A DNA stretch of 64,000 nt, taken from contig NZ_CP099466.1 in assembly GCF_023921125.1 (NCBI RefSeq), positions 3,491,051-3,555,050 on the forward strand. The letters are read 5' to 3'. Origin of the DNA: Arthrobacter caoxuetaonis (GTDB lineage: Bacteria > Actinomycetota > Actinomycetes > Actinomycetales > Micrococcaceae). Position numbers and translations under genes: made by a program. Below, in pieces: positions 1-64,000 of the stretch (position 1 is its first letter; each line of letters opens with the position of its first letter). The notes beneath the pieces were generated by a model. It ran no database searches. It worked only from the letters and a program-made list of their open reading frames with translations, and was not told the DNA's origin.

Positions 1-520
1 CGCCGTCGTAGCCGTGCGTGGCCAGCAGCGCCGAACGCCGCACCCCCAGCGTTCCAGGATAGTCTGCGCCCAGCGCCCGGTTCAGCAGGCTTCGCGCGGT
101 ATCCCAGCGGGCGTGCCAGGGCAGGTCGGAGAAGTAGTTTTGCGGCCGCACCACGTCTGCGGACTGCAGGAGGTCCGCGACCCGGCGGAAGGAATCCGCG
201 GTGTACCGCACGTCGTCGTCGGCAATCACCAGAGTCTTGGTGCGGGCGTGCCGAATTCCGGTCAGCACTCCGGAAACCTTGCCGTTCAGGCAGGCGTATT
301 CCGGGCGCAGGTGCACAACGCCGGCGGGAAGGAGCCGCGAATGTTCTGCGAACACCTCCGGCGGCGACCCGTCAACTACCAGCACGGCGGACCAGGACAG
401 CACCCGCTGAAGATACCCGGGCAGGTCGCCAAGTCCTCCGGCACGGCCACGTTTCAGCGGCAGGATGTATGTCGCTGACGGAGTTTCTGCGCTCCGTTCC
501 AGACCCAGCTGCTCAGTCAT
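1..520 (-). CDS. Family 2-like glycosyltransferase, C-terminus cut by window edge
   Basis: An open frame reads leftward from an ATG at 520 and runs off the window after 173 complete codons, so the C-terminus is missing. The visible part looks like a GT-A fold: a beta-strand ending in VVDGS near residues 47-52, then LVIADDDVRYT around residues 97-107, whose triple Asp (101-103) matches the metal/nucleotide-sugar binding site of family 2 glycosyltransferases. No signal peptide or membrane segment is visible. It is divergent from the manganese catalase with a 160-bp gap. The fold assignment is reasonable; the sugar and acceptor are unknown. Confidence 0.7.
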   Translation of the reverse strand, partial: MTEQLGLERSAETPSATYILPLKRGRAGGLGDLPGYLQRVLSWSAVLVVDGSPPEVFAEHSRLLPAGVVHLRPEYACLNGKVSGVLTGIRHARTKTLVIADDDVRYTADSFRRVADLLQSADVVRPQNYFSDLPWHARWDTARSLLNRALGADYPGTLGVRRSALLATHGYDG

Positions 521-680
521 GCAGGGATTATAAACATGAATAAATAAGCCTGCTTAGCACTTCACATCCCGGCTCAAACTGGTTAGGTTCTTGGGCATGG
601 GTCCGTCGCTGCCGGTCCGAACCGAGCGGCCGGAGCGCCAATGGCGGTGGATCTTCCCCCAGTGTTTGGAGAGTGGAACC

Positions 681-1562
681 GTGTTTTTTCACAAACAGGA
701 ACTGCAGTTCAAAGCAACCCCGGACAACCCCGACGCCGTCTATGCCAGGAAGCTGCAGGAAGTGCTGGGCGGGCAGTACGGTGAGATCACAGTGGCCCTG
801 CAGTACAGCTTCCAGGCGTGGAACACCCACATTCCGGGAAAGTACCGGGACCTGCTCTTTGGCATCGGCGCGGAAGAGTTCGGCCACGTCGAGATGCTCG
901 CCACCATGATCGCCCAGCTCCTGGAAAAGGCCCCGCTGGGAATCACCGATGATGCCGTGCAGTCCGATCCGGCCATCGCCGCCGTCATCGGCGGCACCGA
1001 CATGCAGCAGGCAATCGTTGCGGGTGCCGGAGCACGGCCTGTGGACAGCAACGGCAACCCCTGGCAGGGCAGCTACGTAACCGCCAGCGGCAACCTGCTC
1101 GCCGATTTCACGGCGAACGCCAACGCTGAAATGCAGGGACGCGTCCAGGTCGCCCGGCTCTACCATATGACCGATGACTCCGGTGTCCGTGACTTGCTTT
1201 CCTTCCTGCTGGCAAGGGACACCATGCACCAGAACCAGTGGCTCGCCGCTGCGCGCGAACTGCAGGAGGAGGGCGCGGAGTCACTGCCGGTGCCAAGCAA
1301 CTTCCCGATCAACAAGGAAGAGCGCTCGGTCTCCTACCAGTACCTGAACTTCTCCGACGGGGCTGCCGCAGCAGAGGGCTCCTGGGCTTCCGGGCCGACG
1401 CCGGACGGCAAGGGAGAGTTCACCTACCACGACGGTCCCACCACCTCGGCACCGATGCCGCCGCCCACCCACCCGGATTCGCGGTTCTACGGCACCACGG
1501 AACTGCCGAACACGGTGGAAAAGGTTGCCGGTGCCGTCCAGGACAAGCTGCGCCGCGAGTAG
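681..1562 (+). CDS. Manganese (non-haem) catalase
   Basis: Converts hydrogen peroxide to water and oxygen with a dimanganese centre, in the cytoplasm. The GTG at 681 follows GGAGAG with normal spacing. With this start the protein is 293 aa and the metal ligands fall at E35, E66, H69, E150 and H183, the first three at exactly the positions known from the Lactobacillus plantarum enzyme (Glu35, Glu66, His69, Glu148, His181). This supports both the start and an intact active site. The C-terminal third is Pro/Gly-rich, as in other bacterial members. An in-frame ATG at 591 would add 30 unrelated residues and lacks family support. A strong hairpin follows the stop, so the gene is probably monocistronic. 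Confidence 0.93.
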   Translation: MFFHKQELQFKATPDNPDAVYARKLQEVLGGQYGEITVALQYSFQAWNTHIPGKYRDLLFGIGAEEFGHVEMLATMIAQLLEKAPLGITDDAVQSDPAIAAVIGGTDMQQAIVAGAGARPVDSNGNPWQGSYVTASGNLLADFTANANAEMQGRVQVARLYHMTDDSGVRDLLSFLLARDTMHQNQWLAAARELQEEGAESLPVPSNFPINKEERSVSYQYLNFSDGAAAAEGSWASGPTPDGKGEFTYHDGPTTSAPMPPPTHPDSRFYGTTELPNTVEKVAGAVQDKLRRE

Positions 1563-1580
1563 GCACCTGAAAGAGATAAA

Positions 1581-1612
1581 GGGCGGGTGCCGGCCGAAGC
1601 CGGCACCCGCCC
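1581..1612 (+). terminator. Terminator of the manganese catalase gene
   Basis: A perfect 14-bp GC-rich inverted repeat (1581-1594 with 1599-1612) with a CGAA tetraloop begins 18 bp after the catalase stop. There is no T-tract, as is common in high-GC actinobacteria. About 160 bp beyond it, up to the TetR stop, hold nothing else I can support. Confidence 0.8.
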
Positions 1613-1775
1613 TCCCCTACTGCAAAAGCCGGCAGACGATCCTGCCGTGATTTTGCAGCGCATCAGCGCAGCAACGTCAGCGTTGCAGGATGCGGACTAC
1701 CGGCTTCCTCACAGTACCCCCCACAGCCCAGAGCTTAAGGGGTGGAACGGTTTAAAACAAGGCGGATGACCGGTT

Positions 1776-2414
1776 TTATCCGCCGGTGGTTTTTCGGATC
1801 AGCTCACCGGAAGTGTCCCGCGCATCATCGGAGAGGACACCGGGCAGGACCATGGCCCACATCTCGTCCACCCGGCGCGAGAGGTCAGCCCGTTCCGTGA
1901 GAACGGCCGAGACGATGTGCACCCCGGTGAGGGAGGATACGACGAACCGCGCAAGGGAGTCCGGATCCAGGTCGCCGCGAAGCTCTCCGCGCTGCTGGGC
2001 CTCGCGGGCCAGCCGGCCCATGAGGGCAATCCAGTCCTCGTAGGGCTGGCGGACGTCCTCGTCAAAGGAGGATGCCTCCAGCGTCAGGCGCGATCCAGCA
2101 CGGACCATGGGCTCGGTGAGGAGGTTCGCTGCGAAACGCCGGCACATCAGGATCATCGATTCCAGCGGCGGAAATCCCTGCTTGAGCAACTCTTCATTTT
2201 GCGCGGAGACGAATGAATGCTGTTCGGTTATGACCGCCCTGGCAAGGTCTTCCTTGGACGGGAAATGGAAGTAGAGGGCACCTTTGGTGACTTTGGCCCG
2301 GTCGGCCACCTGGCTCAAGGAGGCGCGGCCGTAGCCGTACTCCTCAAAAACCGATGCTGCCCCCGCGAGAATGGCATCGCGCGTGGCCTTGGCCCTGTCC
2401 TGCAGATCTCTGAT
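1776..2414 (-). CDS. TetR-family regulator, ScbR-like, with a probable ATC start
   Basis: DNA-binding repressor of about 212 aa. The helix-turn-helix reads LSQVADRAKVTKGALYFHF, typical of gamma-butyrolactone-receptor-like TetR proteins; the rest is the helical ligand and dimer domain. The first ordinary start (TTG at 2318) lies inside the DNA-binding domain and would remove helix 1. The frame stays open upstream and encodes a convincing helix 1 (RAKATRDAILAGAASVFEEY). A Shine-Dalgarno AAGGA (plus-strand 2421-2425) sits 6 nt before an ATC codon at 2412-2414, which I take as the start. It is divergent from the acyl-CoA ligase gene, which it may regulate along with itself. Family call firm, start inferred. 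Confidence 0.8.
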   Translation of the reverse strand: MRDLQDRAKATRDAILAGAASVFEEYGYGRASLSQVADRAKVTKGALYFHFPSKEDLARAVITEQHSFVSAQNEELLKQGFPPLESMILMCRRFAANLLTEPMVRAGSRLTLEASSFDEDVRQPYEDWIALMGRLAREAQQRGELRGDLDPDSLARFVVSSLTGVHIVSAVLTERADLSRRVDEMWAMVLPGVLSDDARDTSGELIRKTTGG

Positions 2415-2602
2415 GGCGGTTCCTTCGCTATGGACTTCCCCCCAGGTTCCAAGGTAGATGCAAAGTGATAGATATCGAAAAGGGTTACGGCAGAACGAAG
2501 GCTGGGAACAGGAATTCCGTGATCTTCCATTCCGGAGACCGGCGCCGGTTGGTAGCCTCGGGGCACTGTGGCCGCATTGCGCCCGATCAAAGGAGATCGT
2601 CC

Positions 2603-4153
2603 ATGCCCAACCTCGCCGGCATTCTTCCCGACACCGCCGCCCGGCTTCCGGACCACACGGCCCTGAAGATCAACGACACGGTGATCAGCTACTCCATGCT
2701 GAACGCCATGAGTTCCAAGGTCGCCGGGCTCCTGCGGGCCCGCGGCGTGCAGCGCGGGGACAGGGTGGCGCTGATGATGCCCAACATTCCTCCGATGGCT
2801 TCGGTCTACTACGGCGTCCTGCGCTACGGTGCCGTCGTCGTCCCCATGAATCCCCTGCTCAAGGGACGGGAGGTCGCCTACACTCTCCGGGACTCGGGCG
2901 CGGGGCTGCTCTTCGCCTTCGAACTGATGCTGCCTGAGGCCAATGCCGGAGCCGAAGAAGCCGGCGGAGTGGACGTCATTCCAGTCAACACCGGCAGTTT
3001 CCGGCAGCTGCTGGCCGACTCGGAATCGGATGAGGCAGTAGCCGACGTCGACGGCAGTGACACCGCCGTCATCCTCTACACCTCCGGAACCACCGGACGG
3101 CCGAAAGGGGCAGCGCTGAGCCATGACAACCTCCTGAGCAACGCGGAAGTGGCCTCCAATCTCCTGGACACGGGAGAAAACGATGTAATCTTCGGCGGGC
3201 TGCCCTTCTTCCACGTCTTCGGCCAGACGTCAGCCCTGAATGCCGGGGTAATGACCGGAGCCAGCATCAGCCTGCTGCCCCGGTTCGACGCCGGTGCCGC
3301 ACTGGAGATCATCGAACGGGACAAGGTCACCATCTTCCAGGGTGTACCGGCCATGTATATCGGCATGCTGCGGCACCCGAACGTTGCCACCACGGACAAG
3401 TCCTCAGTCCGCGGAGCCATCACCGGCGGATCAGCCATGCCGCTGGAAGTCCTGCGGGAGTTCGAGGAAGTATTCGGCACGGATCTGCTGGAGGGGTACG
3501 GCCTCTCAGAGACCTCACCGATCGTTTCCTTCAACCTGCCGGGGGACAACCGGAGGCCCGGCTCGATCGGCAAACCGGTCTACGGCATGGAGGTACGGGT
3601 GCTCGACGGCGAAGGCCACGACGTACCCATCGGCGGGATCGGGGAAATTGCCGTGCGCGGCCTCGGCGTCATGAAGGGGTATTGGAACAATCCCGAAGCC
3701 ACCGCGGAAGCGATTCCGGACGACTGGTTCCGCACCGGGGACCTCGGCCGGTTCGACGACGACGGAAACATCTACATCGTGGACCGCAAAAAGGACATGA
3801 TCCTGCGGGGCGGCTACAACGTGTACCCGCGCGAGGTGGAAGAAGTCCTCTACGAACACCCGGCGGTGGCGGAAGCTGCCGTCGTCGGCATGCCGGACGA
3901 GCTCAACGGTGAAGAGGTGGCAGCGGTGATCGGCCTCAAGGCGGAAGCCGTGCCGGCCACCGATGAAGCCCGCCAGGCCCTGGCCGACGAGATCCAGGCC
4001 TTCGCCAAGGACCGGCTGGCCGCTTATAAGTATCCGCGGCGGGTGGTGTTCACCGATGAACTCCCGAAGGGTCCCACCGGCAAAATCCTCAAGCGTGAAA
4101 TCCGCGTGGAACCAGCCGGCTCAACGATGCCGGCGGAAAGCCTCGAAACCTAG
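2603..4153 (+). CDS. AMP-forming acyl-CoA synthetase (FadD-like)
   Basis: Activates a carboxylic acid, probably a medium or long fatty acid, through an acyl-AMP to its CoA thioester. The ANL-superfamily signatures are all present in 516 aa: YTSGTTGRPKGA (P-loop-like AMP site), EGYGLSETSP, DWFRTGDLGRFDDDG, KKDMILRGGYNVYPREVEE (hinge) and a C-terminal PTGKILKRE with the catalytic lysine. The ATG at 2603 follows AAAGGAG; the upstream extension to 2465 is not family-like. The gene is divergent from the TetR regulator, so fatty-acyl control is plausible. The exact substrate cannot be read from sequence. Confidence 0.9.
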   Translation: MPNLAGILPDTAARLPDHTALKINDTVISYSMLNAMSSKVAGLLRARGVQRGDRVALMMPNIPPMASVYYGVLRYGAVVVPMNPLLKGREVAYTLRDSGAGLLFAFELMLPEANAGAEEAGGVDVIPVNTGSFRQLLADSESDEAVADVDGSDTAVILYTSGTTGRPKGAALSHDNLLSNAEVASNLLDTGENDVIFGGLPFFHVFGQTSALNAGVMTGASISLLPRFDAGAALEIIERDKVTIFQGVPAMYIGMLRHPNVATTDKSSVRGAITGGSAMPLEVLREFEEVFGTDLLEGYGLSETSPIVSFNLPGDNRRPGSIGKPVYGMEVRVLDGEGHDVPIGGIGEIAVRGLGVMKGYWNNPEATAEAIPDDWFRTGDLGRFDDDGNIYIVDRKKDMILRGGYNVYPREVEEVLYEHPAVAEAAVVGMPDELNGEEVAAVIGLKAEAVPATDEARQALADEIQAFAKDRLAAYKYPRRVVFTDELPKGPTGKILKREIRVEPAGSTMPAESLET

Positions 4154-4180
4154 GCCGGACCGTCCGGAACGGGAATGGAT

Positions 4181-4215
4181 CCGCGCTTACCGGCCGACTT
4201 TGCCGGTAAGCGCGG
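4181..4215. terminator. Bidirectional terminator between acyl-CoA ligase and cytochrome b
   Basis: A perfect 14-bp stem (4181-4194 with 4202-4215) with a 7-nt loop. It covers the last codons and stop of the minus-strand cytochrome gene and follows the plus-strand ligase by 28 bp, so it can serve both convergent genes. Confidence 0.75.
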
Positions 4216-5113
4216 CCACCGGCCGCAGGAAGATCGGCCGTGCCGCAACCCAGGCCGCCACCATGATGACCACTGAAGCAGCGAAGAACCAGAAGCCGGT
4301 CCATCCGGTGCCGTCGGACGCCGCGTACATATGGTTCAGGTTCCTCAGGGCGCCCGTCGCCAGCACCAGCGTGACGTGCACGATGATGAAGAGCACGAAG
4401 TAGATCATGACGGGGAAGTGCAGCGCCCGGGCCGCTTGGATCGGGAAAGCCCGGTTCAGCCGCGGTGCCTTGGCGGGCCACGACGGCGACATCCGCAGGC
4501 CAGTGAGGATGGCCAGCGGCGCGGCGATGAAGACAATGGAGAAGTAGGAGAGCAGCTGGAGGGCGTTGTAGCTGACCCAGCCGCTCTCGGTCGGCCAGTC
4601 CAGCGAGGCGTACTGCAGGGCTGTTGACGCTGCATTCGGGAAGATGTCCCAGCTGGTGGGGACCAGGCGCATCCACTGTCCGGTCGCGAACAGCAGGACA
4701 TAGAAAACCAGGCCGTTCAGCACCCAGAGGACGTCAAGGCTGAGGTGGAACCACAGGTCAAGGCTCATGCGCTTGGGCTGGTTCTTCGTGCGGATCAGGC
4801 CTTTGTTGTTCCTGGTCCAGGATCCGATGGACCGCTGCCGCGTCCGGATCATCCATCCGGACCGTATGATCAGCAGGAGCAGCAGGGAGTTTAGGAAGTG
4901 CTGCCAGCCCACCCAGGCCGGGATTCCAACGGGCGCACCATCGGGCAGCGCCGAGTGGCCCGGATAGGCCGCCAGGAAATCCTGGGCTCCGGGCGTTTCC
5001 CTCAGCCAGCGTGCAGCGAGCACCACGGCTGCCAGCAGCAGCAGGGCCGCGGGGATCATCCAGGCCAGCTTGAGCCAGCGGGAACGGGCCGCCGTGGCAG
5101 CGGTGCGGCTCAT
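4187..5113 (-). CDS. Membrane b-type cytochrome (cytochrome b561 / hydrogenase cytochrome b-like)
   Basis: Integral membrane protein of 308 aa from the ATG at 5113. The hydrophobic segments include a first span (WMIPAALLLLAAVVLAA), WQHFLNSLLLLLII, HLSLDVLWVLNGLVFYVLLF, and a later ARALHFPVMIYFVLFIIVH. Histidines inside spans (in WQHF, FHLSLD, ALHFP and IIVH) are placed as in haem b561-type subunits of formate dehydrogenases, hydrogenases and related oxidoreductases. Such proteins usually pass electrons between a partner oxidoreductase and quinone, but no partner lies next to it. A GTG at 5161 would give 16 more residues. The oxidoreductase it serves is unknown. Confidence 0.72.
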   Translation of the reverse strand: MSRTAATAARSRWLKLAWMIPAALLLLAAVVLAARWLRETPGAQDFLAAYPGHSALPDGAPVGIPAWVGWQHFLNSLLLLLIIRSGWMIRTRQRSIGSWTRNNKGLIRTKNQPKRMSLDLWFHLSLDVLWVLNGLVFYVLLFATGQWMRLVPTSWDIFPNAASTALQYASLDWPTESGWVSYNALQLLSYFSIVFIAAPLAILTGLRMSPSWPAKAPRLNRAFPIQAARALHFPVMIYFVLFIIVHVTLVLATGALRNLNHMYAASDGTGWTGFWFFAASVVIMVAAWVAARPIFLRPVAALTGKVGR

Positions 5114-5268
5114 GCGGCACCCGCCGCGCCAGTCCGGCCACGTGATCCTGCTCCGGGGCACAGCGCCGTGCCCACCGGAGTGGATAGGTAAATCTTCACG
5201 GTTCCCCCGTATTGTCGTGCCGCTTTTTCTGTTTTGTCCTGCCGGGCGAGCCTACCCGAAATGGTGCC

Positions 5269-6285
5269 CTACAGGCGCCGGCTTCCACCCGTTTGAGGTG
5301 GTGCTTCCAGGGGAACTGCCTCGCCGCCAAGCGCCGGAACATCCGTGTGCTTGTCAGTCCTGACCAGGATCAGGCCCGTCACGATCAAAGCTCCTCCGAC
5401 CATCTGGACAGCTCCCGGCAGTTCGGACAGCAGGAGCCAGGCCCACAGCACGGCAAAGAGCACTTCTGTCAGCGACACGAAGGAAGCAACCCTGGGCCCG
5501 AGGGCGCGGGCGGCGATGATCCCCGTGACGTAGGCGAGCACGGTGGAGAGCAGCACCAGACCGGCCAGCGGGACCCACCAGCGGGTCACCCAACCGGCCA
5601 GTTCCACGTCCTGGGTGGTGAATCCGGTGGGCAGCACCCCTGTGAGTCCCAGGAGCACCATGGACGCCGCCCCGACCAGCAGGCCGCCGGCAGTGAGCAC
5701 CAGCGGCGGAAGGGTCTCGTTCTGCTTCGCCGTGATGAAAAAGTACATCGCCAGGCACACGGCAGCTGCCAGCCCCCAGATGACCCCAATGGGGTCGACC
5801 CGAACATCTCCGGCCAGGTCCAGTACCAGGACCAGGCCGACGACGGCGGCCGCCGCTCCCAGCATCGTCGCCGTCCCGGGACGGCGGCGGGTTCGGAACC
5901 ACATCCACAGCACGATCAGCACCGGTGCAAGGAACTCCAGCAGCAGCGCCACGCCCACTGAGAGCCGTTCGACGGCATTGAAATAGAAGAACTGGCAGCC
6001 GGCGACGCCCACCAGGCCGAACAGGACGATGGTCTTCCAGTTCTGCCTGACCTGGTACCAGCGGCCGTGGAGGGCAATCAGGGCCGGAACCAGAAGCACG
6101 GCGGCGGCCCCGCCCATCCGGAAAGCGACGGCCGTGGCCGGGGTCCACCCCGCTTCCATCAGGGATTTCGCAAAGGAGCCCGAAAGACCGAAAACCGCGG
6201 AAGAAAGGAGGGCGATGAGGATGCCGGAAGCTCCGGCAGCGGCAGCCGGTGGCATTGCTCCCGGACCGGATGTGGACTGAGCCAT
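5269..6285 (-). CDS. EamA/DMT-superfamily transporter
   Basis: Drug/metabolite transporter of 338 aa with two tandem EamA repeats (about residues 20-150 and 165-300) and roughly ten membrane spans. Conserved features include the early SAVFGLSGSFAK and a C-terminal SLTEVLFAVLWAWLLLSE, typical of the RhtA/EamA exporter group. The ATG at 6285 is preceded by GAAAGG. Members export amino acids or other small metabolites; the substrate here is unknown. It is divergent from the CGNR regulator (about 100 bp gap), an arrangement often seen when the regulator controls the exporter, though that is inference. Confidence 0.85.
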   Translation of the reverse strand: MAQSTSGPGAMPPAAAAGASGILIALLSSAVFGLSGSFAKSLMEAGWTPATAVAFRMGGAAAVLLVPALIALHGRWYQVRQNWKTIVLFGLVGVAGCQFFYFNAVERLSVGVALLLEFLAPVLIVLWMWFRTRRRPGTATMLGAAAAVVGLVLVLDLAGDVRVDPIGVIWGLAAAVCLAMYFFITAKQNETLPPLVLTAGGLLVGAASMVLLGLTGVLPTGFTTQDVELAGWVTRWWVPLAGLVLLSTVLAYVTGIIAARALGPRVASFVSLTEVLFAVLWAWLLLSELPGAVQMVGGALIVTGLILVRTDKHTDVPALGGEAVPLEAPPQTGGSRRL

Positions 6286-6387
6286 GGTGGACCTTTCGAG
6301 GTGGCAGGCCCGCTCCCCCATGGATCATGTCACGAGCTAAAAGGGCCTATGCTTGTGACACTAAGGCGGGCAATGTCAGGAGTCAAG

Positions 6388-6963
6388 ATGGTTTTCGCTT
6401 ATGACACAGAGGTAGCGCTGGCGAGCGCCGCCGCACTGGTGAACACCGCCTTCCTCGACCCCGATCCGCTGGCCGACGACCCCGGCCTCACCCTGTTCCT
6501 GGAACAGGAGCGTTTCTCGGGATCGCGGACGCATACCGCAGCCGAACGGCAGGCGGTGCAACGGCTGCGCACCGACCTGCTGCAGTTGTGGGACAGCAGC
6601 GAGGAAACGCTTGCCCAGGGGATCAACCGCCTGCTGGCCAGCTCCCAGGCACTTCCCCAGCTGGTCCGGCACGACGGCTGGGGCTGGCACCTGCACTGCA
6701 CGCCCCCCGATGCGGACCTGGCTGACCGGATGGCGACGGAGGCCGCCATGGCACTTGCCGACGTCGTCCGGGCCGGTGAACTGGAACGCCTCCGGATCTG
6801 CGCCGCACCGGACTGCAGCGGCGTCCTGATCGACCTGTCCCGCAACCGGTCCCGCCGCTACTGCGGGACGGGCAACTGCGGCAACCGCGAAAATGTGCGC
6901 GCCTACCGGCGTCGGCTGGCGTCGAACCTGCTGGAAAACCAGCAGCCCTACGGGTTGCCGTAG
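6388..6963 (+). CDS. CGNR zinc-finger protein (ABATE domain), putative regulator
   Basis: Protein of 191 aa. The N-terminal about 130 residues match the ABATE (stress-induced) domain and the C-terminus carries a CGNR zinc finger: cysteines at 148, 153, 169 and 174, with CGNR at 174-177 followed by a basic helix (ENVRAYRRR) suited to DNA binding. The ATG at 6388 follows AGGAG with 6-nt spacing. Proteins of this family are predicted stress-responsive transcription factors; few have been tested. It is divergent from the EamA exporter and may control it. Confidence 0.85.
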   Translation: MVFAYDTEVALASAAALVNTAFLDPDPLADDPGLTLFLEQERFSGSRTHTAAERQAVQRLRTDLLQLWDSSEETLAQGINRLLASSQALPQLVRHDGWGWHLHCTPPDADLADRMATEAAMALADVVRAGELERLRICAAPDCSGVLIDLSRNRSRRYCGTGNCGNRENVRAYRRRLASNLLENQQPYGLP

Positions 6964-7145
6964 CAAGCTTCGCCCGCCACTCTGACGGTCCGGTTAGCGG
7001 CGGTGCAGGTCGCGGCGGCCGGCACCGCAAGCGGAAGGCAGCCGCCGAAAGCACCAGCCTGCCTATGATCCGGCACCGGCGGCGTCCTAGACTTGTCGGG
7101 TCGAGCAGTACGGCGCCTGTTCACACCTGCCTCCAGGAGCGCCTC

Positions 7146-7577
7146 ATGGAGCACAAACTGCGGTCTGCCGTTCCTCCCCGTACCGCCTGGATCCTGATCG
7201 GAGCGAGTGTCCTTTTTTGGGTCCTGTCTGCGCTGGGGCTGCTGCAAATGCCCGCCTCAGTGCCGCCGATGCTGATGTTTTTGTGGCTGTACCTGAATGC
7301 CTTCGCAATGCTGGCCAGCACTGTTGCCGTTGCCGCAGCCGTGGCAGCACTGGTATTGCACCGCCGCAGCGCCGGGCCGGCAGATGCCAGGGAAGCTCCG
7401 GCCGTGACGTCCCTCGATGCAGCCGAAGAAACCGGCCTGGATCAGCTGCTGGGAGACACCCCGCCGGCTGTGCAGCCCGCCGTCGCTCCTGCAGGAAAAG
7501 GCGGACGCCGGCAAACCGGACGTCCATCGCGCCGCAAACGGAAGAAGCGCCAGGGCTCCGGACCTAAGCCGGACTAA
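7146..7577 (+). CDS. Small two-span membrane protein with basic tail
   Basis: Unrecognised protein of 143 aa. Two hydrophobic segments (about residues 14-34 and 42-69) are followed by an acidic/Ala-rich linker and a strongly basic C-terminus (RRQTGRPSRRKRKKRQG). The ATG at 7146 follows CAGGAG. Its stop overlaps the stop of the convergent next gene by 4 bp. With both termini probably cytoplasmic, the basic tail could bind nucleic acid or anionic lipid, but that is speculation. Confidence 0.65.
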   Translation: MEHKLRSAVPPRTAWILIGASVLFWVLSALGLLQMPASVPPMLMFLWLYLNAFAMLASTVAVAAAVAALVLHRRSAGPADAREAPAVTSLDAAEETGLDQLLGDTPPAVQPAVAPAGKGGRRQTGRPSRRKRKKRQGSGPKPD

Positions 7578-7960
7578 GCGTCGGTGCCCGGTTTCCCGGG
7601 AACATCGGCGGCGTCAGGATCCCCCGGCGTTTCGCCGGCCGGGTTCTTCTTTTCCGGGGCACCAACACTTCCGGCACCGCCCGGAATCTTTGCCGAGGCA
7701 CGGTGGACACCGGAGCCTTCACTCAGGTGTTCCGGGTTCGGCTTTTCCGTCATCAGCAGAAGGGAGGAAATCAGCAAAGAGGCGATGAAGGCGATCCCGG
7801 CGGCCGTCAGGCCGAGGTCCACCCGAAGCTCCTTGGTGGCGCCGCCGGTGGCAAAGATCATGGTGGTGATACCGGCGATCACGGCCAGGACTGCGGAGAA
7901 AACCAGCGGGGCCTTCACGGAATTCCGTTTCTGGGTCCCACCGGGCTGGCTCTTGGCCAC
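7574..7960 (-). CDS. Small two-span membrane protein, Pro/Gly-rich tail
   Basis: Hypothetical protein of 128 aa starting at a GTG preceded by AGGAGG. It has two membrane segments (about residues 17-38 and 48-70) and a disordered, Pro/Gly/Ala-rich C-terminus. The layout resembles the membrane proteins often annotated only as hypothetical in Arthrobacter. No enzymatic motif is visible. Its end overlaps the convergent neighbour by 4 bp. Confidence 0.62.
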   Translation of the reverse strand: MAKSQPGGTQKRNSVKAPLVFSAVLAVIAGITTMIFATGGATKELRVDLGLTAAGIAFIASLLISSLLLMTEKPNPEHLSEGSGVHRASAKIPGGAGSVGAPEKKNPAGETPGDPDAADVPGKPGTDA

Positions 7961-8022
7961 TATTTGTCCTCCTGCGTTGTCGACTGGCGGTCTTCTACCC
8001 CAAGTAGAAGCCGCGGATAGTC

Positions 8023-8613
8023 CTAGTTTACGGCCTGTGAGTGTTCCGTTGATTCCGGCGTCAGGCTTGCGTCATGACGCAGCCCCAGACCCGAAATCGC
8101 CAGGACCACGGCAATGATCACGGCGGAACCGCCGCTGACGCCCAGGAGTGCCCGGACGTGGGTGCCCTCAGCCAATGCCAGGAAGAGCGGCATCAGCACG
8201 GCGGCACCGACCGCTGCGGCACCGGTAATGAGCCAGTCACGGGCCGGTGTGAACGTCTTGCGGACGCGGAACCAGAACACGAGTTCAATGAGGCCGCCCA
8301 TCAGCAGGGCAGCACCGGCCACGTAGGCGAACACAGTGGTGGACTGCACTGCGGCCACCACGATGCCTGCCGCCGCGTAGACGACAGCTGACACCAGCAG
8401 AGCCCCCGGGACCCGCGCGATGTCGCAGGAGCGGGCCAGGGAAGACATGCGCCAGAGGCTGACACCGGTCAGCAGGAGGTAGGCGGCACCTGCGGCGGCC
8501 AAGACAGCCAAAGTGGGGTCCTGCCAGAAGATCGTGATCCCGCCGTACACAGCAGCAATGGCGGAACGGAGAAGGATCGGGCCCCAAGGTGCCTTGGAGT
8601 GGGGTGCGCCCAC
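8023..8613 (-). CDS. Six-span membrane protein, DUF308/HdeD-like
   Basis: Protein of 196 aa composed almost entirely of six hydrophobic helices with short loops. It starts at a GTG preceded by GGAGG. Repeating paired helices and the absence of charged residues inside them resemble the DUF308/HdeD-type membrane proteins; no catalytic residues are seen. It lies 52 bp downstream of the MATE transporter on the same strand and could share its transcript. Function unknown. Confidence 0.6.
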   Translation of the reverse strand: MGAPHSKAPWGPILLRSAIAAVYGGITIFWQDPTLAVLAAAGAAYLLLTGVSLWRMSSLARSCDIARVPGALLVSAVVYAAAGIVVAAVQSTTVFAYVAGAALLMGGLIELVFWFRVRKTFTPARDWLITGAAAVGAAVLMPLFLALAEGTHVRALLGVSGGSAVIIAVVLAISGLGLRHDASLTPESTEHSQAVN

Positions 8614-8665
8614 GGTAAGCCTCCGCTTTCAGGTTGGTGGTCGGCCGGTCCGGCCGATCATTAGC

Positions 8666-10024
8666 TTAGTCCTTTGTCCTGGCCGGTGCCGCACCGGTAA
8701 CCATCCAGGCTTCGCCCCGGGCGCGCAGGGTGAGGGTCACCGCCCGCGCGGCCATATAGCCAAGTCCGAAAGCAGCCCACAGCCACGCAATGCCGGAGCC
8801 GCCCTCCAGGCCGGACGAGTGGACCCACCACAGCAGGGGCAGATAGGCGAGCAGGTTTACCACGCCCGTGAGTGCCAGGTACTTCGCGTCACCCGCACCA
8901 ATGAGGACGCCGTCCAGGACGAACACCAGCCCGCAGATGGGCTGGGCCGCAGCCAAGACCCACAGCCCTGCGGTAAGTGCCTGCTGCACGCCGGTATCCG
9001 GGGTGAAGATCCAGCCCACGAACGGGGCGGACACCGCGAGAAGCAGCCCGGTGAGTACGCCAAACCCGATCCCCCACACCGACATTTTGCGGGTCAGGGC
9101 ACGGGTCAGCTCTCGGTTCCCGGCACCAAGCTCCTTGCCGATCATTGCCTGGGCCGCAATGGCCAGCGCATCCAGCGCGAAGGCCAGGAACGTGAAGAAA
9201 GTCATAACCAGCTGGTGGGCTGCCAGGGACACCGGCCCCTGCGCCGTGGCGACCAGGACGGCCGCCAGGACAGCGATCCGCAGGCTGAGCGTGCGCAGCA
9301 TCAGCCAGGAGCCGACGTGCATGCTCGCAGCGATTCCGGCACGGGACGGCCACAGCGGCACGGATTCCCGTTTCGCCATGCGTCCCACCATCACCAGATA
9401 GACCGCGGCCATTCCGCACTGGCTGATGCTCGTGCCCATCGCAGCGCCCGCGACGGAAAGATCGAGCCCGTACACCAGCAGGAAGTTCAGTGCGATATTC
9501 ACGCTGAAGCCCGCAACCGCTACGACCAGGGGAGTCCTGGTGTCCTGCAGTCCGCGCAGCACCCCGGTAGCTGCCAGCACCACCAGCATCGCCGTCAGTC
9601 CCGGCATGGACCAGCGGAGGTACTCCACCGCATAGCGGTGCACCTCGCCGTCAGCGCCCATAGCTCCGGCCAGCCAGGGAGCAAGGAGGATCCCGGCCAG
9701 CGAAAGCACTGCGCCAAGGATGACCGCCAGCGCAATTCCGTCACGGCCTGCGGCTACAGCTTCACGCTGCCGGTTTCCGCCGAGGTACCGGGCCACCGTA
9801 CCGGTGGTCGAATAGGCAAGGAAAACCATCAGGCCGACGGCGGTCTGCAGCACCGTGGAGGCCAGGCCAACACCGGCGAGCTGGTTCACTCCCAGGTGCC
9901 CGACGATCGCCGCATCGGTCAGCAGGAACAGCGGCTCCGCGATCAGTGCGCCAAGCGCCGGAAGCGCCAGGGCCAGGATTCGCCGGCCGAGTCCGCTGGT
10001 GGTTGCCGGGGTCCGCGTTGTCAC
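8666..10024 (-). CDS. MATE-family efflux transporter (DinF-like)
   Basis: Cation-coupled multidrug exporter of 452 aa with about twelve membrane helices in two homologous halves. The N-terminal ALPALGALIAEPLFLLTDAAIVGHLG and the LRGLQDTRTPLV segment after helix 4 are characteristic of the DinF/MATE group. It starts at a GTG whose GTGA overlaps the TGA stop of the preceding MFS gene, so the two are translationally coupled. Substrates cannot be predicted from the sequence. Confidence 0.9.
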   Translation of the reverse strand: MTTRTPATTSGLGRRILALALPALGALIAEPLFLLTDAAIVGHLGVNQLAGVGLASTVLQTAVGLMVFLAYSTTGTVARYLGGNRQREAVAAGRDGIALAVILGAVLSLAGILLAPWLAGAMGADGEVHRYAVEYLRWSMPGLTAMLVVLAATGVLRGLQDTRTPLVVAVAGFSVNIALNFLLVYGLDLSVAGAAMGTSISQCGMAAVYLVMVGRMAKRESVPLWPSRAGIAASMHVGSWLMLRTLSLRIAVLAAVLVATAQGPVSLAAHQLVMTFFTFLAFALDALAIAAQAMIGKELGAGNRELTRALTRKMSVWGIGFGVLTGLLLAVSAPFVGWIFTPDTGVQQALTAGLWVLAAAQPICGLVFVLDGVLIGAGDAKYLALTGVVNLLAYLPLLWWVHSSGLEGGSGIAWLWAAFGLGYMAARAVTLTLRARGEAWMVTGAAPARTKD

Positions 10025-11274
10025 GTTTCCAGCCTACGGCTGGCCGGCTTAGGCCGCAGTTCGTGCTCCCGCTTGCCGGGGAGGGTCGCTGCCAGGACGG
10101 CTGCGAGGAGCATCAGGAGCCCTACGAACCCAGCCAGGGCGGGCCAGCCCGCTGATTGGAAGAACAGTCCGCCGGCCCATCCGATCAGGCTGGAGCCGCC
10201 GTAATACGCCAGGTTGTACAGCGATGAGGCCTGGGCTTTTCCTTCGGAAGCGAGCACCGGTACCCAGCCGGAGGCAATGGCGTGCGCTCCGAAGAAGCCG
10301 GCGGTAAAAATAATGAGCCCCGTGATGACGGCAGCCAGGGACTCGAACAACGTGACCGCCAGGCCCGCTGCCATGACCGCCGTACTGGCAAGGAGGACGT
10401 TTCGGCGCCCGCCGGCCAGCATTCCCGCAGCCTTCCCTGCTGCCCGTGAGGACCACGTCCCGGCCAAGTACGCCAGGAACAGGGAGCTGGCCAGGGCCTG
10501 CGGGAGGTTGAACGGCGGAAGGCCCAGCCGGAAACCGAGATAGTTGTACACAGCCACGAAGCCGCCCATTAAAAGGAACGCCTGCGCGTAGAGCACCAGT
10601 TGCCGGCGTGATCGCAGGTTTACCCCAAGGCGGGCCGCGAGTCCGGGGCCGCCTTTCTGCTTGGGGCTCGGGCTCCAGCCGCGTTGCCGGGGCGCAGAGA
10701 GCATAAAAACAACGGCGGAGACCGCTGCCAGCAGGCTCACCGCCGCAACACCGATACGCCAGTTGGAATATTCACTCACCGGAGCTGCCACGATGCGGCC
10801 TGCGAGACCGCCGATGGTCGTTCCGGACACATACGTCCCCGCGGCGACGGCGGCGTGAACCGGGCTGACTTCCTCACTGAGGTAAGCCAGCGCGACGGCG
10901 GGGATTCCGCCGAGCGCCGCGCCCTCGACAAAGCGCAGCAGCAGCAGGACGGAGAAGTCTGTGGCGAGAGGTACCAACAGTCCCAGGACCACAGCGGCAA
11001 TGATCGCGGTCCGCATGACGGGCAGCCGTCCGAATCGGTCTGCGGCAGCGGACCAGGGGATGACGGCGGCAGCCAAACCCAAGGTTGCCGCCGAGACGCT
11101 CAGGGCCGCGGTGGCTGCGCTGATCCCAAAGTCCTCGGACAATTGCGGCAGCAGCCCCTGAACGGAGTAGAGCTGGGCGAAAGTGGCCAGTCCAGCGGCA
11201 GCCAGGCCGACCAGGACGCCGCGGTAACCAGCACTGCCCTTCGGATGTCCGGTGAAGCCTGACGGATTAGCCAC
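10021..11274 (-). CDS. MFS transporter, YnfM-like
   Basis: Major facilitator of 417 aa with twelve predicted spans. TFAQLYSVQGLLPQL in helix 1 and the DRFGRLPVM loop between helices 2 and 3 resemble YnfM/arabinose-exporter-type MFS proteins. The GTG at 11274 gives a start 8 nt before the end of the upstream DUF4031-HD gene, with GGCGGAAG in front of it. The gene overlaps the MATE gene by 4 bp downstream. The three genes form a tight minus-strand operon. Probable exporter, substrate unknown. Confidence 0.86.
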   Translation of the reverse strand: MANPSGFTGHPKGSAGYRGVLVGLAAAGLATFAQLYSVQGLLPQLSEDFGISAATAALSVSAATLGLAAAVIPWSAAADRFGRLPVMRTAIIAAVVLGLLVPLATDFSVLLLLRFVEGAALGGIPAVALAYLSEEVSPVHAAVAAGTYVSGTTIGGLAGRIVAAPVSEYSNWRIGVAAVSLLAAVSAVVFMLSAPRQRGWSPSPKQKGGPGLAARLGVNLRSRRQLVLYAQAFLLMGGFVAVYNYLGFRLGLPPFNLPQALASSLFLAYLAGTWSSRAAGKAAGMLAGGRRNVLLASTAVMAAGLAVTLFESLAAVITGLIIFTAGFFGAHAIASGWVPVLASEGKAQASSLYNLAYYGGSSLIGWAGGLFFQSAGWPALAGFVGLLMLLAAVLAATLPGKREHELRPKPASRRLET

Positions 11275-12196
11275 GCGAGGCACTTCCGCCCTCGGTGCTG
11301 CTCTCCGGTACGGACAGGCCTGCGGCGGCGGGAGCCAGGACGGCCAGTTCGCGCGCCAGGTTGGATCGCGCTGCCTCTCCCCAGAGTGCCTCGGCACGGC
11401 CGGTACGGAACACGGTGCCATTTCCGAGGAGCGCCTGGAGCACGGTGCGGCGACCGGCACGGAATGCATCCTCCTCGACGTGTCCGTATTCCCGCCGGAT
11501 GTCGGCGGCATAGCGGTCATACGCTTCGGCGGTTTGTCCCAGCACGGACAGGTCCGCGTCACAAAGAAGCGCCCCGTGCCGATCGTCCGGTTCCGGATCG
11601 TGGCCGGCTGTGAGCCGGACGAGTCGGGCTGCTTCCTCCACCTCGCCAGCGCTGATGCCCGCTTCGGGCAGCAGCGTCTCGGCCAGTACGGCCGAGGACT
11701 CCTCGTCCCTTCCGGGAACGCCGTCGTACACAGCGTCGTGGAACCAGGCCGCCAGCAGCACCGGACGGTCGGTTGCCCCCAGGGTGTGCAGTGCTTCGAG
11801 GACCTGGAGCAGGTGCCGGCGGTCGTGGTAGCGGCGGTGCGGCTCTCCCCACCGGTTGAGCAGCTCCGCACCCACCTCTTCGGCTCCGGGAACCAGCGAG
11901 TCCCAGCGCCGGCGCAGCGGATGTACCAGGGAGGCGGCCCGTTCCCGTGCGGGGATGCGGAGCCCTCCGGCGATCAGCGCACGGACCAGTGTCCGCCCGT
12001 CGACCGCCCGCGCTCCGGCTCGGACCAACTCGTCGTAGCGGTGCTCCGGAACGTCGTAGTGGTCCTGGTCAAAGGCACGGCGCGGGATACGGGCCGCTGC
12101 GGCAAACTCGTGCAGCTCTTCCAGCGAGGTGTCTGAGACCAGGTGGGAAAAGCACGTGTTGTGAGCAGGCCAGAGCGGCGGATCGATGTAGATCAA
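11267..12196 (-). CDS. DUF4031 - HD-domain fusion protein
   Basis: Protein of 309 aa with two parts. Residues 1 to about 85 (MIYIDPPLWPAHNTCFSHL and following) match DUF4031, a small domain of unknown function. Residues about 95-260 form a predicted metal-dependent HD-type phosphohydrolase, with HRRYHDRRHL (metal-binding His residues) and WFHDAVYD (the HD pair). It heads the operon with the MFS and MATE genes. The HD part could act on a nucleotide or small phosphate ester; no substrate is known. Both domain assignments come from motif recognition only. Confidence 0.78.
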   Translation of the reverse strand: MIYIDPPLWPAHNTCFSHLVSDTSLEELHEFAAAARIPRRAFDQDHYDVPEHRYDELVRAGARAVDGRTLVRALIAGGLRIPARERAASLVHPLRRRWDSLVPGAEEVGAELLNRWGEPHRRYHDRRHLLQVLEALHTLGATDRPVLLAAWFHDAVYDGVPGRDEESSAVLAETLLPEAGISAGEVEEAARLVRLTAGHDPEPDDRHGALLCDADLSVLGQTAEAYDRYAADIRREYGHVEEDAFRAGRRTVLQALLGNGTVFRTGRAEALWGEAARSNLARELAVLAPAAAGLSVPESSTEGGSASRG

Positions 12197-12344
12197 GCCG
12201 GTTCACTCAGGTGGATAACAGGGACCATTCCTCCATGCTTAGTCCACAGCGTGCGTATTTTCCATCTGGGAAGGTTCCCGCGTCAGATAATCCGCATTTG
12301 GCATCCCCTTGTCCGGCCGCCGGCTGGATGGTCCAATATCAGCC

Positions 12345-13442
12345 ATGAGCCCAAGCCAAGACACGGTGGCCATCGGCACCCGCAAGGGGCTGTGGCTTGC
12401 CCGGAGCGCAGACCGGAACACGTGGGCGCTCAGCGGCCCGCACTTTCTAATGCAAGAGGTGGCCAGTGTGGGAATCGACACGCGCACTTCACCTCCGCGC
12501 ATCCTGGCGGGCCTGTTGTCGCCGCACTGGGGTCCCACGGTGGTGATCTCCGATGACCTGGGTGAAACGTGGTCAGAGCCCGAGGCGGGCGCCATCACGT
12601 TTCCCGAAGGGACCGGCGAGTCGCTGGGACGCATCTGGCAGCTTCAGCCCGATTCAGAGTCGCGGCCGGGCGTCGTGTGGGCGGGCTGCGAACCCATCTC
12701 TGTATGGAAATCCACCGACGGCGGCAACAGCTTTGAACTCAACCGTCCGTTGTGGGACCACCCGCATCGGCCGGACTGGGGCGAGGGTTACGGCGGAGCC
12801 GCAGCCCACACTGTGCTGCCCAGTCCGGCAGATGACACAGTGCACGTGGCGATCAGTTCGGGCGGGGTGTACCGCTCGAATGACTCCGGTGGAAGCTGGC
12901 AGGCCCGCAACCAGGGAATCTCTGCGTATTTCCTTCCCGACCCGGATCCGGAGTTCGGCCAGTGCGTACATAAGATAGCGCGGGATGCCGAGGACCCCTC
13001 ACGGCTCTATGCGCAGAACCACCACGGCGTGTACCGGTCCGATGACTCCGGGGACACCTGGGTATCCATCGCCGACGGGTTGCCGGCTGACTTCGGATTT
13101 GTCATGCTGGCCCATCCGCGGCGGGGAGGGACCATCTGGACCGTCCCGCTGGTGGCCGACGGTGAACGCATACCGCCGCAGGGACAGCTGGCGGTCTACC
13201 GCAGTACTGACGCCGGCACGTCCTGGACCCGGCTGGACTCAGGGCTGCCTGCGGCGGAATACAACGCCATTCTTCGCGACGCCGCCGGGCTGGACAGTGC
13301 GGAACCGGTCGGAGTGTATTTCGGCACCAGGGCAGGAGACGTGTACGCCAGCTCCGATGAAGGAGAGACCTTCACCCTGGTGGCCACCAATCTGCCGGAC
13401 GTGCTGTGCGTCCGCGCAGCACCCACGGGAATGGCTGGCTGA
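12345..13442 (+). CDS. Asp-box (BNR/sialidase-like) beta-propeller protein
   Basis: Protein of 365 aa without a signal peptide. It contains six Asp-box-like turns of the form S-x-D-x-G-x-(T/S)-(W/F): SDDLGETW, KSTDGGNSF, RSNDSGGSW, RSDDSGDTW, RSTDAGTSW and SSDEGETF. This predicts a six- or seven-bladed propeller of the VPS10/sialidase type. I do not see the Arg triad of true sialidases, so a binding or scaffold role is more likely than glycosidase activity. Its stop codon shares one base with the start of the MoaD/ThiS-like gene (TGATG), so the two are translationally coupled. Confidence 0.8.
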   Translation: MSPSQDTVAIGTRKGLWLARSADRNTWALSGPHFLMQEVASVGIDTRTSPPRILAGLLSPHWGPTVVISDDLGETWSEPEAGAITFPEGTGESLGRIWQLQPDSESRPGVVWAGCEPISVWKSTDGGNSFELNRPLWDHPHRPDWGEGYGGAAAHTVLPSPADDTVHVAISSGGVYRSNDSGGSWQARNQGISAYFLPDPDPEFGQCVHKIARDAEDPSRLYAQNHHGVYRSDDSGDTWVSIADGLPADFGFVMLAHPRRGGTIWTVPLVADGERIPPQGQLAVYRSTDAGTSWTRLDSGLPAAEYNAILRDAAGLDSAEPVGVYFGTRAGDVYASSDEGETFTLVATNLPDVLCVRAAPTGMAG

Positions 13443-13735
13443 TGCCATCAGGGGAGATCCGGGTCCTGCTTCCTGCCGTGCTCGCTCCGAGCGCCGGAGG
13501 CAAGTCCGAACTGAGTGTGCCCGCCGGCGACGGGCTGACTGTCGGGACGCTGCTTGACGGACTTGGAGACCGCTTTCCCGTTCTGGGACGGCGGATCCGC
13601 GACGAAACCGGATTGGTCCGGAAGTTCGTGAATATATACGTCAACGGCGAGGACATCCGCTCGCTTGACCGGCTGCACAGTCCCGTGGCCCCGGGCTCTG
13701 AAGTGCTGGTCCTTCAGTCCATCGCGGGCGGCTGA
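13442..13735 (+). CDS. MoaD/ThiS-family ubiquitin-like protein
   Basis: Small protein of 97 aa with the ubiquitin-like beta-grasp pattern of sulfur carriers: an N-terminal strand (IRVLLPAVL), LTVGTLLDGL, VNIYVNGEDIR, PGSEVLVLQSIAGG. It ends in the Gly-Gly that MoaD and ThiS need for adenylation and thiocarboxylation. No MoeB/ThiF activating enzyme lies nearby. It starts within the stop of the beta-propeller gene. It could be a sulfur carrier or protein modifier that works with that protein; the pairing is seen, the function is inferred. Confidence 0.82.
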   Translation: MPSGEIRVLLPAVLAPSAGGKSELSVPAGDGLTVGTLLDGLGDRFPVLGRRIRDETGLVRKFVNIYVNGEDIRSLDRLHSPVAPGSEVLVLQSIAGG

Positions 13736-13760
13736 TCCGCAGCTGGGCACTTAACGGCAG

Positions 13761-13792
13761 AAGGGCAGGACACCCGCAGGTGTCCTGCCCTT
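13761..13792. terminator. Bidirectional terminator between MoaD-like gene and rpf
   Basis: A perfect 14-bp stem (13761-13774 with 13779-13792) with a CGCA loop lies between two convergent genes. A-rich and T-rich ends flank it on both strands. Confidence 0.85.
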
Positions 13793-13806
13793 CCAGAGCT
13801 GCTCTA

Positions 13807-14940
<1,134 letters not shown>

Positions 14941-16932
14941 GTGCTCACATTCTTCAATGCGCTGAAGCGCATTCTGGTGGGGCGTCCGTACGGCAATGAA
15001 CAGCTCTCGCACACTCTCCTGCGCAAGCGGGTGGCATTGCCGGTCTATGCGTCGGACGCACTCTCGTCCGCGGCCTACGCGCCCGATGAAATCCTCCTGA
15101 CCCTCGCGCTGGCGGGGGTCGCCGCGGTGACATTGTCCCCGTGGGTGGGCCTGGCCGTCATCATCGTGCTGCTCACCGTAGTGGCCTCCTACCGGCAGAA
15201 CGTCCATGCGTACCCCTCCGGCGGCGGCGATTATGAGATCGCCAGCGAGAACCTCGGGCGGCGGGCCGGTCTCACCGTGGGATCCGCACTCCTGGTGGAC
15301 TACGTGCTGACCGTTGCCGTTTCCATGTCCTCAGCCGCGCAGTACCTGGTAACGGCTGTTCCTGTGCTGCACGGCCGGCAGGGCCTGCTGGCCGCAGCGG
15401 GGGTACTCATCCTCATGCTGGTGAACCTGCGCGGAATCCGGGAAGCCGGAAAGGTCTTCGCGTTACCCACCTACCTCTTCCTGGCCTCCGTGCTGGGAAT
15501 GTGCGCCGTGGGTCTCATCCAATCCGCCACCGGGTCGCTGGCCCAGGCCCCGTCTGCCGAATTCGAACTCCTTCCGGAAGCCGGCATGGACGCCGGACTG
15601 ACGGGATTGGCCGGCGCCTTCCTGCTCCTGCGCGCCTTCTCCTCCGGAGCCGCCGCACTGACCGGCGTCGAAGCGATCAGCAACGGCGTTCCCACCTTCC
15701 GCAAGCCCAAAAGCACCAACGCCGCCACCACGCTGCTCCTGCTGGGCGGTCTGGCAGCGCTCATGCTGGCTGGAATCCTGGCCCTGGCCAGCCTGGCCAA
15801 GGTCCACTTCGTGCAGGACCCGGCCACCCAGCTCCTGCTGAACGGGGAGCCGGTGCAGGGGTACATCCAGCACCCGGTGATCAGCCAGCTGGCAGAAACG
15901 GTTTTTGGTGACGGGTCCCTCCTGTTCTACATAGTGATTGGCGCCACCGGGCTGATCCTCGTCTTTGCCTCCAACACGGCCTTCAACGGCTTCCCCATCC
16001 TCGCCTCCGTCCTCGCGAAGGACGGGTACCTCCCGCGGCAGATGCGCACCCGCGGCGACCGCCTGGCCTTCAGCAACGGCATCATCGTCCTTGGGCTGGC
16101 GGCCCTGCTGCTGGTCCTGGTGTTCAACGCGGACGTGACGCGGATGATCCAGCTCTACATCGTCGGGGTATTTGTCTCCTTCACCGCCAGCCAGCTGGGA
16201 ATGATCAGGCACTGGACCGCCAAGCTGCGCACGGAGCGGACAAAGGAAGTACGGGCGCGGATGAAGCGCTCACGCGTCATCAACGCCTGCGGGTTCGGCA
16301 TGACGGCGCTGGTCCTGGTCATCGTGATCGTCACGAAGTTCGAACACGGTGCCTGGATTGCGCTGCTGGCAATGGCTTTCCTGTACGTGGTCATGAACGG
16401 CATCCGCACTCACTACCAGTCCGTTGCCGAGGAACTTCGTGTGGAGGAAGACCCCGAACTCCTGGCCCTGCCCAGCCGGGTCAACGCCGTGATCCTGGTA
16501 TCCAAGGTGCACAAACCCGTGCTGCGGGCCCTCGCGTACGCCCGGGCCTCCCGGCCCTCCAGCCTGAACGCGATCATCGTGGACCTGGATCCGGAGGAAA
16601 CGCAAAAGGTGATCGATGACTGGGAGCGGCTGAGGATCCCCGTGCCGCTGACGGTACTCTCATCTCCGTACCGTGAAACTGTGTCCCCGGTCCTGGCCTA
16701 CCTGCGTGAGGCACGCCGCAGTTCGCCGCGCGAACTCTTCGTCGTCTACATCCCTGAGTACGTCGTCGGCCGCTGGTGGGAGCAGCTTGTCCACAACCAG
16801 ACTGCCCTGCGAATCAAGGCGCGCCTGCACTTTGAGCCCGGCATCATGGTTGCCAGCGTCCCGTGGCAGCTGGCCTCCAGCCGGGATGCCGCTGCCAACC
16901 CTGCTGCAGGCGGCGGAGAGCCCCGTCTCTAG
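14941..16932 (+). CDS. APC-superfamily permease, KimA-like potassium importer
   Basis: About 663 aa with some twelve membrane helices followed by a cytoplasmic C-terminal domain of about 170 residues beginning near LPSRVNAVILVSKVHKPVL. The N-terminal LPVYASDALSSAAYAPDE and the YPSGGGDYEIASENLG segment are typical of the KimA (YdaO) proton/potassium symporters. Members bring K+ into the cell and in Bacillus are controlled by cyclic-di-AMP. The GTG at 14941 fits family length, but no clear ribosome site precedes it; the frame is open back to an ATG at 14818. The last 4 bp overlap the convergent next gene. Confidence 0.8.
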   Translation: MLTFFNALKRILVGRPYGNEQLSHTLLRKRVALPVYASDALSSAAYAPDEILLTLALAGVAAVTLSPWVGLAVIIVLLTVVASYRQNVHAYPSGGGDYEIASENLGRRAGLTVGSALLVDYVLTVAVSMSSAAQYLVTAVPVLHGRQGLLAAAGVLILMLVNLRGIREAGKVFALPTYLFLASVLGMCAVGLIQSATGSLAQAPSAEFELLPEAGMDAGLTGLAGAFLLLRAFSSGAAALTGVEAISNGVPTFRKPKSTNAATTLLLLGGLAALMLAGILALASLAKVHFVQDPATQLLLNGEPVQGYIQHPVISQLAETVFGDGSLLFYIVIGATGLILVFASNTAFNGFPILASVLAKDGYLPRQMRTRGDRLAFSNGIIVLGLAALLLVLVFNADVTRMIQLYIVGVFVSFTASQLGMIRHWTAKLRTERTKEVRARMKRSRVINACGFGMTALVLVIVIVTKFEHGAWIALLAMAFLYVVMNGIRTHYQSVAEELRVEEDPELLALPSRVNAVILVSKVHKPVLRALAYARASRPSSLNAIIVDLDPEETQKVIDDWERLRIPVPLTVLSSPYRETVSPVLAYLREARRSSPRELFVVYIPEYVVGRWWEQLVHNQTALRIKARLHFEPGIMVASVPWQLASSRDAAANPAAGGGEPRL

Positions 16933-17549
16933 GCCCGCGGCAGCCCGCGCCCCGCGAGGACAGACTGGTAGGCGTATTCGGTAAGGCGCCCATCCTGCGC
17001 TGCCTGGACGACGGCGTCGAAGGACCCATCGCCCTCCTCGCTGTAAGGGAAGTGGATCAGCTCTGCGATGAGTTCCCATTCTTCGGCGATGCTGTCAATC
17101 AGCTCGCCGGGGGTCTCCTCCGGGCCGGGGCCTCCCCCAAGAACGGTCCACGCCTGCTTGGGTACGCGGTAGGACTCAAGCCGGCCCAGGTCCGCTTCCA
17201 GCTCGTCCAGGGACGCGTACCTTGTCTCCGCCCCGGGAGGCACCGAGCCGTCCGGGGTGGCGAGCTGGCTGACGAATCCCGAGCTGACCGGATACACCGA
17301 CGTCGGGACCGGCTCGCCTTCCTCCAGGTATGCCGGGAGCTGCGAGGGCATCCAGTACCAGCAGTCACCCTGGTCCAGTCCTCCGGGCTGGTTACGCTCA
17401 CTGATCCAGCCGCGGGCGGTCAGCAGGGCGTCACCTTCGTCGCTCACGAAGGACTCGGCGTCACCGAAAATCCGGTTCGATTCATGCTGGCTCCGGCGCG
17501 CCTGGCTCTTTTTGGCGGCGGCCTTCTTGCGGGGTTTGGACTTTGGCAC
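16929..17549 (-). CDS. Conserved hypothetical protein with basic N-terminus
   Basis: Soluble protein of 206 aa. The first 20 residues are Lys/Arg-rich (KPRKKAAAKKSQARR); the remainder is acidic with many Trp, Tyr and Pro residues and no recognisable catalytic motif. It lies 41 bp upstream of dnaB on the same strand order, so it is read after dnaB, and its end overlaps the convergent permease gene by 4 bp. Function unknown. Confidence 0.6.
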   Translation of the reverse strand: MPKSKPRKKAAAKKSQARRSQHESNRIFGDAESFVSDEGDALLTARGWISERNQPGGLDQGDCWYWMPSQLPAYLEEGEPVPTSVYPVSSGFVSQLATPDGSVPPGAETRYASLDELEADLGRLESYRVPKQAWTVLGGGPGPEETPGELIDSIAEEWELIAELIHFPYSEEGDGSFDAVVQAAQDGRLTEYAYQSVLAGRGLPRA

Positions 17550-17590
17550 GGTATTGCTCCTGTGGGGCTTCGGCTGGACGCGCGGTCCGG

Positions 17591-18973
17591 CTAGAAGCCG
17601 GAGCCGCCTTCGACGGCCATGTTGGAGAAGCGTGAATAGTGGCCCTGGAAGCCCACGACGATCGTCTTGGTCGGACCGTTACGGTGCTTGGCCACGATCA
17701 CGTCTGCTTCACCGGCGCGCGGGGATTCCTTGTCGTAAATGTCTTCACGGTGCAGCAGGATCACCATGTCGGCGTCCTGCTCGATCGATCCCGATTCACG
17801 GAGGTCGGAGACCATCGGCTTCTTGTCGGTGCGCTGTTCGGAACCACGGTTCAGCTGGGACAGCGCGATCACGGGGACGTCGAGCTCCTTGGCGAGCAGC
17901 TTGAGGGCACGCGAGAACTCGGAGACTTCCTGCTGGCGGGACTCCACCTTCTTGCCGGACGACATCAGCTGCAGGTAGTCCAGGACCACCAGTTTGAGGT
18001 CGTGCCGCTGCTTCAGCCGGCGGCATTTTGCCCGGATCTCCATCAGGGACATGTTCGGGCTGTCATCAATGAACAGCGGGGCGTCGTTCATCCGGCCCAT
18101 GGTGGTGGCAATCTTGCCCCACTGCTCATCCTTGATGGTGCCCTTGCGCAGGTCCTGCAGGCCGATTGTTGCCTCGGCAGAGAGCAGGCGCATGGCGATC
18201 TCATTGCGGCCCATTTCCAGGGAGAAGAACACGGTGGTCATGTTGTTCTTGATCGCCGCGGAGCGGGCAAAGTCGAGTGCGAAGGTCGACTTACCCACGG
18301 CCGGTCGGGCCGCGATAACGATCATCTGGCCGCCGTGCAGGCCCTGGGTGAGTTCATCGAGCTCGTAGAACCCGGTGGGGACGCCGATCATGCCTTCGCC
18401 GCGGTGGCCGGCGGACTCGATCTCATCGACGGTGCCTTCGATGATGTCCTTCAGCGGAACATAGTCTTCGGCTGTCCGGCGTTCTGCCACGGCATAGACC
18501 TCGGCCTGCGCCGCGTTGACGATGTCGTCAACCTCCATGCCGTCGCTGGAGTAGCCCAGCTGGACGATCTTGGTTCCCGCGTCCACCAGCCGGCGCAGGA
18601 CTGCGCGTTCCCGGACGATCTCCGCGTAGAAACCGGCATTTGCGGCGGTCGGCACGGACTGGATCAGCGTGTGCAGATAAGCGGGACCGCCAATCCGGCC
18701 GATTTCACCGCGTTTGGTCAGCTCATCCGAGATTGTCACCGCATCCGCTGGTTCGCCGCGGCCGTAGAGGTCGATGATGGCCTCGTAGATGGACTCATGG
18801 GCGGGGCGGTAGAAGTCCACCCCCCGCAGCACCTCGACGCAGTCGGCGATCGCGTCCTTGGAGAGCATCATGCCGCCGAGGACAGACTGCTCGGCTACCA
18901 GGTCCTGCGGCGGAGTGCGGCCAAAATCGGAGTTGCGGGTCGATTCAGCGGCATCCGCCTGTGCAAGCGACAC
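17591..18973 (-). CDS. dnaB: Replicative DNA helicase DnaB
   Basis: Hexameric 5'-3' helicase that unwinds the replication fork and binds primase. The N-terminal domain begins at TPPQDLVAEQSVLGGMML; the RecA-like C-terminal motor has Walker A ARPAVGKST, the LEMGRNEIAMRLL motif, Walker B LVVLDYLQLM, and the ALSQLNRGSEQR and SGSIEQDADMV motifs near the end. No intein is present. I chose the GTG at 18973 (460 aa) because GGAAAGGG precedes it with good spacing; an in-frame ATG at 19006 would add 11 residues. Just upstream lies the DnaA-box cluster. Confidence 0.96.
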   Translation of the reverse strand: MSLAQADAAESTRNSDFGRTPPQDLVAEQSVLGGMMLSKDAIADCVEVLRGVDFYRPAHESIYEAIIDLYGRGEPADAVTISDELTKRGEIGRIGGPAYLHTLIQSVPTAANAGFYAEIVRERAVLRRLVDAGTKIVQLGYSSDGMEVDDIVNAAQAEVYAVAERRTAEDYVPLKDIIEGTVDEIESAGHRGEGMIGVPTGFYELDELTQGLHGGQMIVIAARPAVGKSTFALDFARSAAIKNNMTTVFFSLEMGRNEIAMRLLSAEATIGLQDLRKGTIKDEQWGKIATTMGRMNDAPLFIDDSPNMSLMEIRAKCRRLKQRHDLKLVVLDYLQLMSSGKKVESRQQEVSEFSRALKLLAKELDVPVIALSQLNRGSEQRTDKKPMVSDLRESGSIEQDADMVILLHREDIYDKESPRAGEADVIVAKHRNGPTKTIVVGFQGHYSRFSNMAVEGGSGF

Positions 18974-19171
18974 TATGGCCACCCTTTCCAAAAACGTTAG
19001 ATCCATGGACCCGTCCGGCGGGCGCCCGTGTTGGCAGGACTGACTCAGTCCTAGCAGGCGGCACTGACAGCACCTCGCGCGCGGCACCGCCCTCGCCGCA
19101 ACCATTTCCGGGTGCACCAATGAGGGAGTCCACCGCAACCGTAGCCCCGTATGGCTGCCTCAACAAACGAG

Positions 19172-19407
19172 TTGTCCACAGGCCGTGTGGATACCGTGTG
19201 CATAACTGGGCGTGTCTTGTGCACAGGATGGGTATAAGGCTGTGGATAACAAAATAGTTTTGCCCAAAACAAGGCTGTGACTAGGCGTTATGTTCGTCCA
19301 CACCTGTGTATGACCACCTTTTTTGGTCAACATTCACCCTCAACCTTCAGGTTGACACCGGCAGGAAACGGGCATATGGGGCCCTTTATCCACAGTCGAT
19401 ATCCACA
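19172..19407. promoter_or_regulatory. Cluster of DnaA-box-like 9-mers between dnaB and rplI
   Basis: Eight sites match the DnaA box TTATCCACA / TTGTCCACA within one mismatch. Forward: 19172-19180 (TTGTCCACA, exact), 19217-19225 (TTGTGCACA), 19294-19302 (TCGTCCACA), 19386-19394 (TTATCCACA, exact), 19399-19407 (ATATCCACA). Reverse: 19186-19194 (TGTGGATAC), 19197-19205 (TGTGCATAA), 19241-19249 (TGTGGATAA, exact). AT-rich patches lie between them (19250-19270 and 19313-19350). The 500-bp gap carries no supportable gene. It may bind DnaA to control dnaB, titrate DnaA, or act in initiation. Confidence 0.75.
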
Positions 19408-19469
19408 TACTTGTGGAATTACTGGCGCTACTTAGGAAAGGAAGCCTGCGAAGCATTCCCCAAGCACGC

Positions 19470-19504
19470 AAAAACGCCCCCCGCCACAGGCGGAGGGCGT
19501 TTTT
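19470..19504 (-). terminator. Rho-independent terminator after rplI
   Basis: On the minus strand a GC-rich 16-bp stem with one mismatch and a 3-nt loop is flanked by A5 and T5 tracts, 21 bp after the rplI stop. It is a classical terminator for the rpsF-ssb-rpsR-rplI operon and separates it from the DnaA-box region and dnaB. Confidence 0.9.
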
Positions 19505-19525
19505 CATCACGCTGTGCGCAACGTA

Positions 19526-19975
19526 CTAGCTGGCAACGACCTCGAGGTCGATGACGGCTGCGACGTCGTCGTGCAGGCGGACGTTGGCCTGGAAGGAACC
19601 AACCGACTTGATGTGCGTCGGCAGTTCAACCTTGCGCTTGTCGATGCTGCCGAGGCCGGCGGCCTCAACAGCAGCGGCAACGTCAGCGGGCTTGACCGTA
19701 CCGAAGAGGCGTCCGGACTCGCCGGCCTTGACGGTCAGCTTGACCGGCTTGGCGGAGAGAGCAGCGGCCTGCTTCTGGGCATCTTCCAGCGAAGCGTGCT
19801 CGCGCGCGGCGCGGGCAGCCTTGATGGACTCAACCTGCTTTTCGCCGCCCTTGGTCCAGGTCAGGGCGAAACCGCGGGGCACCAGGTAGTTACGTGCGTA
19901 ACCATCCTTTACCTCGACGACGTCACCTGCAGCACCGAGACCGGTTACTTCGTGGGTCAGAATGAGCTTTGCCAT
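19526..19975 (-). CDS. rplI: 50S ribosomal protein L9
   Basis: bL9, 149 aa, normal length. The N-terminal [37 protein letters not shown] is the diagnostic L9 signature, followed by the long connecting helix and the C-terminal RNA-binding domain. It is the last gene of the rpsF-ssb-rpsR-rplI operon and is closed by the terminator just downstream. Confidence 0.98.
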
Positions 19976-19993
19976 GAGTTAGGTTCCTTTCCT

Positions 19994-20233
19994 TTAGCCG
20001 CGGCCAGCGCCGGAGTAAGGCAGGAGTGCAACTTCACGGGCGTTCTTGATTGCCTGTGCGATCTTGCGCTGTTCCTGCACGGATACGCCAGTTACGCGAC
20101 GAGCGCGGATCTTTCCGCGGTCGGAAATGAACTTGCGCAGCAATGCTACGTCCTTGTAGTCGATGACAGTGATGTCAGCGGCCTTCAAGGGATTGGACTT
20201 TGGTTTGGGCTTGCGAAGTTCAGCCTTAGCCAT
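19994..20233 (-). CDS. rpsR: 30S ribosomal protein S18
   Basis: bS18 of 79 aa starting at the ATG at 20233, preceded by GGAG. The core [29 protein letters not shown] is diagnostic. No CxxC zinc motif is present, so this is the cysteine-free form of S18. It lies 18 bp upstream of rplI. Confidence 0.97.
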
Positions 20234-20336
20234 CGTGGAGCTCCTTATGTCTAGTGGAGCCCGTGGATTCATTCCACGGGATGGGCTCGACGGCGGTTGC
20301 CGTCAGAGGTTGGCGCCTTGCGGCACCAGGTACTGC

Positions 20337-20894
20337 TTAGAAGGGCGGATCGTTGGAATCCGGGCCGGCTCCCCAGCCGCCTGAGTTGCCGCCCGCAGGG
20401 GCGCCCCAGGGATCGTCCGCAGGTGCGGACTGCTGCTGCTGCTGGCCGCCCCAACCGGAGTTGGAGTTGCCGCCGAAGCCGCCGGAATTTCCAGCATTTC
20501 CACCGAAGCCACCGCTACCGCCGCCGGAGCGCTGGGTGCGGGTGACCTTTGCAGAGGCGTACCGGAGCGAGGGGCCGATTTCATCGACCTCGAGCTCCAT
20601 GACGGTGCGCTTCTCGCCTTCTTTGGTCTCGTATGAACGGGACTTCAGGCGGCCCTGGCAGACGACGCGGGTTCCCTTGGTCAGGGATTCGGCGACGTTT
20701 TCCGCAGCTTCACGCCAGACCGACGCGCGGAGGAACAGCGTTTCGCCGTCCTTCCATTCGTTGGACTGCCGATCGAAGGTGCGCGGCGTCGAGGCAATGG
20801 TGAAGTTCGCCACTGCCGAACCGGACGGGGTGAACCGGAGTTCCGGATCATTCGTCAGGTTTCCGACCACGGTGATCGTTGTCTCGCCTGCCAT
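20337..20894 (-). CDS. ssb: Single-stranded DNA-binding protein
   Basis: SSB of 185 aa that coats single-stranded DNA at forks and repair sites. The OB-fold occupies residues 1 to about 110 ([20 protein letters not shown] at the start). A Gly/Asn/Gln-rich flexible tail follows, and the protein ends in DSNDPPF, the acidic tip that recruits partner proteins. It lies inside the rpsF-rpsR operon, the usual location. Confidence 0.97.
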
Positions 20895-20961
20895 GTATGC
20901 CTCCTGGTGTCTCGGCCCGGGTGAGCGGGCCTTTCATTGACGAATAAAGGGTGGGCCGAAA

Positions 20962-21267
20962 CTACTCGGCGACAACCTTCTGGTCTTCGGGGCGGATGAT
21001 CTTGGTGCGCAGGATGGTCTCGTTGAGGCCAAGCTGGCGGTCAAGTTCAGCAGCTGCTGCAGGGCTGGCGGTGAAGTTAACCACCGCGTAGATGCCTTCA
21101 GCCTTCTTCTTGATTTCGTAGGCCAGGCGGCGACGGCCCCAGATGTCGACCTTGTCGACGGTTCCACCGTCGTTGCGGACAACATTGAGGAACTTGTCGA
21201 GCGAAGGCTCCACGGTACGCTCTTCGACCTCGGGGTCGATGATTACCATCAGTTCATAAGCACGCAT
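20962..21267 (-). CDS. rpsF: 30S ribosomal protein S6
   Basis: bS6 of 101 aa: [26 protein letters not shown] and [23 protein letters not shown] are family signatures. It is the first gene of the operon. The ATG at 21267 is used; AAGGAGG lies 11 nt upstream, and a GTG at 21279 would sit too close to it. The 200-bp gap to the aminopeptidase gene should hold the operon promoter. Confidence 0.97.
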
Positions 21268-21480
21268 TTGTGAACCCACCTCCTTTGGGCTATACGGTCA
21301 CGGTATTTCCGTAACAGGAGGTTCTTTAGCGTTGTCTTTGCTCCCTGCGCCGGCGGATTACCCGCAGCACGCACAGAACCTGCCAGCCATAGCCGACAGC
21401 ACAGACTCCCCTATCCTATCGGATTTTCACCGGGGCAAAGTTCACCTGTGGACGGGTATCCGCCCCCTGCGCTCCTCCGG

Positions 21481-22758
21481 CTAGCGGGTGAAGAATAGCT
21501 CCCCGGCCTGGGAAAGCCGGTACGGATCGCTGACACCGGCCATCTCGCGGGCCGAATGCATCGAGAGCAGGGGAATCCCGACGTCGATGGTCCGGATCCC
21601 CAGCCGTGTCGCCGTCAGCGGCCCGATGGTGGAGCCGCAGGGAATCGAGTTGTTCGAGACGAACTCCTGGTAGGGCACCCCGGCTTCCCGGCACAGCCCG
21701 GCCCAGTACGCAGCGCCCGGTGCGTCGGTGGTGTACCGCTGGTTGGCATTGATCTTCAGCAGCGGGCCGCCGTTCAGGACCGGCCGGTTGGCGGGGTCAT
21801 GGCGTTCGGCGTAGTTGGGGTGCACGGCGTGGCCTGCGTCGGCGGAGATGCAGAACGACGCCGCGAACGCGCGCTGCGCTTCGACGGCACCGGCGCCCAG
21901 CCCGGAGCTGATCCGCGCCAGGACGTCCTCGAGGAACGGTCCCGCAGCGCCTGACCGGCTGCCGGAGCCGACTTCCTCATGGTCGAAGGCGGCCAGGACG
22001 GCAATCGACCCGCCGGCCTTGGCGGCGGCAGCTGCCTCCAGCGCCTGCAGGCCGGCATGCACCGAAGAGAGATTGTCCAGCCGGCCGGAGGCGAAGAACT
22101 CCGCATTGGCGCCAAAGACCTGGGCCGGCTGGGTGTCGGCGGCAACGACGTCGTACCCGCCGATCTCCTCCCGGTCCAGGCCGGCCTTGGCTGCAAGGAG
22201 TCCCAGCAGGTCCGCTGACGAAGGATCGCCCAGGCCCCAGACAGGATTCATGTGCTGCTGCTTATCCAGCAGCAGGCCCTCATTCACTGCGCGGTCCAGG
22301 TGGATGGCAAGCTGCGGGAAGCGCAGCAGCGGACCGGTCGCAACCAGGTGCTCGACGCCGTCGAGCGTCACCAGCCGTCCGGCCAGCTCCAGCTCCCGGT
22401 CCAGCCAGGAGTTCAGCAGCGGCCCGCCGTAGACCTCCACGCCCGCCTGCAGCCAGCCGAGCTTTCCGGTGGTGGAGGAAGGCTTGAGCTTGAACGTGGG
22501 CGAGTCGGTGTGGGTGCCGAAGATGTTAAAGCCGGTGGTCGGCGTGGCGTCCTCCGGAACGATCCAGGCAATGAAGGCGCCGTCGCGCACCACTGCATAA
22601 CGGCCGGGTGCGGCCGGCCAGTTCGAGTCTTCGCGCAGCTCCGTGAAACCGACGGCCGCGAGCCGGTCCGCTGCGGTCCGCGCGGCGTGGAAGCTCGACG
22701 GCGAGGCGGCGACGTATTCGGCCAGGTCGGTGACGTGTTCGTGCGGCGTTGGATTCAT
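21481..22758 (-). CDS. M18-family aspartyl aminopeptidase
   Basis: Zinc aminopeptidase of 425 aa that removes N-terminal acidic residues from peptides in the cytoplasm. Metal and catalytic motifs are intact: FGTHTDSPTFKLKP (first His), AAFDHEEVGS (the Glu pair), ISADAGHAVHPNYAERHD, and LSMHSAREM near the end (last His). The ATG at 22758 starts the conserved domain; longer starts upstream are not supported. It lies between the rpsF operon and the ABC cluster as its own unit. Confidence 0.92.
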   Translation of the reverse strand: MNPTPHEHVTDLAEYVAASPSSFHAARTAADRLAAVGFTELREDSNWPAAPGRYAVVRDGAFIAWIVPEDATPTTGFNIFGTHTDSPTFKLKPSSTTGKLGWLQAGVEVYGGPLLNSWLDRELELAGRLVTLDGVEHLVATGPLLRFPQLAIHLDRAVNEGLLLDKQQHMNPVWGLGDPSSADLLGLLAAKAGLDREEIGGYDVVAADTQPAQVFGANAEFFASGRLDNLSSVHAGLQALEAAAAAKAGGSIAVLAAFDHEEVGSGSRSGAAGPFLEDVLARISSGLGAGAVEAQRAFAASFCISADAGHAVHPNYAERHDPANRPVLNGGPLLKINANQRYTTDAPGAAYWAGLCREAGVPYQEFVSNNSIPCGSTIGPLTATRLGIRTIDVGIPLLSMHSAREMAGVSDPYRLSQAGELFFTR

Positions 22759-22811
22759 AGTCCGATTCAACCAGAAACCGGGACCGGGAACGGGAAGCGG
22801 CGGACATAACA

Positions 22812-22851
22812 GTGGAGGGGAGCGCGGCCGTTCATCCGCGTTCCCCTCCAC
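22812..22851 (-). terminator. Terminator of the ABC-2 exporter cluster
   Basis: A 16-bp stem with one G-T pair (22812-22827 with 22836-22851) and an 8-nt loop lies 49 bp past the stop of the ABC permease at 22900 and before the aminopeptidase gene. Confidence 0.75.
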
Positions 22852-22899
22852 CGGGTTTATGCAGCCCGGCCTTTGGCAGCCGGGCGGGCCCGTCAGGTC

Positions 22900-23775
22900 C
22901 TAGACGTCCCGGACCTTGTTCACAACCAGCGATGCGATCAGCAGCAGGAGGGCCCATCCACCCAGGACGAGCCCGCCCTCGAGCTGGTTCAGGGCACCGT
23001 CGGAAATGCTGGTGGCTACCAGCTGGGTTCCGGCACTGCTGGGAAGGAAGCGGGCGGCGTCGGGAATCCAGTCCGCCAGCCCGGAGATCAGCTGAACGAT
23101 CACCGGCAGGACGAAGAGCACGCCGATGATGGTGACGACGCCGCCGGCCGTGCTGCGCAGCAGGGACCCGGTAGCAACACCCATCACCGCGATTGCGGCC
23201 AGGAGCGTTCCGGTGTTGATGATGCTGGGCAGTACCCAAGGGGCGTCCAGGCCGAAGTCAAGGTTCTCCGGTGCCAGCAGGGGCTGGCTGATCAGGAAGC
23301 TGGCAAAAGCCCCAACGACCCCGATGACGAAGGCAATAACCGCAGTGATAATTGCCTTCGCGAGCAGCGCCGGCGTGCGGGTGGGAACTGCCACCATCGT
23401 GGAGCGGATCATTCCGGTGCTGTACTCGGAGGCAACAAGGACCACAGCGAGGGCCGCAATCAGGAGCTGGCCGAACAGCACGCCCGAGGCTGGTGTGTCA
23501 TAGACCATGGCCTGCAGGTCCATGCCGGATCCAACGCCCATGGCCGGACCCATCGCGGGATCGTCCGAGAGCATCTGGGCGGTCGTCGCCCAGCTCCAGG
23601 CAACAAGTGCCGCGATCCCCACCATGACCACCAGCGTGGTGGCCAGCAGGATCACAGTGGAAGGGACCGTGGTCACCTTGATCCACTCAGAGCGCAGGAT
23701 CCGGGCGAAGTTCACGCCGCTGCCGTCGGGACGGGCTGCTCTGCGCGTGGGCGCGGGCGCGGTTGCGGTGCTCAT
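22900..23775 (-). CDS. ABC-2 type permease (copy A)
   Basis: Integral membrane subunit of an ABC exporter, 291 aa, about six spans. Strong similarity along the whole length to the permease at 24890-25744 is visible by eye (for example both have LRSEWIKTNTVPSTVILLA-like and NTGTLLAAIAVMGVATG-like stretches, and both end in the KVRDV/KKRDV type tail). Its ATG overlaps the TGA of the ATPase gene upstream, so the pair is coupled. Substrate unknown. Confidence 0.85.
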   Translation of the reverse strand: MSTATAPAPTRRAARPDGSGVNFARILRSEWIKVTTVPSTVILLATTLVVMVGIAALVAWSWATTAQMLSDDPAMGPAMGVGSGMDLQAMVYDTPASGVLFGQLLIAALAVVLVASEYSTGMIRSTMVAVPTRTPALLAKAIITAVIAFVIGVVGAFASFLISQPLLAPENLDFGLDAPWVLPSIINTGTLLAAIAVMGVATGSLLRSTAGGVVTIIGVLFVLPVIVQLISGLADWIPDAARFLPSSAGTQLVATSISDGALNQLEGGLVLGGWALLLLIASLVVNKVRDV

Positions 23776-24731
23776 GCTCGGGTTCCTTCCACAACAGGCT
23801 CGGCTGCTGCAGCCGGTTCCTGGCTAAATCCGTGGGACTTGTATTCAACGTCGTCCCGGGTGAGTTCCATGTAGGCGTCTTCGAGCGAGACCTGGATCGG
23901 AGTCAGTTCCGTGAGCAGGATCCGGCGGTCCAGCGCAATTTCCGCGATGGAGCGTGAATCGGCGCCGCTGATTTCGAAGAGCCCGTCCTCAATGCGTTTG
24001 ATCTCCGCGCCCTGCCCTTCAAGGACCGGCAAGAGATCGGCAGCGTTGTCGGTGCGTACCCGGGTGCGCTGGCGGCCGCCGCCGTCAATGATTTCCTGGA
24101 TCGGGGCGTCGGCGATGATCCGGCCGCGGCCAATGACGATCAGGTGGTCCGCCGTGACGGCCATTTCGCTCATCAGGTGGGAGGAGAGGAAGACCGTGCG
24201 GCCCTCGGCTGCCAGGCCGCGGGCCAGGTTGCGGACCCAGAGCACGCCTTCAGGATCGAGACCGTTGACGGGTTCGTCCAGGATCAGGGTGCTGGGATCC
24301 CCCAGCATTGCGACGGCGATGCCGAGCCGCTGGCCCATGCCCAGGGAGAAGCCGCCAACCCGCCGCTTCGCCACGGACCCCAGCCCGGTCAGCTCAATGA
24401 CCTCGTTGACGCGCTTGTTGGAGATGCCGTGGGTCGCGGCCATGGCGCGCAGGTGGTTGTATGCCGAGCGGCGGGTGTGGACTGCCTTGGCGTCCAGCAG
24501 CGCACCCACTTCATGCAGCGGTGCCTTGTGCCGGGCGTACGGTGCACCGTTGACGGTGACCGTGCCGGCGCTGGGCCGGTCCAGTCCCACGATCATGCGC
24601 ATCGTGGTGGACTTGCCGGCACCGTTCGGGCCCAGGAAGCCGGTGACTTTGCCCGGCTGGACAGTGAAAGAAACGTTGTCGACTGCCGTTTTGGCGCCGT
24701 AGCGTTTCGAGAGGCCGTGTGCCTCGATCAT
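23772..24731 (-). CDS. ABC transporter ATP-binding protein (copy A)
   Basis: Cytoplasmic ATPase of 319 aa that drives the adjacent permease. Walker A GPNGAGKST, signature LGMGQRLGIA and Walker B LILDEPVNG are intact; the C-terminal about 90 residues are an accessory domain typical of multidrug/antibiotic ABC-2 exporters. The ATG at 24731 follows AGGA; an ATG 12 nt earlier has none. It is closely related to the ATPase at 25741-26688. Confidence 0.92.
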   Translation of the reverse strand: MIEAHGLSKRYGAKTAVDNVSFTVQPGKVTGFLGPNGAGKSTTMRMIVGLDRPSAGTVTVNGAPYARHKAPLHEVGALLDAKAVHTRRSAYNHLRAMAATHGISNKRVNEVIELTGLGSVAKRRVGGFSLGMGQRLGIAVAMLGDPSTLILDEPVNGLDPEGVLWVRNLARGLAAEGRTVFLSSHLMSEMAVTADHLIVIGRGRIIADAPIQEIIDGGGRQRTRVRTDNAADLLPVLEGQGAEIKRIEDGLFEISGADSRSIAEIALDRRILLTELTPIQVSLEDAYMELTRDDVEYKSHGFSQEPAAAAEPVVEGTRA

Positions 24732-24889
24732 TGGAATCCTCATGTTGGAACGGACAGGTTCGTGGGGGCTGCCCCCAGCCTATGCGAGTGCAGCGGCCAC
24801 CGGACCGTTCCAAGGGATGATTCAGGACTTTTCAGGGCTCACCCTTAGGGATGACTGCGGGTCCGCCCTGAGTCCGGTCAGGGCGGAGC

Positions 24890-25744
24890 CTAAACGTCCC
24901 GCTTCTTCAGGACGACGGCGGCGGCGGCCAGCAGGATCACGGCCCAGCCGGCGAGGATCAGGCCGCCCTCCGCCTGGTTGAACTGACCCGGCTGGATGTT
25001 CGTAGCCACAAGCTGGGCCGCAGCGCTGCTGGGCAGGAACCGGGCCGCGTCTTCGACCCAGTCCGCCAGCCCGGTCAGGAGGCCGGCAATAATCGGCAGT
25101 ACGAACAGGGCGCCAACCAGGGTCACCACTCCCCCGGCGGTGTTGCGCAGGAGGGCGCCGATCCCCACACCCATGATGGCTATAAGGGCCAGGACCGTAC
25201 CGGTGTTGATGATGGAAGGCAGCACCCAAGGGGCGTCCAGTCCAAAGTCCAGGTCTGAGCCGGCGAGTATCGGCTGGGCCAGCAGATAGGTCGTGAAGGC
25301 GGCCACGACGCCGAGCACAAAGGAAATGACGGCGATCACCAGGGTCTTGGCCAGCAGGGCGGGGGTGCGGGTGGGCACCGCCACCATGGTGCTGCGGATC
25401 ATGCCGGTGGTGTATTCGGAGCCGATCACCACCACCGCCAGGGCGGCGATCAGGAGCTGGCCGAACGGCAGGCCTGCGGCCGGAACATCGTACGCGGCAC
25501 TCTGAAGCGACTGCCCAATCCCCTGCGGCGGGCCGGACTCCGGATCGCTGGCGAGCTGGACAATGCCCCATGCGACCAGGGTTCCAAGTCCAACCATGAC
25601 CGCGAAGCTCACCGCCAGCAGAATGACCGTTGACGGCACGGTATTCGTCTTGATCCACTCCGAGCGGAGCACCCGCCCAAACGTCACCGGTCCGCCGGAC
25701 CAGGCGCGGGGCGTCCGGGATGCGGGAGCTGCGGCCGTGCTCAT
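24890..25744 (-). CDS. ABC-2 type permease (copy B)
   Basis: Six-span permease of 284 aa, evident paralogue of the one at 22900-23775 with long shared stretches in the middle (for example NTGTVLALIAIMGVG and GMIRSTMVAVPTRTPALLAK, the latter identical in both). It overlaps its ATPase gene by 4 bp (ATGA), suggesting coupled translation. Substrate unknown. Confidence 0.87.
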   Translation of the reverse strand: MSTAAAPASRTPRAWSGGPVTFGRVLRSEWIKTNTVPSTVILLAVSFAVMVGLGTLVAWGIVQLASDPESGPPQGIGQSLQSAAYDVPAAGLPFGQLLIAALAVVVIGSEYTTGMIRSTMVAVPTRTPALLAKTLVIAVISFVLGVVAAFTTYLLAQPILAGSDLDFGLDAPWVLPSIINTGTVLALIAIMGVGIGALLRNTAGGVVTLVGALFVLPIIAGLLTGLADWVEDAARFLPSSAAAQLVATNIQPGQFNQAEGGLILAGWAVILLAAAAVVLKKRDV

Positions 25745-26688
25745 TTGCCCTGCCCTTCGGCTGCCGGGAGCGCCTGCTCGCTGACCGGCCCGGAACGGTA
25801 CTCGACCTCGCCGCCGGTCAACTCCATATAGGCATCTTCAAGGGTTTCCTGCTGTGGGATCAGTCCGGTGATGAGGATTCCCCGGGTGAAGGCGGTTTCG
25901 GCGATGCTGCGGGCCGGCAGGCCCAGGATCTCCAGCTCGTCCGCCGCCGTCCTGCGTACCTCCACGCCCGGCGACCCTACGGCGGCTGCCAGGGCATCGG
26001 CGTCGTCCGCGCGCACCAGGACCCGCTCCTTTTGGCCGCTGGTGAGGACTTCGTCGATCGGAGCGTCGGCCAGGATCCTTCCGCGGCCGATCACGATGAG
26101 GTGGTCTGCGGTGACAGCCATCTCGCTCATCAGATGGGAGGAGATGAAAACCGTGCGGCCTTCCGCGGCGAGGCCCTTGACCAGGAAGCGGACCCACTTC
26201 ACGCCTTCGGGATCCAGGCCGTTCACCGGTTCATCCAGGATCAGCGTCTGCGGGTCCCCCAGCAGGGCGGCGGCGATACCCAGGCGCTGGCCCATGCCCA
26301 GCGAGAACCCGCCGACCCGTTTCCTGGCTGCCGGCCCCAGCCCGGTGAGCTCAATGACCTCCTTGACCCGCGAAGCCGGGATGCCTTCGGTCGCGGCCAT
26401 GGCCCGCAGGTGGTTGTAAGCGCTGCGCTTGGGATGAGCGGCCTTGGCCTCGAGCAGCGCGCCCACCTCGTGCAGCGGCATCCGGTGCCGGTCATAGGGC
26501 TTGCCGTTGACGATCACCTTCCCGGCGGTGGGATGGTCCAGTCCGACGATCAGCCTCATGGTGGTCGATTTCCCGGCTCCGTTGGGGCCAAGGAACCCGG
26601 TCACCTTTCCGGGCTGGACGGAGAAAGTGATGCTGTCGACGGCGGTCTTGCTGCCAAAGCGCTTGGTGAGTCCTGCTGCCTCGATCAT
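25741..26688 (-). CDS. ABC transporter ATP-binding protein (copy B)
   Basis: ATPase of 315 aa with Walker A GPNGAGKST, signature LGMGQRLGIA and Walker B LILDEPVNG. It resembles copy A throughout the nucleotide-binding domain; the two diverge mainly in the C-terminal accessory domain. AAGGA precedes the ATG at 26688. It forms an exporter with the overlapping permease. Confidence 0.92.
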   Translation of the reverse strand: MIEAAGLTKRFGSKTAVDSITFSVQPGKVTGFLGPNGAGKSTTMRLIVGLDHPTAGKVIVNGKPYDRHRMPLHEVGALLEAKAAHPKRSAYNHLRAMAATEGIPASRVKEVIELTGLGPAARKRVGGFSLGMGQRLGIAAALLGDPQTLILDEPVNGLDPEGVKWVRFLVKGLAAEGRTVFISSHLMSEMAVTADHLIVIGRGRILADAPIDEVLTSGQKERVLVRADDADALAAAVGSPGVEVRRTAADELEILGLPARSIAETAFTRGILITGLIPQQETLEDAYMELTGGEVEYRSGPVSEQALPAAEGQGK

Positions 26689-26718
26689 GGGGGTGTCCTT
26701 CCGTTCGCGGGTCGGGTC

Positions 26719-27561
26719 CTAGCGGGAACTCACCGCCTCGAACTTGCGTACTGCTAGGGGTACAAAAACCACCAGCATGAGCGCGGAGCCGACCAGCACC
26801 GTGGTGATCGGGTTCTGCATGGGCCAGGTGTCCGGAACCGGCGTCGAACCCAGGTTGCCGAAGAGCTGGCGGACGGCCTGGACCAGGGCGGAGACCGGAT
26901 TCCAGTCGGCGATGGTCCGCAGCGGTTCCGGCAGCGTGGAACTCTGCACAAAAGCATTGGAGATGAAGGTGATCGGGAACAGGATGATGAAGGAGGCATT
27001 GTTGATCGCCTCCGGGGAACGCACCGACATGCCCAGCAGCGCCATGACCCAGCTGAAGGCGTAGGAGAAGAGCAGCAGCAGGCCCACCCCGCCCAGGAAT
27101 TCCCAGAAGGACGTATTGACCCGCCACCCCACCAGCAGCCCGGTGCACATCATGATGATCACCGAGATTCCGTTCAGCACCAGGTCCGAGTTTGTCCGTC
27201 CGATCAGCACCGCCGAAGGGCTCATGGGCAGGGTACGGAAGCGGTCAATGATCCCTTCCTTCAGGTCCTGGGCCATGGCTGATCCGGAGAACGTGGAGCC
27301 GAACACCACCGTCTGCGCGAAGATGCCTGCCATCAGGTACTGCGTGTAATTGGTGCCGGCCACCTGAATGGATCCGCCGTAGACCTGGCTGAACAGCAGC
27401 ACGAACATGATCGGCTGCAGTACCGCGAACACGACCATGTCCGGCGTGCGGCGGATCTTGATCAGGTTCCGCTTGGTGACGGTCCACCCGTCGGATACCC
27501 AGCTGCCGGCCGTGGTTCCGGAACCGTCCTGGAACCGGGCAGTGGCTGTTGCGGCGCTCAT
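26719..27561 (-). CDS. DrrB-type ABC-2 permease
   Basis: Membrane subunit of 280 aa, six spans. The features FAVLQPIMFVLLFSQVYGG near residue 45 and QDLKEGIIDRFRTLPMS between spans 2 and 3 are typical of daunorubicin-type (DrrB) exporters. Its ATG overlaps the TGA of the DrrA-like ATPase by 4 bp. It is less related to copies A and B, so it represents a different exporter type in the same cluster. Confidence 0.88.
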   Translation of the reverse strand: MSAATATARFQDGSGTTAGSWVSDGWTVTKRNLIKIRRTPDMVVFAVLQPIMFVLLFSQVYGGSIQVAGTNYTQYLMAGIFAQTVVFGSTFSGSAMAQDLKEGIIDRFRTLPMSPSAVLIGRTNSDLVLNGISVIIMMCTGLLVGWRVNTSFWEFLGGVGLLLLFSYAFSWVMALLGMSVRSPEAINNASFIILFPITFISNAFVQSSTLPEPLRTIADWNPVSALVQAVRQLFGNLGSTPVPDTWPMQNPITTVLVGSALMLVVFVPLAVRKFEAVSSR

Positions 27562-28604
27562 CGTGCTGCCCTCGCTTTTTTGGCATCTTCCTTTTCTTCC
27601 TCGGTGGTGTGTCCGGTGAGCTTCAGGAACACGTCATCGAGGGTCGGGCGCCGGATACCGGCGTCGTGCAGTTCGATTCCTTCAGCGGCCAGGTCCCGCA
27701 GCACCTGCTCCAGTGCCGGCGGGCCTTCGGTGACCGCGACTTCGAGGGCCCGGCCGTCGGTTGCGGTGTGGACTTCCCCGCTGCCGTAGCGCGCCAGGAT
27801 GTTCCGGGCCGTATCGGAGTCGAATCCCTCCACCAGTGCAACGGCTACCCGGTGCCCGCCGATCCGCGCCTTGAGCTGGTCCGAGGTGCCTTCGGCAATC
27901 ACCTTGCCGCCGTCGATCACGGCAACAGTGTCCGCCAGCTGGTCCGCCTCCTCCAGGTACTGGGTAGTCAGCAGCAGGGTGGTTCCGGCAGCTACCAGGG
28001 ATTTGATGACATCCCAGAGCGCCAGCCGGCTTCGCGGGTCCAGGCCGGTCGTGGGTTCATCCAGGAACAGGACCCGGGGATTGTTGACCAGCGAACCGGC
28101 CAGGTCGAGCCGGCGTCTCATACCGCCGGAATAGCCCTTAACCGGCCGGTTGCCGGCCTCGGCCAGGTCGAACTGCTCGATCAATTCACCGGCACGCTGC
28201 CGGGCCTGCGCCGTGGGCAGGTGGTAGAGCTTGCCGACCATCCGGAGGTTCTCGATGCCGGTCAGGTTCTCATCCACCGCAGAGTACTGTCCGGAGACCC
28301 CGATGATCCGGCGGACATCCTTCGGCCGTGCCGCGACGTCGATTCCGTCGATGGAGGCGGTTCCGGCATTGGGCTTGATCAGGGTAGTGAGCACCTTGAC
28401 CGCCGTCGTTTTCCCGGCACCGTTCGGTCCCAGCAGTGCCGTTACCGTGCCCTGCGGAACACCAATATCAAGGCCGTCAAGGGCAAATACCGGCCCGGAT
28501 TTGGACTTATAGACCTTAGTCAGGCCGCGTGCCTGAATCAGTGGATCTCGCCGGCCTTCCGAGACCGGGCGCACCTGGTTGTTGGGGTTGAAGGGAAGGG
28601 ACAT
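27558..28604 (-). CDS. DrrA-type ABC exporter ATPase
   Basis: ATPase of 348 aa. Walker A GPNGAGKTT, signature YSGGMRRRLDLA, Walker B VLFLDEPTTGLD and the Gln/His switch TTQYLEEAD are intact. The C-terminal domain (EGFDSDTARNILARYG and beyond) is that of DrrA proteins, which power export of polyketides or other hydrophobic compounds. It heads the six-gene minus-strand ABC run. The drug it handles is unknown. Confidence 0.92.
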   Translation of the reverse strand: MSLPFNPNNQVRPVSEGRRDPLIQARGLTKVYKSKSGPVFALDGLDIGVPQGTVTALLGPNGAGKTTAVKVLTTLIKPNAGTASIDGIDVAARPKDVRRIIGVSGQYSAVDENLTGIENLRMVGKLYHLPTAQARQRAGELIEQFDLAEAGNRPVKGYSGGMRRRLDLAGSLVNNPRVLFLDEPTTGLDPRSRLALWDVIKSLVAAGTTLLLTTQYLEEADQLADTVAVIDGGKVIAEGTSDQLKARIGGHRVAVALVEGFDSDTARNILARYGSGEVHTATDGRALEVAVTEGPPALEQVLRDLAAEGIELHDAGIRRPTLDDVFLKLTGHTTEEEKEDAKKARAAR

Positions 28605-28703
28605 GCGAACAGGTTAGGACTGCCCGCACCCGCTGGATAGTGCTTATCCGGACAGTTTCAGTCCGGAAGGCGACAGCGCGGGAACTTTGGCTGGAAATAC
28701 ACC

Positions 28704-29909
28704 CTAGGAGGCAGGATTTCCTGCATGCAGCTCCTCGGGTTCACGCTCGGCAGCAACCGGGGCAAACACGATGGACATCAGCATTGCTGCGCCGACGACG
28801 AGCAGTGCGTTGCGCAGCCCCCAAAGCTCGCCGAGGAAGCCCAGCAGCGGCGGTCCCACGAAGAATGCCGTGTAGCCGAGGGTCGAGACCACCGAGACGC
28901 GTCCTGCGGCGTGCACGGGATCGTCACCGGCAGCGGACATTCCCATGGGAAAGCCCAGTGCGGCTCCGATGCCCCACAGGATGACGCCGATGCCGGCGAG
29001 CCAGAGGCTGGGAGCGAAGACGAAAAGGATCAGTCCCGCAAGGGAGGCACCCATGCACAGCCGCAGCGCCCGGACCCGGCCCATGCGGTCGATCAGGCGG
29101 GCACCAAACCAGCGGGTGGCGGTCATGGCCGCAACGAACAAGCCGAACATCACGGCACCTGCTGTTTCTGAGGCATCCAGCCCGTCCACGGTTGCCTTGG
29201 CCACCCAGTCGTTGGCAGCGCCTTCGGTAAGTGCCGCACCCAGGACGACGACGCCGATCAGCAGAGTACGGCCCTCTTTCCAGGCGCCGAAGCTGGAAGG
29301 CCTGGCGGTTGCCTCCTCCTGGGGATCATGGATTTCGGGGGAATCCGGCAGGAAGGCCCTGGGCACCAGGATCACCAGTACAACTGCCACCGCCACGATT
29401 CCGATCAGGTGCACAGGGAGACTGACGTTCAGGGCAGACAGGCCGGCACCGATCATCGCGCCCAGGAACGCACCGCCGCTGAAGGCCCCGTGGAACTTGG
29501 GCATCAGGGTCCTGCGCAGTCCCCGCTCTACCTCCGTGCCTTCCAGGTTCATGGCCACATCCCAGAGACCAATGCCGGAGCCGAAGATCAGCAGTCCGGC
29601 GGCAGTCAGGGGGATCGATCCGGCAGAGAGTCCCGCCGCGATGACCAGTGCGGCTGCGGATGCGAGCAGCCCGCCGGTCCGCACTGCGTTGGCGGTCCCC
29701 ACCCGCTGGGCCAGCGCTCCGGCCAGCGGCAGGGCTCCCACGGAGCCCACTGCGGAGAAGAGCAGCAGCAGTCCCACCCCGGCAGAACCGATGTCCAGGG
29801 CCTGGGCCGCGGCGGGAATCCGCGCCGCCCAGCTGGCGAAAATCAGACCGTTGAGGGCGAAAACTGCGAAGACAGCCAGAAGGGCCCGGTCCAGGGTTTT
29901 GGTGTTCAC
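28704..29909 (-). CDS. MFS transporter, YbjJ/FucP-like
   Basis: Twelve-span major facilitator of 401 aa. The segment GIGLWDVAMNLEGTEVER and the following MPKFHGAFSGGAFLGA resemble the YbjJ group, which is related to sugar permeases. The GTG at 29909 has no clear ribosome-binding site. Substrate unknown. It stands 100 bp after the DrrA gene's start on the same strand, so it is read before that gene and may share a promoter region. Confidence 0.82.
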   Translation of the reverse strand: MNTKTLDRALLAVFAVFALNGLIFASWAARIPAAAQALDIGSAGVGLLLLFSAVGSVGALPLAGALAQRVGTANAVRTGGLLASAAALVIAAGLSAGSIPLTAAGLLIFGSGIGLWDVAMNLEGTEVERGLRRTLMPKFHGAFSGGAFLGAMIGAGLSALNVSLPVHLIGIVAVAVVLVILVPRAFLPDSPEIHDPQEEATARPSSFGAWKEGRTLLIGVVVLGAALTEGAANDWVAKATVDGLDASETAGAVMFGLFVAAMTATRWFGARLIDRMGRVRALRLCMGASLAGLILFVFAPSLWLAGIGVILWGIGAALGFPMGMSAAGDDPVHAAGRVSVVSTLGYTAFFVGPPLLGFLGELWGLRNALLVVGAAMLMSIVFAPVAAEREPEELHAGNPAS

Positions 29910-29963
29910 ACCATCATTCTGGAGTCCAGGGGCCTCCGGAGGGAAATGTGCAGGTGAGCTCCG

Positions 29964-31646
29964 TTAGCGGACCCGTTCGACCCTTTTCTCGTCCCACACC
30001 GGTTCCTCGGACTCATACACGCGGCCGTCGGAACCGAAGACCAGGAACCGGTCGAAGCTGCGCGCGAACCAGCGGTCGTGGGTGACGGCCAGGACGGTAC
30101 CTTCAAAGGCGTCGATGGCCTTTTCCAGCGCCTCGGCTGAGTGCAGGTCCAGGTTGTCCGTGGGTTCGTCGAGCAGCAGCAGCGTGGCTCCGGAGAGTTC
30201 CAGCAGCAGAATCTGCAGCCGCGCCTGCTGGCCGCCGGAGAGGGACTCGTATTTCTGCTCACCTTGCGAGGCAAGGCCGTAACGGTCCAGTGCACCGGCC
30301 GCCGCTTCCCGGCCCAGCCCGGACCGGTGCTCGTCGCCGCGGTGCAGGATGTCCAGAAGGGTTTTGCCCAGCAGGTCCTGGCGCAGCATGGTCTGGGCAA
30401 AGAACCCGGGCCGGATCCGGGCGCCGAGCTTCACGGAACCTTCGTGCGGAACCGGGGCGATTTCAACCTCCGAGACCGGTTCGTGTTCCTTGTCCGGGTC
30501 ACTTCCTCCGGCTGCCAGCAGACGCAGGAAGTGGGACTTGCCGGAGCCGTTGGATCCAAGGACCCCCACCCGGTCACCGAACCAGATTTCGGTGCTGAAC
30601 GGCTTCATCAGTCCGGTGAGCTCCAGTTTTTCCGCGACCACGGCCCGTTTGGCGGTCCGGCCGCCGCGCAGGCGCATCTGGACGTTCTGTTCGATCGGCA
30701 GCGCCTCAGGCGGGCCGGCCTCCAGGAACTTGGCCAGCCGGGTCTGGGCTGCGTGGTACCGGTTAGCCATGTCGGAGCGGAACGCAGCTTTGTTCTTGTA
30801 CATGTTGACGAGTTCCTTGAGCTTCACATGCTCCTCATCCCAGCGCCGCCGCAGCTCCTCGAAGCGGGCGTTCCGATCCTCACGGGCTTGGACGTAGCTC
30901 TCGAAGGCACCTCCGTGAATCCAGGCGGAGGCTCCGTTGATGCCCGGTTCCAGCGTGACAATCCGGGTGGCGGCGTTGGCCAGCAGCTCCCGGTCGTGGC
31001 TGACGAACAGCACCGACTTCTTCGACTCGGCGAGCTTCGCTTCGAGCCAGCGCTTGCCCGGCACGTCCAGGTAGTTGTCCGGTTCGTCCAGCAGGAGCAG
31101 CTGATCGGGCCCGGTGAACAGCGCTTCCAGGACGAGGCGTTTCTGTTCCCCTCCGGAAAGGGTGCTGGCCTTGCGGTACTGGGCCGAATCGAACGGCATC
31201 CCCAGGGCGGCCATGGTGACTTCGTCCCAGACGGTCTCCTGCTCGTACCCGCCGGCGTCTCCCCAGTCCGCGATGGCCTGGGCATAGCGCATCTGGGTGG
31301 GTTCGTCGTCGTTCTCCATCATGGCCAGCTCAGCCTCATCCACTGCGCGGGCGGCAGCGGCGATGGCCGGGGGCGCGGCGGAAACGAGGAGATCCCGCAC
31401 GGTGCTGCCGTCCCGGACCTGACCCACGAACTGGCGCATGATGCCCATGTTCCCAGAGCGGGACACCGTGCCCTCGTCGGGTTTGATTTCCTCCGCAATA
31501 ATGCGCAGCAGCGTGGTCTTGCCGGTGCCGTTCGGTCCGATCAGGGCCGTTTTGTGGCCGTCGCCGACCTTGAAGCTGACCCCGCTGAGCAGCTGCCTGC
31601 CGTCGGAGAGGAAGTAGTCAATGTTGGATACGTCGAGATGAGCCAC
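29964..31646 (-). CDS. ABC-F family ATPase
   Basis: Cytoplasmic protein of 560 aa with two ABC domains and no membrane spans. Domain 1 has GPNGTGKTT and LSGGEQKRLVLEAL; domain 2 has GSNGSGKSH and LSGGQQARLQILLLE. Between them is the long charged linker (about residues 255-330) that ABC-F proteins insert toward the ribosomal peptidyl-transferase centre. Members act in translation or give antibiotic protection by clearing drugs from ribosomes. Domain 1 has an unusual LLLLDEPDNYLDV in Walker B region. GGAGG precedes its GTG start. Confidence 0.93.
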   Translation of the reverse strand: MAHLDVSNIDYFLSDGRQLLSGVSFKVGDGHKTALIGPNGTGKTTLLRIIAEEIKPDEGTVSRSGNMGIMRQFVGQVRDGSTVRDLLVSAAPPAIAAAARAVDEAELAMMENDDEPTQMRYAQAIADWGDAGGYEQETVWDEVTMAALGMPFDSAQYRKASTLSGGEQKRLVLEALFTGPDQLLLLDEPDNYLDVPGKRWLEAKLAESKKSVLFVSHDRELLANAATRIVTLEPGINGASAWIHGGAFESYVQAREDRNARFEELRRRWDEEHVKLKELVNMYKNKAAFRSDMANRYHAAQTRLAKFLEAGPPEALPIEQNVQMRLRGGRTAKRAVVAEKLELTGLMKPFSTEIWFGDRVGVLGSNGSGKSHFLRLLAAGGSDPDKEHEPVSEVEIAPVPHEGSVKLGARIRPGFFAQTMLRQDLLGKTLLDILHRGDEHRSGLGREAAAGALDRYGLASQGEQKYESLSGGQQARLQILLLELSGATLLLLDEPTDNLDLHSAEALEKAIDAFEGTVLAVTHDRWFARSFDRFLVFGSDGRVYESEEPVWDEKRVERVR

Positions 31647-31749
31647 GCTTCCATCCTCCCACTGCGCCGGGAGGCGGAAGCCCGCATGAGTTCCCGGCGG
31701 GGCGGGGCATAGGATTGATGTCCCGCCCCCCTACCGAAAGCAGGAGAAG

Positions 31750-32070
31750 ATGATCTTCATCGTCGTCAAGTTCAAGGTCAAGCCCGAGTGGACCGAACGG
31801 TGGCCTGAACTGACCGCCGGCTTCACCGCCGCCACCCGTTCCGAGCCGGGGAACCTCTGGTTCGACTGGTCGCGGAGCCTGGAGGATCCCAACGAGTACG
31901 TGCTCGTTGAAGCCTTCAAGGACGACGCGGCTGGTGCCCACGTGAACAGCGACCACTTCCAGCAGGCCATGAAGGACATGCTTCCGGCGCTGGTGGAGAC
32001 GCCGCAGATCATCAACACCCTGATCGACGGCCAGGAGTGGTCACGGATGGGCGAACTCACCGTCGAGTAG
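31750..32070 (+). CDS. ABM-domain protein (putative quinol monooxygenase)
   Basis: Protein of 106 aa with the ferredoxin-like antibiotic-biosynthesis-monooxygenase fold: IFIVVKFKVKPEWTERWPEL, then RSEPGNLWFDWSRSLEDPNEYVLVEAFKDDAA and a His in VNSDHFQQAM. Members are small dimeric oxygenases or signal-like enzymes (YgiN type). AGGAG precedes the ATG. It is divergent from the ABC-F gene. Confidence 0.87.
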   Translation: MIFIVVKFKVKPEWTERWPELTAGFTAATRSEPGNLWFDWSRSLEDPNEYVLVEAFKDDAAGAHVNSDHFQQAMKDMLPALVETPQIINTLIDGQEWSRMGELTVE

Positions 32071-32087
32071 CAGTGCTCAGGCGCCCG

Positions 32088-32363
32088 TTACTCCTGCAGG
32101 GAGTAGCCGGCGCGCTCCAGCATCTGTCTCAGGTCCACCACAGTCTGTTCGTCGATATCCTTGCCGTGCGGGGGCGTCAGGTAGTCAGTGTGCCCGGCCA
32201 GGGTTACCTCGTACTTCCCGTTGTGCTCCCGCGTGGTGTCCGCCACCTCCTCGAGCAGGGAACGCACCCGTTTCCACTCGATGTTGTGTGAGACCGGGTG
32301 GCGCAGGATCTGGTTCAGCGTGTCACGGTGATGGTTGTTCAGGTGTTCGGGTGTGTCCGTCAT
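32088..32363 (-). CDS. HicA-like small protein, no antitoxin alongside
   Basis: Protein of 91 aa with a clear AGGAGG before the ATG at 32363. The order alpha (WKRVRSLLEEV), beta-hairpin (KYEVTLAGHTDYLTPPHGKDI) and alpha (VVDLRQMLERAGY) resembles the HicA/dsRBD-like RNA interferase fold, including His residues in the hairpin. No HicB antitoxin is next to it, so it is not an obvious toxin pair. The similarity is structural pattern only. Confidence 0.65.
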   Translation of the reverse strand: MTDTPEHLNNHHRDTLNQILRHPVSHNIEWKRVRSLLEEVADTTREHNGKYEVTLAGHTDYLTPPHGKDIDEQTVVDLRQMLERAGYSLQE

Positions 32364-32431
32364 GGGAACCTCCTGTTTCCAGTTCGCCACGGCACCGGCC
32401 GCAGTGCAAGGGCTTTCCCCGCGCTGGGCCG

Positions 32432-33553
32432 CTACGGCCTGAAGTCGAGCTCCAGGATGTCCCCCGCGACCGACAGTTCGGAGCCAAAGGCAATGCCGAC
32501 GTCGTCGGTGCGTGTTTGCCAGCGTCCGCCGCTTTCTTCCTGGTAGGTGGCTCGCGCCTTGCCTCCCGCCGCGTAGACGGCGAGTCCGGTTTCCGGGGTG
32601 CCGGTAACTCGGTAGACGGGTTCCTTGGTCAGGGTCCACTCGATTCCCCGGTACCGCGCCGGATCCGCACCGGCGTACGCCGCGTTGGGGCAGGCCTCCG
32701 GGGCCGTTTCCTGCCTGCTGAGGCAGTCCAGCAGGTATGCCTGTCCCTGCGCCTGGACGTCTTGGGCGAGCGTGGCCGTGGCCGAGGCGTAAAGGCGCAC
32801 GGGCACGGGAGCCCCGGCCATCCCCGGCTCCACCGCGATGGTGCGGGCAGGTCCGTAGCTGATGTAGCGGCTCTCGGGCCCCTCGAGGAAGTACTCGCCG
32901 GGAAGCAGGCGCAGTGTCCGGGCCTGTCCGGAAAGGGGTACGGATACTCCGTTGAGGCGGATGGCGGCCGTCCCGGACGGAACGGTAACCTCCACCTCGC
33001 GGGCGGCAGTATGGTCCAGCTGCCACCCCGCGAAAATAGCGGCTTCCCGGCCCGCCCTGGACAGCGCGAAGTCCACCGTTTTCGACTCGCCCCGCTGCTG
33101 GAGGACAGTGCGTACCACTGCCTCCCCGCCGCGCATCTCCTGGCCCAGGACCTCATATCCTGTGATCCGGTTCGAAGCAGCGGCGTAGATTTGCGCGTCT
33201 TGAACTGCTGCGGCTCCGGTTGGCGGGAGTAGCTCCGCTGCGGCCGCATGATCACCGGAGACGAGCGCTGCCAGGTAGGTTTCCACCTGCGCCGCTGGAC
33301 CGAGGACATTGTGGCTGACATGGCGGTAACCGAGGATTCCGGCCGCTGCCAGCAAGAGGGCGCCCAGCCCTGCCAGGACGACGGCGGTCCGGGACCACGG
33401 GCGCGGAGGCCGGTGCCGGCCGCGGAGGCTGCCGCTGCCGGCGGCCGTATCCGGGGACGCCTGCATAATCCGGGTTGGCCGGGAGCGTACAGCTGGCTGG
33501 GGAGGGATCCGCAGCTTGGGGCTGCGTTCACGCTCGCGCGCTGGCACTGTCAT
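32432..33553 (-). CDS. Single-span membrane protein with large extracellular part
   Basis: Protein of 373 aa: an about 55-residue basic, Pro-rich cytoplasmic N-terminus, one membrane helix (VVLAGLGALLLAAAGILGY, about residues 57-76), and an extracellular region of nearly 300 residues. The first part after the membrane (VETYLAALVSGDHAAAAELL) is typical of lumazine-binding/DUF4878-like domains. No catalytic motif is visible. GGGGGAAAACC precedes the ATG. Function unknown; probably envelope-associated. Confidence 0.72.
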   Translation of the reverse strand: MTVPARERERSPKLRIPPQPAVRSRPTRIMQASPDTAAGSGSLRGRHRPPRPWSRTAVVLAGLGALLLAAAGILGYRHVSHNVLGPAAQVETYLAALVSGDHAAAAELLPPTGAAAVQDAQIYAAASNRITGYEVLGQEMRGGEAVVRTVLQQRGESKTVDFALSRAGREAAIFAGWQLDHTAAREVEVTVPSGTAAIRLNGVSVPLSGQARTLRLLPGEYFLEGPESRYISYGPARTIAVEPGMAGAPVPVRLYASATATLAQDVQAQGQAYLLDCLSRQETAPEACPNAAYAGADPARYRGIEWTLTKEPVYRVTGTPETGLAVYAAGGKARATYQEESGGRWQTRTDDVGIAFGSELSVAGDILELDFRP

Positions 33554-33668
33554 GGTTTTCCCCCGGCTGAGCTTACCTGCGGCCCGCCCGCCTGCACCTA
33601 CAAGATACCGCTTGGGAGGCTGCGTTTACGCCCGGGACGCCCCGGGACGCGCCGGAGCAAGCGGGCTG

Positions 33669-35120
33669 TCAGGCCGGACCGCCCGGGCCCAGCGCGGGAA
33701 CCGGGAGGCCGAAGGTCCGCCGCAGTGCCAGCGCGGCTGCATGGTAGCCGCCCATCCCGTGCACGCCCGGACCCGGCGGCGTGGAGGCGGAGCAGAGGTA
33801 CACCCCGGGCAGTGGGGTGGCCCACGGATTCGGCGACAGCACCGGGCGGCGGAGCATCTGGCCCACGGTTAGCGCACCTGCCCCAAAGTCTCCGCCGACA
33901 TAGTTTTCGTTGTACGCAGCCAGGCCCTGCGCCGTCGTCGCAGTGGAGTCCTGTATGAGGTCCCGGAAACCGGGGGCGAAGCGCTCGATTTGTGCGGTGA
34001 CCTCTTCGGTCATGTCTTTGCCGGATCCGGCCGGAACGTGGCAGTACGCCCACAGGACGTGCTGCCCGTCCGGAGTGCGGGACGGGTCGAAGCTGCTCGG
34101 CTGGGAGAGCAGGACGTAGGGCCGTTCCGGGTGGCGTCCGGCCGCGACCTCCGCTTCTGCCGCGGCAGTTTCCTCCCGTGTCCCTCCGACGTGGACGGTT
34201 CCCGCGGCTGCCACGTCGGTGTTGGCCCAGGGGACCGGGCCAGAAAGGATGTAATCAACCTTGCAGGCAGCGTTGCCGTAGCGGAAGTTCTCTAGGCGCT
34301 GCGCGTACCGGGCGGGCAGCCGGTCCCCCGCAAGCCTCAGCAGCCCGGCCGGCGCGGTGTCCAGGAGAACGGCGCGGGACCCGGAGAGCTCCGACAGTGA
34401 ATCCACGGTATGCCCGGTTTCAAGTTCCCCTCCGTGCCGGACCAGATCGTCCACCAGCGCATCCGCAATGGCCTGTGATCCGCCAATCGGAACAGGCCAG
34501 CCCACGGTGTGGGCCAGCATTGCCAGGAGCAGGCCGCCCCCGGCCGAGGGCAGCGAGGGCAAGCGGCCCACAGGGTGGGCCATGACGCCGGTGAGCAGCG
34601 CTGGAGCGGCGTCGCCGGCAAACCGGCGGTTCCAGGCTCCGCTTCCCTGCTCCAGCACCGCCACGGCGAACCGCAGCGCGGCCAGCGGTTCGCGGGGAAG
34701 CCGCAGCAGGGGGTTCATCAGCATGCGGGTGATGGCTTCGCTGTGTTCGACCAGCGGGCGCAGCAGTGCGCCGAAAGCCTGTCCGTCCACGCCAAGCCCC
34801 TGGACCGTGCGTTCCAGGTCGCGGTACGCGACGGCAGCGCGCCCCTGATCGAGGGGCTGGGCGTAGGAGGCAACGGGCACGGCGAACGGGATCCGCTCCG
34901 CCAGCCCAAAGTCACGGAAGAACGGTGCCGCCAGCGCCATGGGATGGACAGCGGAGCAGATGTCGTGCCGGTATCCGGGCTGCATCAGCTCCCGGGTGCG
35001 GGATCCCCCGCCCGCGGTGGGCGCCGCCTCCAGGACCCGGACCGAGAGTCCGGCACGGGCCATGGTGACGGCTGCGGCCAGGCCGTTGGGCCCGGCTCCC
35101 ACCACGGTCACATCAGTCAC
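33669..35120 (-). CDS. FAD-dependent oxidoreductase, phytoene-desaturase-like
   Basis: Flavoprotein of 483 aa with the dinucleotide-binding motif GAGPNGLAAAVTMARAGLSVRVLEA at residues 7-31 and a C-terminal FAD motif (GVYLCSASTPPGPGVHGMGGYHAA). It belongs to the amine-oxidase/CrtI-like NAD(P)/FAD family. No carotenoid genes adjoin it. Its ATG lies 8 nt inside the end of the FemABX-like gene, so it is the third gene of an overlapping operon with that gene and the GT87 protein. Substrate unknown. Confidence 0.85.
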   Translation of the reverse strand: MTDVTVVGAGPNGLAAAVTMARAGLSVRVLEAAPTAGGGSRTRELMQPGYRHDICSAVHPMALAAPFFRDFGLAERIPFAVPVASYAQPLDQGRAAVAYRDLERTVQGLGVDGQAFGALLRPLVEHSEAITRMLMNPLLRLPREPLAALRFAVAVLEQGSGAWNRRFAGDAAPALLTGVMAHPVGRLPSLPSAGGGLLLAMLAHTVGWPVPIGGSQAIADALVDDLVRHGGELETGHTVDSLSELSGSRAVLLDTAPAGLLRLAGDRLPARYAQRLENFRYGNAACKVDYILSGPVPWANTDVAAAGTVHVGGTREETAAAEAEVAAGRHPERPYVLLSQPSSFDPSRTPDGQHVLWAYCHVPAGSGKDMTEEVTAQIERFAPGFRDLIQDSTATTAQGLAAYNENYVGGDFGAGALTVGQMLRRPVLSPNPWATPLPGVYLCSASTPPGPGVHGMGGYHAAALALRRTFGLPVPALGPGGPA

Positions 35121-36192
35121 GGCGTGCCTTCGCTGACGTCGGGAGGTTCTTTACTCGGCCGGCTATCGCCCGGAGCTTCGCCGGGGCCTCACGGCGGAGC
35201 CGCAGGACGGCGGCCAGGGCCTTGTAGCGGGCCGGGGCCAGCGGAATGTCATACGTGGTCGGAACCGTGACGACCGTCTTGGAGAAGTTCCGCTTGAACG
35301 TGGTGACGTTGGCAAGCGAAGGGTAGTTCTCGCTTTCGATGCCGGTCAGCCCGCAGGCGGTGTTTCCCGCGTCCTTGAGTACCTTGAACGCTTCCCAGAG
35401 CAGCAGGTAGGGAGCGTTGGTCTTCCGTGCGTCCCGGGAGCTGGCGGCGAAGTAGTAGACCGAGTAGCCGCGGTACTCGGTGGTGATGAGCCAGGAGACG
35501 GGCTTGTCCTCCACATACGCGACCATCAGGCGCAGATGGTCGCCCAGTTCCTCCAGGAGGGTCTCGTAGAAGGAGGAGTCGAAGCTGGAAAAGCCGTCGC
35601 GGGCGGCGGTCTCCTGCATGATCGGGAAGAGCTCCGTGCGGAACACCTTGGCCCAGGCGTCCCGTTCCACGGTGCGGACCTGGACGCCAAGCTTCTCCGC
35701 CTTGCGGATCAGGTTCCGTGCGTTGGACCGGAAGGAGGCGAAGATCTTTTCGGTGTCAGGCGTCAGGTCGACGACGATTTCGCGTTCGTACCAGCCGTGT
35801 TCCAGCGGGCCGGTGACCGGGTCCCGGCGGTGCTCCACCTGCATGCGCACGTAGAGCGGCTTCACCCCCGGGTCGGCACGGAACTGTGCCTGGACGGTCT
35901 GCACCAGCCTGGCTTCAGCGTCAGGGGTCCGCTCTGCGAACCAGGTCGGTCCGTTGACGGCGACCAGGGACGGCCGGAACCGGCGCCGGGAGCGGAGGAA
36001 ACTTGCCGTGGCAACGAGCTTGTCGCCGTCGTAATAGGCCCAGATGCCGTAGGGGTCCCGGCCCAGCCGCGTTTCGAAATCCGCCCAGTACGGGGTCTGT
36101 TCGAGCGGGATAACGACGTCGGCATGGCGGTCTGCCAGCGCCTCGAAGTCCTCGCGGGACAGCTGCTGGAATCGGTAGGGAGCGGGAGTCAC
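35113..36192 (-). CDS. FemABX-like peptidyltransferase (lipid II aminoacyl ligase)
   Basis: Protein of 359 aa with the double GNAT fold of FemX/FemABX enzymes, which add amino acids from tRNA to the peptidoglycan bridge. Typical are SFRSNARNLIRKAEKLGV and the late LLLWEAFKVLKDAG plus GLTGIESENYPSLANVTTFKRNFS. The GTG at 36192 follows AAAGAAG and overlaps the TGA of the GT87 gene by 4 bp, which fixes this start. It may set cross-bridge composition; the amino acid is not predictable. Confidence 0.87.
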   Translation of the reverse strand: MTPAPYRFQQLSREDFEALADRHADVVIPLEQTPYWADFETRLGRDPYGIWAYYDGDKLVATASFLRSRRRFRPSLVAVNGPTWFAERTPDAEARLVQTVQAQFRADPGVKPLYVRMQVEHRRDPVTGPLEHGWYEREIVVDLTPDTEKIFASFRSNARNLIRKAEKLGVQVRTVERDAWAKVFRTELFPIMQETAARDGFSSFDSSFYETLLEELGDHLRLMVAYVEDKPVSWLITTEYRGYSVYYFAASSRDARKTNAPYLLLWEAFKVLKDAGNTACGLTGIESENYPSLANVTTFKRNFSKTVVTVPTTYDIPLAPARYKALAAVLRLRREAPAKLRAIAGRVKNLPTSAKARRD

Positions 36193-37631
36193 AATGCTTC
36201 TTTCGCCGGGGCTGCGTCCGTTTCCAAGGGTACCTGCTGGCGGCGGAGCCTCAGCCGCCACCGGTCAGGGGCGTGGTCGAAGGGCCCGCCCTGCGGATCG
36301 TCAATGGACATCCGGCGCACCGGATCCGTGCGGGGATCCAGGATGTCCATGACCACACGCCCCATCAGGTACATCGTGGCCAGCATGTGCCCCAGGACGG
36401 ACAGCACGAACCATCCTCCGTCAAGGTTGTTCTCCGCGGGCCCGCCGCCGATCACGGCTGCCAGGTAGAGCCAGATGGCCCACCAGTGCATGACCTCGAA
36501 GAACTGCCAGACCAGGAAGTCCCGCCAGCGCGGCCGTGCCAGCGCCAGCAGCGGTACCAGCCACAGGACGAACTGCGGGGAGTACACCTTGTTGGTGAGG
36601 ATGAAGGCCGCGACGATCAGGAAGGCCAGCTGGGCCAGCCGCGGCCGCCGCGGGGCGGCAAGGCCCAGGACGGCGATTCCGGCACAGGCCGCAGCAAAGA
36701 GGAACAGCGCCCAGAAACTGATGAATTCAGCGTCTACAGCCTGCTCCGGGAACGTGATGTCCCAGGCCTGCCAGACACTGGAGTTGCCGGACCCGCGCTC
36801 GGCGGAGAAGTCGTAGAAGTACTTCCAGCCCGCGTAGTCGCGGACCATGAACGGAATGTTCACCACCAGCCAGGTTCCGGCCGTGGCGCCGAAGGTCAGC
36901 AGCGCGGGCCGCAGCTTCAAGGTCCGCAGCGCGAGCACGAGGATGGCTCCGAGGATGAGGACGGGATAGAGCTTCAGCGCAGTTCCCAGGCCAAAGAAGA
37001 TCCCGGCGGCCACGGGACGGTTCCGGGCGAAGGCGAGCATGCCCAGCGCCGCCAGCATCACCGCCCACATATCCCAGTTGATGTAGACGGACAGGATCAG
37101 CGCAGGTGCCACGGCCACCATGGCCGCGTCCCAGGGCCGGCGGTTGGCCATGCGCATGGTTGCCACGACCGTAACGATCCAGGCTGCCGTAGCGAGTACC
37201 GCATTGAGGTCGAAGTAGACCAGGCCGCGGGACTCGGCCCCCGCGGGCACCAGCCAGGCTACGAACCCTGCCAGCAGCCCCAGCAGCACCGGGTATTCGA
37301 ACTCCGAACCGGAGCTGATGAACGGGTAGATGCCGTCGCCAAGTCCGCGGGCACTGAACAGCGCGGGCCAGTCCGAATAGCAGGCCTGGTAGAACTGGTC
37401 GGACCAGCCGTTGAGCCGGCAGGGGGTCTTGGCCAGCAAGGCCAGGAGAGCCGCCCCCGTGGTCATGAAGATGAGCACGCGCTCCACGGTGAAGAATCCC
37501 GGGGAGACGATCCCGGGGGCGGTGAAGCGGCCCAGGGGTCCGCCGATGACTTCCGTGAAACGCCTCAGCAACCGGTCGTTGCGGCTGGGGACCACAATGC
37601 GCATCGGCCGGCGGCGGGGCGAAGAATCCAT
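36189..37631 (-). CDS. GT87-family membrane glycosyltransferase
   Basis: Polytopic protein of 480 aa with about ten to twelve spans. The first extracytoplasmic stretch carries CYSDWPALFSARGLGDGIYPFI, the loop with acidic residues expected of GT-C mannosyltransferases using polyprenyl-phosphate sugars. KVYSPQFVLWLVPLLALA near the end is a hallmark of GT87. The ATG at 37631 follows GGAAGG. It heads the operon GT87-FemABX-oxidoreductase, suggesting envelope polymer assembly. Confidence 0.85.
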   Translation of the reverse strand: MDSSPRRRPMRIVVPSRNDRLLRRFTEVIGGPLGRFTAPGIVSPGFFTVERVLIFMTTGAALLALLAKTPCRLNGWSDQFYQACYSDWPALFSARGLGDGIYPFISSGSEFEYPVLLGLLAGFVAWLVPAGAESRGLVYFDLNAVLATAAWIVTVVATMRMANRRPWDAAMVAVAPALILSVYINWDMWAVMLAALGMLAFARNRPVAAGIFFGLGTALKLYPVLILGAILVLALRTLKLRPALLTFGATAGTWLVVNIPFMVRDYAGWKYFYDFSAERGSGNSSVWQAWDITFPEQAVDAEFISFWALFLFAAACAGIAVLGLAAPRRPRLAQLAFLIVAAFILTNKVYSPQFVLWLVPLLALARPRWRDFLVWQFFEVMHWWAIWLYLAAVIGGGPAENNLDGGWFVLSVLGHMLATMYLMGRVVMDILDPRTDPVRRMSIDDPQGGPFDHAPDRWRLRLRRQQVPLETDAAPAKEAL

Positions 37632-37735
37632 GCCTTCCAGTATGCAGGCGCTCCCGCGTGGACTTGGTGTCCTCTGCGACGAACTCCATGGCCTCATAGA
37701 TCCGCTGTTCGCCTGAGACTGCCCGCTCGGGAGCC

Positions 37736-39034
37736 TCACGAGGGCTGGAGGGTGCCGCCTCCGGACAGCTGATAGTCCTGGCCGCCCAGGTACGAGTTGC
37801 CCTCTGCAGCCGGGTCGTACGTGAGCGTGTGGCCATTGCCCGTGATGTTGGTGATCTCGCTGCCCGTTACCAGGGCGCCCTGGACCGACGTGGCGGAGGA
37901 GTCCGCCGTGAGTTCCACCGTGCTGGTGTTATCCAGTTCCAGCCCAACGTTGCCCAGCGTCCCGGTGACCCGGCTGTTGGCAGCCAGGGACACCGACAGC
38001 GCGCTCCCGGCGTCGGCGGTCAGCTGTCCTTCCAGCACCGTTTCCTGCAGCGACGCCGAAGCACTGCCGTTGTTGGAAACGCTGATCAGTGCGCCGGCTC
38101 CCGGGTCCAGTTTGGCTGCATTGCTGAGGTTGACGGCGGCACTGACGCCGTCAACGAAAACGGCGTTGCCGTCCTTGGCCGTCAGTGTTCCGCCGGACAT
38201 GCTGAAGGTTCCTCCGCCGGTGTTTCCCGGCGTGCTTGAGTACAGATAGGCGCCGTGGGTGCCGCCGGTCAGGTCGGAACTTGTTGCGCTCACCGAGTTG
38301 GCGCCCTCGACGACGGCGGCCTCGGCCAGTGCCGATGATCCGGTCAGTCCGCATACGGCAATGGTCCCGGTGGAATAAATGACGGCGGACAGTTCGCCGC
38401 CGGCAGTCGCGTTCCCGCCGCTGACTTGGACCTCTCCCCCGCCGCGGTCCGTGGCGATAACGCTGGAATGGTCACTGGCGGTGGAGAGCTGCGGGCTGAC
38501 GGCAGTGATGCTGCCGCCCTCGGTGACCTCCAGGGCATGGGAAAAGCTGCCCTCGGTCTTCACGCTCACATCCTGCAGTGACGCCGAGGATCCGGTGCCG
38601 GTGGCAAACACCCCGTTGGCCCCGGCTCCCGTGGTTTCCACCGTGGTCCCGTTCATGGCCAGGGAGCCGCCTCCGGATACCAGCACGGCAGCGTTCAGTC
38701 CGGTAAAGCTGGAGGAATGAGTGCTGGAGCTGTCTCCCGACTTGCTGATGGTGGAGCTGCCAACGGCTTTCTGCGCACCACTGCCCACTTCCAGCGCGGA
38801 ACTGTCCGCATCCGTTGCGGAGAAGTCGCTGTTCTCCGGGCTGGGGGTGGCGGAAGGTTCCGGCAGCTCACACTCGTCGGCCAGCTGCGGGGATGTGGAG
38901 GACTCCGCCGTCGGGCTCTGCGGGGATTCGTCGCTGCTCGTGGTGCAGGCGGTGAGCCCGCCTCCGGCCAGAAGTCCGGCGGCTGCCAGTACGACGGCGG
39001 CGCGGGCACGGAAGGCAGCTGGCATGTGACTCAT
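37736..39034 (-). CDS. Secreted lipoprotein, Ser/Thr/Gly-rich, beta-helix-like
   Basis: Protein of 432 aa with a lipoprotein signal peptide (lipobox LTAC, cysteine near residue 30). The mature part is Ser/Thr/Gly-rich and repetitive: short strands with regularly spaced Val/Ile/Ala (LVSGGGSLAMNG, VTEGGSITAV and others) suggest a right-handed parallel beta-helix. TAGGAG precedes the ATG at 39034. Lys, Tyr and Trp are almost absent. It could be an adhesin-like or carbohydrate-linked surface protein; no catalytic residues are visible. Confidence 0.75.
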   Translation of the reverse strand: MSHMPAAFRARAAVVLAAAGLLAGGGLTACTTSSDESPQSPTAESSTSPQLADECELPEPSATPSPENSDFSATDADSSALEVGSGAQKAVGSSTISKSGDSSSTHSSSFTGLNAAVLVSGGGSLAMNGTTVETTGAGANGVFATGTGSSASLQDVSVKTEGSFSHALEVTEGGSITAVSPQLSTASDHSSVIATDRGGGEVQVSGGNATAGGELSAVIYSTGTIAVCGLTGSSALAEAAVVEGANSVSATSSDLTGGTHGAYLYSSTPGNTGGGTFSMSGGTLTAKDGNAVFVDGVSAAVNLSNAAKLDPGAGALISVSNNGSASASLQETVLEGQLTADAGSALSVSLAANSRVTGTLGNVGLELDNTSTVELTADSSATSVQGALVTGSEITNITGNGHTLTYDPAAEGNSYLGGQDYQLSGGGTLQPS

Positions 39035-39373
39035 GGTTCACTCCTAGTGGAGGGCTCCGGCGCTGTTCATCCAGCGTAGGCGACCCGGTTGGCCCTGCCA
39101 CCGGCCGTTGTCCAAAAGCGGTCAGCGGAGGGCGAGCCGGGTCTGGGTCTGCAGGGCGCCGGATTCAGTTTTGAGCCGGTGAAGCAGCCCGCCCAGGGCA
39201 GACATGCCCGGCACCGGGTGAGGTGCTGATGCCCGGCGAAACGGCCCGGATTGGCGGCCCCGGGGAGTCACTGCCGGACGAAGTAGACTATGTCAGTTGC
39301 CTGCGCCGCCTGCTGCGGCAGATCCGCGCGTCAGCGGCGGGCGGCGGCACAGGAAAGCCTTCAAAGGAGAACA
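39035..39373. other. Intergenic region upstream of ino1
   Basis: About 340 bp between the divergent lipoprotein and ino1 starts. I see no supportable gene or clear inverted repeat; TAGACT near 39284 could be a -10 element for ino1, but I see no convincing -35. Confidence 0.3.
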
Positions 39374-40459
39374 GTGGCAAATAACCCGATCCGGGTAGCA
39401 ATCGTTGGTGTTGGAAACTGTGCTGCATCGCTGGTGCAGGGCGTCCATTACTACCGTGATGCCGACCCGACAGCAACCGTCCCCGGCCTGATGCACGTCC
39501 AGTTTGGCGACTACCACGTCAGCGACGTTCAGTTCGCCGCAGCTTTCGACGTCGATGCCAAGAAGGTCGGACTCGACCTGGCCCAGGCCATTGGTGCCAG
39601 TGAGAACAACACCATCAAGATCGCCGACGTCCCCGAGACCGGCGTCAAGGTCCAGCGCGGCCATACGCTCGACGGACTGGGCAAGTACTACCGCGAGACC
39701 ATCTCCGAATCCGACGAGGATCCGGTAGACATCGTCGCCGAGCTCAAGGCCGCAAACGTTGATGTCATGGTCTGCTACCTGCCGGTCGGCTCCGAGCAGG
39801 CGGCGAAGTTCTACGCCCAGTGCGCCATCGACGCCGGCGTGGCATTCGTCAACGCCCTGCCCGTCTTCATTGCCGGCACTAAGGAATGGGCGGATAAGTT
39901 CACCGCCGCCGGCGTGCCGATCGTCGGCGACGATATCAAGAGCCAGATCGGCGCCACCATCACTCACCGCGTCATGGCAAAGCTGTTCGAAGACCGCGGC
40001 GTCACGCTGGACCGCACCTACCAGCTGAACGTGGGCGGCAACATGGACTTCAAGAACATGCTCGAGCGTGAGCGCCTGGAGTCCAAGAAGATCTCCAAGA
40101 CGCAGGCCGTCACCTCCAATGTCGCCGCCGAACTGGCTGCCAAGGATGTCCACATCGGCCCGTCCGACTTCGTTGCGTGGCTGGATGACCGCAAGTGGGC
40201 CTTCGTCCGCCTGGAAGGACGGAACTTCGGCGACGCTCCGGTGTCCTTGGAGTACAAGCTGGAAGTGTGGGACTCCCCCAACTCCGCGGGCGTCATCATC
40301 GACGCCGTCCGTGCGGCGAAGATCGCGCTGGACCGCGGTGTCGGCGGACCCATCCTCTCGGCGTCGAGCTACTTCATGAAGTCCCCGCCCGAGCAGTACA
40401 ACGATGACCTGGCCCGCGAAAAGGTCGAGCAGTTCATCCGGGGCGAAGTGGAGCGCTAA
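39374..40459 (+). CDS. ino1: Inositol-3-phosphate synthase
   Basis: Converts glucose-6-phosphate to 1L-myo-inositol-3-phosphate using NAD+. The protein has 361 aa, the short actinobacterial form. The NAD site begins [16 protein letters not shown]; the conserved [12 protein letters not shown] and [12 protein letters not shown] motifs of the active site are present. The GTG at 39374 follows AAAGGAG. The product feeds mycothiol synthesis through MshA, encoded 2 kb away, and inositol phospholipids. Confidence 0.95.
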
Positions 40460-40480
40460 GCTCCCCTCCCCCCAAAAAAT

Positions 40481-40537
40481 TCGAGATAGAAGAAAGTGCA
40501 CGTCCCGGCGCCGGGACGTGCACTTTCTGCTATCTCG
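40481..40537. terminator. Large perfect hairpin between ino1 and fhs
   Basis: A perfect 38-bp palindrome (40491-40528, centre between 40509 and 40510) is flanked by further pairing arms TCGAGATA (40481-40488) and TATCTCGA (40530-40537). It sits between the convergent ino1 and fhs genes and can end both transcripts; it is much longer than a usual terminator. Confidence 0.85.
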
Positions 40538-40552
40538 ATGATGAGGAGGGCG

Positions 40553-42220
40553 TTAGAAGAGACCGGACGGCGTTCCGTCCGGCGCCACGCCCATCCGGAG
40601 GGCAGCCGGGGATTTGGGCAGCCCGGGCATGGTCATCACGGCCCCGGTCAGGGCGACGATGAACCCCGCTCCGGTCTTGGGCACCAGATCCCGCACGTGC
40701 ACCGTGAAACCAATCGGGGCACCCAGCTTCGTGGCATCGTCCGAGAACGAGTACTGTGTCTTGGCCATGCACACCGGGAAGTGCTCCCAGCCATTGGCCT
40801 TGATTTCCTCCAGCCGGCGGAGCGCAGGGACGGAAAACTCGACGTCGTCCGCTCCGTAAATGTCCTGCACGACCGTGCGGATTTTCTCTTCGATGCTCAT
40901 CTGCAGGGGGTACAGCGGCGCGAACGCAGAAGGCTTGCGGAGGGCCTCCAGCACCTTTGCTGCGAGGTCGTCACCGCCGGGTCCGCCGCCGCCCTCTGCC
41001 CAGACATCAGCCACCGCAGCCTCGACGCCCTCTTCCGAGCACCAGCTAAGGAGCCAGTCCAGTTCTTCCGGCGTGTCCGTGGTGAAGCGGTTAACTGCCA
41101 CCACGGGCGTCAGGCCGAACCGGGCAATGTTCCGCACGTGCCTGCGCAGGTTCGCCGTCCCGGCTTCCAGGCCGGCAGGGTTTGGTTCGTCCAGACGGTC
41201 CCTGGGGACTCCGCCGTGCATCTTCAACGCCCGGACGGTGGCCACCACCACAACGGCGTCCGGGGCCACATCTGCCACCCGGGAGGTGATATCCATGTAC
41301 TTCTCGGCACCCAGGTCGGCACCAAATCCGGCCTCGGTCACGACGACGTCGGCCAGTTCGCGGGCCAGTCCCGTCGCAATCACCGAGTTGCATCCGTGGG
41401 CGATGTTGGCGAACGGTCCGCCGTGGACCAGCGCGGGCGTACCGGCGATCGTCTGCACGAGATTGGGTTTGAGGGCATCCTTGAGCAGCAGCGCCAGGGC
41501 ACCCTGGACCCCGAGGTCCGCCACCGTCACGGGTTTGCGGTCATAGGTATAACCCACCGTGATCTGGGCCAGGCGGGAGGTGAGGTCTTCGATGCCGGTC
41601 GCCAGGCAGAAGATTGCCATGACCTCGCTCGCAACGGTGATGTCAAAGCCGTCCTCCCGCGGCGTTCCCTGGGTGGGCCCGCCGAGGCCGATGACGATGT
41701 TGCGCAGCGCGCGGTCATTCATGTCCAGGACCCGCTTGAAAGTGATCCGCCGCGGGTCGATGTGCAATGCGTTGCCCTGGAAAATGTGGTTGTCCACCAG
41801 GGCAGCGAGGGCGTTGTTGGCGCTGGTGATGGCATGGAAGTCCCCGGTGAAGTGGAGGTTGATTTCCTCCATCGGCACTACCTGGGAATAGCCGCCTCCC
41901 GTCGCACCGCCTTTCATGCCCAGGACCGGGCCCAGGGAAGGCTCGCGCAGGGCAATCACTGTTTTCCGGCCGGCGCGCGCCAGTGCGTCCCCGAGCCCGA
42001 CGGTCACGGTGGACTTCCCCTCCCCTGCCGGAGTGGGGCTCATGGCCGTCACGAGGACGACTTTGCCCAGCTCCTCACGGGACGGGACAAGCGCCGGGTC
42101 CACTTTCGCCTTGTAGCGGCCGTAGAGTTCCAAGGCGTTGTCCGGGATTCCGGCGGCTTGGGCGACGGCGGCGATGGGCTGCATCTTTGCGGCACGGGAG
42201 ATGTCGAGATCGTTGGGCAT
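40553..42220 (-). CDS. fhs: Formate-tetrahydrofolate ligase
   Basis: ATP-dependent ligase making 10-formyl-tetrahydrofolate, 555 aa, full length. The P-loop [14 protein letters not shown] (about residues 62-75), [34 protein letters not shown] and [19 protein letters not shown] motifs ([15 protein letters not shown] here) are intact. It lies alone on the minus strand between ino1 and mshA. It supplies one-carbon units for purine and formyl-methionine synthesis. Confidence 0.96.
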
Positions 42221-42282
42221 GGTTCCACGCTCGCATCAGCCCCGGCCACCGTCAATGGGTCCGTTCCGGCAGGGCAGCGCGG

Positions 42283-43536
42283 CTAGTTGTGCACGGCGTG
42301 GGCGGAGAACTCGTCCGCGGCCTGCGCGTATCCCTGCACTGTCAGCATTGCTGTGCGCTGCCAGCCGAAGGAACGCGCGTGGACTGCGGCGGAGCGCCCC
42401 AGGTCGGATCGCCAGGAGGCGTGGTCGTACAGCGCCTCGAGTTCGGCAGCCCAGCGGGCCGGATCGTGTCCCTGGACCAGCACGCCCGTACGGCCCGAGC
42501 TGACCGCCTTCGGCAATCCGCCGACGTCGGCCGCAATGACCGGCGTTCCGCAGGCTTGGGCTTCCAAGGCCACCAGCCCGAAGGACTCGCTGTAGGAGGG
42601 CACCGCCACGAGGTCGGCGGAGCGGAACCAGCCGGCCAGCCCGCCGGCGGCTACGGGGGGATGAAGGTGGACAATTCCCTGCAGGCCGGCAGAACGCACC
42701 GCTTCCTCCAGGTCCAGGACTTCGGAACCGCTTGGCGCGCCCAGGATGCTGACGCGCAGCGGAATATCCGGCCGCGAGGCCCGCAGCCGGGCGGCGGCCT
42801 CGACCAGGACCTGGGGTCCCTTCATCCGCTGGATACGGCCGGCAAAGACAACATGGAACTCGTCGCGGCGGACACCGTGCAGCGGCTTAGCCAGGGCACG
42901 TCCCGCGGGGGAGAAAACGTCCAGGTCGACACCGGGTGCCACGACGTCGATGGCGGACTGGCGTGCGCCGTACCAGCTCACCAGCTCCAGTGCTTCGGTG
43001 GTGGTATTGGCTATCAGCCGTGCAGCGGAGTCGACTATGTCCTGTTCGCCCTGGATCCGCACGTCCGGTTCGGGCCGGTCCCCCGGCTGGAGCTGGAGGT
43101 TCTTGACCCGTGCCATGGTGTGCATGGTGTGGACCAGCGGTGTCTCGAGCTCCCGGGAAAGGGTGAGTCCCGCAACGCCCGAAACCCAGTAGTGCGAGTG
43201 CAGGACGTCGTACCTGCCGCGGTGCGGCAGCCTGCGGGCCGCATCCCTGATGCCTTCACTGAGTTCCTCGATGAAGCCGGGAAGCAGTTCCTTGGCCACC
43301 TGCCGGCGTGGTCCGGCGGGGATGTGCCGGACGACGGCTCCGGGGGTGATCTCCACGGCTGGAGGCTGGTCCGGCGAGCTGGCTCGCGTGAAGATATCTA
43401 CTTCAACGCCCATTTTCGCCATTTGAAGGGCAACCGAACGAACGTAGACGTTCATGCCGCCGGCGTCGCCGGAGCCAGGCTGTTCGAGTGGCGAGGTATG
43501 CAGCGAGAGCATGGCCACCCGGTTGACCTGGGGCAC
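42283..43536 (-). CDS. mshA: D-inositol-3-phosphate glycosyltransferase MshA
   Basis: First enzyme of mycothiol synthesis: joins UDP-GlcNAc to 1L-inositol-3-phosphate. The 417-aa GT4 protein has LSLHTSPLEQPGSGDAGGMNVYVRSVA at the N-terminus, the VFAGRIQRMKGPQVLVEA nucleotide-binding motif and SYSESFGLVALEAQACGTPVIA (the E-x7-E motif). The GTG at 43536 follows GAAGGGAG. Together with Ino1 nearby it indicates that the organism uses mycothiol as its main thiol. Confidence 0.95.
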   Translation of the reverse strand: MPQVNRVAMLSLHTSPLEQPGSGDAGGMNVYVRSVALQMAKMGVEVDIFTRASSPDQPPAVEITPGAVVRHIPAGPRRQVAKELLPGFIEELSEGIRDAARRLPHRGRYDVLHSHYWVSGVAGLTLSRELETPLVHTMHTMARVKNLQLQPGDRPEPDVRIQGEQDIVDSAARLIANTTTEALELVSWYGARQSAIDVVAPGVDLDVFSPAGRALAKPLHGVRRDEFHVVFAGRIQRMKGPQVLVEAAARLRASRPDIPLRVSILGAPSGSEVLDLEEAVRSAGLQGIVHLHPPVAAGGLAGWFRSADLVAVPSYSESFGLVALEAQACGTPVIAADVGGLPKAVSSGRTGVLVQGHDPARWAAELEALYDHASWRSDLGRSAAVHARSFGWQRTAMLTVQGYAQAADEFSAHAVHN

Positions 43537-43614
43537 AGCACTCCCTTCGTCACTGGCCTGTGTTTCCTACCTATCGACCATACAACGCCGGGAGGTCCCG
43601 CTTTGATTCCTTAC

Positions 43615-43650
43615 CCCCGGGATCCCCGCGCAACCACGCGGATCCCGGGG
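43615..43650. terminator. Hairpin between mshA and the small Arg-rich gene
   Basis: A GC-rich inverted repeat with a 2-nt bulge and a loop of about 6 nt (CCCCGGGATC repeated in reverse) lies upstream of the mshA start and 18 bp past the stop of the small minus-strand gene at 43668-43970, so it likely terminates that gene. Confidence 0.6.
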
Positions 43651-43667
43651 CAAGGGTGTGCAGGCTC

Positions 43668-43970
43668 TCACGGGCCCGGCCGCCCCCTGGTGCGGCTTGA
43701 GGACGTGTACAGGTTCAGCAGGTCAAGCTGCCGCTCCTCAGCCGCCTCAAGTGCGCGTGTACTCCGGACGAGGCTGCCGCGAAGGGCGCGGACCAGCCGC
43801 CCCAGCCCCGGCAGCCTGAACATGCGGGACCGGCTTCTCCGCGGATGACTGGAGGATCCTGCGCCGGCCGCAGTGCCCTCAAGGCGGCGGGGTTTCGCGG
43901 GTAATGGACGTAAAGATTGAGGGTATTCATCCTCGTGCAGCCCTAAAAAGGGCAGGTTTGAATTAGGCAT
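43668..43970 (-). CDS. Small Arg-rich hypothetical protein
   Basis: A 100-aa frame with GGAG at fitting distance before its ATG and a hairpin after its stop. The C-terminal half is Arg/Leu-rich (GRLVRALRGSLVRSTRALEAAEERQLDLLNLY) and may form an amphipathic helix. No family is recognised. Because of the ribosome site and the terminator I treat it as a probable gene, but it could be spurious. Confidence 0.45.
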   Translation of the reverse strand: MPNSNLPFLGLHEDEYPQSLRPLPAKPRRLEGTAAGAGSSSHPRRSRSRMFRLPGLGRLVRALRGSLVRSTRALEAAEERQLDLLNLYTSSSRTRGRPGP

Positions 43971-44542
43971 GGTAATTTCTCCGAAAAAAGGCGCATTGAA
44001 GGCGCAGAAATTAAACGCTAAAGAAGCGTGATTAAGGATCCGGAGTCATTGATGTATTCCTGTCGGAAATATTCCGCGTGCTGATGTATGGCCGCATCGG
44101 GTGCGGACAGGCAGCGGAGATGCCGGGAGCCAGGAGTTGTGCGAATGACGCCGATAGGGCCGGGCGGGGAACCGGTGTGCCGTGCGGACCGGACTGCCGG
44201 TCCGAGCGCGTGGCAGGGTTACGGAGTAGTCCGCGTCCCGTACAGCCGGCCGGGCTCAAAGCCCGCCGTCGGTGCGGCTCCACACCGCCCAGTACGGATG
44301 CTCAGGCCCGGGGTGCCCGTGGCGAACAGTGTCCGCCAGGCAATGCCTGCGAAGTCGTTATCCATAGTCCACCCCTTTTTCCGTGCCTGTCCGTGCAGAT
44401 AATGTCTGCCCGGAAACCGATCCGTTCATTCGCCCAGCGTGACATCAAAGTGACATCAAAGCGAGATCAGTGTGTGATCAGTCTCGACGGGGCGCTGGAA
44501 AAAATATAACCCGCTGCCGGCACGCTGCCAAGTCCTAAATGC
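43971..44542. other. Gene-free stretch with an 11-bp tandem repeat
   Basis: About 570 bp without a recognised gene; a 143-codon plus-strand frame here has no family character. Within it, GTGACATCAAA occurs twice in tandem (44439-44449 and 44450-44460), followed by GATCA-GTGTG-TGATC (44465-44479), a small inverted repeat. These may be protein-binding sites. Confidence 0.4.
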
Positions 44543-44562
44543 AAAAAGTTTTAAAACTTTTT
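44543..44562. terminator. AT-only palindrome at the end of the histidine-phosphatase gene
   Basis: AAAAAGTTTTAAAACTTTTT is a perfect 20-bp palindrome touching the stop codon of the minus-strand phosphatase gene. The T-run could aid termination, though the stem lacks GC pairs. Confidence 0.45.
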
Positions 44563-45215
44563 CAGATATTCCATCTGAGGATCGCCGGGGTGTGCTTATC
44601 CCAGCCCAGCACGCAGACCGCCGCAGTGGCCAGGGCGAGATGCCTGCCCTTGTCCGGAGGCAGGCCCAGCCAGCGTGCGGCCAGCACGCGCAGGAAGTGC
44701 CCGTGGGCCACCAGCAGCGCCTGTTCAATCGGAACTGCCCCCGGGTCCCTGTCCATCTCGGTGCCGCAGCCGGCCTGCACCGCGGAAATGATGCGGTCTG
44801 CCCTGGCAGCAACGTCCTCGAGGGTTTCACCGCCGGGAACGCCGTCGTTCCAGATGATGTAGCCGGGATTCTCTGCCCTCACCTGGGTGCTGCGGCGGCC
44901 CTCGTTTTCTCCGTAGTCCCACTCATGGGCATGCGGGAGCACTTCGGCGTCCGGATGGCCGAGGAGTTCGGCCGTCCGGCGGGCGCGGACCAGCGGAGAC
45001 GTGAACACCCTGTCGAAATCTACGTGGCCGAGCTTCTCCCGTGCGGCGGCGGCCTGCTCCTCGCCGGCCGCCGTCAGCGGGATATCCGTGAGTCCCGTGT
45101 AATTGCCGTCCCGGGACCATTCAGTCTCCCCGTGCCTGACCAGCCAGAGGGTGGGCAGTGCCGTCCCGGAAGGGGTCAGGTCCGGCGCTACCGGCCAGAG
45201 GTTCTCTGCAGTCAT
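44562..45215 (-). CDS. Histidine phosphatase-superfamily protein
   Basis: Protein of 217 aa with the LVRHGETEWSRDGNYTGLTDIPLT motif (catalytic His in RHG), EWDYGENEG with the proton donor, and a late LLVAHGHFLR. This is the phosphoglycerate-mutase-like branch 1 of the histidine phosphatases; members hydrolyse sugar phosphates or similar esters. AAGGA precedes the ATG at 45215. It follows cca by 19 bp on the same strand and probably shares its mRNA. Confidence 0.9.
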   Translation of the reverse strand: MTAENLWPVAPDLTPSGTALPTLWLVRHGETEWSRDGNYTGLTDIPLTAAGEEQAAAAREKLGHVDFDRVFTSPLVRARRTAELLGHPDAEVLPHAHEWDYGENEGRRSTQVRAENPGYIIWNDGVPGGETLEDVAARADRIISAVQAGCGTEMDRDPGAVPIEQALLVAHGHFLRVLAARWLGLPPDKGRHLALATAAVCVLGWDKHTPAILRWNI

Positions 45216-45234
45216 CGGGAGTCCTTTTTCGTCC

Positions 45235-46686
45235 TTAGTCTTCCGCCGCGGCCTGGCTGCTCTCCGGCTGATCCTGCCACCATGTCCGCAGTTTTGCCTC
45301 AGCTTCCTGCGGGTCCGCCGGACCGTTCTCCATCCGTTCCTCCAGCAGGAAGCGGTAAGCCCGGCCCACCACCGGGCCCGGCCCGATCCCCAGCAGCGCC
45401 ATGATCTGGCTGCCGTCAAGGTCCGGGCGGATGGAGGCAAGCTCTTCCTGCTCGGCCAGCTTTGCGATCCTCTGTTCGAGGTCATCGTAGGCGAAAGCCA
45501 GGCGCTCGGCCTTGCGCCGGTTGCGGGTCGTCACGTCGGAGCGTGTGAGGCGGTGCAGCCGCTCCAGGAGGGGGCCGGCGTCGTTCACATAACGGCGCAC
45601 GGCGGAATCGCTCCAGCCGGCGTCGCCGTAACCGTAGAACCTCATGTGCAGCTCCACCAGGCGTGCCACTGCCTTGATGGTGTCGTTGTCGAAGCGCAGG
45701 GCCTTCATCCGCTTAGCCGCCAGCTTGGCGCCGACGACGTCGTGGTGCAGGAAGCTGACGGATCCCGTGGATTCGAAGCGCCGCGTGGCGGGCTTGCCGA
45801 CGTCGTGCATCAGCGCAGCGAAGCGGAGCACGAAGTCGGGGCCGGGCACCGGACCGTCCGCGCCTGTCTCCTGGTCGCAGGCCTGGCGCAGCACGGTCAG
45901 GGAGTGCTGGTAGACGTCCTTGTGGCGGTGGTGCTCGTCGATCTCCAGCTTCAGCGCCGAGACCTCGGGGAGCACGTAGTCGGCCAGGCCGCTTTCCACG
46001 AGCAGGTCGATCCCGTCCGCGGGGGCCTTGCCGTTGATCAGCTTCACGAGTTCATCGCGGACGCGCTCGGCGGAAATGATGGTGATCCGCTCCGCCATGT
46101 CCTTCATCGCCTCGAAGACCTCCGGGGCGAGTGCGACGTTCAGCTGGGAGGCAAAGCGCGCCGCACGCATCATGCGGAGGGGATCATCAGAGAACGACGT
46201 CGATGGTGCACCGGGCGTGCGCACCTGCCCGGCGTGCAGGTCCCGGACTCCGCCGAACGGATCCACGAGCTCCATCTGCGGAAGCCGCAGAGCCATGGCG
46301 TTCATGGTGAAGTCCCGGCGGAACAGGTCGTCCTCGAGCCGTTCCCCGAACGCAACAGCCGGCTTCCGGGAATCCGGGTCGTAGGCGTCTGCACGGTAGG
46401 TCGTGATTTCGATCTGGAAGCCGTCCTTGCGCATCCCGATCGTTCCGAACTCGCGTCCGATTTCCCAGTACGTGTCGCACCACCCGCGCACGACCTTGAT
46501 GATGTCGTCCGGGCGGGCGTTGGTCGTGAAATCCAGGTCAGGAGAGACGCGGCCAAGGAACAGGTCGCGGACCGGGCCGCCCACCAGGGACAGCTCAAAC
46601 CCGGCAGCTTCGAAGAGGGCTCCGAGCCGGGGAATGACATCGGGCAGGGGTGTATCGGGAAACGAGCTGTCGGAAAGGTGCGCCAT
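45235..46686 (-). CDS. cca: CCA tRNA nucleotidyltransferase
   Basis: Adds or repairs the 3' CCA end of tRNAs. The 483-aa protein has the nucleotidyltransferase motif LVGGPVRDLFLGRVSPDLDFTTNA (GG...DxD) near residues 36-60, the RRDFTMNAMAL motif, and a C-terminal HD domain (FAALMHDVGKPATR, then LHHDVVGAKLAAKRM). It is divergent from the Nudix gene, sharing a 143-bp control region. Class II actinobacterial form. Confidence 0.94.
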   Translation of the reverse strand: MAHLSDSSFPDTPLPDVIPRLGALFEAAGFELSLVGGPVRDLFLGRVSPDLDFTTNARPDDIIKVVRGWCDTYWEIGREFGTIGMRKDGFQIEITTYRADAYDPDSRKPAVAFGERLEDDLFRRDFTMNAMALRLPQMELVDPFGGVRDLHAGQVRTPGAPSTSFSDDPLRMMRAARFASQLNVALAPEVFEAMKDMAERITIISAERVRDELVKLINGKAPADGIDLLVESGLADYVLPEVSALKLEIDEHHRHKDVYQHSLTVLRQACDQETGADGPVPGPDFVLRFAALMHDVGKPATRRFESTGSVSFLHHDVVGAKLAAKRMKALRFDNDTIKAVARLVELHMRFYGYGDAGWSDSAVRRYVNDAGPLLERLHRLTRSDVTTRNRRKAERLAFAYDDLEQRIAKLAEQEELASIRPDLDGSQIMALLGIGPGPVVGRAYRFLLEERMENGPADPQEAEAKLRTWWQDQPESSQAAAED

Positions 46687-46829
46687 AGTGCTTTAAGCGT
46701 GCCAGATAAACCGTCCGGTGCGGACAACACCGGCTGCAAAGGACGCGGACACGCCGGGGTTGCCGCGGCGGCGCGGGGGCAGGCTCCGAACAGTCATCAT
46801 CGCTTCGGAAAGATAGTTAGAGTGGGGGT

Positions 46830-47360
46830 ATGGCCCATCCCGTCCCGAGTGCGCCCAAGCGGACCCCATTGACTGCGTCAATGGGAAGCTCCGGCGCGCA
46901 CCCGGCCCACGCGGCCCTTCCCACGGTGGAAGAAGTCTCTGCCGGCGGCATTGTGGTGGATTCCACGGACCCCCAGCTGCCGGTTGCCATCATTGCCCGC
47001 CTCAACCGCGGCGGACGGCTCGAATGGTGCCTTCCCAAGGGACACCCCGAGGATGATGAAGACAACCAGCAGGCCGCCATCCGTGAGATCGCGGAGGAAA
47101 CCGGGATCGACGGCCGGATCCTCACCGCCCTGGGAAGCATCGACTACTGGTTCACGGTCAGCGGCCACCGGGTCCACAAGACGGTCCACCACTACCTGCT
47201 GGAAGCAGTGGGCGGGGAACTGACCATCGAAAACGACCCGGACCACGAGGCGGTCGACGTTGCCTGGGTCCCCCTGAGCATGCTGGGACGGCGGCTCTCC
47301 TTTCCCAATGAGCGGCGCATCGCCGACCTCGCCCGGGAAATTCTGCCCAAGCATCTCTAG
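46830..47360 (+). CDS. Nudix hydrolase (MutT-like)
   Basis: Protein of 176 aa with a complete Nudix box: GHPEDDEDNQQAAIREIAEETGI, matching G-x5-E-x7-REUxEExGU exactly. The beginning of the domain is ISAGGIVVDS-like. Members cleave nucleoside diphosphates linked to another group. In this position, before murJ, the gene is conserved near the origin in related actinobacteria. The ATG at 46830 follows a G-rich stretch. Confidence 0.9.
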   Translation: MAHPVPSAPKRTPLTASMGSSGAHPAHAALPTVEEVSAGGIVVDSTDPQLPVAIIARLNRGGRLEWCLPKGHPEDDEDNQQAAIREIAEETGIDGRILTALGSIDYWFTVSGHRVHKTVHHYLLEAVGGELTIENDPDHEAVDVAWVPLSMLGRRLSFPNERRIADLAREILPKHL

Positions 47361-47420
47361 GTGCGGCCCGCGGCCCTGCGTTGAGCCAACGCTGCCTGAA
47401 GGTGAGAGCATAAGGACATA

Positions 47421-49088
47421 ATGGCCGCACAGATTACCGCTCCCAGTACCGCCCGTTCGAGCGCCGTGATGGCCGCGGGAACCATGGTCTCCCGTGTACT
47501 CGGGCTCGTCCGCACCTCCCTGCTTGCCGTAGCGATCGGCAGCACTGCCGGTGTCACTGACCTCTTCGGCGTCGCAAACGTCCTGCCCAACTTCATTTAC
47601 CTGCTGGTCGCCGGCGGCGTGTTCAACGCCGTGCTCGTCCCGCAGATCATCAAGGCAAGCAAGCGCGAAGACCGGGGCACCGAATACGTCTCGCGGATCA
47701 TGACCCTGAGCCTCACTTTCCTGGCCGGCATTGCCCTGGTCGCCACCCTCGCCGCGCCGCTCGTCGTCTCCCTCGGCACACGCCTGAGCGGAGATGAACT
47801 GGCCCTGGCCACCACGTTCGCGTACTGGCTCCTGCCGCAGATTTTCTTCTACGGCGCCTATGCGGTGATCGGCCAGATCCTGAACGCCAATGGCCGCTTT
47901 GGCGCCTATATGTGGGCGCCCGTCGTCAACAACCTCGTAGCCATCGGCGGGCTTGTCCTCTTCATCTCACTCATCGGCCGGGAGACCACCGAGCAGTTCG
48001 CCCCGGACACCTGGACGCCTACGGCCACGCTGATTCTGGCAGGAAGCACCACGCTCGGCGTTGTCCTGCAGGCACTGGTGCTGCTGTTTCCGCTGAAGAA
48101 GCTCGGGCTGGGACTCCGGCCTTCCTTCGGCCTGCGCGGAGTAGGGCTTGGCGATACCGCCCGGGTGGCTAAATGGACCATCATCACCATGCTGGTCGGC
48201 AACGGCGCCTACCTCGTCTACACAAACGTGGCCACGATCGCCACCGAAGCACGGCCGGCGTTCCTGGCGATGAATCCTCCGCAGCAGATCGCCGGGCAGG
48301 TGAACCTCGAGACCGCGGCAATGCTGTACATCATTCCGCACTCCGTCATAGCGCTGTCCCTGGCCACAGTCCTGTTTAACCGGATGTCCCACTCTTTCGT
48401 GGAAAAGAACCTCGACGGCGTGCGGGAGACCATTTCGCGCGGCCTGCGGGTCATCGGCGTAGCCACTGTCTTCTGCGCCGCGGTGATGGTGGTCCTGGCA
48501 GGCCCGATCGGCATGTGGTTCGGAGGCGGATCCAACGCTTCGGCAGCGGTCCAGGGGCAGGTGCTTGTCCTCTTGGCCGTGAGTGCCCCTTTCCTCAGCG
48601 CAACGTTCCTGATGAACCGGGCCTTCTACGCCAGTGAAGACGCCAAGACGCCAATGATCATGCAGATCATCCTCGCTGTGCTGGGCATCAGCCTGGCCTT
48701 GGTTGCCGCCGCGCTGCCCGCGGACCGGATTGTCTTTGGCCTCGCCGTGGCGTACTCGATCGGGAACATTTGCGCCGTGGTGCTCAGCCACATTTTCCTC
48801 AAGCGCAAGCTGGGCTATTACGGTGCGGACCGGGTGTTCGACGTCCACGTGCGGCTTACTGTGGCTGCTCTCGCCGCGGCCGCAGTTGGGGCAGCCGCCC
48901 TGGCAGCCTTGGGCGGATACAGCGCGGACGGCTTCGCCTGGCAGTCCCTCATCAGTGCCACCGTTGTGCTGGCCGTCTGCGGCGTGCTGATGACCGCGGT
49001 GTACCTCGGGATGCTCCGGGTGCTGAAAGTACGTGAACTGGAAGAGTTGCTGAAACCCGTCCTGGCGAAGTTCCTGCGCCGGGCCTAA
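47421..49088 (+). CDS. murJ: Lipid II flippase MurJ
   Basis: Fourteen-span MOP-superfamily protein of 555 aa that moves lipid II across the membrane for wall synthesis. Signatures are SRVLGLVRTSLLAVAIG near the start, ADLF/TDLFGVANVLPN, and conserved acidic/arginine positions in spans 1 and 2. Unlike mycobacterial MviN it ends after the membrane domain; the pseudokinase part is encoded separately downstream. AAGGA precedes its ATG. Confidence 0.93.
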   Translation: MAAQITAPSTARSSAVMAAGTMVSRVLGLVRTSLLAVAIGSTAGVTDLFGVANVLPNFIYLLVAGGVFNAVLVPQIIKASKREDRGTEYVSRIMTLSLTFLAGIALVATLAAPLVVSLGTRLSGDELALATTFAYWLLPQIFFYGAYAVIGQILNANGRFGAYMWAPVVNNLVAIGGLVLFISLIGRETTEQFAPDTWTPTATLILAGSTTLGVVLQALVLLFPLKKLGLGLRPSFGLRGVGLGDTARVAKWTIITMLVGNGAYLVYTNVATIATEARPAFLAMNPPQQIAGQVNLETAAMLYIIPHSVIALSLATVLFNRMSHSFVEKNLDGVRETISRGLRVIGVATVFCAAVMVVLAGPIGMWFGGGSNASAAVQGQVLVLLAVSAPFLSATFLMNRAFYASEDAKTPMIMQIILAVLGISLALVAAALPADRIVFGLAVAYSIGNICAVVLSHIFLKRKLGYYGADRVFDVHVRLTVAALAAAAVGAAALAALGGYSADGFAWQSLISATVVLAVCGVLMTAVYLGMLRVLKVRELEELLKPVLAKFLRRA

Positions 49089-49251
49089 GACGACCAACTC
49101 CGGCTTTGCTGCCTGCCGCGGGTAGCATGGGTACAAAGTGGGCAGTACGGGAAGGCCTGGAGGGCCCGCGCGTATTAACCGCACCGGCAGCCTCACCGGC
49201 GCCGGAAGCAGCATCTCTTCGCAGACATAGCCGTTTCCACGGGAGGAACAC

Positions 49252-50754
49252 GTGCCACAGCCGGTAAACGCTGGATCAGTGCTGGGCGGCCGATACAAGG
49301 TCACTGCCCAGGTGCTGGCATCGGCAGAGAATGACCTCGTCCTCGACGGAGTGGACCAGGTGCTCAACCGCGCCGTCAGCATTCTTGTAGCTGCGCCGCA
49401 GAACGCCACGCAGGTCAGTGCAAGCGCACGTGAGATCGCCATTGGCGAGCGGCAGTCGACGGTGCAGATCCTGGATCTGGGCGTCAGCGACGGACGCACC
49501 TACCTGGTGACCTCCAGCGGCAACGCAGCCGATCTGCTGGACCTGGTCATCGAACGCGACGCCCCGTACGTCGAACCGTTCTTCACCGACACGCTGGGCT
49601 CGGAGATTTTCGGCGTCGCTCGCTCACGCGAGCCTGAGACGGTCGAAGAGGACCGCTACGTCGAGGACCGCCCGGACCGTAAGCCACTCCTCTCCGGGCT
49701 GTCCAAGCCGCACCTCCCGCGCTTCGGCCGCGCCGCGGGTGCTGCCGCGGGCGGCGCAGCCGCAGGAGCAGCTTCGGCCGCTGCCGCACGGGACCTGGAG
49801 TACGGCGGCGCGCAGGAAGCACCTGCCGAGGCAGCCACGGGTGCCGCGTCCATTCCTCCGCCGCCGCGCCAGAGCCCGAAGGGCTCAGCCCAGAGCACGC
49901 CCGCCCGGACGGTTCCGGCCGGCGAACCCAAAGTCAGCCGCTGGGACGAAGAAGACGACTTCCCGGCCGAAGGCTACGCTGCCGCCGGACAGGACACCCG
50001 GCAGGCCTCCAGCTTTCCCCGCACGGCGCTGGACTCCGACTATGACTCCGGAGACTACGACGATGACGAGCGGGATGAGGACGACGGCGCCGGCAACGGC
50101 AACAGCCGCAAATTCGGCCGCCTGCTGGTAGGCGCCATCCTGAGCCTGATCCTGATCGTCGCGGTGGTCTTCTCCTTCACCAGCCTGGGCAAGGTCGGCG
50201 ACTTCTTCGCCGCGAACCCTGAACCTACGCCCAGTGCCGAGGCTCCAAGCACCACGGAAGGCGCCCCGGCTGAAACGGGGACAGCGCTGCCCGCGCCTGC
50301 CACGGCAGGCGTCACCCGGCTGGTTCCGGGCAACCAGGAGCTGGATTCGGCGAACGACGCCGCCCTCCCGCAGATCGTTGACGGCAATGCGGCCAGCTAC
50401 TGGTCCAGCTACGTCTACGCGTCCGACACGTTCGGCGGCCTGGCCCCCAGCCTGGCGCTCGTCGTCGAGCTCGAAGAAGAGTCGGCCATCACCAAGGTCG
50501 ACATCACCCAGCTCAACGGCAGCGGCGGAAGCTTCTCTGTGATGCTGAATGATTCGCCGTCCCTGGATGGCGCCCAGACGGTCGCACAGAGCGGCTTCAC
50601 CGGCCCGGAGACATCGATTACGGTCCCCAAGGTGGACGGCGAACCGGTGTCGGCGAGCTACGTCATCATCAACTTCACCCAGCTGCCGCGGCTCAGCGGT
50701 GTACAGGCCGAGTACCCCTGGGGCCTGCGGATCGCGGAAATTGCCGTGTCCTGA
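49252..50754 (+). CDS. MviN-like degenerate pseudokinase with extracellular domain
   Basis: Protein of 500 aa in three parts. Residues 1 to about 110 resemble the N-lobe of a Ser/Thr kinase (SVLGGRYKVTAQVLASAEND...) but lack the catalytic Lys, Glu pair, HRD and DFG, and the C-lobe is gone. Residues about 115-285 are a Pro/Ala/Asp-rich linker; one membrane helix follows (LLVGAILSLILIVAVVF, about 290-309). The extracellular end (about 357-500, QIVDGNAASYWSSYVYASDTFGG) is like F5/8-type carbohydrate-binding domains. This is the domain order of mycobacterial MviN after its flippase, here as a separate gene. GGGAGG precedes the GTG. Confidence 0.82.
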   Translation: MPQPVNAGSVLGGRYKVTAQVLASAENDLVLDGVDQVLNRAVSILVAAPQNATQVSASAREIAIGERQSTVQILDLGVSDGRTYLVTSSGNAADLLDLVIERDAPYVEPFFTDTLGSEIFGVARSREPETVEEDRYVEDRPDRKPLLSGLSKPHLPRFGRAAGAAAGGAAAGAASAAAARDLEYGGAQEAPAEAATGAASIPPPPRQSPKGSAQSTPARTVPAGEPKVSRWDEEDDFPAEGYAAAGQDTRQASSFPRTALDSDYDSGDYDDDERDEDDGAGNGNSRKFGRLLVGAILSLILIVAVVFSFTSLGKVGDFFAANPEPTPSAEAPSTTEGAPAETGTALPAPATAGVTRLVPGNQELDSANDAALPQIVDGNAASYWSSYVYASDTFGGLAPSLALVVELEEESAITKVDITQLNGSGGSFSVMLNDSPSLDGAQTVAQSGFTGPETSITVPKVDGEPVSASYVIINFTQLPRLSGVQAEYPWGLRIAEIAVS

Positions 50755-50766
50755 TCTGCCGCATTT

Positions 50767-50794
50767 CAGCCGCCGGGAACCGCCCCGGCGGCTG
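50767..50794 (+). terminator. Terminator after the pseudokinase gene
   Basis: An 11-bp perfect stem (50767-50777 with 50784-50794) with a 6-nt loop lies 13 bp after the stop codon. It separates this unit from the trxB operon. Confidence 0.75.
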
Positions 50795-50933
50795 ACCATG
50801 TGATGCAGGAGCCATTCGGAATAAGCTGTTGCCTGACAGTGTTGTGACGGGTGGCTAGAGATACCCCGGGCGTCCCACCAACCGGAAGACGGCCGTTCTC
50901 CACCGAGACTTCAAGGAAAGAGGTTCACAGCAC

Positions 50934-51968
50934 GTGAGCACAGAAATTCGCCCTGACACCGCAGCTTCCGCCCAGGAAGTCCGTGACGTCATCATTGTTG
51001 GTTCCGGCCCCTCCGGCTACACCGCGGCCATCTACACAGCCCGGGCGAACCTCAAGCCGCTGCTGATCGCCAGCTCGGTCACCGCCGGCGGCGAACTGAT
51101 GAACACCACTGATGTGGAGAACTTCCCCGGCTTCCCTGAAGGCATCATGGGCCCTGACCTCATGGTGAGCCTCGAGAAACAGGCGAGCCGGTTCGGTACC
51201 GAGATCCTCTTCGAAGACGTCACCAGCGTGGACCTCTCGGGCGACGTCAAGAAGGTCACCATCGGAACCGGTGAAACCTTCCTCGCCCGGTCCGTAATCA
51301 TCTCCACCGGATCCGCCTACCGTGAGCTGGGCCTGGAAGACGAAAAGCGCCTGTCCGGCCGCGGCGTGAGCTGGTGCGCAACGTGCGACGGTTTCTTCTT
51401 CAAGGGCCAGGACATCGCCGTCATCGGCGGCGGCGATTCCGCCCTGGAAGAAGCCCTCTTCCTGACCAAGTTTGCATCCTCGGTGACCCTGGTGCACCGC
51501 CGCAACACCCTGCGCGCCTCTAAGATCATGCAGGACCGCGCCCTTGCCAATGAGAAGATCCGCTTCGTCTGGGACTCCGAGGTCGTTGGTATCCACGGCG
51601 AAGACAAGGTCACCGGCGCCCGGCTGCGCAACACGCAGGACGGTTCCGAATCAGACCTGGCCGTCACGGGAATCTTCGTGGCCATCGGCAACGACCCGCG
51701 CGTCGACCTGGTCCGCGGCCAGCTCGAGCTGACTGAAGCCGGAACCATCGCCGTCCAGGGCCGGACCTCCAAGACCTCCCTCCCCGGCGTTTTCGCCGCG
51801 GGCGACGTCATCGACCCGACCTACCGGCAGGCCATCACCGCTGCCGGCTCGGGCTGCGTGGCTGCGCTCGACGTCGAGCACTACCTGGCAGACATGGGCT
51901 CGGCAGCTACCGCCGCCACAGTCCCCACCCCGGCATCGGAAACAGTTTCCGAAAACGCTGCCGTCTAG
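50934..51968 (+). CDS. trxB: Thioredoxin reductase
   Basis: NADPH-dependent flavoenzyme that reduces thioredoxin, 344 aa. FAD motif [17 protein letters not shown] at the start, redox-active cysteines in [13 protein letters not shown] motif [15 protein letters not shown] and C-terminal FAAGDVIDP are all present. AAAGAGG precedes the GTG at 50934. The last about 20 residues are a Thr/Ala-rich extension. trxA follows 22 bp later. Confidence 0.97.
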
Positions 51969-51990
51969 AGATCCACAAGGAGCAAGAACA

Positions 51991-52317
51991 ATGAGCAACG
52001 CCAAAGACGTAACGGATTCCTCCTTCGGCACCGACGTACTGACCGCCGACAAGCCGGTAATCGTGGACTTCTGGGCTGAGTGGTGCGGTCCCTGCCGGAT
52101 GCTCTCCCCCATCCTCGACGACATCGCAGCGCAGTACGCGGACAAGGTCGACGTCGTGAAGGTCAATGTGGACGACAATCCGGCGATCGCCGCCAAGTAC
52201 GGCATCACGTCCATCCCCGCCGTCTACGTCTTCAAGGGCGGTGAGGTTGCTGCCACGTCGATCGGCGCGAAGCCGAAGCAGGTTCTCGAGCAGGAATTCG
52301 CGGCGTTCCTGAAGTAG
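51991..52317 (+). CDS. trxA: Thioredoxin
   Basis: 108-aa thioredoxin, general protein disulfide reductant of the cytoplasm. The WCGPCRM active site lies at about residues 31-37 after VIVDFWAE, with the cis-proline in ITSIPAVYVF. AAGGAG precedes the ATG. The CwlM-like gene begins 5 bp after its stop, so trxB, trxA and that gene form one operon, the usual actinobacterial order. Confidence 0.98.
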   Translation: MSNAKDVTDSSFGTDVLTADKPVIVDFWAEWCGPCRMLSPILDDIAAQYADKVDVVKVNVDDNPAIAAKYGITSIPAVYVFKGGEVAATSIGAKPKQVLEQEFAAFLK

Positions 52318-52322
52318 GCCTC

Positions 52323-53507
52323 ATGATGCATCCGACGGACGATTGTCTGCGGAGGCTGGACTCCAGCCGGCGCGTGGTGGCGCTTCGCGAAGCGCTGCTG
52401 CGCGCCGGCATTTCCATGTCCTACCTCGCGCCTGATGCCGTCAACGACCCCACCGTCTTCGACGACCATGTTGATGCCGCCGTGCGCGCCTTCCAGCAAA
52501 GCCGCGGCCTGATCGTCGACGGCGTGGCGGGGCCGGACACCCAGCGCGCGCTGGCCGAAGCCCAGTTCCGCTTCGGTGACCGTCCCCTCGCCTACGTCGA
52601 GGACCAGCCGGCCGTGCGGGGCGACGACGTCGCCGAACTGCAGCGCCATCTGTCCCACCTGGGTTTCTACTACGGCCACATTGACGGCGAATTCGGTATG
52701 CGCACCAGATACGCGGTGGCCGAGCTCCAAGAGAACCTGGGTATCCCCGGTACGGGCGTGTGCGACGGCGACACGGTGACCGCAATGTCCCGGGTGAACC
52801 GTGCCATTTCCCCCAGCCAGGCCTTCGCGCTGCGCGATTACGAGCGCTTGGACCGCTCCACCGCTGCCCTGCGCGGCCGCACCATCACCCTCAACACCGG
52901 CCGCTCACAAACGCCCTCTGAACACGTCACCGAACGCCTGAGCGGCCAGCCCCTGACGGAATTGCTCGTGGCCTCGGACGTCAGCGAGCGGGTAGAGCGG
53001 ATCCTGAAGGAGTTCGGCGCCGAGGTAGTGGCCTGGGAGCCTAACGGCACCGATCCGATGAGCAGGCTGCCCAGCCTGAACGTCGACATTCACTGCGACT
53101 GGCTGGACCAGCCGGCTGCGTCAGGCATCGCCGCCTACTACTGGGGACTGCCGTCCACCGGCGAGCCCCGCTCCCCCATCGGGCAGCGTGCCGCGATCCT
53201 GATGATCAAGGAACTGGCAGCGCGGACGGACATGGAAAGTCTCGGCGTGCACGCCCGCACGTGGGACACCCTGAAGCTGCCGGGCATCCCTTCGGTGGGA
53301 ATCGACCTCGGCTATCTCAGCAACTTCCATGACGCCCACAGGCTTGCTGATCCGGTGTTCCGGCAGACTGTGGCTGATTCCATTGTCATCGCGATCCAGC
53401 GGCTCTATCTGCTCGAGGAAGAGGATCAGCCCACAGGCACCCTGGTCCTCGACGACGTCAGCCGGTTCAATCCGGCCGACGAGCACAGGCGGGTTTCCGG
53501 CCTGTAA
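52323..53507 (+). CDS. cwlM: CwlM-like peptidoglycan-regulator, inactive amidase fold
   Basis: Protein of 394 aa without signal peptide, so cytoplasmic. Two peptidoglycan-binding domains (about residues 17-80 and 99-155) precede an Amidase_3-like domain (about 186-380). Zinc sites look lost: the usual DPGHGG is LNTGRS (190-195), and the catalytic Glu before the late LSN motif is Asp328 (GIDLGYLSN); His257 remains. In mycobacteria CwlM is a PknB-phosphorylated regulator of MurA, not a wall hydrolase; the same role is likely here. It is the third gene of the trx operon. The symbol is by synteny and architecture. Confidence 0.83.
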   Translation: MMHPTDDCLRRLDSSRRVVALREALLRAGISMSYLAPDAVNDPTVFDDHVDAAVRAFQQSRGLIVDGVAGPDTQRALAEAQFRFGDRPLAYVEDQPAVRGDDVAELQRHLSHLGFYYGHIDGEFGMRTRYAVAELQENLGIPGTGVCDGDTVTAMSRVNRAISPSQAFALRDYERLDRSTAALRGRTITLNTGRSQTPSEHVTERLSGQPLTELLVASDVSERVERILKEFGAEVVAWEPNGTDPMSRLPSLNVDIHCDWLDQPAASGIAAYYWGLPSTGEPRSPIGQRAAILMIKELAARTDMESLGVHARTWDTLKLPGIPSVGIDLGYLSNFHDAHRLADPVFRQTVADSIVIAIQRLYLLEEEDQPTGTLVLDDVSRFNPADEHRRVSGL

Positions 53508-53515
53508 AGACCTTG

Positions 53516-53553
53516 AATGCCGTGCAGGCCGGAAACCCGGCCTGCACGGCATT
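53516..53553 (+). terminator. Terminator of the trxB-trxA-cwlM operon
   Basis: A perfect 17-bp stem (53516-53532 with 53537-53553) with an AAAC loop begins 9 bp after the cwlM stop, followed by a pyrimidine-rich stretch. Confidence 0.88.
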
Positions 53554-53593
53554 ACTCTTTCCAGACTGAAAACTATGTCTTATCGTTTCCGCC

Positions 53594-54022
53594 ATGGAAA
53601 CTAACGGACCCCTCCCGGACGGAAACCGGGCGTCGGCGGATCTGTCCGCTGCCAGGAATGCACAGGACGCCATCCGCAGCCTCGGCTGGCCTTGGTGGCT
53701 CTACGCTGCCAACGGGGTCCTCCTCGGTGCTGCCGCGATCCTTCCGCTGCTGGACTCGCCCACAGGATCCGGTCTCCTGGCTGTCCTGGTGATGGGCCTC
53801 TGCTTTTTCAACTACTGGGCCGGGTCCCGTATGGGTGCCCCGTTTGCCGTGCCGCGGATCCGTGCGTTCCTGGCTGCCGTCGTACTCTCCGGAGTCTTCC
53901 TGACTGCGTCGATCGTGGCAGCAGAAATGGGTCTCACCCGAATGGTGTTGTTCTGCGCGGCGGGAACCGTGGCGAGTTACGCCGTCGGCTCGATAGTTCA
54001 TTACCGGGTTACCCGCCGTTGA
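53594..54022 (+). CDS. Four-span membrane protein paired with a regulator
   Basis: Unrecognised protein of 142 aa with an about 30-residue soluble N-terminus and four hydrophobic segments. Its TGA overlaps the TTG start of the winged-helix regulator (TTGA), so the two are translationally coupled. Membrane protein plus regulator pairs of this kind are common in actinobacteria but mostly uncharacterised. Function unknown. Confidence 0.72.
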   Translation: METNGPLPDGNRASADLSAARNAQDAIRSLGWPWWLYAANGVLLGAAAILPLLDSPTGSGLLAVLVMGLCFFNYWAGSRMGAPFAVPRIRAFLAAVVLSGVFLTASIVAAEMGLTRMVLFCAAGTVASYAVGSIVHYRVTRR

Positions 54023-54327
54023 AAGCCGAACTTGATCCCCACATACATCCCACGGCACGGCTGCGGCTCTGCGCCATGCTGGCTGCCGGAACATCGGTGG
54101 AGACTTCTGTTCTCCGGACGACCCTTGGCCTGTCCCCGTCGGCGTTCAGCAAGCAGGTGACTGCGCTGGTGGACGCCGGTTACGTGAGCCAGGAGCGCGG
54201 AACCCTGGATTCCAGGAAGACCTGGCTCAGCCTAACGAAGGACGGTTCTAAGGCCTACCGTGGACATGTAAAGGCACTCGAAGAGATAGTCTCGGGCACG
54301 TTCGGGCACGGCTCCCACAACCGTTAG
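54019..54327 (+). CDS. Winged-helix transcriptional regulator, PadR/MarR-like
   Basis: Small protein of 102 aa starting at a TTG that overlaps the previous stop. ARLRLCAMLAAGTSVETSVLRTTLGLSPSAFSKQVTALVDAGYVSQERG is a winged-helix DNA-binding domain (HTH_34 type), followed by KTWLSLTKDGSKAYRGHVKALEEI for the wing and dimer helix. It probably regulates itself and the coupled membrane protein; the signal is unknown. Confidence 0.82.
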   Translation: MKAELDPHIHPTARLRLCAMLAAGTSVETSVLRTTLGLSPSAFSKQVTALVDAGYVSQERGTLDSRKTWLSLTKDGSKAYRGHVKALEEIVSGTFGHGSHNR

Positions 54328-54444
54328 GGGACCGTGCTGCACTGGCTCTCCGTGCGGAGACCGGCTGGTTGGGAATGGCCGCACTCTCGCGGAGAAGAAG
54401 TCCCGGCTTGTACGTTGGGGGTCACTACACCTGAGGAGCGCTCC

Positions 54445-55022
54445 GTGGGCAAGGTAGTCATGTACAGCTCCGTATCACTGGATGGTTACATCGCAGATCA
54501 GCAAGACCAGCCGGGTCCGCTGTTCGAGTGGCTGACCGGCGGCGATGTACCCCTGGATGCAAGCGGGGAACTGAAGGTGTCCCAGGCTTCCTTCGAGTAC
54601 ACCCGGAGCTATTGGGACCAGATCGGAGTGACCGTCGTCGGACGCCACGTCTTCGATCTGACCGAAGGCTGGGACGGAAACCCTCCGTCCGGAGTGGACC
54701 ATATGGTTGTAGTCACCCATCGGCCTCCCCAGCGGACTGGGACCCGGAGGGTTCGTTCTACTTTGTCGAGGGCATCGAGGCGGCTATTGCCGCAGCGCAG
54801 GAACTCGCGGGCAGCCGGATCGTCGAAGTCGCAGCGGGCGACGTTGGAGGGCAGGCGTTCGCCGCCGGGTTGGTGGACGAGGTGCGAATGGACGTTGCAC
54901 CCGTCGTCTTTGGATCTGGGAAGCGCTACTTCGGCGGCGTTGATACGCAGCACGCATTGGGCGATCCCCATGTGTTGGTCGGGAACCGGGTGCTTCACCT
55001 TCGATATCCAGTACTCCGCTGA
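54445..55022 (+). pseudogene. RibD-domain (dihydrofolate reductase-like) gene with frameshift
   Basis: The reading starts at a GTG preceded by GAGGAG and encodes VVMYSSVSLDGYIADQQDQPG, the start of the RibD_C/DHFR-like family, up to VVVTHRPP near 54725. The rest of the family (ADWDPEGSFYFVEGIEAAI, then DEVRMDVAPVVFGSG and the end HLRYPVL) continues in another frame to 55022, so a 1-base deletion (or 2-base insertion) lies near 54722-54734. Either a recent pseudogene or an assembly error; family is certain. Confidence 0.8.
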
Positions 55023-55346
55023 CGGGGGTCATACTTATAGCCTCCCCTGAAATCACTCGGCACCCACCCGCGGCATACTTGTCCCATAGCGAAAACTACG
55101 CGTCTCTGCTCCCTCCACGCCGGCTAGTCCCGGTCGCTTCAGATACCAAACCCCAGTATCGGTCAGTCTGCAGAGAACACGCTGAACAGGCCCAGGGCTC
55201 CTAATCCTCCCAAAGGTGTTGTGCAGCTGCGGGGCTGACTGCGGCCTAAGAGTGTTCCGGCCGAGGAAGCGCTACCGCTGCAGCATCACTTGGCGTGGGG
55301 AGTTCAGCGATCTGGATCAGCGCGGTCCTGGATTACCGATGGTGGT

Positions 55347-55360
55347 GTTTCACGTGAAAC
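55347..55360. other. parS: parS site 1
   Basis: Perfect GTTTCACGTGAAAC core palindrome, the ParB-binding sequence. It is the leftmost of ten in the window. Confidence 0.9.
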
Positions 55361-55578
55361 TGTTCCGGCAGCTGGGCAGCTGACGTCGGGCTCGGAGATG
55401 AGCCAGAGCGGTGGTTGACGGTTCCTGGCCGGTATCGAGATCCTCTTCGACGTGCACCGCTACATCCACGCCCCATCCCAGCCACCGTCGACGTCCATCT
55501 CATTCCCCTTCCCGTTCCCGTTCCGATTCTCATTCCTGGTCTACCAGCCGGTCGCTCACTCGCATTCTCCCGCTCCCG

Positions 55579-55610
55579 CACTCGCTCGCACTCGCACTCG
55601 CTCGCACTCG
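55579..55610 (+). repeat. Two tandem 16-bp repeats
   Basis: CACTCGCTCGCACTCG occurs twice back to back (55579-55594, 55595-55610) inside a pyrimidine-rich stretch of short CCCGTTCC- and CTCG-type repeats. It may reflect replication slippage; no function is evident. Confidence 0.8.
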
Positions 55611-55848
55611 AGGGATTGTCGATATCGAACGCAGCTGTGTCCCGCACCTCGTCTCCGAACCGTAGGCCAGCACATGTCGTCCACGGTGCGCTCGTTCTTC
55701 CGGGTGGATCGGCTGGCTAGGGGGCGGTCGGTCCTTGGGTGATCACGCGGCGCGCAGCAGGCCGGCCAAGCCTCACGCGTCGTTCAATGCGACGGTCGGT
55801 GGGGCTCCGGCACCTCAAGCCTGCTCGGCCCCACAGTGATACCTTGTC

Positions 55849-55862
55849 GTTTCACGTGAAAC
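55849..55862. other. parS: parS site 2
   Basis: Perfect GTTTCACGTGAAAC core, flanked C/G, 502 bp after site 1. Confidence 0.9.
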
Positions 55863-56278
55863 GACGTACCCACGGTGCGCGAAGACGCAATGATCCCTGT
55901 TCCGTCAGCGGTCGTGCGCATGAGCCAGAGCCTAGGCAACCGCGCCATCGACATCGCTGCGTGATTCCCCGTCAGCTGTTATCCGCAGAACCGAGACCGC
56001 GATCATCGGGAATACACTGAGTCCTCCTTCTTCGATTTTCGCCGTGCTTACACCAGGGAAATGGCGGAGGCAAAGCCGTCACGATCCGCGGTGTTGACTA
56101 CAAACTCGCCGGTGCCGCCGACGGACCTCACTGACCTGAGGAGAGAGTTGAATTGTCGGCAATAACGCAACGATGGCAGATCCCCGTCGATCTGTTCAGC
56201 TATTGGGGTGCTGGCCGCCCAGGCGGCTCCGGGTTGCCTACAGTCTCGAGTGCAGGAGACGACATGGCCGTCATGTGT

Positions 56279-56292
56279 GTTTCACGTGAAAC
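56279..56292. other. parS: parS site 3 (16-bp form)
   Basis: TGTTTCACGTGAAACA, the full 16-bp consensus (core 56279-56292), 430 bp after site 2. Confidence 0.92.
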
Positions 56293-56770
56293 ACCAAACG
56301 TTGGAAGCTGGCACGGACCGACTCACCACGCAGGTCGAAACGGCCCCAGCGGGATCCAAAACCAGCAGAATATACCAAACGAAATCGCCAGGCCCTGAGT
56401 CCAATATCCGGGGAAACGTACTCTATAGGCCTCTACCGAAATCAACGTTCTGCCCTGCATGGGGAGCAGATCCTCGGGGACATACTCGCTGGTAAGCAAC
56501 CGAGGACCTTCATTCCGCACCTCGTTTCCTGCGGGATACACAGTTGGGGCCACCGATCCCAGTCAGCGCCACCCGATAGACGGCTGTATCCGCTGGCCCC
56601 ACATCGCTAGCACTCGACAACTCCAGAGAAAGAAGCGTCCAGGCAAATCACTTGAAACCGGAAAAGGTCGAACCGAACAACACCCTGGCGGGCCATTGAT
56701 ACCGCTCATGCGCTGCTCCCCAAGACTGGAGGTTCTTTACGGTGCACGATCTCAGAGTTGCCGGAATTAG

Positions 56771-56806
56771 ATCTGGTTCCTGTTTCACGTGAAACAGGAA
56801 CCAGAT
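56771..56806. other. parS: parS site 4 inside a perfect 36-bp palindrome
   Basis: The core 56782-56795 (full consensus TGTTTCACGTGAAACA) is extended on both sides by ATCTGGTTCC / GGAACCAGAT into a perfect 36-bp inverted repeat. Symmetry far beyond the ParB contact is unusual. Confidence 0.92.
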
Positions 56807-57186
56807 TGCGGGGTGGTCTCGAGTTGCCTGCGCCGGCATGCTGGCCCTGGTCGAAACGCTGAATTTCACCATAGTCCGTAGACGACTCAGCTCTCAGGAC
56901 CCTCCTTCTCATAAACCGGGTATGACAGGTGTCGGGAGGGCTTTCTACGGACAACACGGTGGACCACTCCAGGTCTATTGCACACAATCGATTTTGTTTG
57001 GTGAGGAAACAACTGTCACCCACTTTCGTCTTACAGGGACAGTCCATCGGGCACGTAACTGCTGTGCCTGCCATTGCAATGAAAGCCCAAGACCGGACTC
57101 GAAAATGACCCGAGGTACCTACTCCGCCCCTCTTAGCCAACCAAGAGACTTCAAGGCTGGTACCTGTAAGAAGACACCGAGCTCCC

Positions 57187-57200
57187 GTTTCACGTGAAAC
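57187..57200. other. parS: parS site 5
   Basis: Perfect GTTTCACGTGAAAC core, 405 bp after site 4. Confidence 0.9.
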
Positions 57201-57602
57201 AGGCGAAACAACGGCTTAGGACTCGAAAGGCGCGGACCCGCTAGAAATGGCTGGAACCACGCCACGTTCCCGAGGCGATACGTGGGCACAACTGCAAATC
57301 GGAGCAAGAGTACCCTGCCCTTTCGACGTGTGCGTTGCCTGCAAACCTGAACCGAAGAGCGTGTGCCCGCCTGGATTACTCAATACTTTGCCGCAGGATG
57401 GCAAGCGGACAGACCTCAGACGTCAGCCGATTATCAGCAACCAACCTAAATACGGTGTGTTCCGTACTGCGACATCGATACTGCCACTTGTTGGGAGCGG
57501 TCGTACACCTGACGCGTCGATGAATCCAAGTTGTATAGTTCCACCAGCTCAGCACCGCAGCTTGCCCGAGGGGACAATTGCCAGCAGGCCCCCACAATCC
57601 AT

Positions 57603-57616
57603 GTTTCACGTGAAAC
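57603..57616. other. parS: parS site 6
   Basis: Perfect GTTTCACGTGAAAC core, 416 bp after site 5. Confidence 0.9.
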
Positions 57617-57836
57617 CGTCGTCATCGTTCCGGCGCCAAATTTGCTGGTTGCTCGCTCAAAAAATCGCCCCGCAGCATCTGGATGGCGTTGCAACCATCT
57701 TGCGTCGGGGTAGGGTCTGAAGGTGGGCTGAGGACAAGAATGCCGGCGCAACGGACACCTATCCAGAACAAATAGCTGCGCCCGGGGCGAGCCTCCCTGG
57801 ATAGCAGGGAATCGACATGTGCTCCAGCTGCGGAAT

Positions 57837-57860
57837 GATCCGTTTCACGTGAAACGGATC
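57837..57860. other. parS: parS site 7 in a 24-bp palindrome
   Basis: Core 57842-57855; GATCC and GGATC arms extend it to a perfect 24-bp palindrome. Confidence 0.9.
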
Positions 57861-57984
57861 GTTGCACTGCAGTCCCTCCAGAAGCCAGCGGTATTGCCAC
57901 CTTGAGCTGCGCTAAGTGCACGTCTCAAGACCGTGCGCAGCTGATTCACCCGGCGTGCGCTCAGAAGGCGTGATACAACAAAAA

Positions 57985-58016
57985 GCGGCCCCTGTTTCAC
58001 GTGAAACAGGGGCCGC
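57985..58016. terminator. parS: parS site 8 / parB terminator hairpin
   Basis: A 32-bp perfect palindrome with the 14-bp parS core (57994-58007) in the middle and GCGGCCCC / GGGGCCGC arms, 18 bp after the parB stop. It can serve both as a ParB site and, as RNA, as the terminator of the parAB transcript. Confidence 0.85.
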
Positions 58017-58033
58017 GATCTGTGTACGGTCTT

Positions 58034-59380
58034 CTAGGACGCTTGCCCTTCGACGGGATTGAGGACAGTCATGATTCGGTTCAGATCATCCACGCTTGCG
58101 AACTCGATACTCACCTTGCCCTTGCGGGCACCAAGAGTGATCTTGACGTTGGTATCCAGACGGTCAGACAACGAATTAGCCAGGTAATCGAGGCGCTCGT
58201 GCCGCGCTCCAACCTTGGGCTTGGCCTCCTTCGCAGGCCGGCGAATACCGTCAGACAACGCCACAACTTCCTCGGTTGCGCGAACTGACATACCTTCGGC
58301 GACAATCTTCTGGGCAAGCTTCTCCATCTCCGCGGGATCGTTCAGACCCAGGAGTGCGCGGGCGTGCCCGGCGGACAGGACCCCAGCTGCGAGACGACGC
58401 TGCACCAGCGGAGGGAGCTTCATCAACCTCAACGTGTTGGAAATCTGCGGACGTGAACGGCCAATGCGTTCAGCCAGTTCTTCGTGCGAGCACTCAAAGT
58501 CGTCCAGGAGCTGCTGGTACGCAGCAGCCTCTTCAAGCGGATTCAGTTGGCTTCGGTGCAGGTTTTCGAGAAGTGCGTCGCGCAGCAGATCGACGTCCTG
58601 GGTGGACCGGACAATGGCTGGCACCGTGTCCAAGCCAGCTTCACGGCTTGCGCGCCAGCGACGCTCACCCATGACCAGTTCGTAAGGATGATCCTCATCG
58701 CCCTCAGCGGACGGCCTGACCACAATCGGCTGGAGAACGCCGATCTCTCGGATAGAGTGCACCAGCTCGGACATGTCTTCTTCGTCGAAGACACTTCGCG
58801 GCTGCTTACGGTTCGGATGAATGGAATCAATTGGGAGTTCAGCGAACCGCGCACCAGGTACCTCCAGCAGCGTTTCACGTGAAACACCGCTCTCGGCGTC
58901 CGCAGGTGCTTCCGCCCCATCCGCGACAACGCCTGCCAACGCGTCTTCCTGAGCCTCTACGGCCTGCACTGGCTCCTTGGGTGCGGCGGGGCTCTTGCGG
59001 GCCGTGCTGGGCTTTTTTGGCGCCTCTACAGCCGATTCTGCGGGCTTCTCAGCGCCTGCCTGCGGGCGGGCAGCCAGATCTTCCTGTGCAGCTGCCGCCG
59101 TGGCGGCGTCTGCCTTGGGGGCCGCCTTCCGGTTAGCTGCCGAGCGGGCTGCCGGCTTCTTCTTGGCAGGGGCCCGGAGGGCTTCCTTGTTGATTCCGGC
59201 ACCACGGCGCACTCCGCCTGTGCGGCCCGGCGCAACCTCATCGCTTGCAGCAGCAAAGAACAAATCAACGGGCCGGCCAGCCCTGGTCGACTGGGAGGTT
59301 TCAGTTGTCTCCGAAGACTCGGGAGTACTGGGAATCAATGCTCCCAGACCCCGGCCCAAACCACGACGCTTTTCGGTCAT
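58034..59380 (-). CDS. parB: Chromosome-partitioning protein ParB
   Basis: CTPase that binds parS and spreads on DNA, 448 aa. A long Ala/Pro/Lys-rich N-terminal region (about residues 1-175, unusual in length) precedes the core: [33 protein letters not shown] (CTP-binding), the helix-turn-helix [23 protein letters not shown], and the C-terminal dimer domain. A parS site (58872-58885) lies inside the gene and is translated as VSRET. GGAAGGA precedes the ATG. It follows parA by 101 bp. Confidence 0.96.
58872..58885. other. parS: parS site 9, inside parB
   Basis: Perfect GTTTCACGTGAAAC core within the parB coding sequence (residues VSRET). Confidence 0.92.
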
Positions 59381-59481
59381 GGGTAAGTCCTTCCCTTATG
59401 CACACAGCAAGCGGCATGGATTGATTGTGAGAGTATTCTACGGTCCACCGTCGGGTTCACCCGGTATCCCAAAGGGAGTGT

Positions 59482-60621
59482 CTAGACGGATCGCTGGGCG
59501 ATCTCGGCAGCAGCTTCCAGGTAGGAAAGGGCACCTGTCGACGACGGATCGTACGTCATGACGGTCTGCTGGTAGCTCGGCGCCTCAGAAATCCTCACCG
59601 AACGGGGCACGACAGCGGCCAGGACCTGCTGTGGGAAGTGTTCGCGGACCTCAGCTGCAACCTGTGCAGCCAGGTTGGTCCGGCCGTCATACATAGTGAG
59701 CAGGATCGTTGAAACAACCAGATCAGCGTTCAAGTGCTTTTGGATCATCTCAATGTTCTTCAGAAGCTGGCTCAAGCCCTCCAATGCGTAGTACTCGCAC
59801 TGAATGGGAATGAGGACTTCCTTCGCCGCAACAAAAGCGTTGACGGTGAGCAGTCCCAGGCTCGGCGGGCAGTCAATGAAGATGTAGTCCAGCCGCTCTT
59901 CGCCGGCGTTCTTGCGTTCCTTGGCGTAAACCTCAATGGCACGCCGCAGTCTCTGCTCACGCGCTACGAGGGAGACCAGCTCGATTTCCGCACCCGCAAG
60001 GTGGATTGTCGCAGGAGCACAGATCAGGTTCTGGATGTCGGGGCACTGCGCCACAACCTTACCCAGGGGCAAATCATCGATGAGGACGTCGTAGATGCTC
60101 TCCACGTCTGCCCTGTGGTCGATCCCGAGGGCAGTAGAAGCGTTTCCCTGCGGATCGATATCGATCACCAGGACGTTGAGGCCGGCCGTGGCCAGAGCGG
60201 CGGCAAGGTTTACTGTGGTCGTCGTCTTCCCGACGCCGCCCTTTTGGTTGCTCACGGTCATGATCCGGGTCTCGGCAGGCCGCGGCAGGACCCTGCCCCG
60301 GAGCCTCTCGCGGCGCCGGTTCTCACTGGCAAGTTCGCGGGCCAGTGGTGTGCTTTCGTCCATCAGATCCATAACGTCTACCGACTCTGACGGATAAACC
60401 GCCTGGCCGGCTACACCACCTTCGCTGGTCTCGGGAACAGGCACATACGATGCGCCGGCAGACAGTGTTGCAACAGCATGTCCCGTTTCACGTGAAACAG
60501 GCAAGTCAAGCTTTGGTTCTACAACCTCTTCAGGTTGATTCCTCGAAAAAGGCGATGAGAAGGCAGAACCCAGCGCAGCAAAGGGGGGAATTCGTTTTGC
60601 GGCAGAATCGCGCACACTCAC
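59482..60621 (-). CDS. parA: Chromosome-partitioning ATPase ParA
   Basis: Walker-type ATPase of 379 aa that binds the nucleoid and pulls ParB-parS complexes apart. After an about 118-residue N-terminal extension the core starts at RIMTVSNQKGGVGKTTTTVNLAAALA (deviant Walker A), with Walker B IFIDCPPSLG and the usual YALEGL segment. The extension is low-complexity and contains a parS site (60485-60498), read as PVSRETG. The start GTG at 60621 has a weak ribosome site, so an internal start is possible. Confidence 0.95.
   Translation of the reverse strand: MSVRDSAAKRIPPFAALGSAFSSPFSRNQPEEVVEPKLDLPVSRETGHAVATLSAGASYVPVPETSEGGVAGQAVYPSESVDVMDLMDESTPLARELASENRRRERLRGRVLPRPAETRIMTVSNQKGGVGKTTTTVNLAAALATAGLNVLVIDIDPQGNASTALGIDHRADVESIYDVLIDDLPLGKVVAQCPDIQNLICAPATIHLAGAEIELVSLVAREQRLRRAIEVYAKERKNAGEERLDYIFIDCPPSLGLLTVNAFVAAKEVLIPIQCEYYALEGLSQLLKNIEMIQKHLNADLVVSTILLTMYDGRTNLAAQVAAEVREHFPQQVLAAVVPRSVRISEAPSYQQTVMTYDPSSTGALSYLEAAAEIAQRSV
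60485..60498. other. parS: parS site 10, inside parA
   Basis: Perfect GTTTCACGTGAAAC core within the N-terminal extension of parA; rightmost of the ten sites. Confidence 0.92.
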
Positions 60622-60726
60622 CTGGACATGCTCACTTTCACAACATAAGGCATTACTGCCCCTAGCCTATCGGCTGGCCGGTCAAATCCCCGGATCGGGC
60701 AGGGTGTGTGCAGTACCAGGCAGGGC

Positions 60727-61356
60727 CTAGACAACAATGCGGACTACGGTCGTGTGCTCCTCAAGCACATCCTCGCCGGCGGTGACGACGGATGTCTCCT
60801 TGCCGCCAAGCCGGCGAATCTGCTTGGCAGCCTTTTCGATTTCCTCCGCGGCGCTGCGCCCCTTGATGGCCAGCACTACCCCGGAACCCTGCAGGAGCGG
60901 AATCGTCAGGCCGGCCAGTCCGGTGAGGGCGGAGACGGCTCGGGCGGTGACTACGTCTACCTCCACCTTGCCGACTACCTGTTCAGCCCGGCCGCGGATA
61001 ACCTCCACGTTCTGAAGCCCCAGATCGTCAACAACCTCGTTCAGCCAGGTCACCCTGCGCTCAAGGGGCTCGATCAGAGTCATCACCAGATCAGGCCGGG
61101 CGATAGCCAGGCACAGCCCGGGCAGCCCGGCACCTGAACCAACATCGGCCACCCTGCTGGAGTCGGGAATCAGATCAGCTACGACAGCGCAATTGAGCAC
61201 ATGCCTGCTCCACAACCGCGGAACTTCACGCGGCCCGAGCAATCCGCGCTCCATGCCGGAAGTAGCCAAATGCTCCACATAGCGCTCTGCCAGCGGGAGG
61301 CGGGATCCGAAGACCTTGACCGCAGCAGCATGCTCGGCGGGCGTAATTTCAACCAC
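60727..61356 (-). CDS. rsmG: 16S rRNA (guanine(527)-N7)-methyltransferase RsmG
   Basis: SAM-dependent methyltransferase of 209 aa modifying G527 of 16S rRNA. The motif VADVGSGAGLPGLCLAIARPD and the LLGPREVPRLWSRHVLN segment are diagnostic. It starts with GTG at 61356. It lies between jag and parA, its usual place near the origin. Confidence 0.95.
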   Translation of the reverse strand: MVEITPAEHAAAVKVFGSRLPLAERYVEHLATSGMERGLLGPREVPRLWSRHVLNCAVVADLIPDSSRVADVGSGAGLPGLCLAIARPDLVMTLIEPLERRVTWLNEVVDDLGLQNVEVIRGRAEQVVGKVEVDVVTARAVSALTGLAGLTIPLLQGSGVVLAIKGRSAAEEIEKAAKQIRRLGGKETSVVTAGEDVLEEHTTVVRIVV

Positions 61357-61400
61357 GAAAAACAGATCCTAGTCTTAGCGAGATATCCGGACGGGCAAGG

Positions 61401-61940
61401 CTATGCGTCGGAAAGGGACACCACGATGTGGCGTTCCGGCCCTTCACCTTCGGACTCGCTGACGAGCCCAAGCTCCGCAACGGCGTCGTGAACAATCTTG
61501 CGCTCGTAGGCACTCATCGGTGCCAGCGCGATTTCCTTGCCGGACGTCTTGGCGCGGGAAACCGCATCCTCCGCGATCCGGTGCAGTTCCTCGCTGCGTT
61601 CCTTGCGGTACCCGGAGATGTCCAGGACAAGGCGTGAACGGCTGTCAGTCGCCGTCAGCACGGAGAGCCGGGTGAGCTCCTGGAGGGCCTCAAGAACCTC
61701 GCCCCCGCGCCCTACCAGGGACTCCAGGCCAGAGTCGTCTCCCTCTTCGGAGACAACGGAAATGTAGGTACGTCCGCTGCGGACCTCGATGTCGATATCA
61801 CCGTCAATGTCGGCGATGTCGAGCAGCTCCTCAAGGTAGTCAGCGGCGACGTCGCCCTCTTCCTCCAGACGGCTCACGGTGCCGCCTTCAGCAGCCTCAG
61901 GCAGTTCTTCCACGGACTCTTCGACGTGCTCAGTGCTCAT
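61401..61940 (-). CDS. jag: KhpB/Jag RNA-binding protein
   Basis: RNA-binding protein of 179 aa with a KH domain (GRGGEVLEALQELTRLSVL, the GxxG loop) and a C-terminal R3H domain (YERKIVHDAVAELGLVSESEG, containing R-x3-H). The acidic N-terminus lacks the Jag-N domain of Bacillus. Its ATG overlaps the TGA of yidC, so translation is coupled. Together with KhpA it regulates cell-size and envelope mRNAs in other bacteria. Confidence 0.93.
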   Translation of the reverse strand: MSTEHVEESVEELPEAAEGGTVSRLEEEGDVAADYLEELLDIADIDGDIDIEVRSGRTYISVVSEEGDDSGLESLVGRGGEVLEALQELTRLSVLTATDSRSRLVLDISGYRKERSEELHRIAEDAVSRAKTSGKEIALAPMSAYERKIVHDAVAELGLVSESEGEGPERHIVVSLSDA

Positions 61941-62899
61941 CTTTTTTTCCTGTTCTTGCGCTGGGGCTGCTGGCGCTGTGCTTTGGCAGGGACGGGTACT
62001 TCTTCCACCGGCTCGGACTTCTTTTCGCCCAGCAGCGGCATCATCGGCAGGCCCTTGCGGGCACGGCGCTCAGCCAGGGCCTTGGCGGCAGGAGACCCGG
62101 GGGTGGGCATGCGGCGGATCACGAAGAACTGCTGCGCCATGGTCCACAGGTTGGTGGTGGTCCAGTAAATCAGGACGCCGATCGGGAAGTTGATGCCGCC
62201 GATGCCGAAAACGAGCGGCAGTACGTAGAGCATCATCTTCTGCTGGCGCATGAACGGGCTCTGCAGCGCTTCTTCAGACATGTTCTTGGACATGATCTGC
62301 TTCTGCGTGATGAACTGCGACGCCGTCATGGCGATGATCATGATGATCGAGAGAACCACAACGGAAGTGTGGCCCTCCGTGCCGAATCCGTGCAGCAGCG
62401 AGGAGGAGAGCGGCGCACCGAGGATCGTGGCTTCATCGAACTGGACGACGGCGTCATGGGTGAGAGCGCCAATGCCCTCGCCGTCCGAGCTGGCGTTGGA
62501 AACACCGTTCAGCACCTGGAACAGGGCGAAGAAGAACGGCATCTGGATCAGCATCGGCAGGCACGCCGCGAAGGGGTTCGTGCCGTGCTTCTTGTACAGG
62601 GCCATCTGCTCCTGCGTCATCGCCTGGCGCGAGAGCTGGTCCGTCTTGCCCTTGTACTTCTGCTGGAGCTTACGCAGATCCGGCTGCAGCGACTGCATGC
62701 CGCGCTGCGCCTTGATCTGCTTGACGAAAACCGGAATCAGGGCGGCACGGATGACAATAACCAGACCAATGATGGACAGCGTCCAGGTCCATCCGGATGC
62801 GGCATCCATCCCGAGGAACACAAATCCCTCGTGGAAGATCCACATGATCCATGACACCACCCATTTGAATGGAAACATGATCGTGTCGAAGAAACCCAT
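61937..62899 (-). CDS. yidC: Membrane protein insertase YidC
   Basis: Inserts and folds membrane proteins alone or with SecYEG, 320 aa. Five membrane spans; the family core region runs WTLSIIGLVIVIRAALIPVFVKQIKAQRGMQ, with the conserved Arg in the groove, up to PIGVLIYWTTTNLWTMAQQ. The C-terminus is basic (RQQPQRKNRKKR) and probably binds ribosomes. GAGGAG precedes the ATG. Confidence 0.96.
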   Translation of the reverse strand: MGFFDTIMFPFKWVVSWIMWIFHEGFVFLGMDAASGWTWTLSIIGLVIVIRAALIPVFVKQIKAQRGMQSLQPDLRKLQQKYKGKTDQLSRQAMTQEQMALYKKHGTNPFAACLPMLIQMPFFFALFQVLNGVSNASSDGEGIGALTHDAVVQFDEATILGAPLSSSLLHGFGTEGHTSVVVLSIIMIIAMTASQFITQKQIMSKNMSEEALQSPFMRQQKMMLYVLPLVFGIGGINFPIGVLIYWTTTNLWTMAQQFFVIRRMPTPGSPAAKALAERRARKGLPMMPLLGEKKSEPVEEVPVPAKAQRQQPQRKNRKKR

Positions 62900-62908
62900 T
62901 TACACTCC

Positions 62909-63298
62909 TCAAGCCGCGGGGCGGCTGTCTTCGTCTGCCGGAATCACGGGATGATTCAGCACAATAATCCTGGGGACTGATTCCTGCGGCCAGGTCCTTC
63001 GGCCTTCGGGCACGTGGTCAACTCCGCCGTCGTTCCAGGGGTGGCAGCGGATGAGCCGGCGGGCGGCCAGCCATGTGCCCTTCACCGCACCGTGAACGGT
63101 GACGGCCTCAAGGGCATACGCAGAACAAGATGGAAAGAAGCGGCATACCGGCCCGTACAGCGGTGAGATGAGCTTGCGGTAAACCTTCAGAATCCCGATC
63201 AGGACGTTTCGGGGCAGATGCCACACGAAACGCAGTAGCGCCTTCACGAGGACAGCAGGAACATAGGCCTTCGCCGGTTGGTTGCCGGTGCGGCCCAT
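62909..63298 (-). CDS. yidD: Membrane protein insertion efficiency factor YidD
   Basis: Small membrane-associated protein of 129 aa assisting YidC. The [27 protein letters not shown] motif is diagnostic, with [15 protein letters not shown] following. The ATG at 63298 is chosen (GGGAGG upstream). It sits 26 bp downstream of rnpA. Confidence 0.94.
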
Positions 63299-63324
63299 CG
63301 TATGTCCCTCCCTCACCTTTGTGG

Positions 63325-63672
63325 TCACTGCCGCGAAAGCTTGCCAATGCATGCAGAGAGGGCACCAGCATAATCCGCGCTTAACTGCGCCCAAGATGCC
63401 GATGCCGCCGGCGGCAGTGCCCTGACGACAATGTCGAACCCGGTGGGGTTCTGGGCCAGGCTCTGCGCTGCTGCTTCTCTCAGTCTTCTCTTAACGAGGT
63501 TACGTGTCACGGCGTTCCCAATGGCTTTCGACACAATGAACCCGACGCGCGTGGGCGCGGCCGGGTTGGGCACTGCATATAAGACTACGTTCCGGCGCCC
63601 GTTTCGGGCGCCGGAACGTACAGTATGGGAAAAATCCGCCGACGAACGCACCCGGTTCCTCGCGGCCAGCAT
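63325..63672 (-). CDS. rnpA: Ribonuclease P protein component
   Basis: Protein subunit of RNase P, 115 aa, for 5' tRNA maturation. [16 protein letters not shown] and [13 protein letters not shown] (RNA-binding RNR-like motif) identify it. A 16-bp hairpin lies in the coding sequence near the start (listed separately). Confidence 0.95.
63586..63620. promoter_or_regulatory. 16-bp hairpin inside the rnpA coding sequence
   Basis: Arms 63586-63601 and 63605-63620 are perfect complements with a TTT loop. They fall between codons 18 and 29 of rnpA, just after the rpmH-rnpA junction, and could attenuate or process the shared mRNA, favouring rpmH over rnpA. Confidence 0.7.
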
Positions 63673-63732
63673 TAGGCCGCCGAGGGAGGTGGACAGAGCT
63701 GCTGACGCAGCATCGACAAACCTAAGGCTGTT

Positions 63733-63870
63733 TTACGCCGACAGTTCGGTACGGCCCTTGCCACGGCGTGCAGAAAGAATGGCACGGCCGGCACGGGTGC
63801 GCATGCGAAGGCGGAAGCCGTGCTTCTTGGCACGACGGCGGTTATTCGGCTGAAAAGTCCGCTTGCTCAC
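63733..63870 (-). CDS. rpmH: 50S ribosomal protein L34
   Basis: bL34 of 45 aa: [20 protein letters not shown], then [25 protein letters not shown]. It begins with GTG at 63870 (GGAG upstream). It is first in the rpmH-rnpA-yidD-yidC-jag-rsmG run and normally faces dnaA, so oriC lies just outside the window. Confidence 0.97.
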
Positions 63871-64000
63871 GGTGGTTACTCCAAGACAATATGCGCTGCG
63901 CCTGCTGCATCAAGGGGGAAGCACAAGCGGCGCTAAGTTTTCATGTGACTGACTACGCTCAACCCGGACCTGGACCCTGATTCCCAGAACCCTGATGGGC
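63871..64000 (-). promoter_or_regulatory. Leader region of rpmH at the window edge
   Basis: The last 130 bp hold the rpmH ribosome site and presumably its promoter. I see no confident DnaA box here; the origin itself is expected further right. Confidence 0.4.

Follow-up and report, generated by a model that had tools for sequence, protein, structure and literature searches.

The parAB locus and its gene-free flank

The parA and parB genes of Arthrobacter caoxuetaonis lie alongside each other on the reverse strand of a 64-kb window, the whole stretch of DNA that was analyzed. Beyond the parB stop codon lies a tract that carries no called gene and holds multiple exact copies of the parS consensus palindrome, GTTTCACGTGAAAC. 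The features of the locus, in window coordinates, are as follows.

55051-58033, unstranded: gene-free parS tract, 2983 bp, GC 0.584, eight exact parS cores
55347-55360, unstranded: parS 1, exact core, at the array end farthest from parB
55849-55862, unstranded: parS 2, exact core
56279-56292, unstranded: parS 3, exact core
56782-56795, unstranded: parS 4, exact core, at the center of a perfect palindrome of 36 bp (56771-56806) that has no T-run
57187-57200, unstranded: parS 5, exact core
57603-57616, unstranded: parS 6, exact core
57842-57855, unstranded: parS 7, exact core, within an imperfect extended palindrome (57827-57870) that is 83% complementary
57985-58016, reverse strand: predicted intrinsic terminator of parB, a 14-bp stem and 4-nt loop followed by TTTTTGTTGT, with parS 8 inside
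57994-58007, unstranded: parS 8, exact core, inner stem and loop of the predicted parB terminator
58034-59380, reverse strand: parB, 448 aa, with ParB_N, HTH_ParB, and ParB_C domains, holding parS 9
58872-58885, unstranded: parS 9, exact core inside parB
59482-60621, reverse strand: parA, 379 aa in its longest frame, with an AAA_31 domain, holding parS 10
60485-60498, unstranded: parS 10, exact core inside the longest parA frame

The sequence-only reading of this DNA had placed ten perfect parS cores within 5.2 kb, and our exact search recovered every one of them in place: eight between the parB stop (58034) and a degraded-looking open reading frame (ORF), one in parB, and one in parA. Allowing up to 3 mismatches returned the same ten cores and no decayed copies in the 64-kb window, a count above the chance level given by 100 dinucleotide shuffles of the window (mean, 1.22 parS-like matches; largest, 4). 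The reading had also proposed a scan of the complete genome for further copies; across both contigs of the complete assembly (3.93 Mb), we found zero exact cores outside these ten and 2 further parS-like places at one mismatch. The roughly 3-kb, noncoding, GC-poorer tract described for eight of the sites was likewise borne out, with no gene called in it by our codon model. An apparently degraded ORF (54334-55050) sits just beyond the parB-distal end of the tract.

The neighboring parB encodes N-terminal, helix-turn-helix, and C-terminal dimerization domains and provides the one ParB_N match in the whole genome. The end of the window is also the end of contig 1, and a DnaA C-terminal domain is encoded at bases 1461 to 1661 of the same contig, which places the locus near oriC provided that contig 1 is circular. 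In 11 of 13 same-genus contigs, parB lies at most about 6 kb from an end of the contig.

Sequence turnover and site spacing across relatives

Our comparisons drew upon 137 loci, a set in which the same species may appear twice; L148 was removed as a duplicate of L104, and the partial ParB matches at L086, L093, and L106 were retained. At the order level, 40 genomes were drawn from the 57 with a ParB match, and at the class level, 40 were drawn from the 96 with such a match. Every genome of the genus (29 of 29, that of A. caoxuetaonis included) carries a gene-free stretch of 1.75 to 4.42 kb after parB, with 4 to 9 exact parS sites per tract. The sequence-only reading had named a protein-coding gene in the tract of related genomes as evidence against itself, and such a gene was found in 0 of the 29. 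Genomes of the genus served to train the codon model, and the gene-free lengths that it gives in other genera are therefore rough upper bounds.

The parS sites are conserved against a background of sequence turnover. Of the 28 other genus tracts, 8 can be aligned with that of the window, over about 1% of the length of each and at parS palindromes only. Our site-retention data come from seven aligned pairs of tracts other than the window's, with the proviso that in diverged tracts MAFFT may favor the pairing of identical 14-mers: 7 of 7 sites were kept between L035 and L038 (1.6% of all 14-mers intact), 6 of 7 between L041 and L146 (1.1%), and 6 of 7 between L147 and L045 (2.2%), while four closer pairs kept 7 of 7, 6 of 7, 4 of 5, and 5 of 6 sites with 12.5 to 59.6% of 14-mers intact. 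About twenty compact, gene-free parS arrays with diverged sequences are available within the genus. A 2020 review (PMC7333895) presents as an open question why parS number varies and why the sites cluster when one often suffices; since these arrays are diverged, compact, and free of intervening genes, they allow site number, spacing, and insulation to be altered individually.

Outward from parB, the gaps between the eight tract sites are 152, 239, 416, 405, 503, 430, and 502 bp (CV, 0.33). What the earlier reading had called a semi-regular spacing, to be set against random placement, is indeed evener than chance under three random-placement nulls (P = 0.0046 to 0.0053). Across the genus, 19 of 21 mutually unalignable tracts (blastn coverage of <6% either way, with loci treated as independent) are evener than the random median (KS P, 5e-5), as are 18 of 20 when the window's own tract is left out (P, 1e-4); outside the genus, the count is 12 of 17 (P, 0.004). 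With a 50-bp exclusion added, these counts become 15 of 21 in the genus (P, 0.002) and 8 of 17 in the outside set (P, 0.058). We also hand-picked 11 arrays from other genera in which the sites lie upstream of the parB stop, and 5 of these fall on the uneven side of the random median. Evenly spaced parS arrays go unmentioned in the titles and abstract openings of the open-licence literature, among the matches listed.

As an explanation of the even spacing, a constant distance of about 350 to 450 bp over which the partition complex bridges or loops DNA, in place of loading or insulation, seems unlikely to us. The two most populated 50-bp bins of the unalignable genus set do fall at 350 to 450 bp (26 of 108 gaps), but evenly spaced arrays of other genera have different gaps (132 to 319 bp in L096 and 616 to 978 bp in L100), and no helical phasing of the gaps was found (R, 0.03; 148 gaps). 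One universal fixed spacing was rejected as a general rule on account of those other gap lengths.

The parS site near the parB stop codon

The parB-proximal parS appears to be the core of a predicted parB terminator hairpin, an arrangement newly noticed here. Like other intrinsic (Rho-independent) terminators, the predicted element is a stable, GC-rich hairpin (-34.2 kcal/mol; z, -8.2) with a T-run (TTTTTGTTGT in the window) shortly past a stop codon; unlike them, its inner stem and loop are the ParB-binding palindrome, which is invariant among 62 loci while the arms around it covary. Those 62 loci, from a total of 86, have a parS no more than 130 nt from the parB stop; the remaining 24 have none near it. 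The flanks of this first site form at least 7 of 10 Watson-Crick pairs in 51 of the 62, and the same degree of arm pairing is reached by 11 of the 202 upstream sites and by 15 of the 279 remaining downstream ones. Base-pair covariation in relatives is apparent in the covariation score of the arms (0.579, versus 0.156 ± 0.014 when shuffled and at most 0.189 when slid), with 10 pairs changed on both sides, a number no higher than in shuffles (10.0).

The T-tract is a mixed feature in relatives. Among the 49 hairpins with arms of at least 6, the 8 nt that follow the stem include at least 4 T's in 30, and at least 4 A's precede the stem in 4. Under a strict hairpin-plus-T-run rule applied to the 62 loci, the parS hairpin was the best candidate in 24 and another hairpin in 6, and none passed in 32. 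A terminator scan of positions 54300 to 61000 returned 8 sites, versus 5.5 ± 2.6 in shuffles; the count is near the shuffle level, and therefore only the stem length of the parB hairpin stands out. Among the matches listed, no title or abstract opening in the open-licence literature mentions a parS inside a parB terminator. If this reading is true, segregation and gene expression would be linked in one 32-bp element, a link that could be tested by reporter.

A candidate chromosome centromere and its alternatives

Taken together, these data indicate that the tract is very probably the chromosome centromere, a transcription-insulated, multisite ParB-loading array near oriC with parS 8 doubling as the core of the parB terminator. 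On this evidence from the DNA, ParB made from the adjacent gene would occupy the tract by loading as sliding clamps at its eight parS sites, the sites within parB and parA would assist, and SMC would presumably be loaded there as well. The absence of genes would keep transcription away from the loading zone. Should the parB-nearest site indeed act as the core of an active intrinsic terminator, parAB transcription should therefore stop at the edge of the array. Selection may maintain how many sites there are, how exact they remain, and how far apart they lie, leaving the DNA between them to drift. A more tentative proposal, to which we give somewhat less than an even chance, is that a dedicated insulated centromere is under selection for the count and the even spacing of otherwise free-floating ParB loaders and is bounded by a single palindrome that serves as both ParB loading site and parAB operon terminator, which would physically couple loading to the end of ParB's own transcript.

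The sequence-only reading had suggested that regular spacing might suit ParB clamp loading or condensin recruitment. In a simple loading model, spreading the sites out does raise the ParB load: the observed array exceeds eight clumped sites 3.5-fold at a sliding length of 350 bp and 2.4-fold at 710 bp, and longer sliding lengths shrink this gain, to 1.6-fold for 1.5 kb and to 1.1-fold for 5 kb. A large gain from evenness itself, however, was not borne out, with increases of 10, 4, 1.3, and 0.4% at 350, 710, 1500, and 5000 bp. ParB diffusion measured in other species, as reported in PMC10387095, is faster than the fit behind the 710-bp value. The need for insulation is weakened because the ParB ChIP profiles described in PMC9242446 display no strong change near genes and ParB is able to bypass blocks.

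A distinctly improbable alternative holds that the array chiefly titrates ParB and sets parAB expression, with ParB at the terminator, parA, and parB sites repressing or ending the operon and segregation needing a single site. The presence of parS in parA, parB, and the predicted terminator accords with such a role, as does the wild-type-like growth supported by one parS in Corynebacterium glutamicum (PMC7083940), but sites 0.5 to 2 kb out, superfluous for operon control, are also kept in the aligned pairs. Very improbable is an unrecognized gene, small RNA locus, or pseudogene remnant with incidental parS sites. The tract is overlapped by 26 ORFs of at least 50 aa (the longest wholly inside, 157 aa), and the apparently degraded ORF lies immediately outside, but no codon signal was detected, Pfam and NCBIfam scans of 3 and 8 tract ORFs, respectively, gave no family match, searches of the 64-kb window for Rfam families (at gathering score) and tRNAs gave none, and the single ORF fragment of the window with a cross-species match (L039) stems from the degraded ORF beyond 55050; coding or RNA content was rejected on these grounds. 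Least probable of all is local amplification of some repeat or mobile element, rejected despite ten identical 14-mers in 5.2 kb, as the sites share no unit beyond the core (surrounding 21-mers are 71 to 90% alike, core included), match nothing in the plasmid collection that was searched, and lack exact copies elsewhere in the genome.

The candidate centromere has partial counterparts among known systems. The earlier reading had set it against most bacteria, in which parS sites were said to lie within genes and spread over tens of kilobases; this contrast fails because clustered, often intergenic parS sites are known, with clusters usually spanning 5 to 40 kb (PMC8357415). C. glutamicum resembles A. 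caoxuetaonis in its actinobacterial ParB and ten redundant oriC-region sites, 9 of 10 intergenic, but these span 35 kb, lie 73 kb from oriC, and include two pairs <100 bp apart (PMC7083940), whereas the ten sites of A. caoxuetaonis fit within 5.2 kb, and a single gene-free tract immediately following parB carries eight of the ten. Myxococcus xanthus likewise has about 3 kb densely packed with parS (22 sites) beside parAB, but that cluster lies about 4 kb upstream of parA and has the consensus TGTTCCACGTGGAACG (PMC3899335), with a mean interval, computed here from figures in the same source, of about 145 bp.

A gene-free parS tract downstream of parB

Exact copies of GTTTCACGTGAAAC were recovered at all ten positions that the sequence-only reading had assigned to perfect parS cores (55347, 55849, 56279, 56782, 57187, 57603, 57842, 57994, 58872 and 60485), and the 64-kb window holds no further copy at up to three mismatches; shuffled windows carried a mean of 1.2 cores at that tolerance and at most 4, versus the 10 real ones. 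The genome scan proposed alongside that claim, run over the whole 3.93-Mb assembly, returned no exact core outside the ten and one-mismatch cores in 2 places. The single genome-wide match to ParB_N is the window's parB. Because the window ends at the last base of the contig (3,555,050) and the DnaA C-terminal domain maps to bases 1461-1661 of that contig, a circular contig would place all ten sites no farther than about 10 kb from dnaA.

Features of the parB region (window coordinates)
50934-53507, + strand: genes facing parB, encoding a pyridine nucleotide-disulphide oxidoreductase and an N-acetylmuramoyl-L-alanine amidase (Pfam)
58034 (parB stop) to 55050 (end of an apparently degraded ORF): gene-free parS tract, 2983 bp, GC 0.584, 8 sites
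57985-58016, - strand: predicted parB terminator hairpin, 14 bp with a 4-nt loop, then TTTTTGTTGT; parS 57994 forms its inner part

The gene-free tract of about 3 kb with eight sites stood up to closer analysis. No gene was called in it by a codon model that makes 0.006 calls per kb on reversed loci, and the ORFs scanned from it gave no family matches (3 searched against Pfam, 8 against NCBIfam); the model places the next gene 3314 bp away because it misses the apparently degraded ORF. A protein-coding gene in the corresponding tract of relatives was also sought, and in 29 of 29 genus genomes (28 others and our own) parB is followed directly by gene-free DNA, 1.75 to 4.42 kb long (median, 2.9). 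Each stretch carries 4 to 9 exact sites, and each of the 28 other genomes has 5 to 11 genome-wide. In 137 loci outside the genus, the gene-free stretch has a median length of 296 bp, and 29 of these loci have at least 3 sites in it; the layout is therefore a mark of the genus and some relatives, not of the class.

The apparently degraded ORF region bordering the tract (54334-55050) has no Pfam match; by eye it resembles a frame-shifted RibD/dihydrofolate-reductase-like gene, and one relative (L039) carries a related fragment (48% over 54 aa). A 108-aa ORF sits between the oxidoreductase and amidase genes, and from gene order we presume the names trxB and trxA in this region. The tract itself contains a short tandem repeat of CACTCG-like units (55557-55610).

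The sequence-only reading had also contrasted this tract with most bacteria, whose sites were said to be spread and inside genes. That contrast does not hold: passages of the literature describe parS clusters, intergenic ones included, in C. glutamicum (PMC7083940) and a cluster in M. xanthus (PMC3899335), and a discussion passage places the parS of most bacteria in clusters within 5 to 40 kb (PMC8357415).

The predicted parB terminator

The parB hairpin begins at the 18th nucleotide past the stop codon and has a predicted stability of -34.2 kcal/mol (z, -8.2). An exact site lies no more than 130 nt from the parB stop at 62 of 86 loci. At 51 of these 62 sites, at least 7 of 10 flanking pairs are Watson-Crick; upstream sites reach that level in 11 of 202 cases and the other downstream sites in 15 of 279. 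The arms covary, with 220 cells changed on both sides versus 79 ± 7 when shuffled, a test inflated by sequence kinship, and with a score of 0.579 versus at most 0.189 in a slid control that preserves kinship; the count of pairs showing both-side changes (10) is the same as the mean of the shuffles and carries no information. The downstream side is T-rich in 30 of 49 hairpins and the upstream side A-rich in 4 of 49, as expected of a directional terminator. A strict hairpin-plus-T-run rule ranked the parS hairpin best at 24 of the 62 loci and another hairpin at 6, with none passing at 32.

Among the 24 loci without an exact near-stop site, 10 carry, within 150 nt, a core with 1 to 3 mismatches, and a terminator-like hairpin is present in 7. 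In one of these 7 (L063), that hairpin is the parS hairpin, its arms kept despite one core substitution, which suggests that it is useful by itself. In the class- and order-level set, 11 of 80 loci have a core with at most one mismatch no more than 150 nt from the parB stop, four of them with 9/9 arm pairs, G-U allowed (L203 and L213 in the same family; L206 and L218 in a different family of the order, in which L216 has 7/9); 3 other sites in the set reach 9 arm pairs. Within the window, parS 4 (56782) is the center of a perfect 36-bp palindrome (56771-56806) without a T-run.

Site retention and spacing

The proposed comparison of tracts across Arthrobacter revealed sites that are kept while most of the intervening sequence has changed. 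Against 28 other tracts, blastn aligned the window's tract with 8, each time across about 1% of its length and in pieces of 28 to 39 bp that fall at the parB-proximal site or parS 4. Sites are common to both members in 7/7 cases for L035-L038 (66% identity; intact 14-mers, 1.6% of all), 6/7 for L041-L146 (1.1%), and 6/7 for L147-L045 (2.2%), and in the closer pairs L144-L044 (7/7; 42.7%), L145-L045 (6/7; 59.6%), L101-L142 (4/5; 18.1%), and L042-L146 (5/6; 12.5%); the aligner may favor identical words in these counts, and distances from parB agree too. Two of the losses are single core substitutions. Judging from these alignments, parS sites are conserved islands in alignable tracts of other species. 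Among the matches listed from the open-licence literature, no paper describes parS spacing kept despite sequence turnover or a parS inside a parB terminator.

The semi-regular spacing also withstood the random-placement test suggested for it. From parB outwards, the tract gaps are 152, 239, 416, 405, 503, 430, and 502 bp, a coefficient of variation of 0.33 that about 0.5% of random placements reach. Because the window had drawn attention to spacing, we used 21 mutually unalignable genus tracts; 19 of them exceed the median random array in evenness (KS P, 5e-5; 18 of 20 with the window excluded, P, 1e-4), as do 12 of 17 arrays outside the genus (P, 0.004). With a 50-bp exclusion zone the result is weaker, at 15 of 21 genus tracts (P, 0.002) and 8 of 17 arrays outside it (P, 0.058), and uneven arrays exist (L045, percentile 0.66). 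Evenness is, by these tests, a real tendency within the genus. Eleven arrays from other genera that lie upstream of the parB stop include 4 that are very even (percentile, <0.05) at different gap lengths and 5 that are less even than the random median; the length scale of parS spacing is, on these gaps, not universal.

In Yaniella, Enteractinococcus, Zhihengliuella, Micrococcus, and Citricoccus, most or all parS are found on the upstream side of the parB stop, either around parA or ahead of it (L056, L077, L090, L091, L095-L100, and L105). Some distal parS directly follow the ends of other, parB-facing genes, at these distances from the parB stop: 4642 (L044), 2623 and 4691 (L144), 2761 and 4795 (L145), 2692 and 4726 (L147), 5480 (L048), and 5462 (L051). 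Because these sites adjoin such ends, recruitment of parS may not have been confined to a single gene end.

ParB loading over the tract

The most likely mechanism for the A. caoxuetaonis centromere would combine loading, sliding, and insulation: eight spread parS would load ParB clamps over kilobases of untranscribed DNA, and a terminator at the boundary of gene-free DNA would leave a loading zone without roadblocks. Passages of PMC9242446 report that sliding clamps are halted by roadblocks in vitro, in keeping with gene-free DNA that has a terminator at its border; they also report bypass via recruitment and cite ChIP profiles without strong change near genes. According to passages of PMC10387095, ParB dimers are loaded as clamps at parS, from which they slide, with a fitted sliding length of 710 bp in Caulobacter, where parS is almost always occupied, so that clearing of the site limits loading; in other species, measured diffusion is faster than this fit, which would lessen the gain from spreading sites.

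We applied a steady-state exclusion model at sliding lengths of 350, 710, 1500, and 5000 bp. At 710 bp, the model put 73 dimers on eight clumped sites, 175 on the observed array, 176 on a perfectly even one, and 169 ± 4.5 on random ones. Spreading loaders over kilobases of untranscribed DNA pays, in the model, provided that sliding is short: the observed/clumped ratio was 3.5 at 350 bp, 1.6 at 1.5 kb, and 1.1 at 5 kb, and the modeled gain from evenness was 10, 4, 1.3, and 0.4% at the four lengths.
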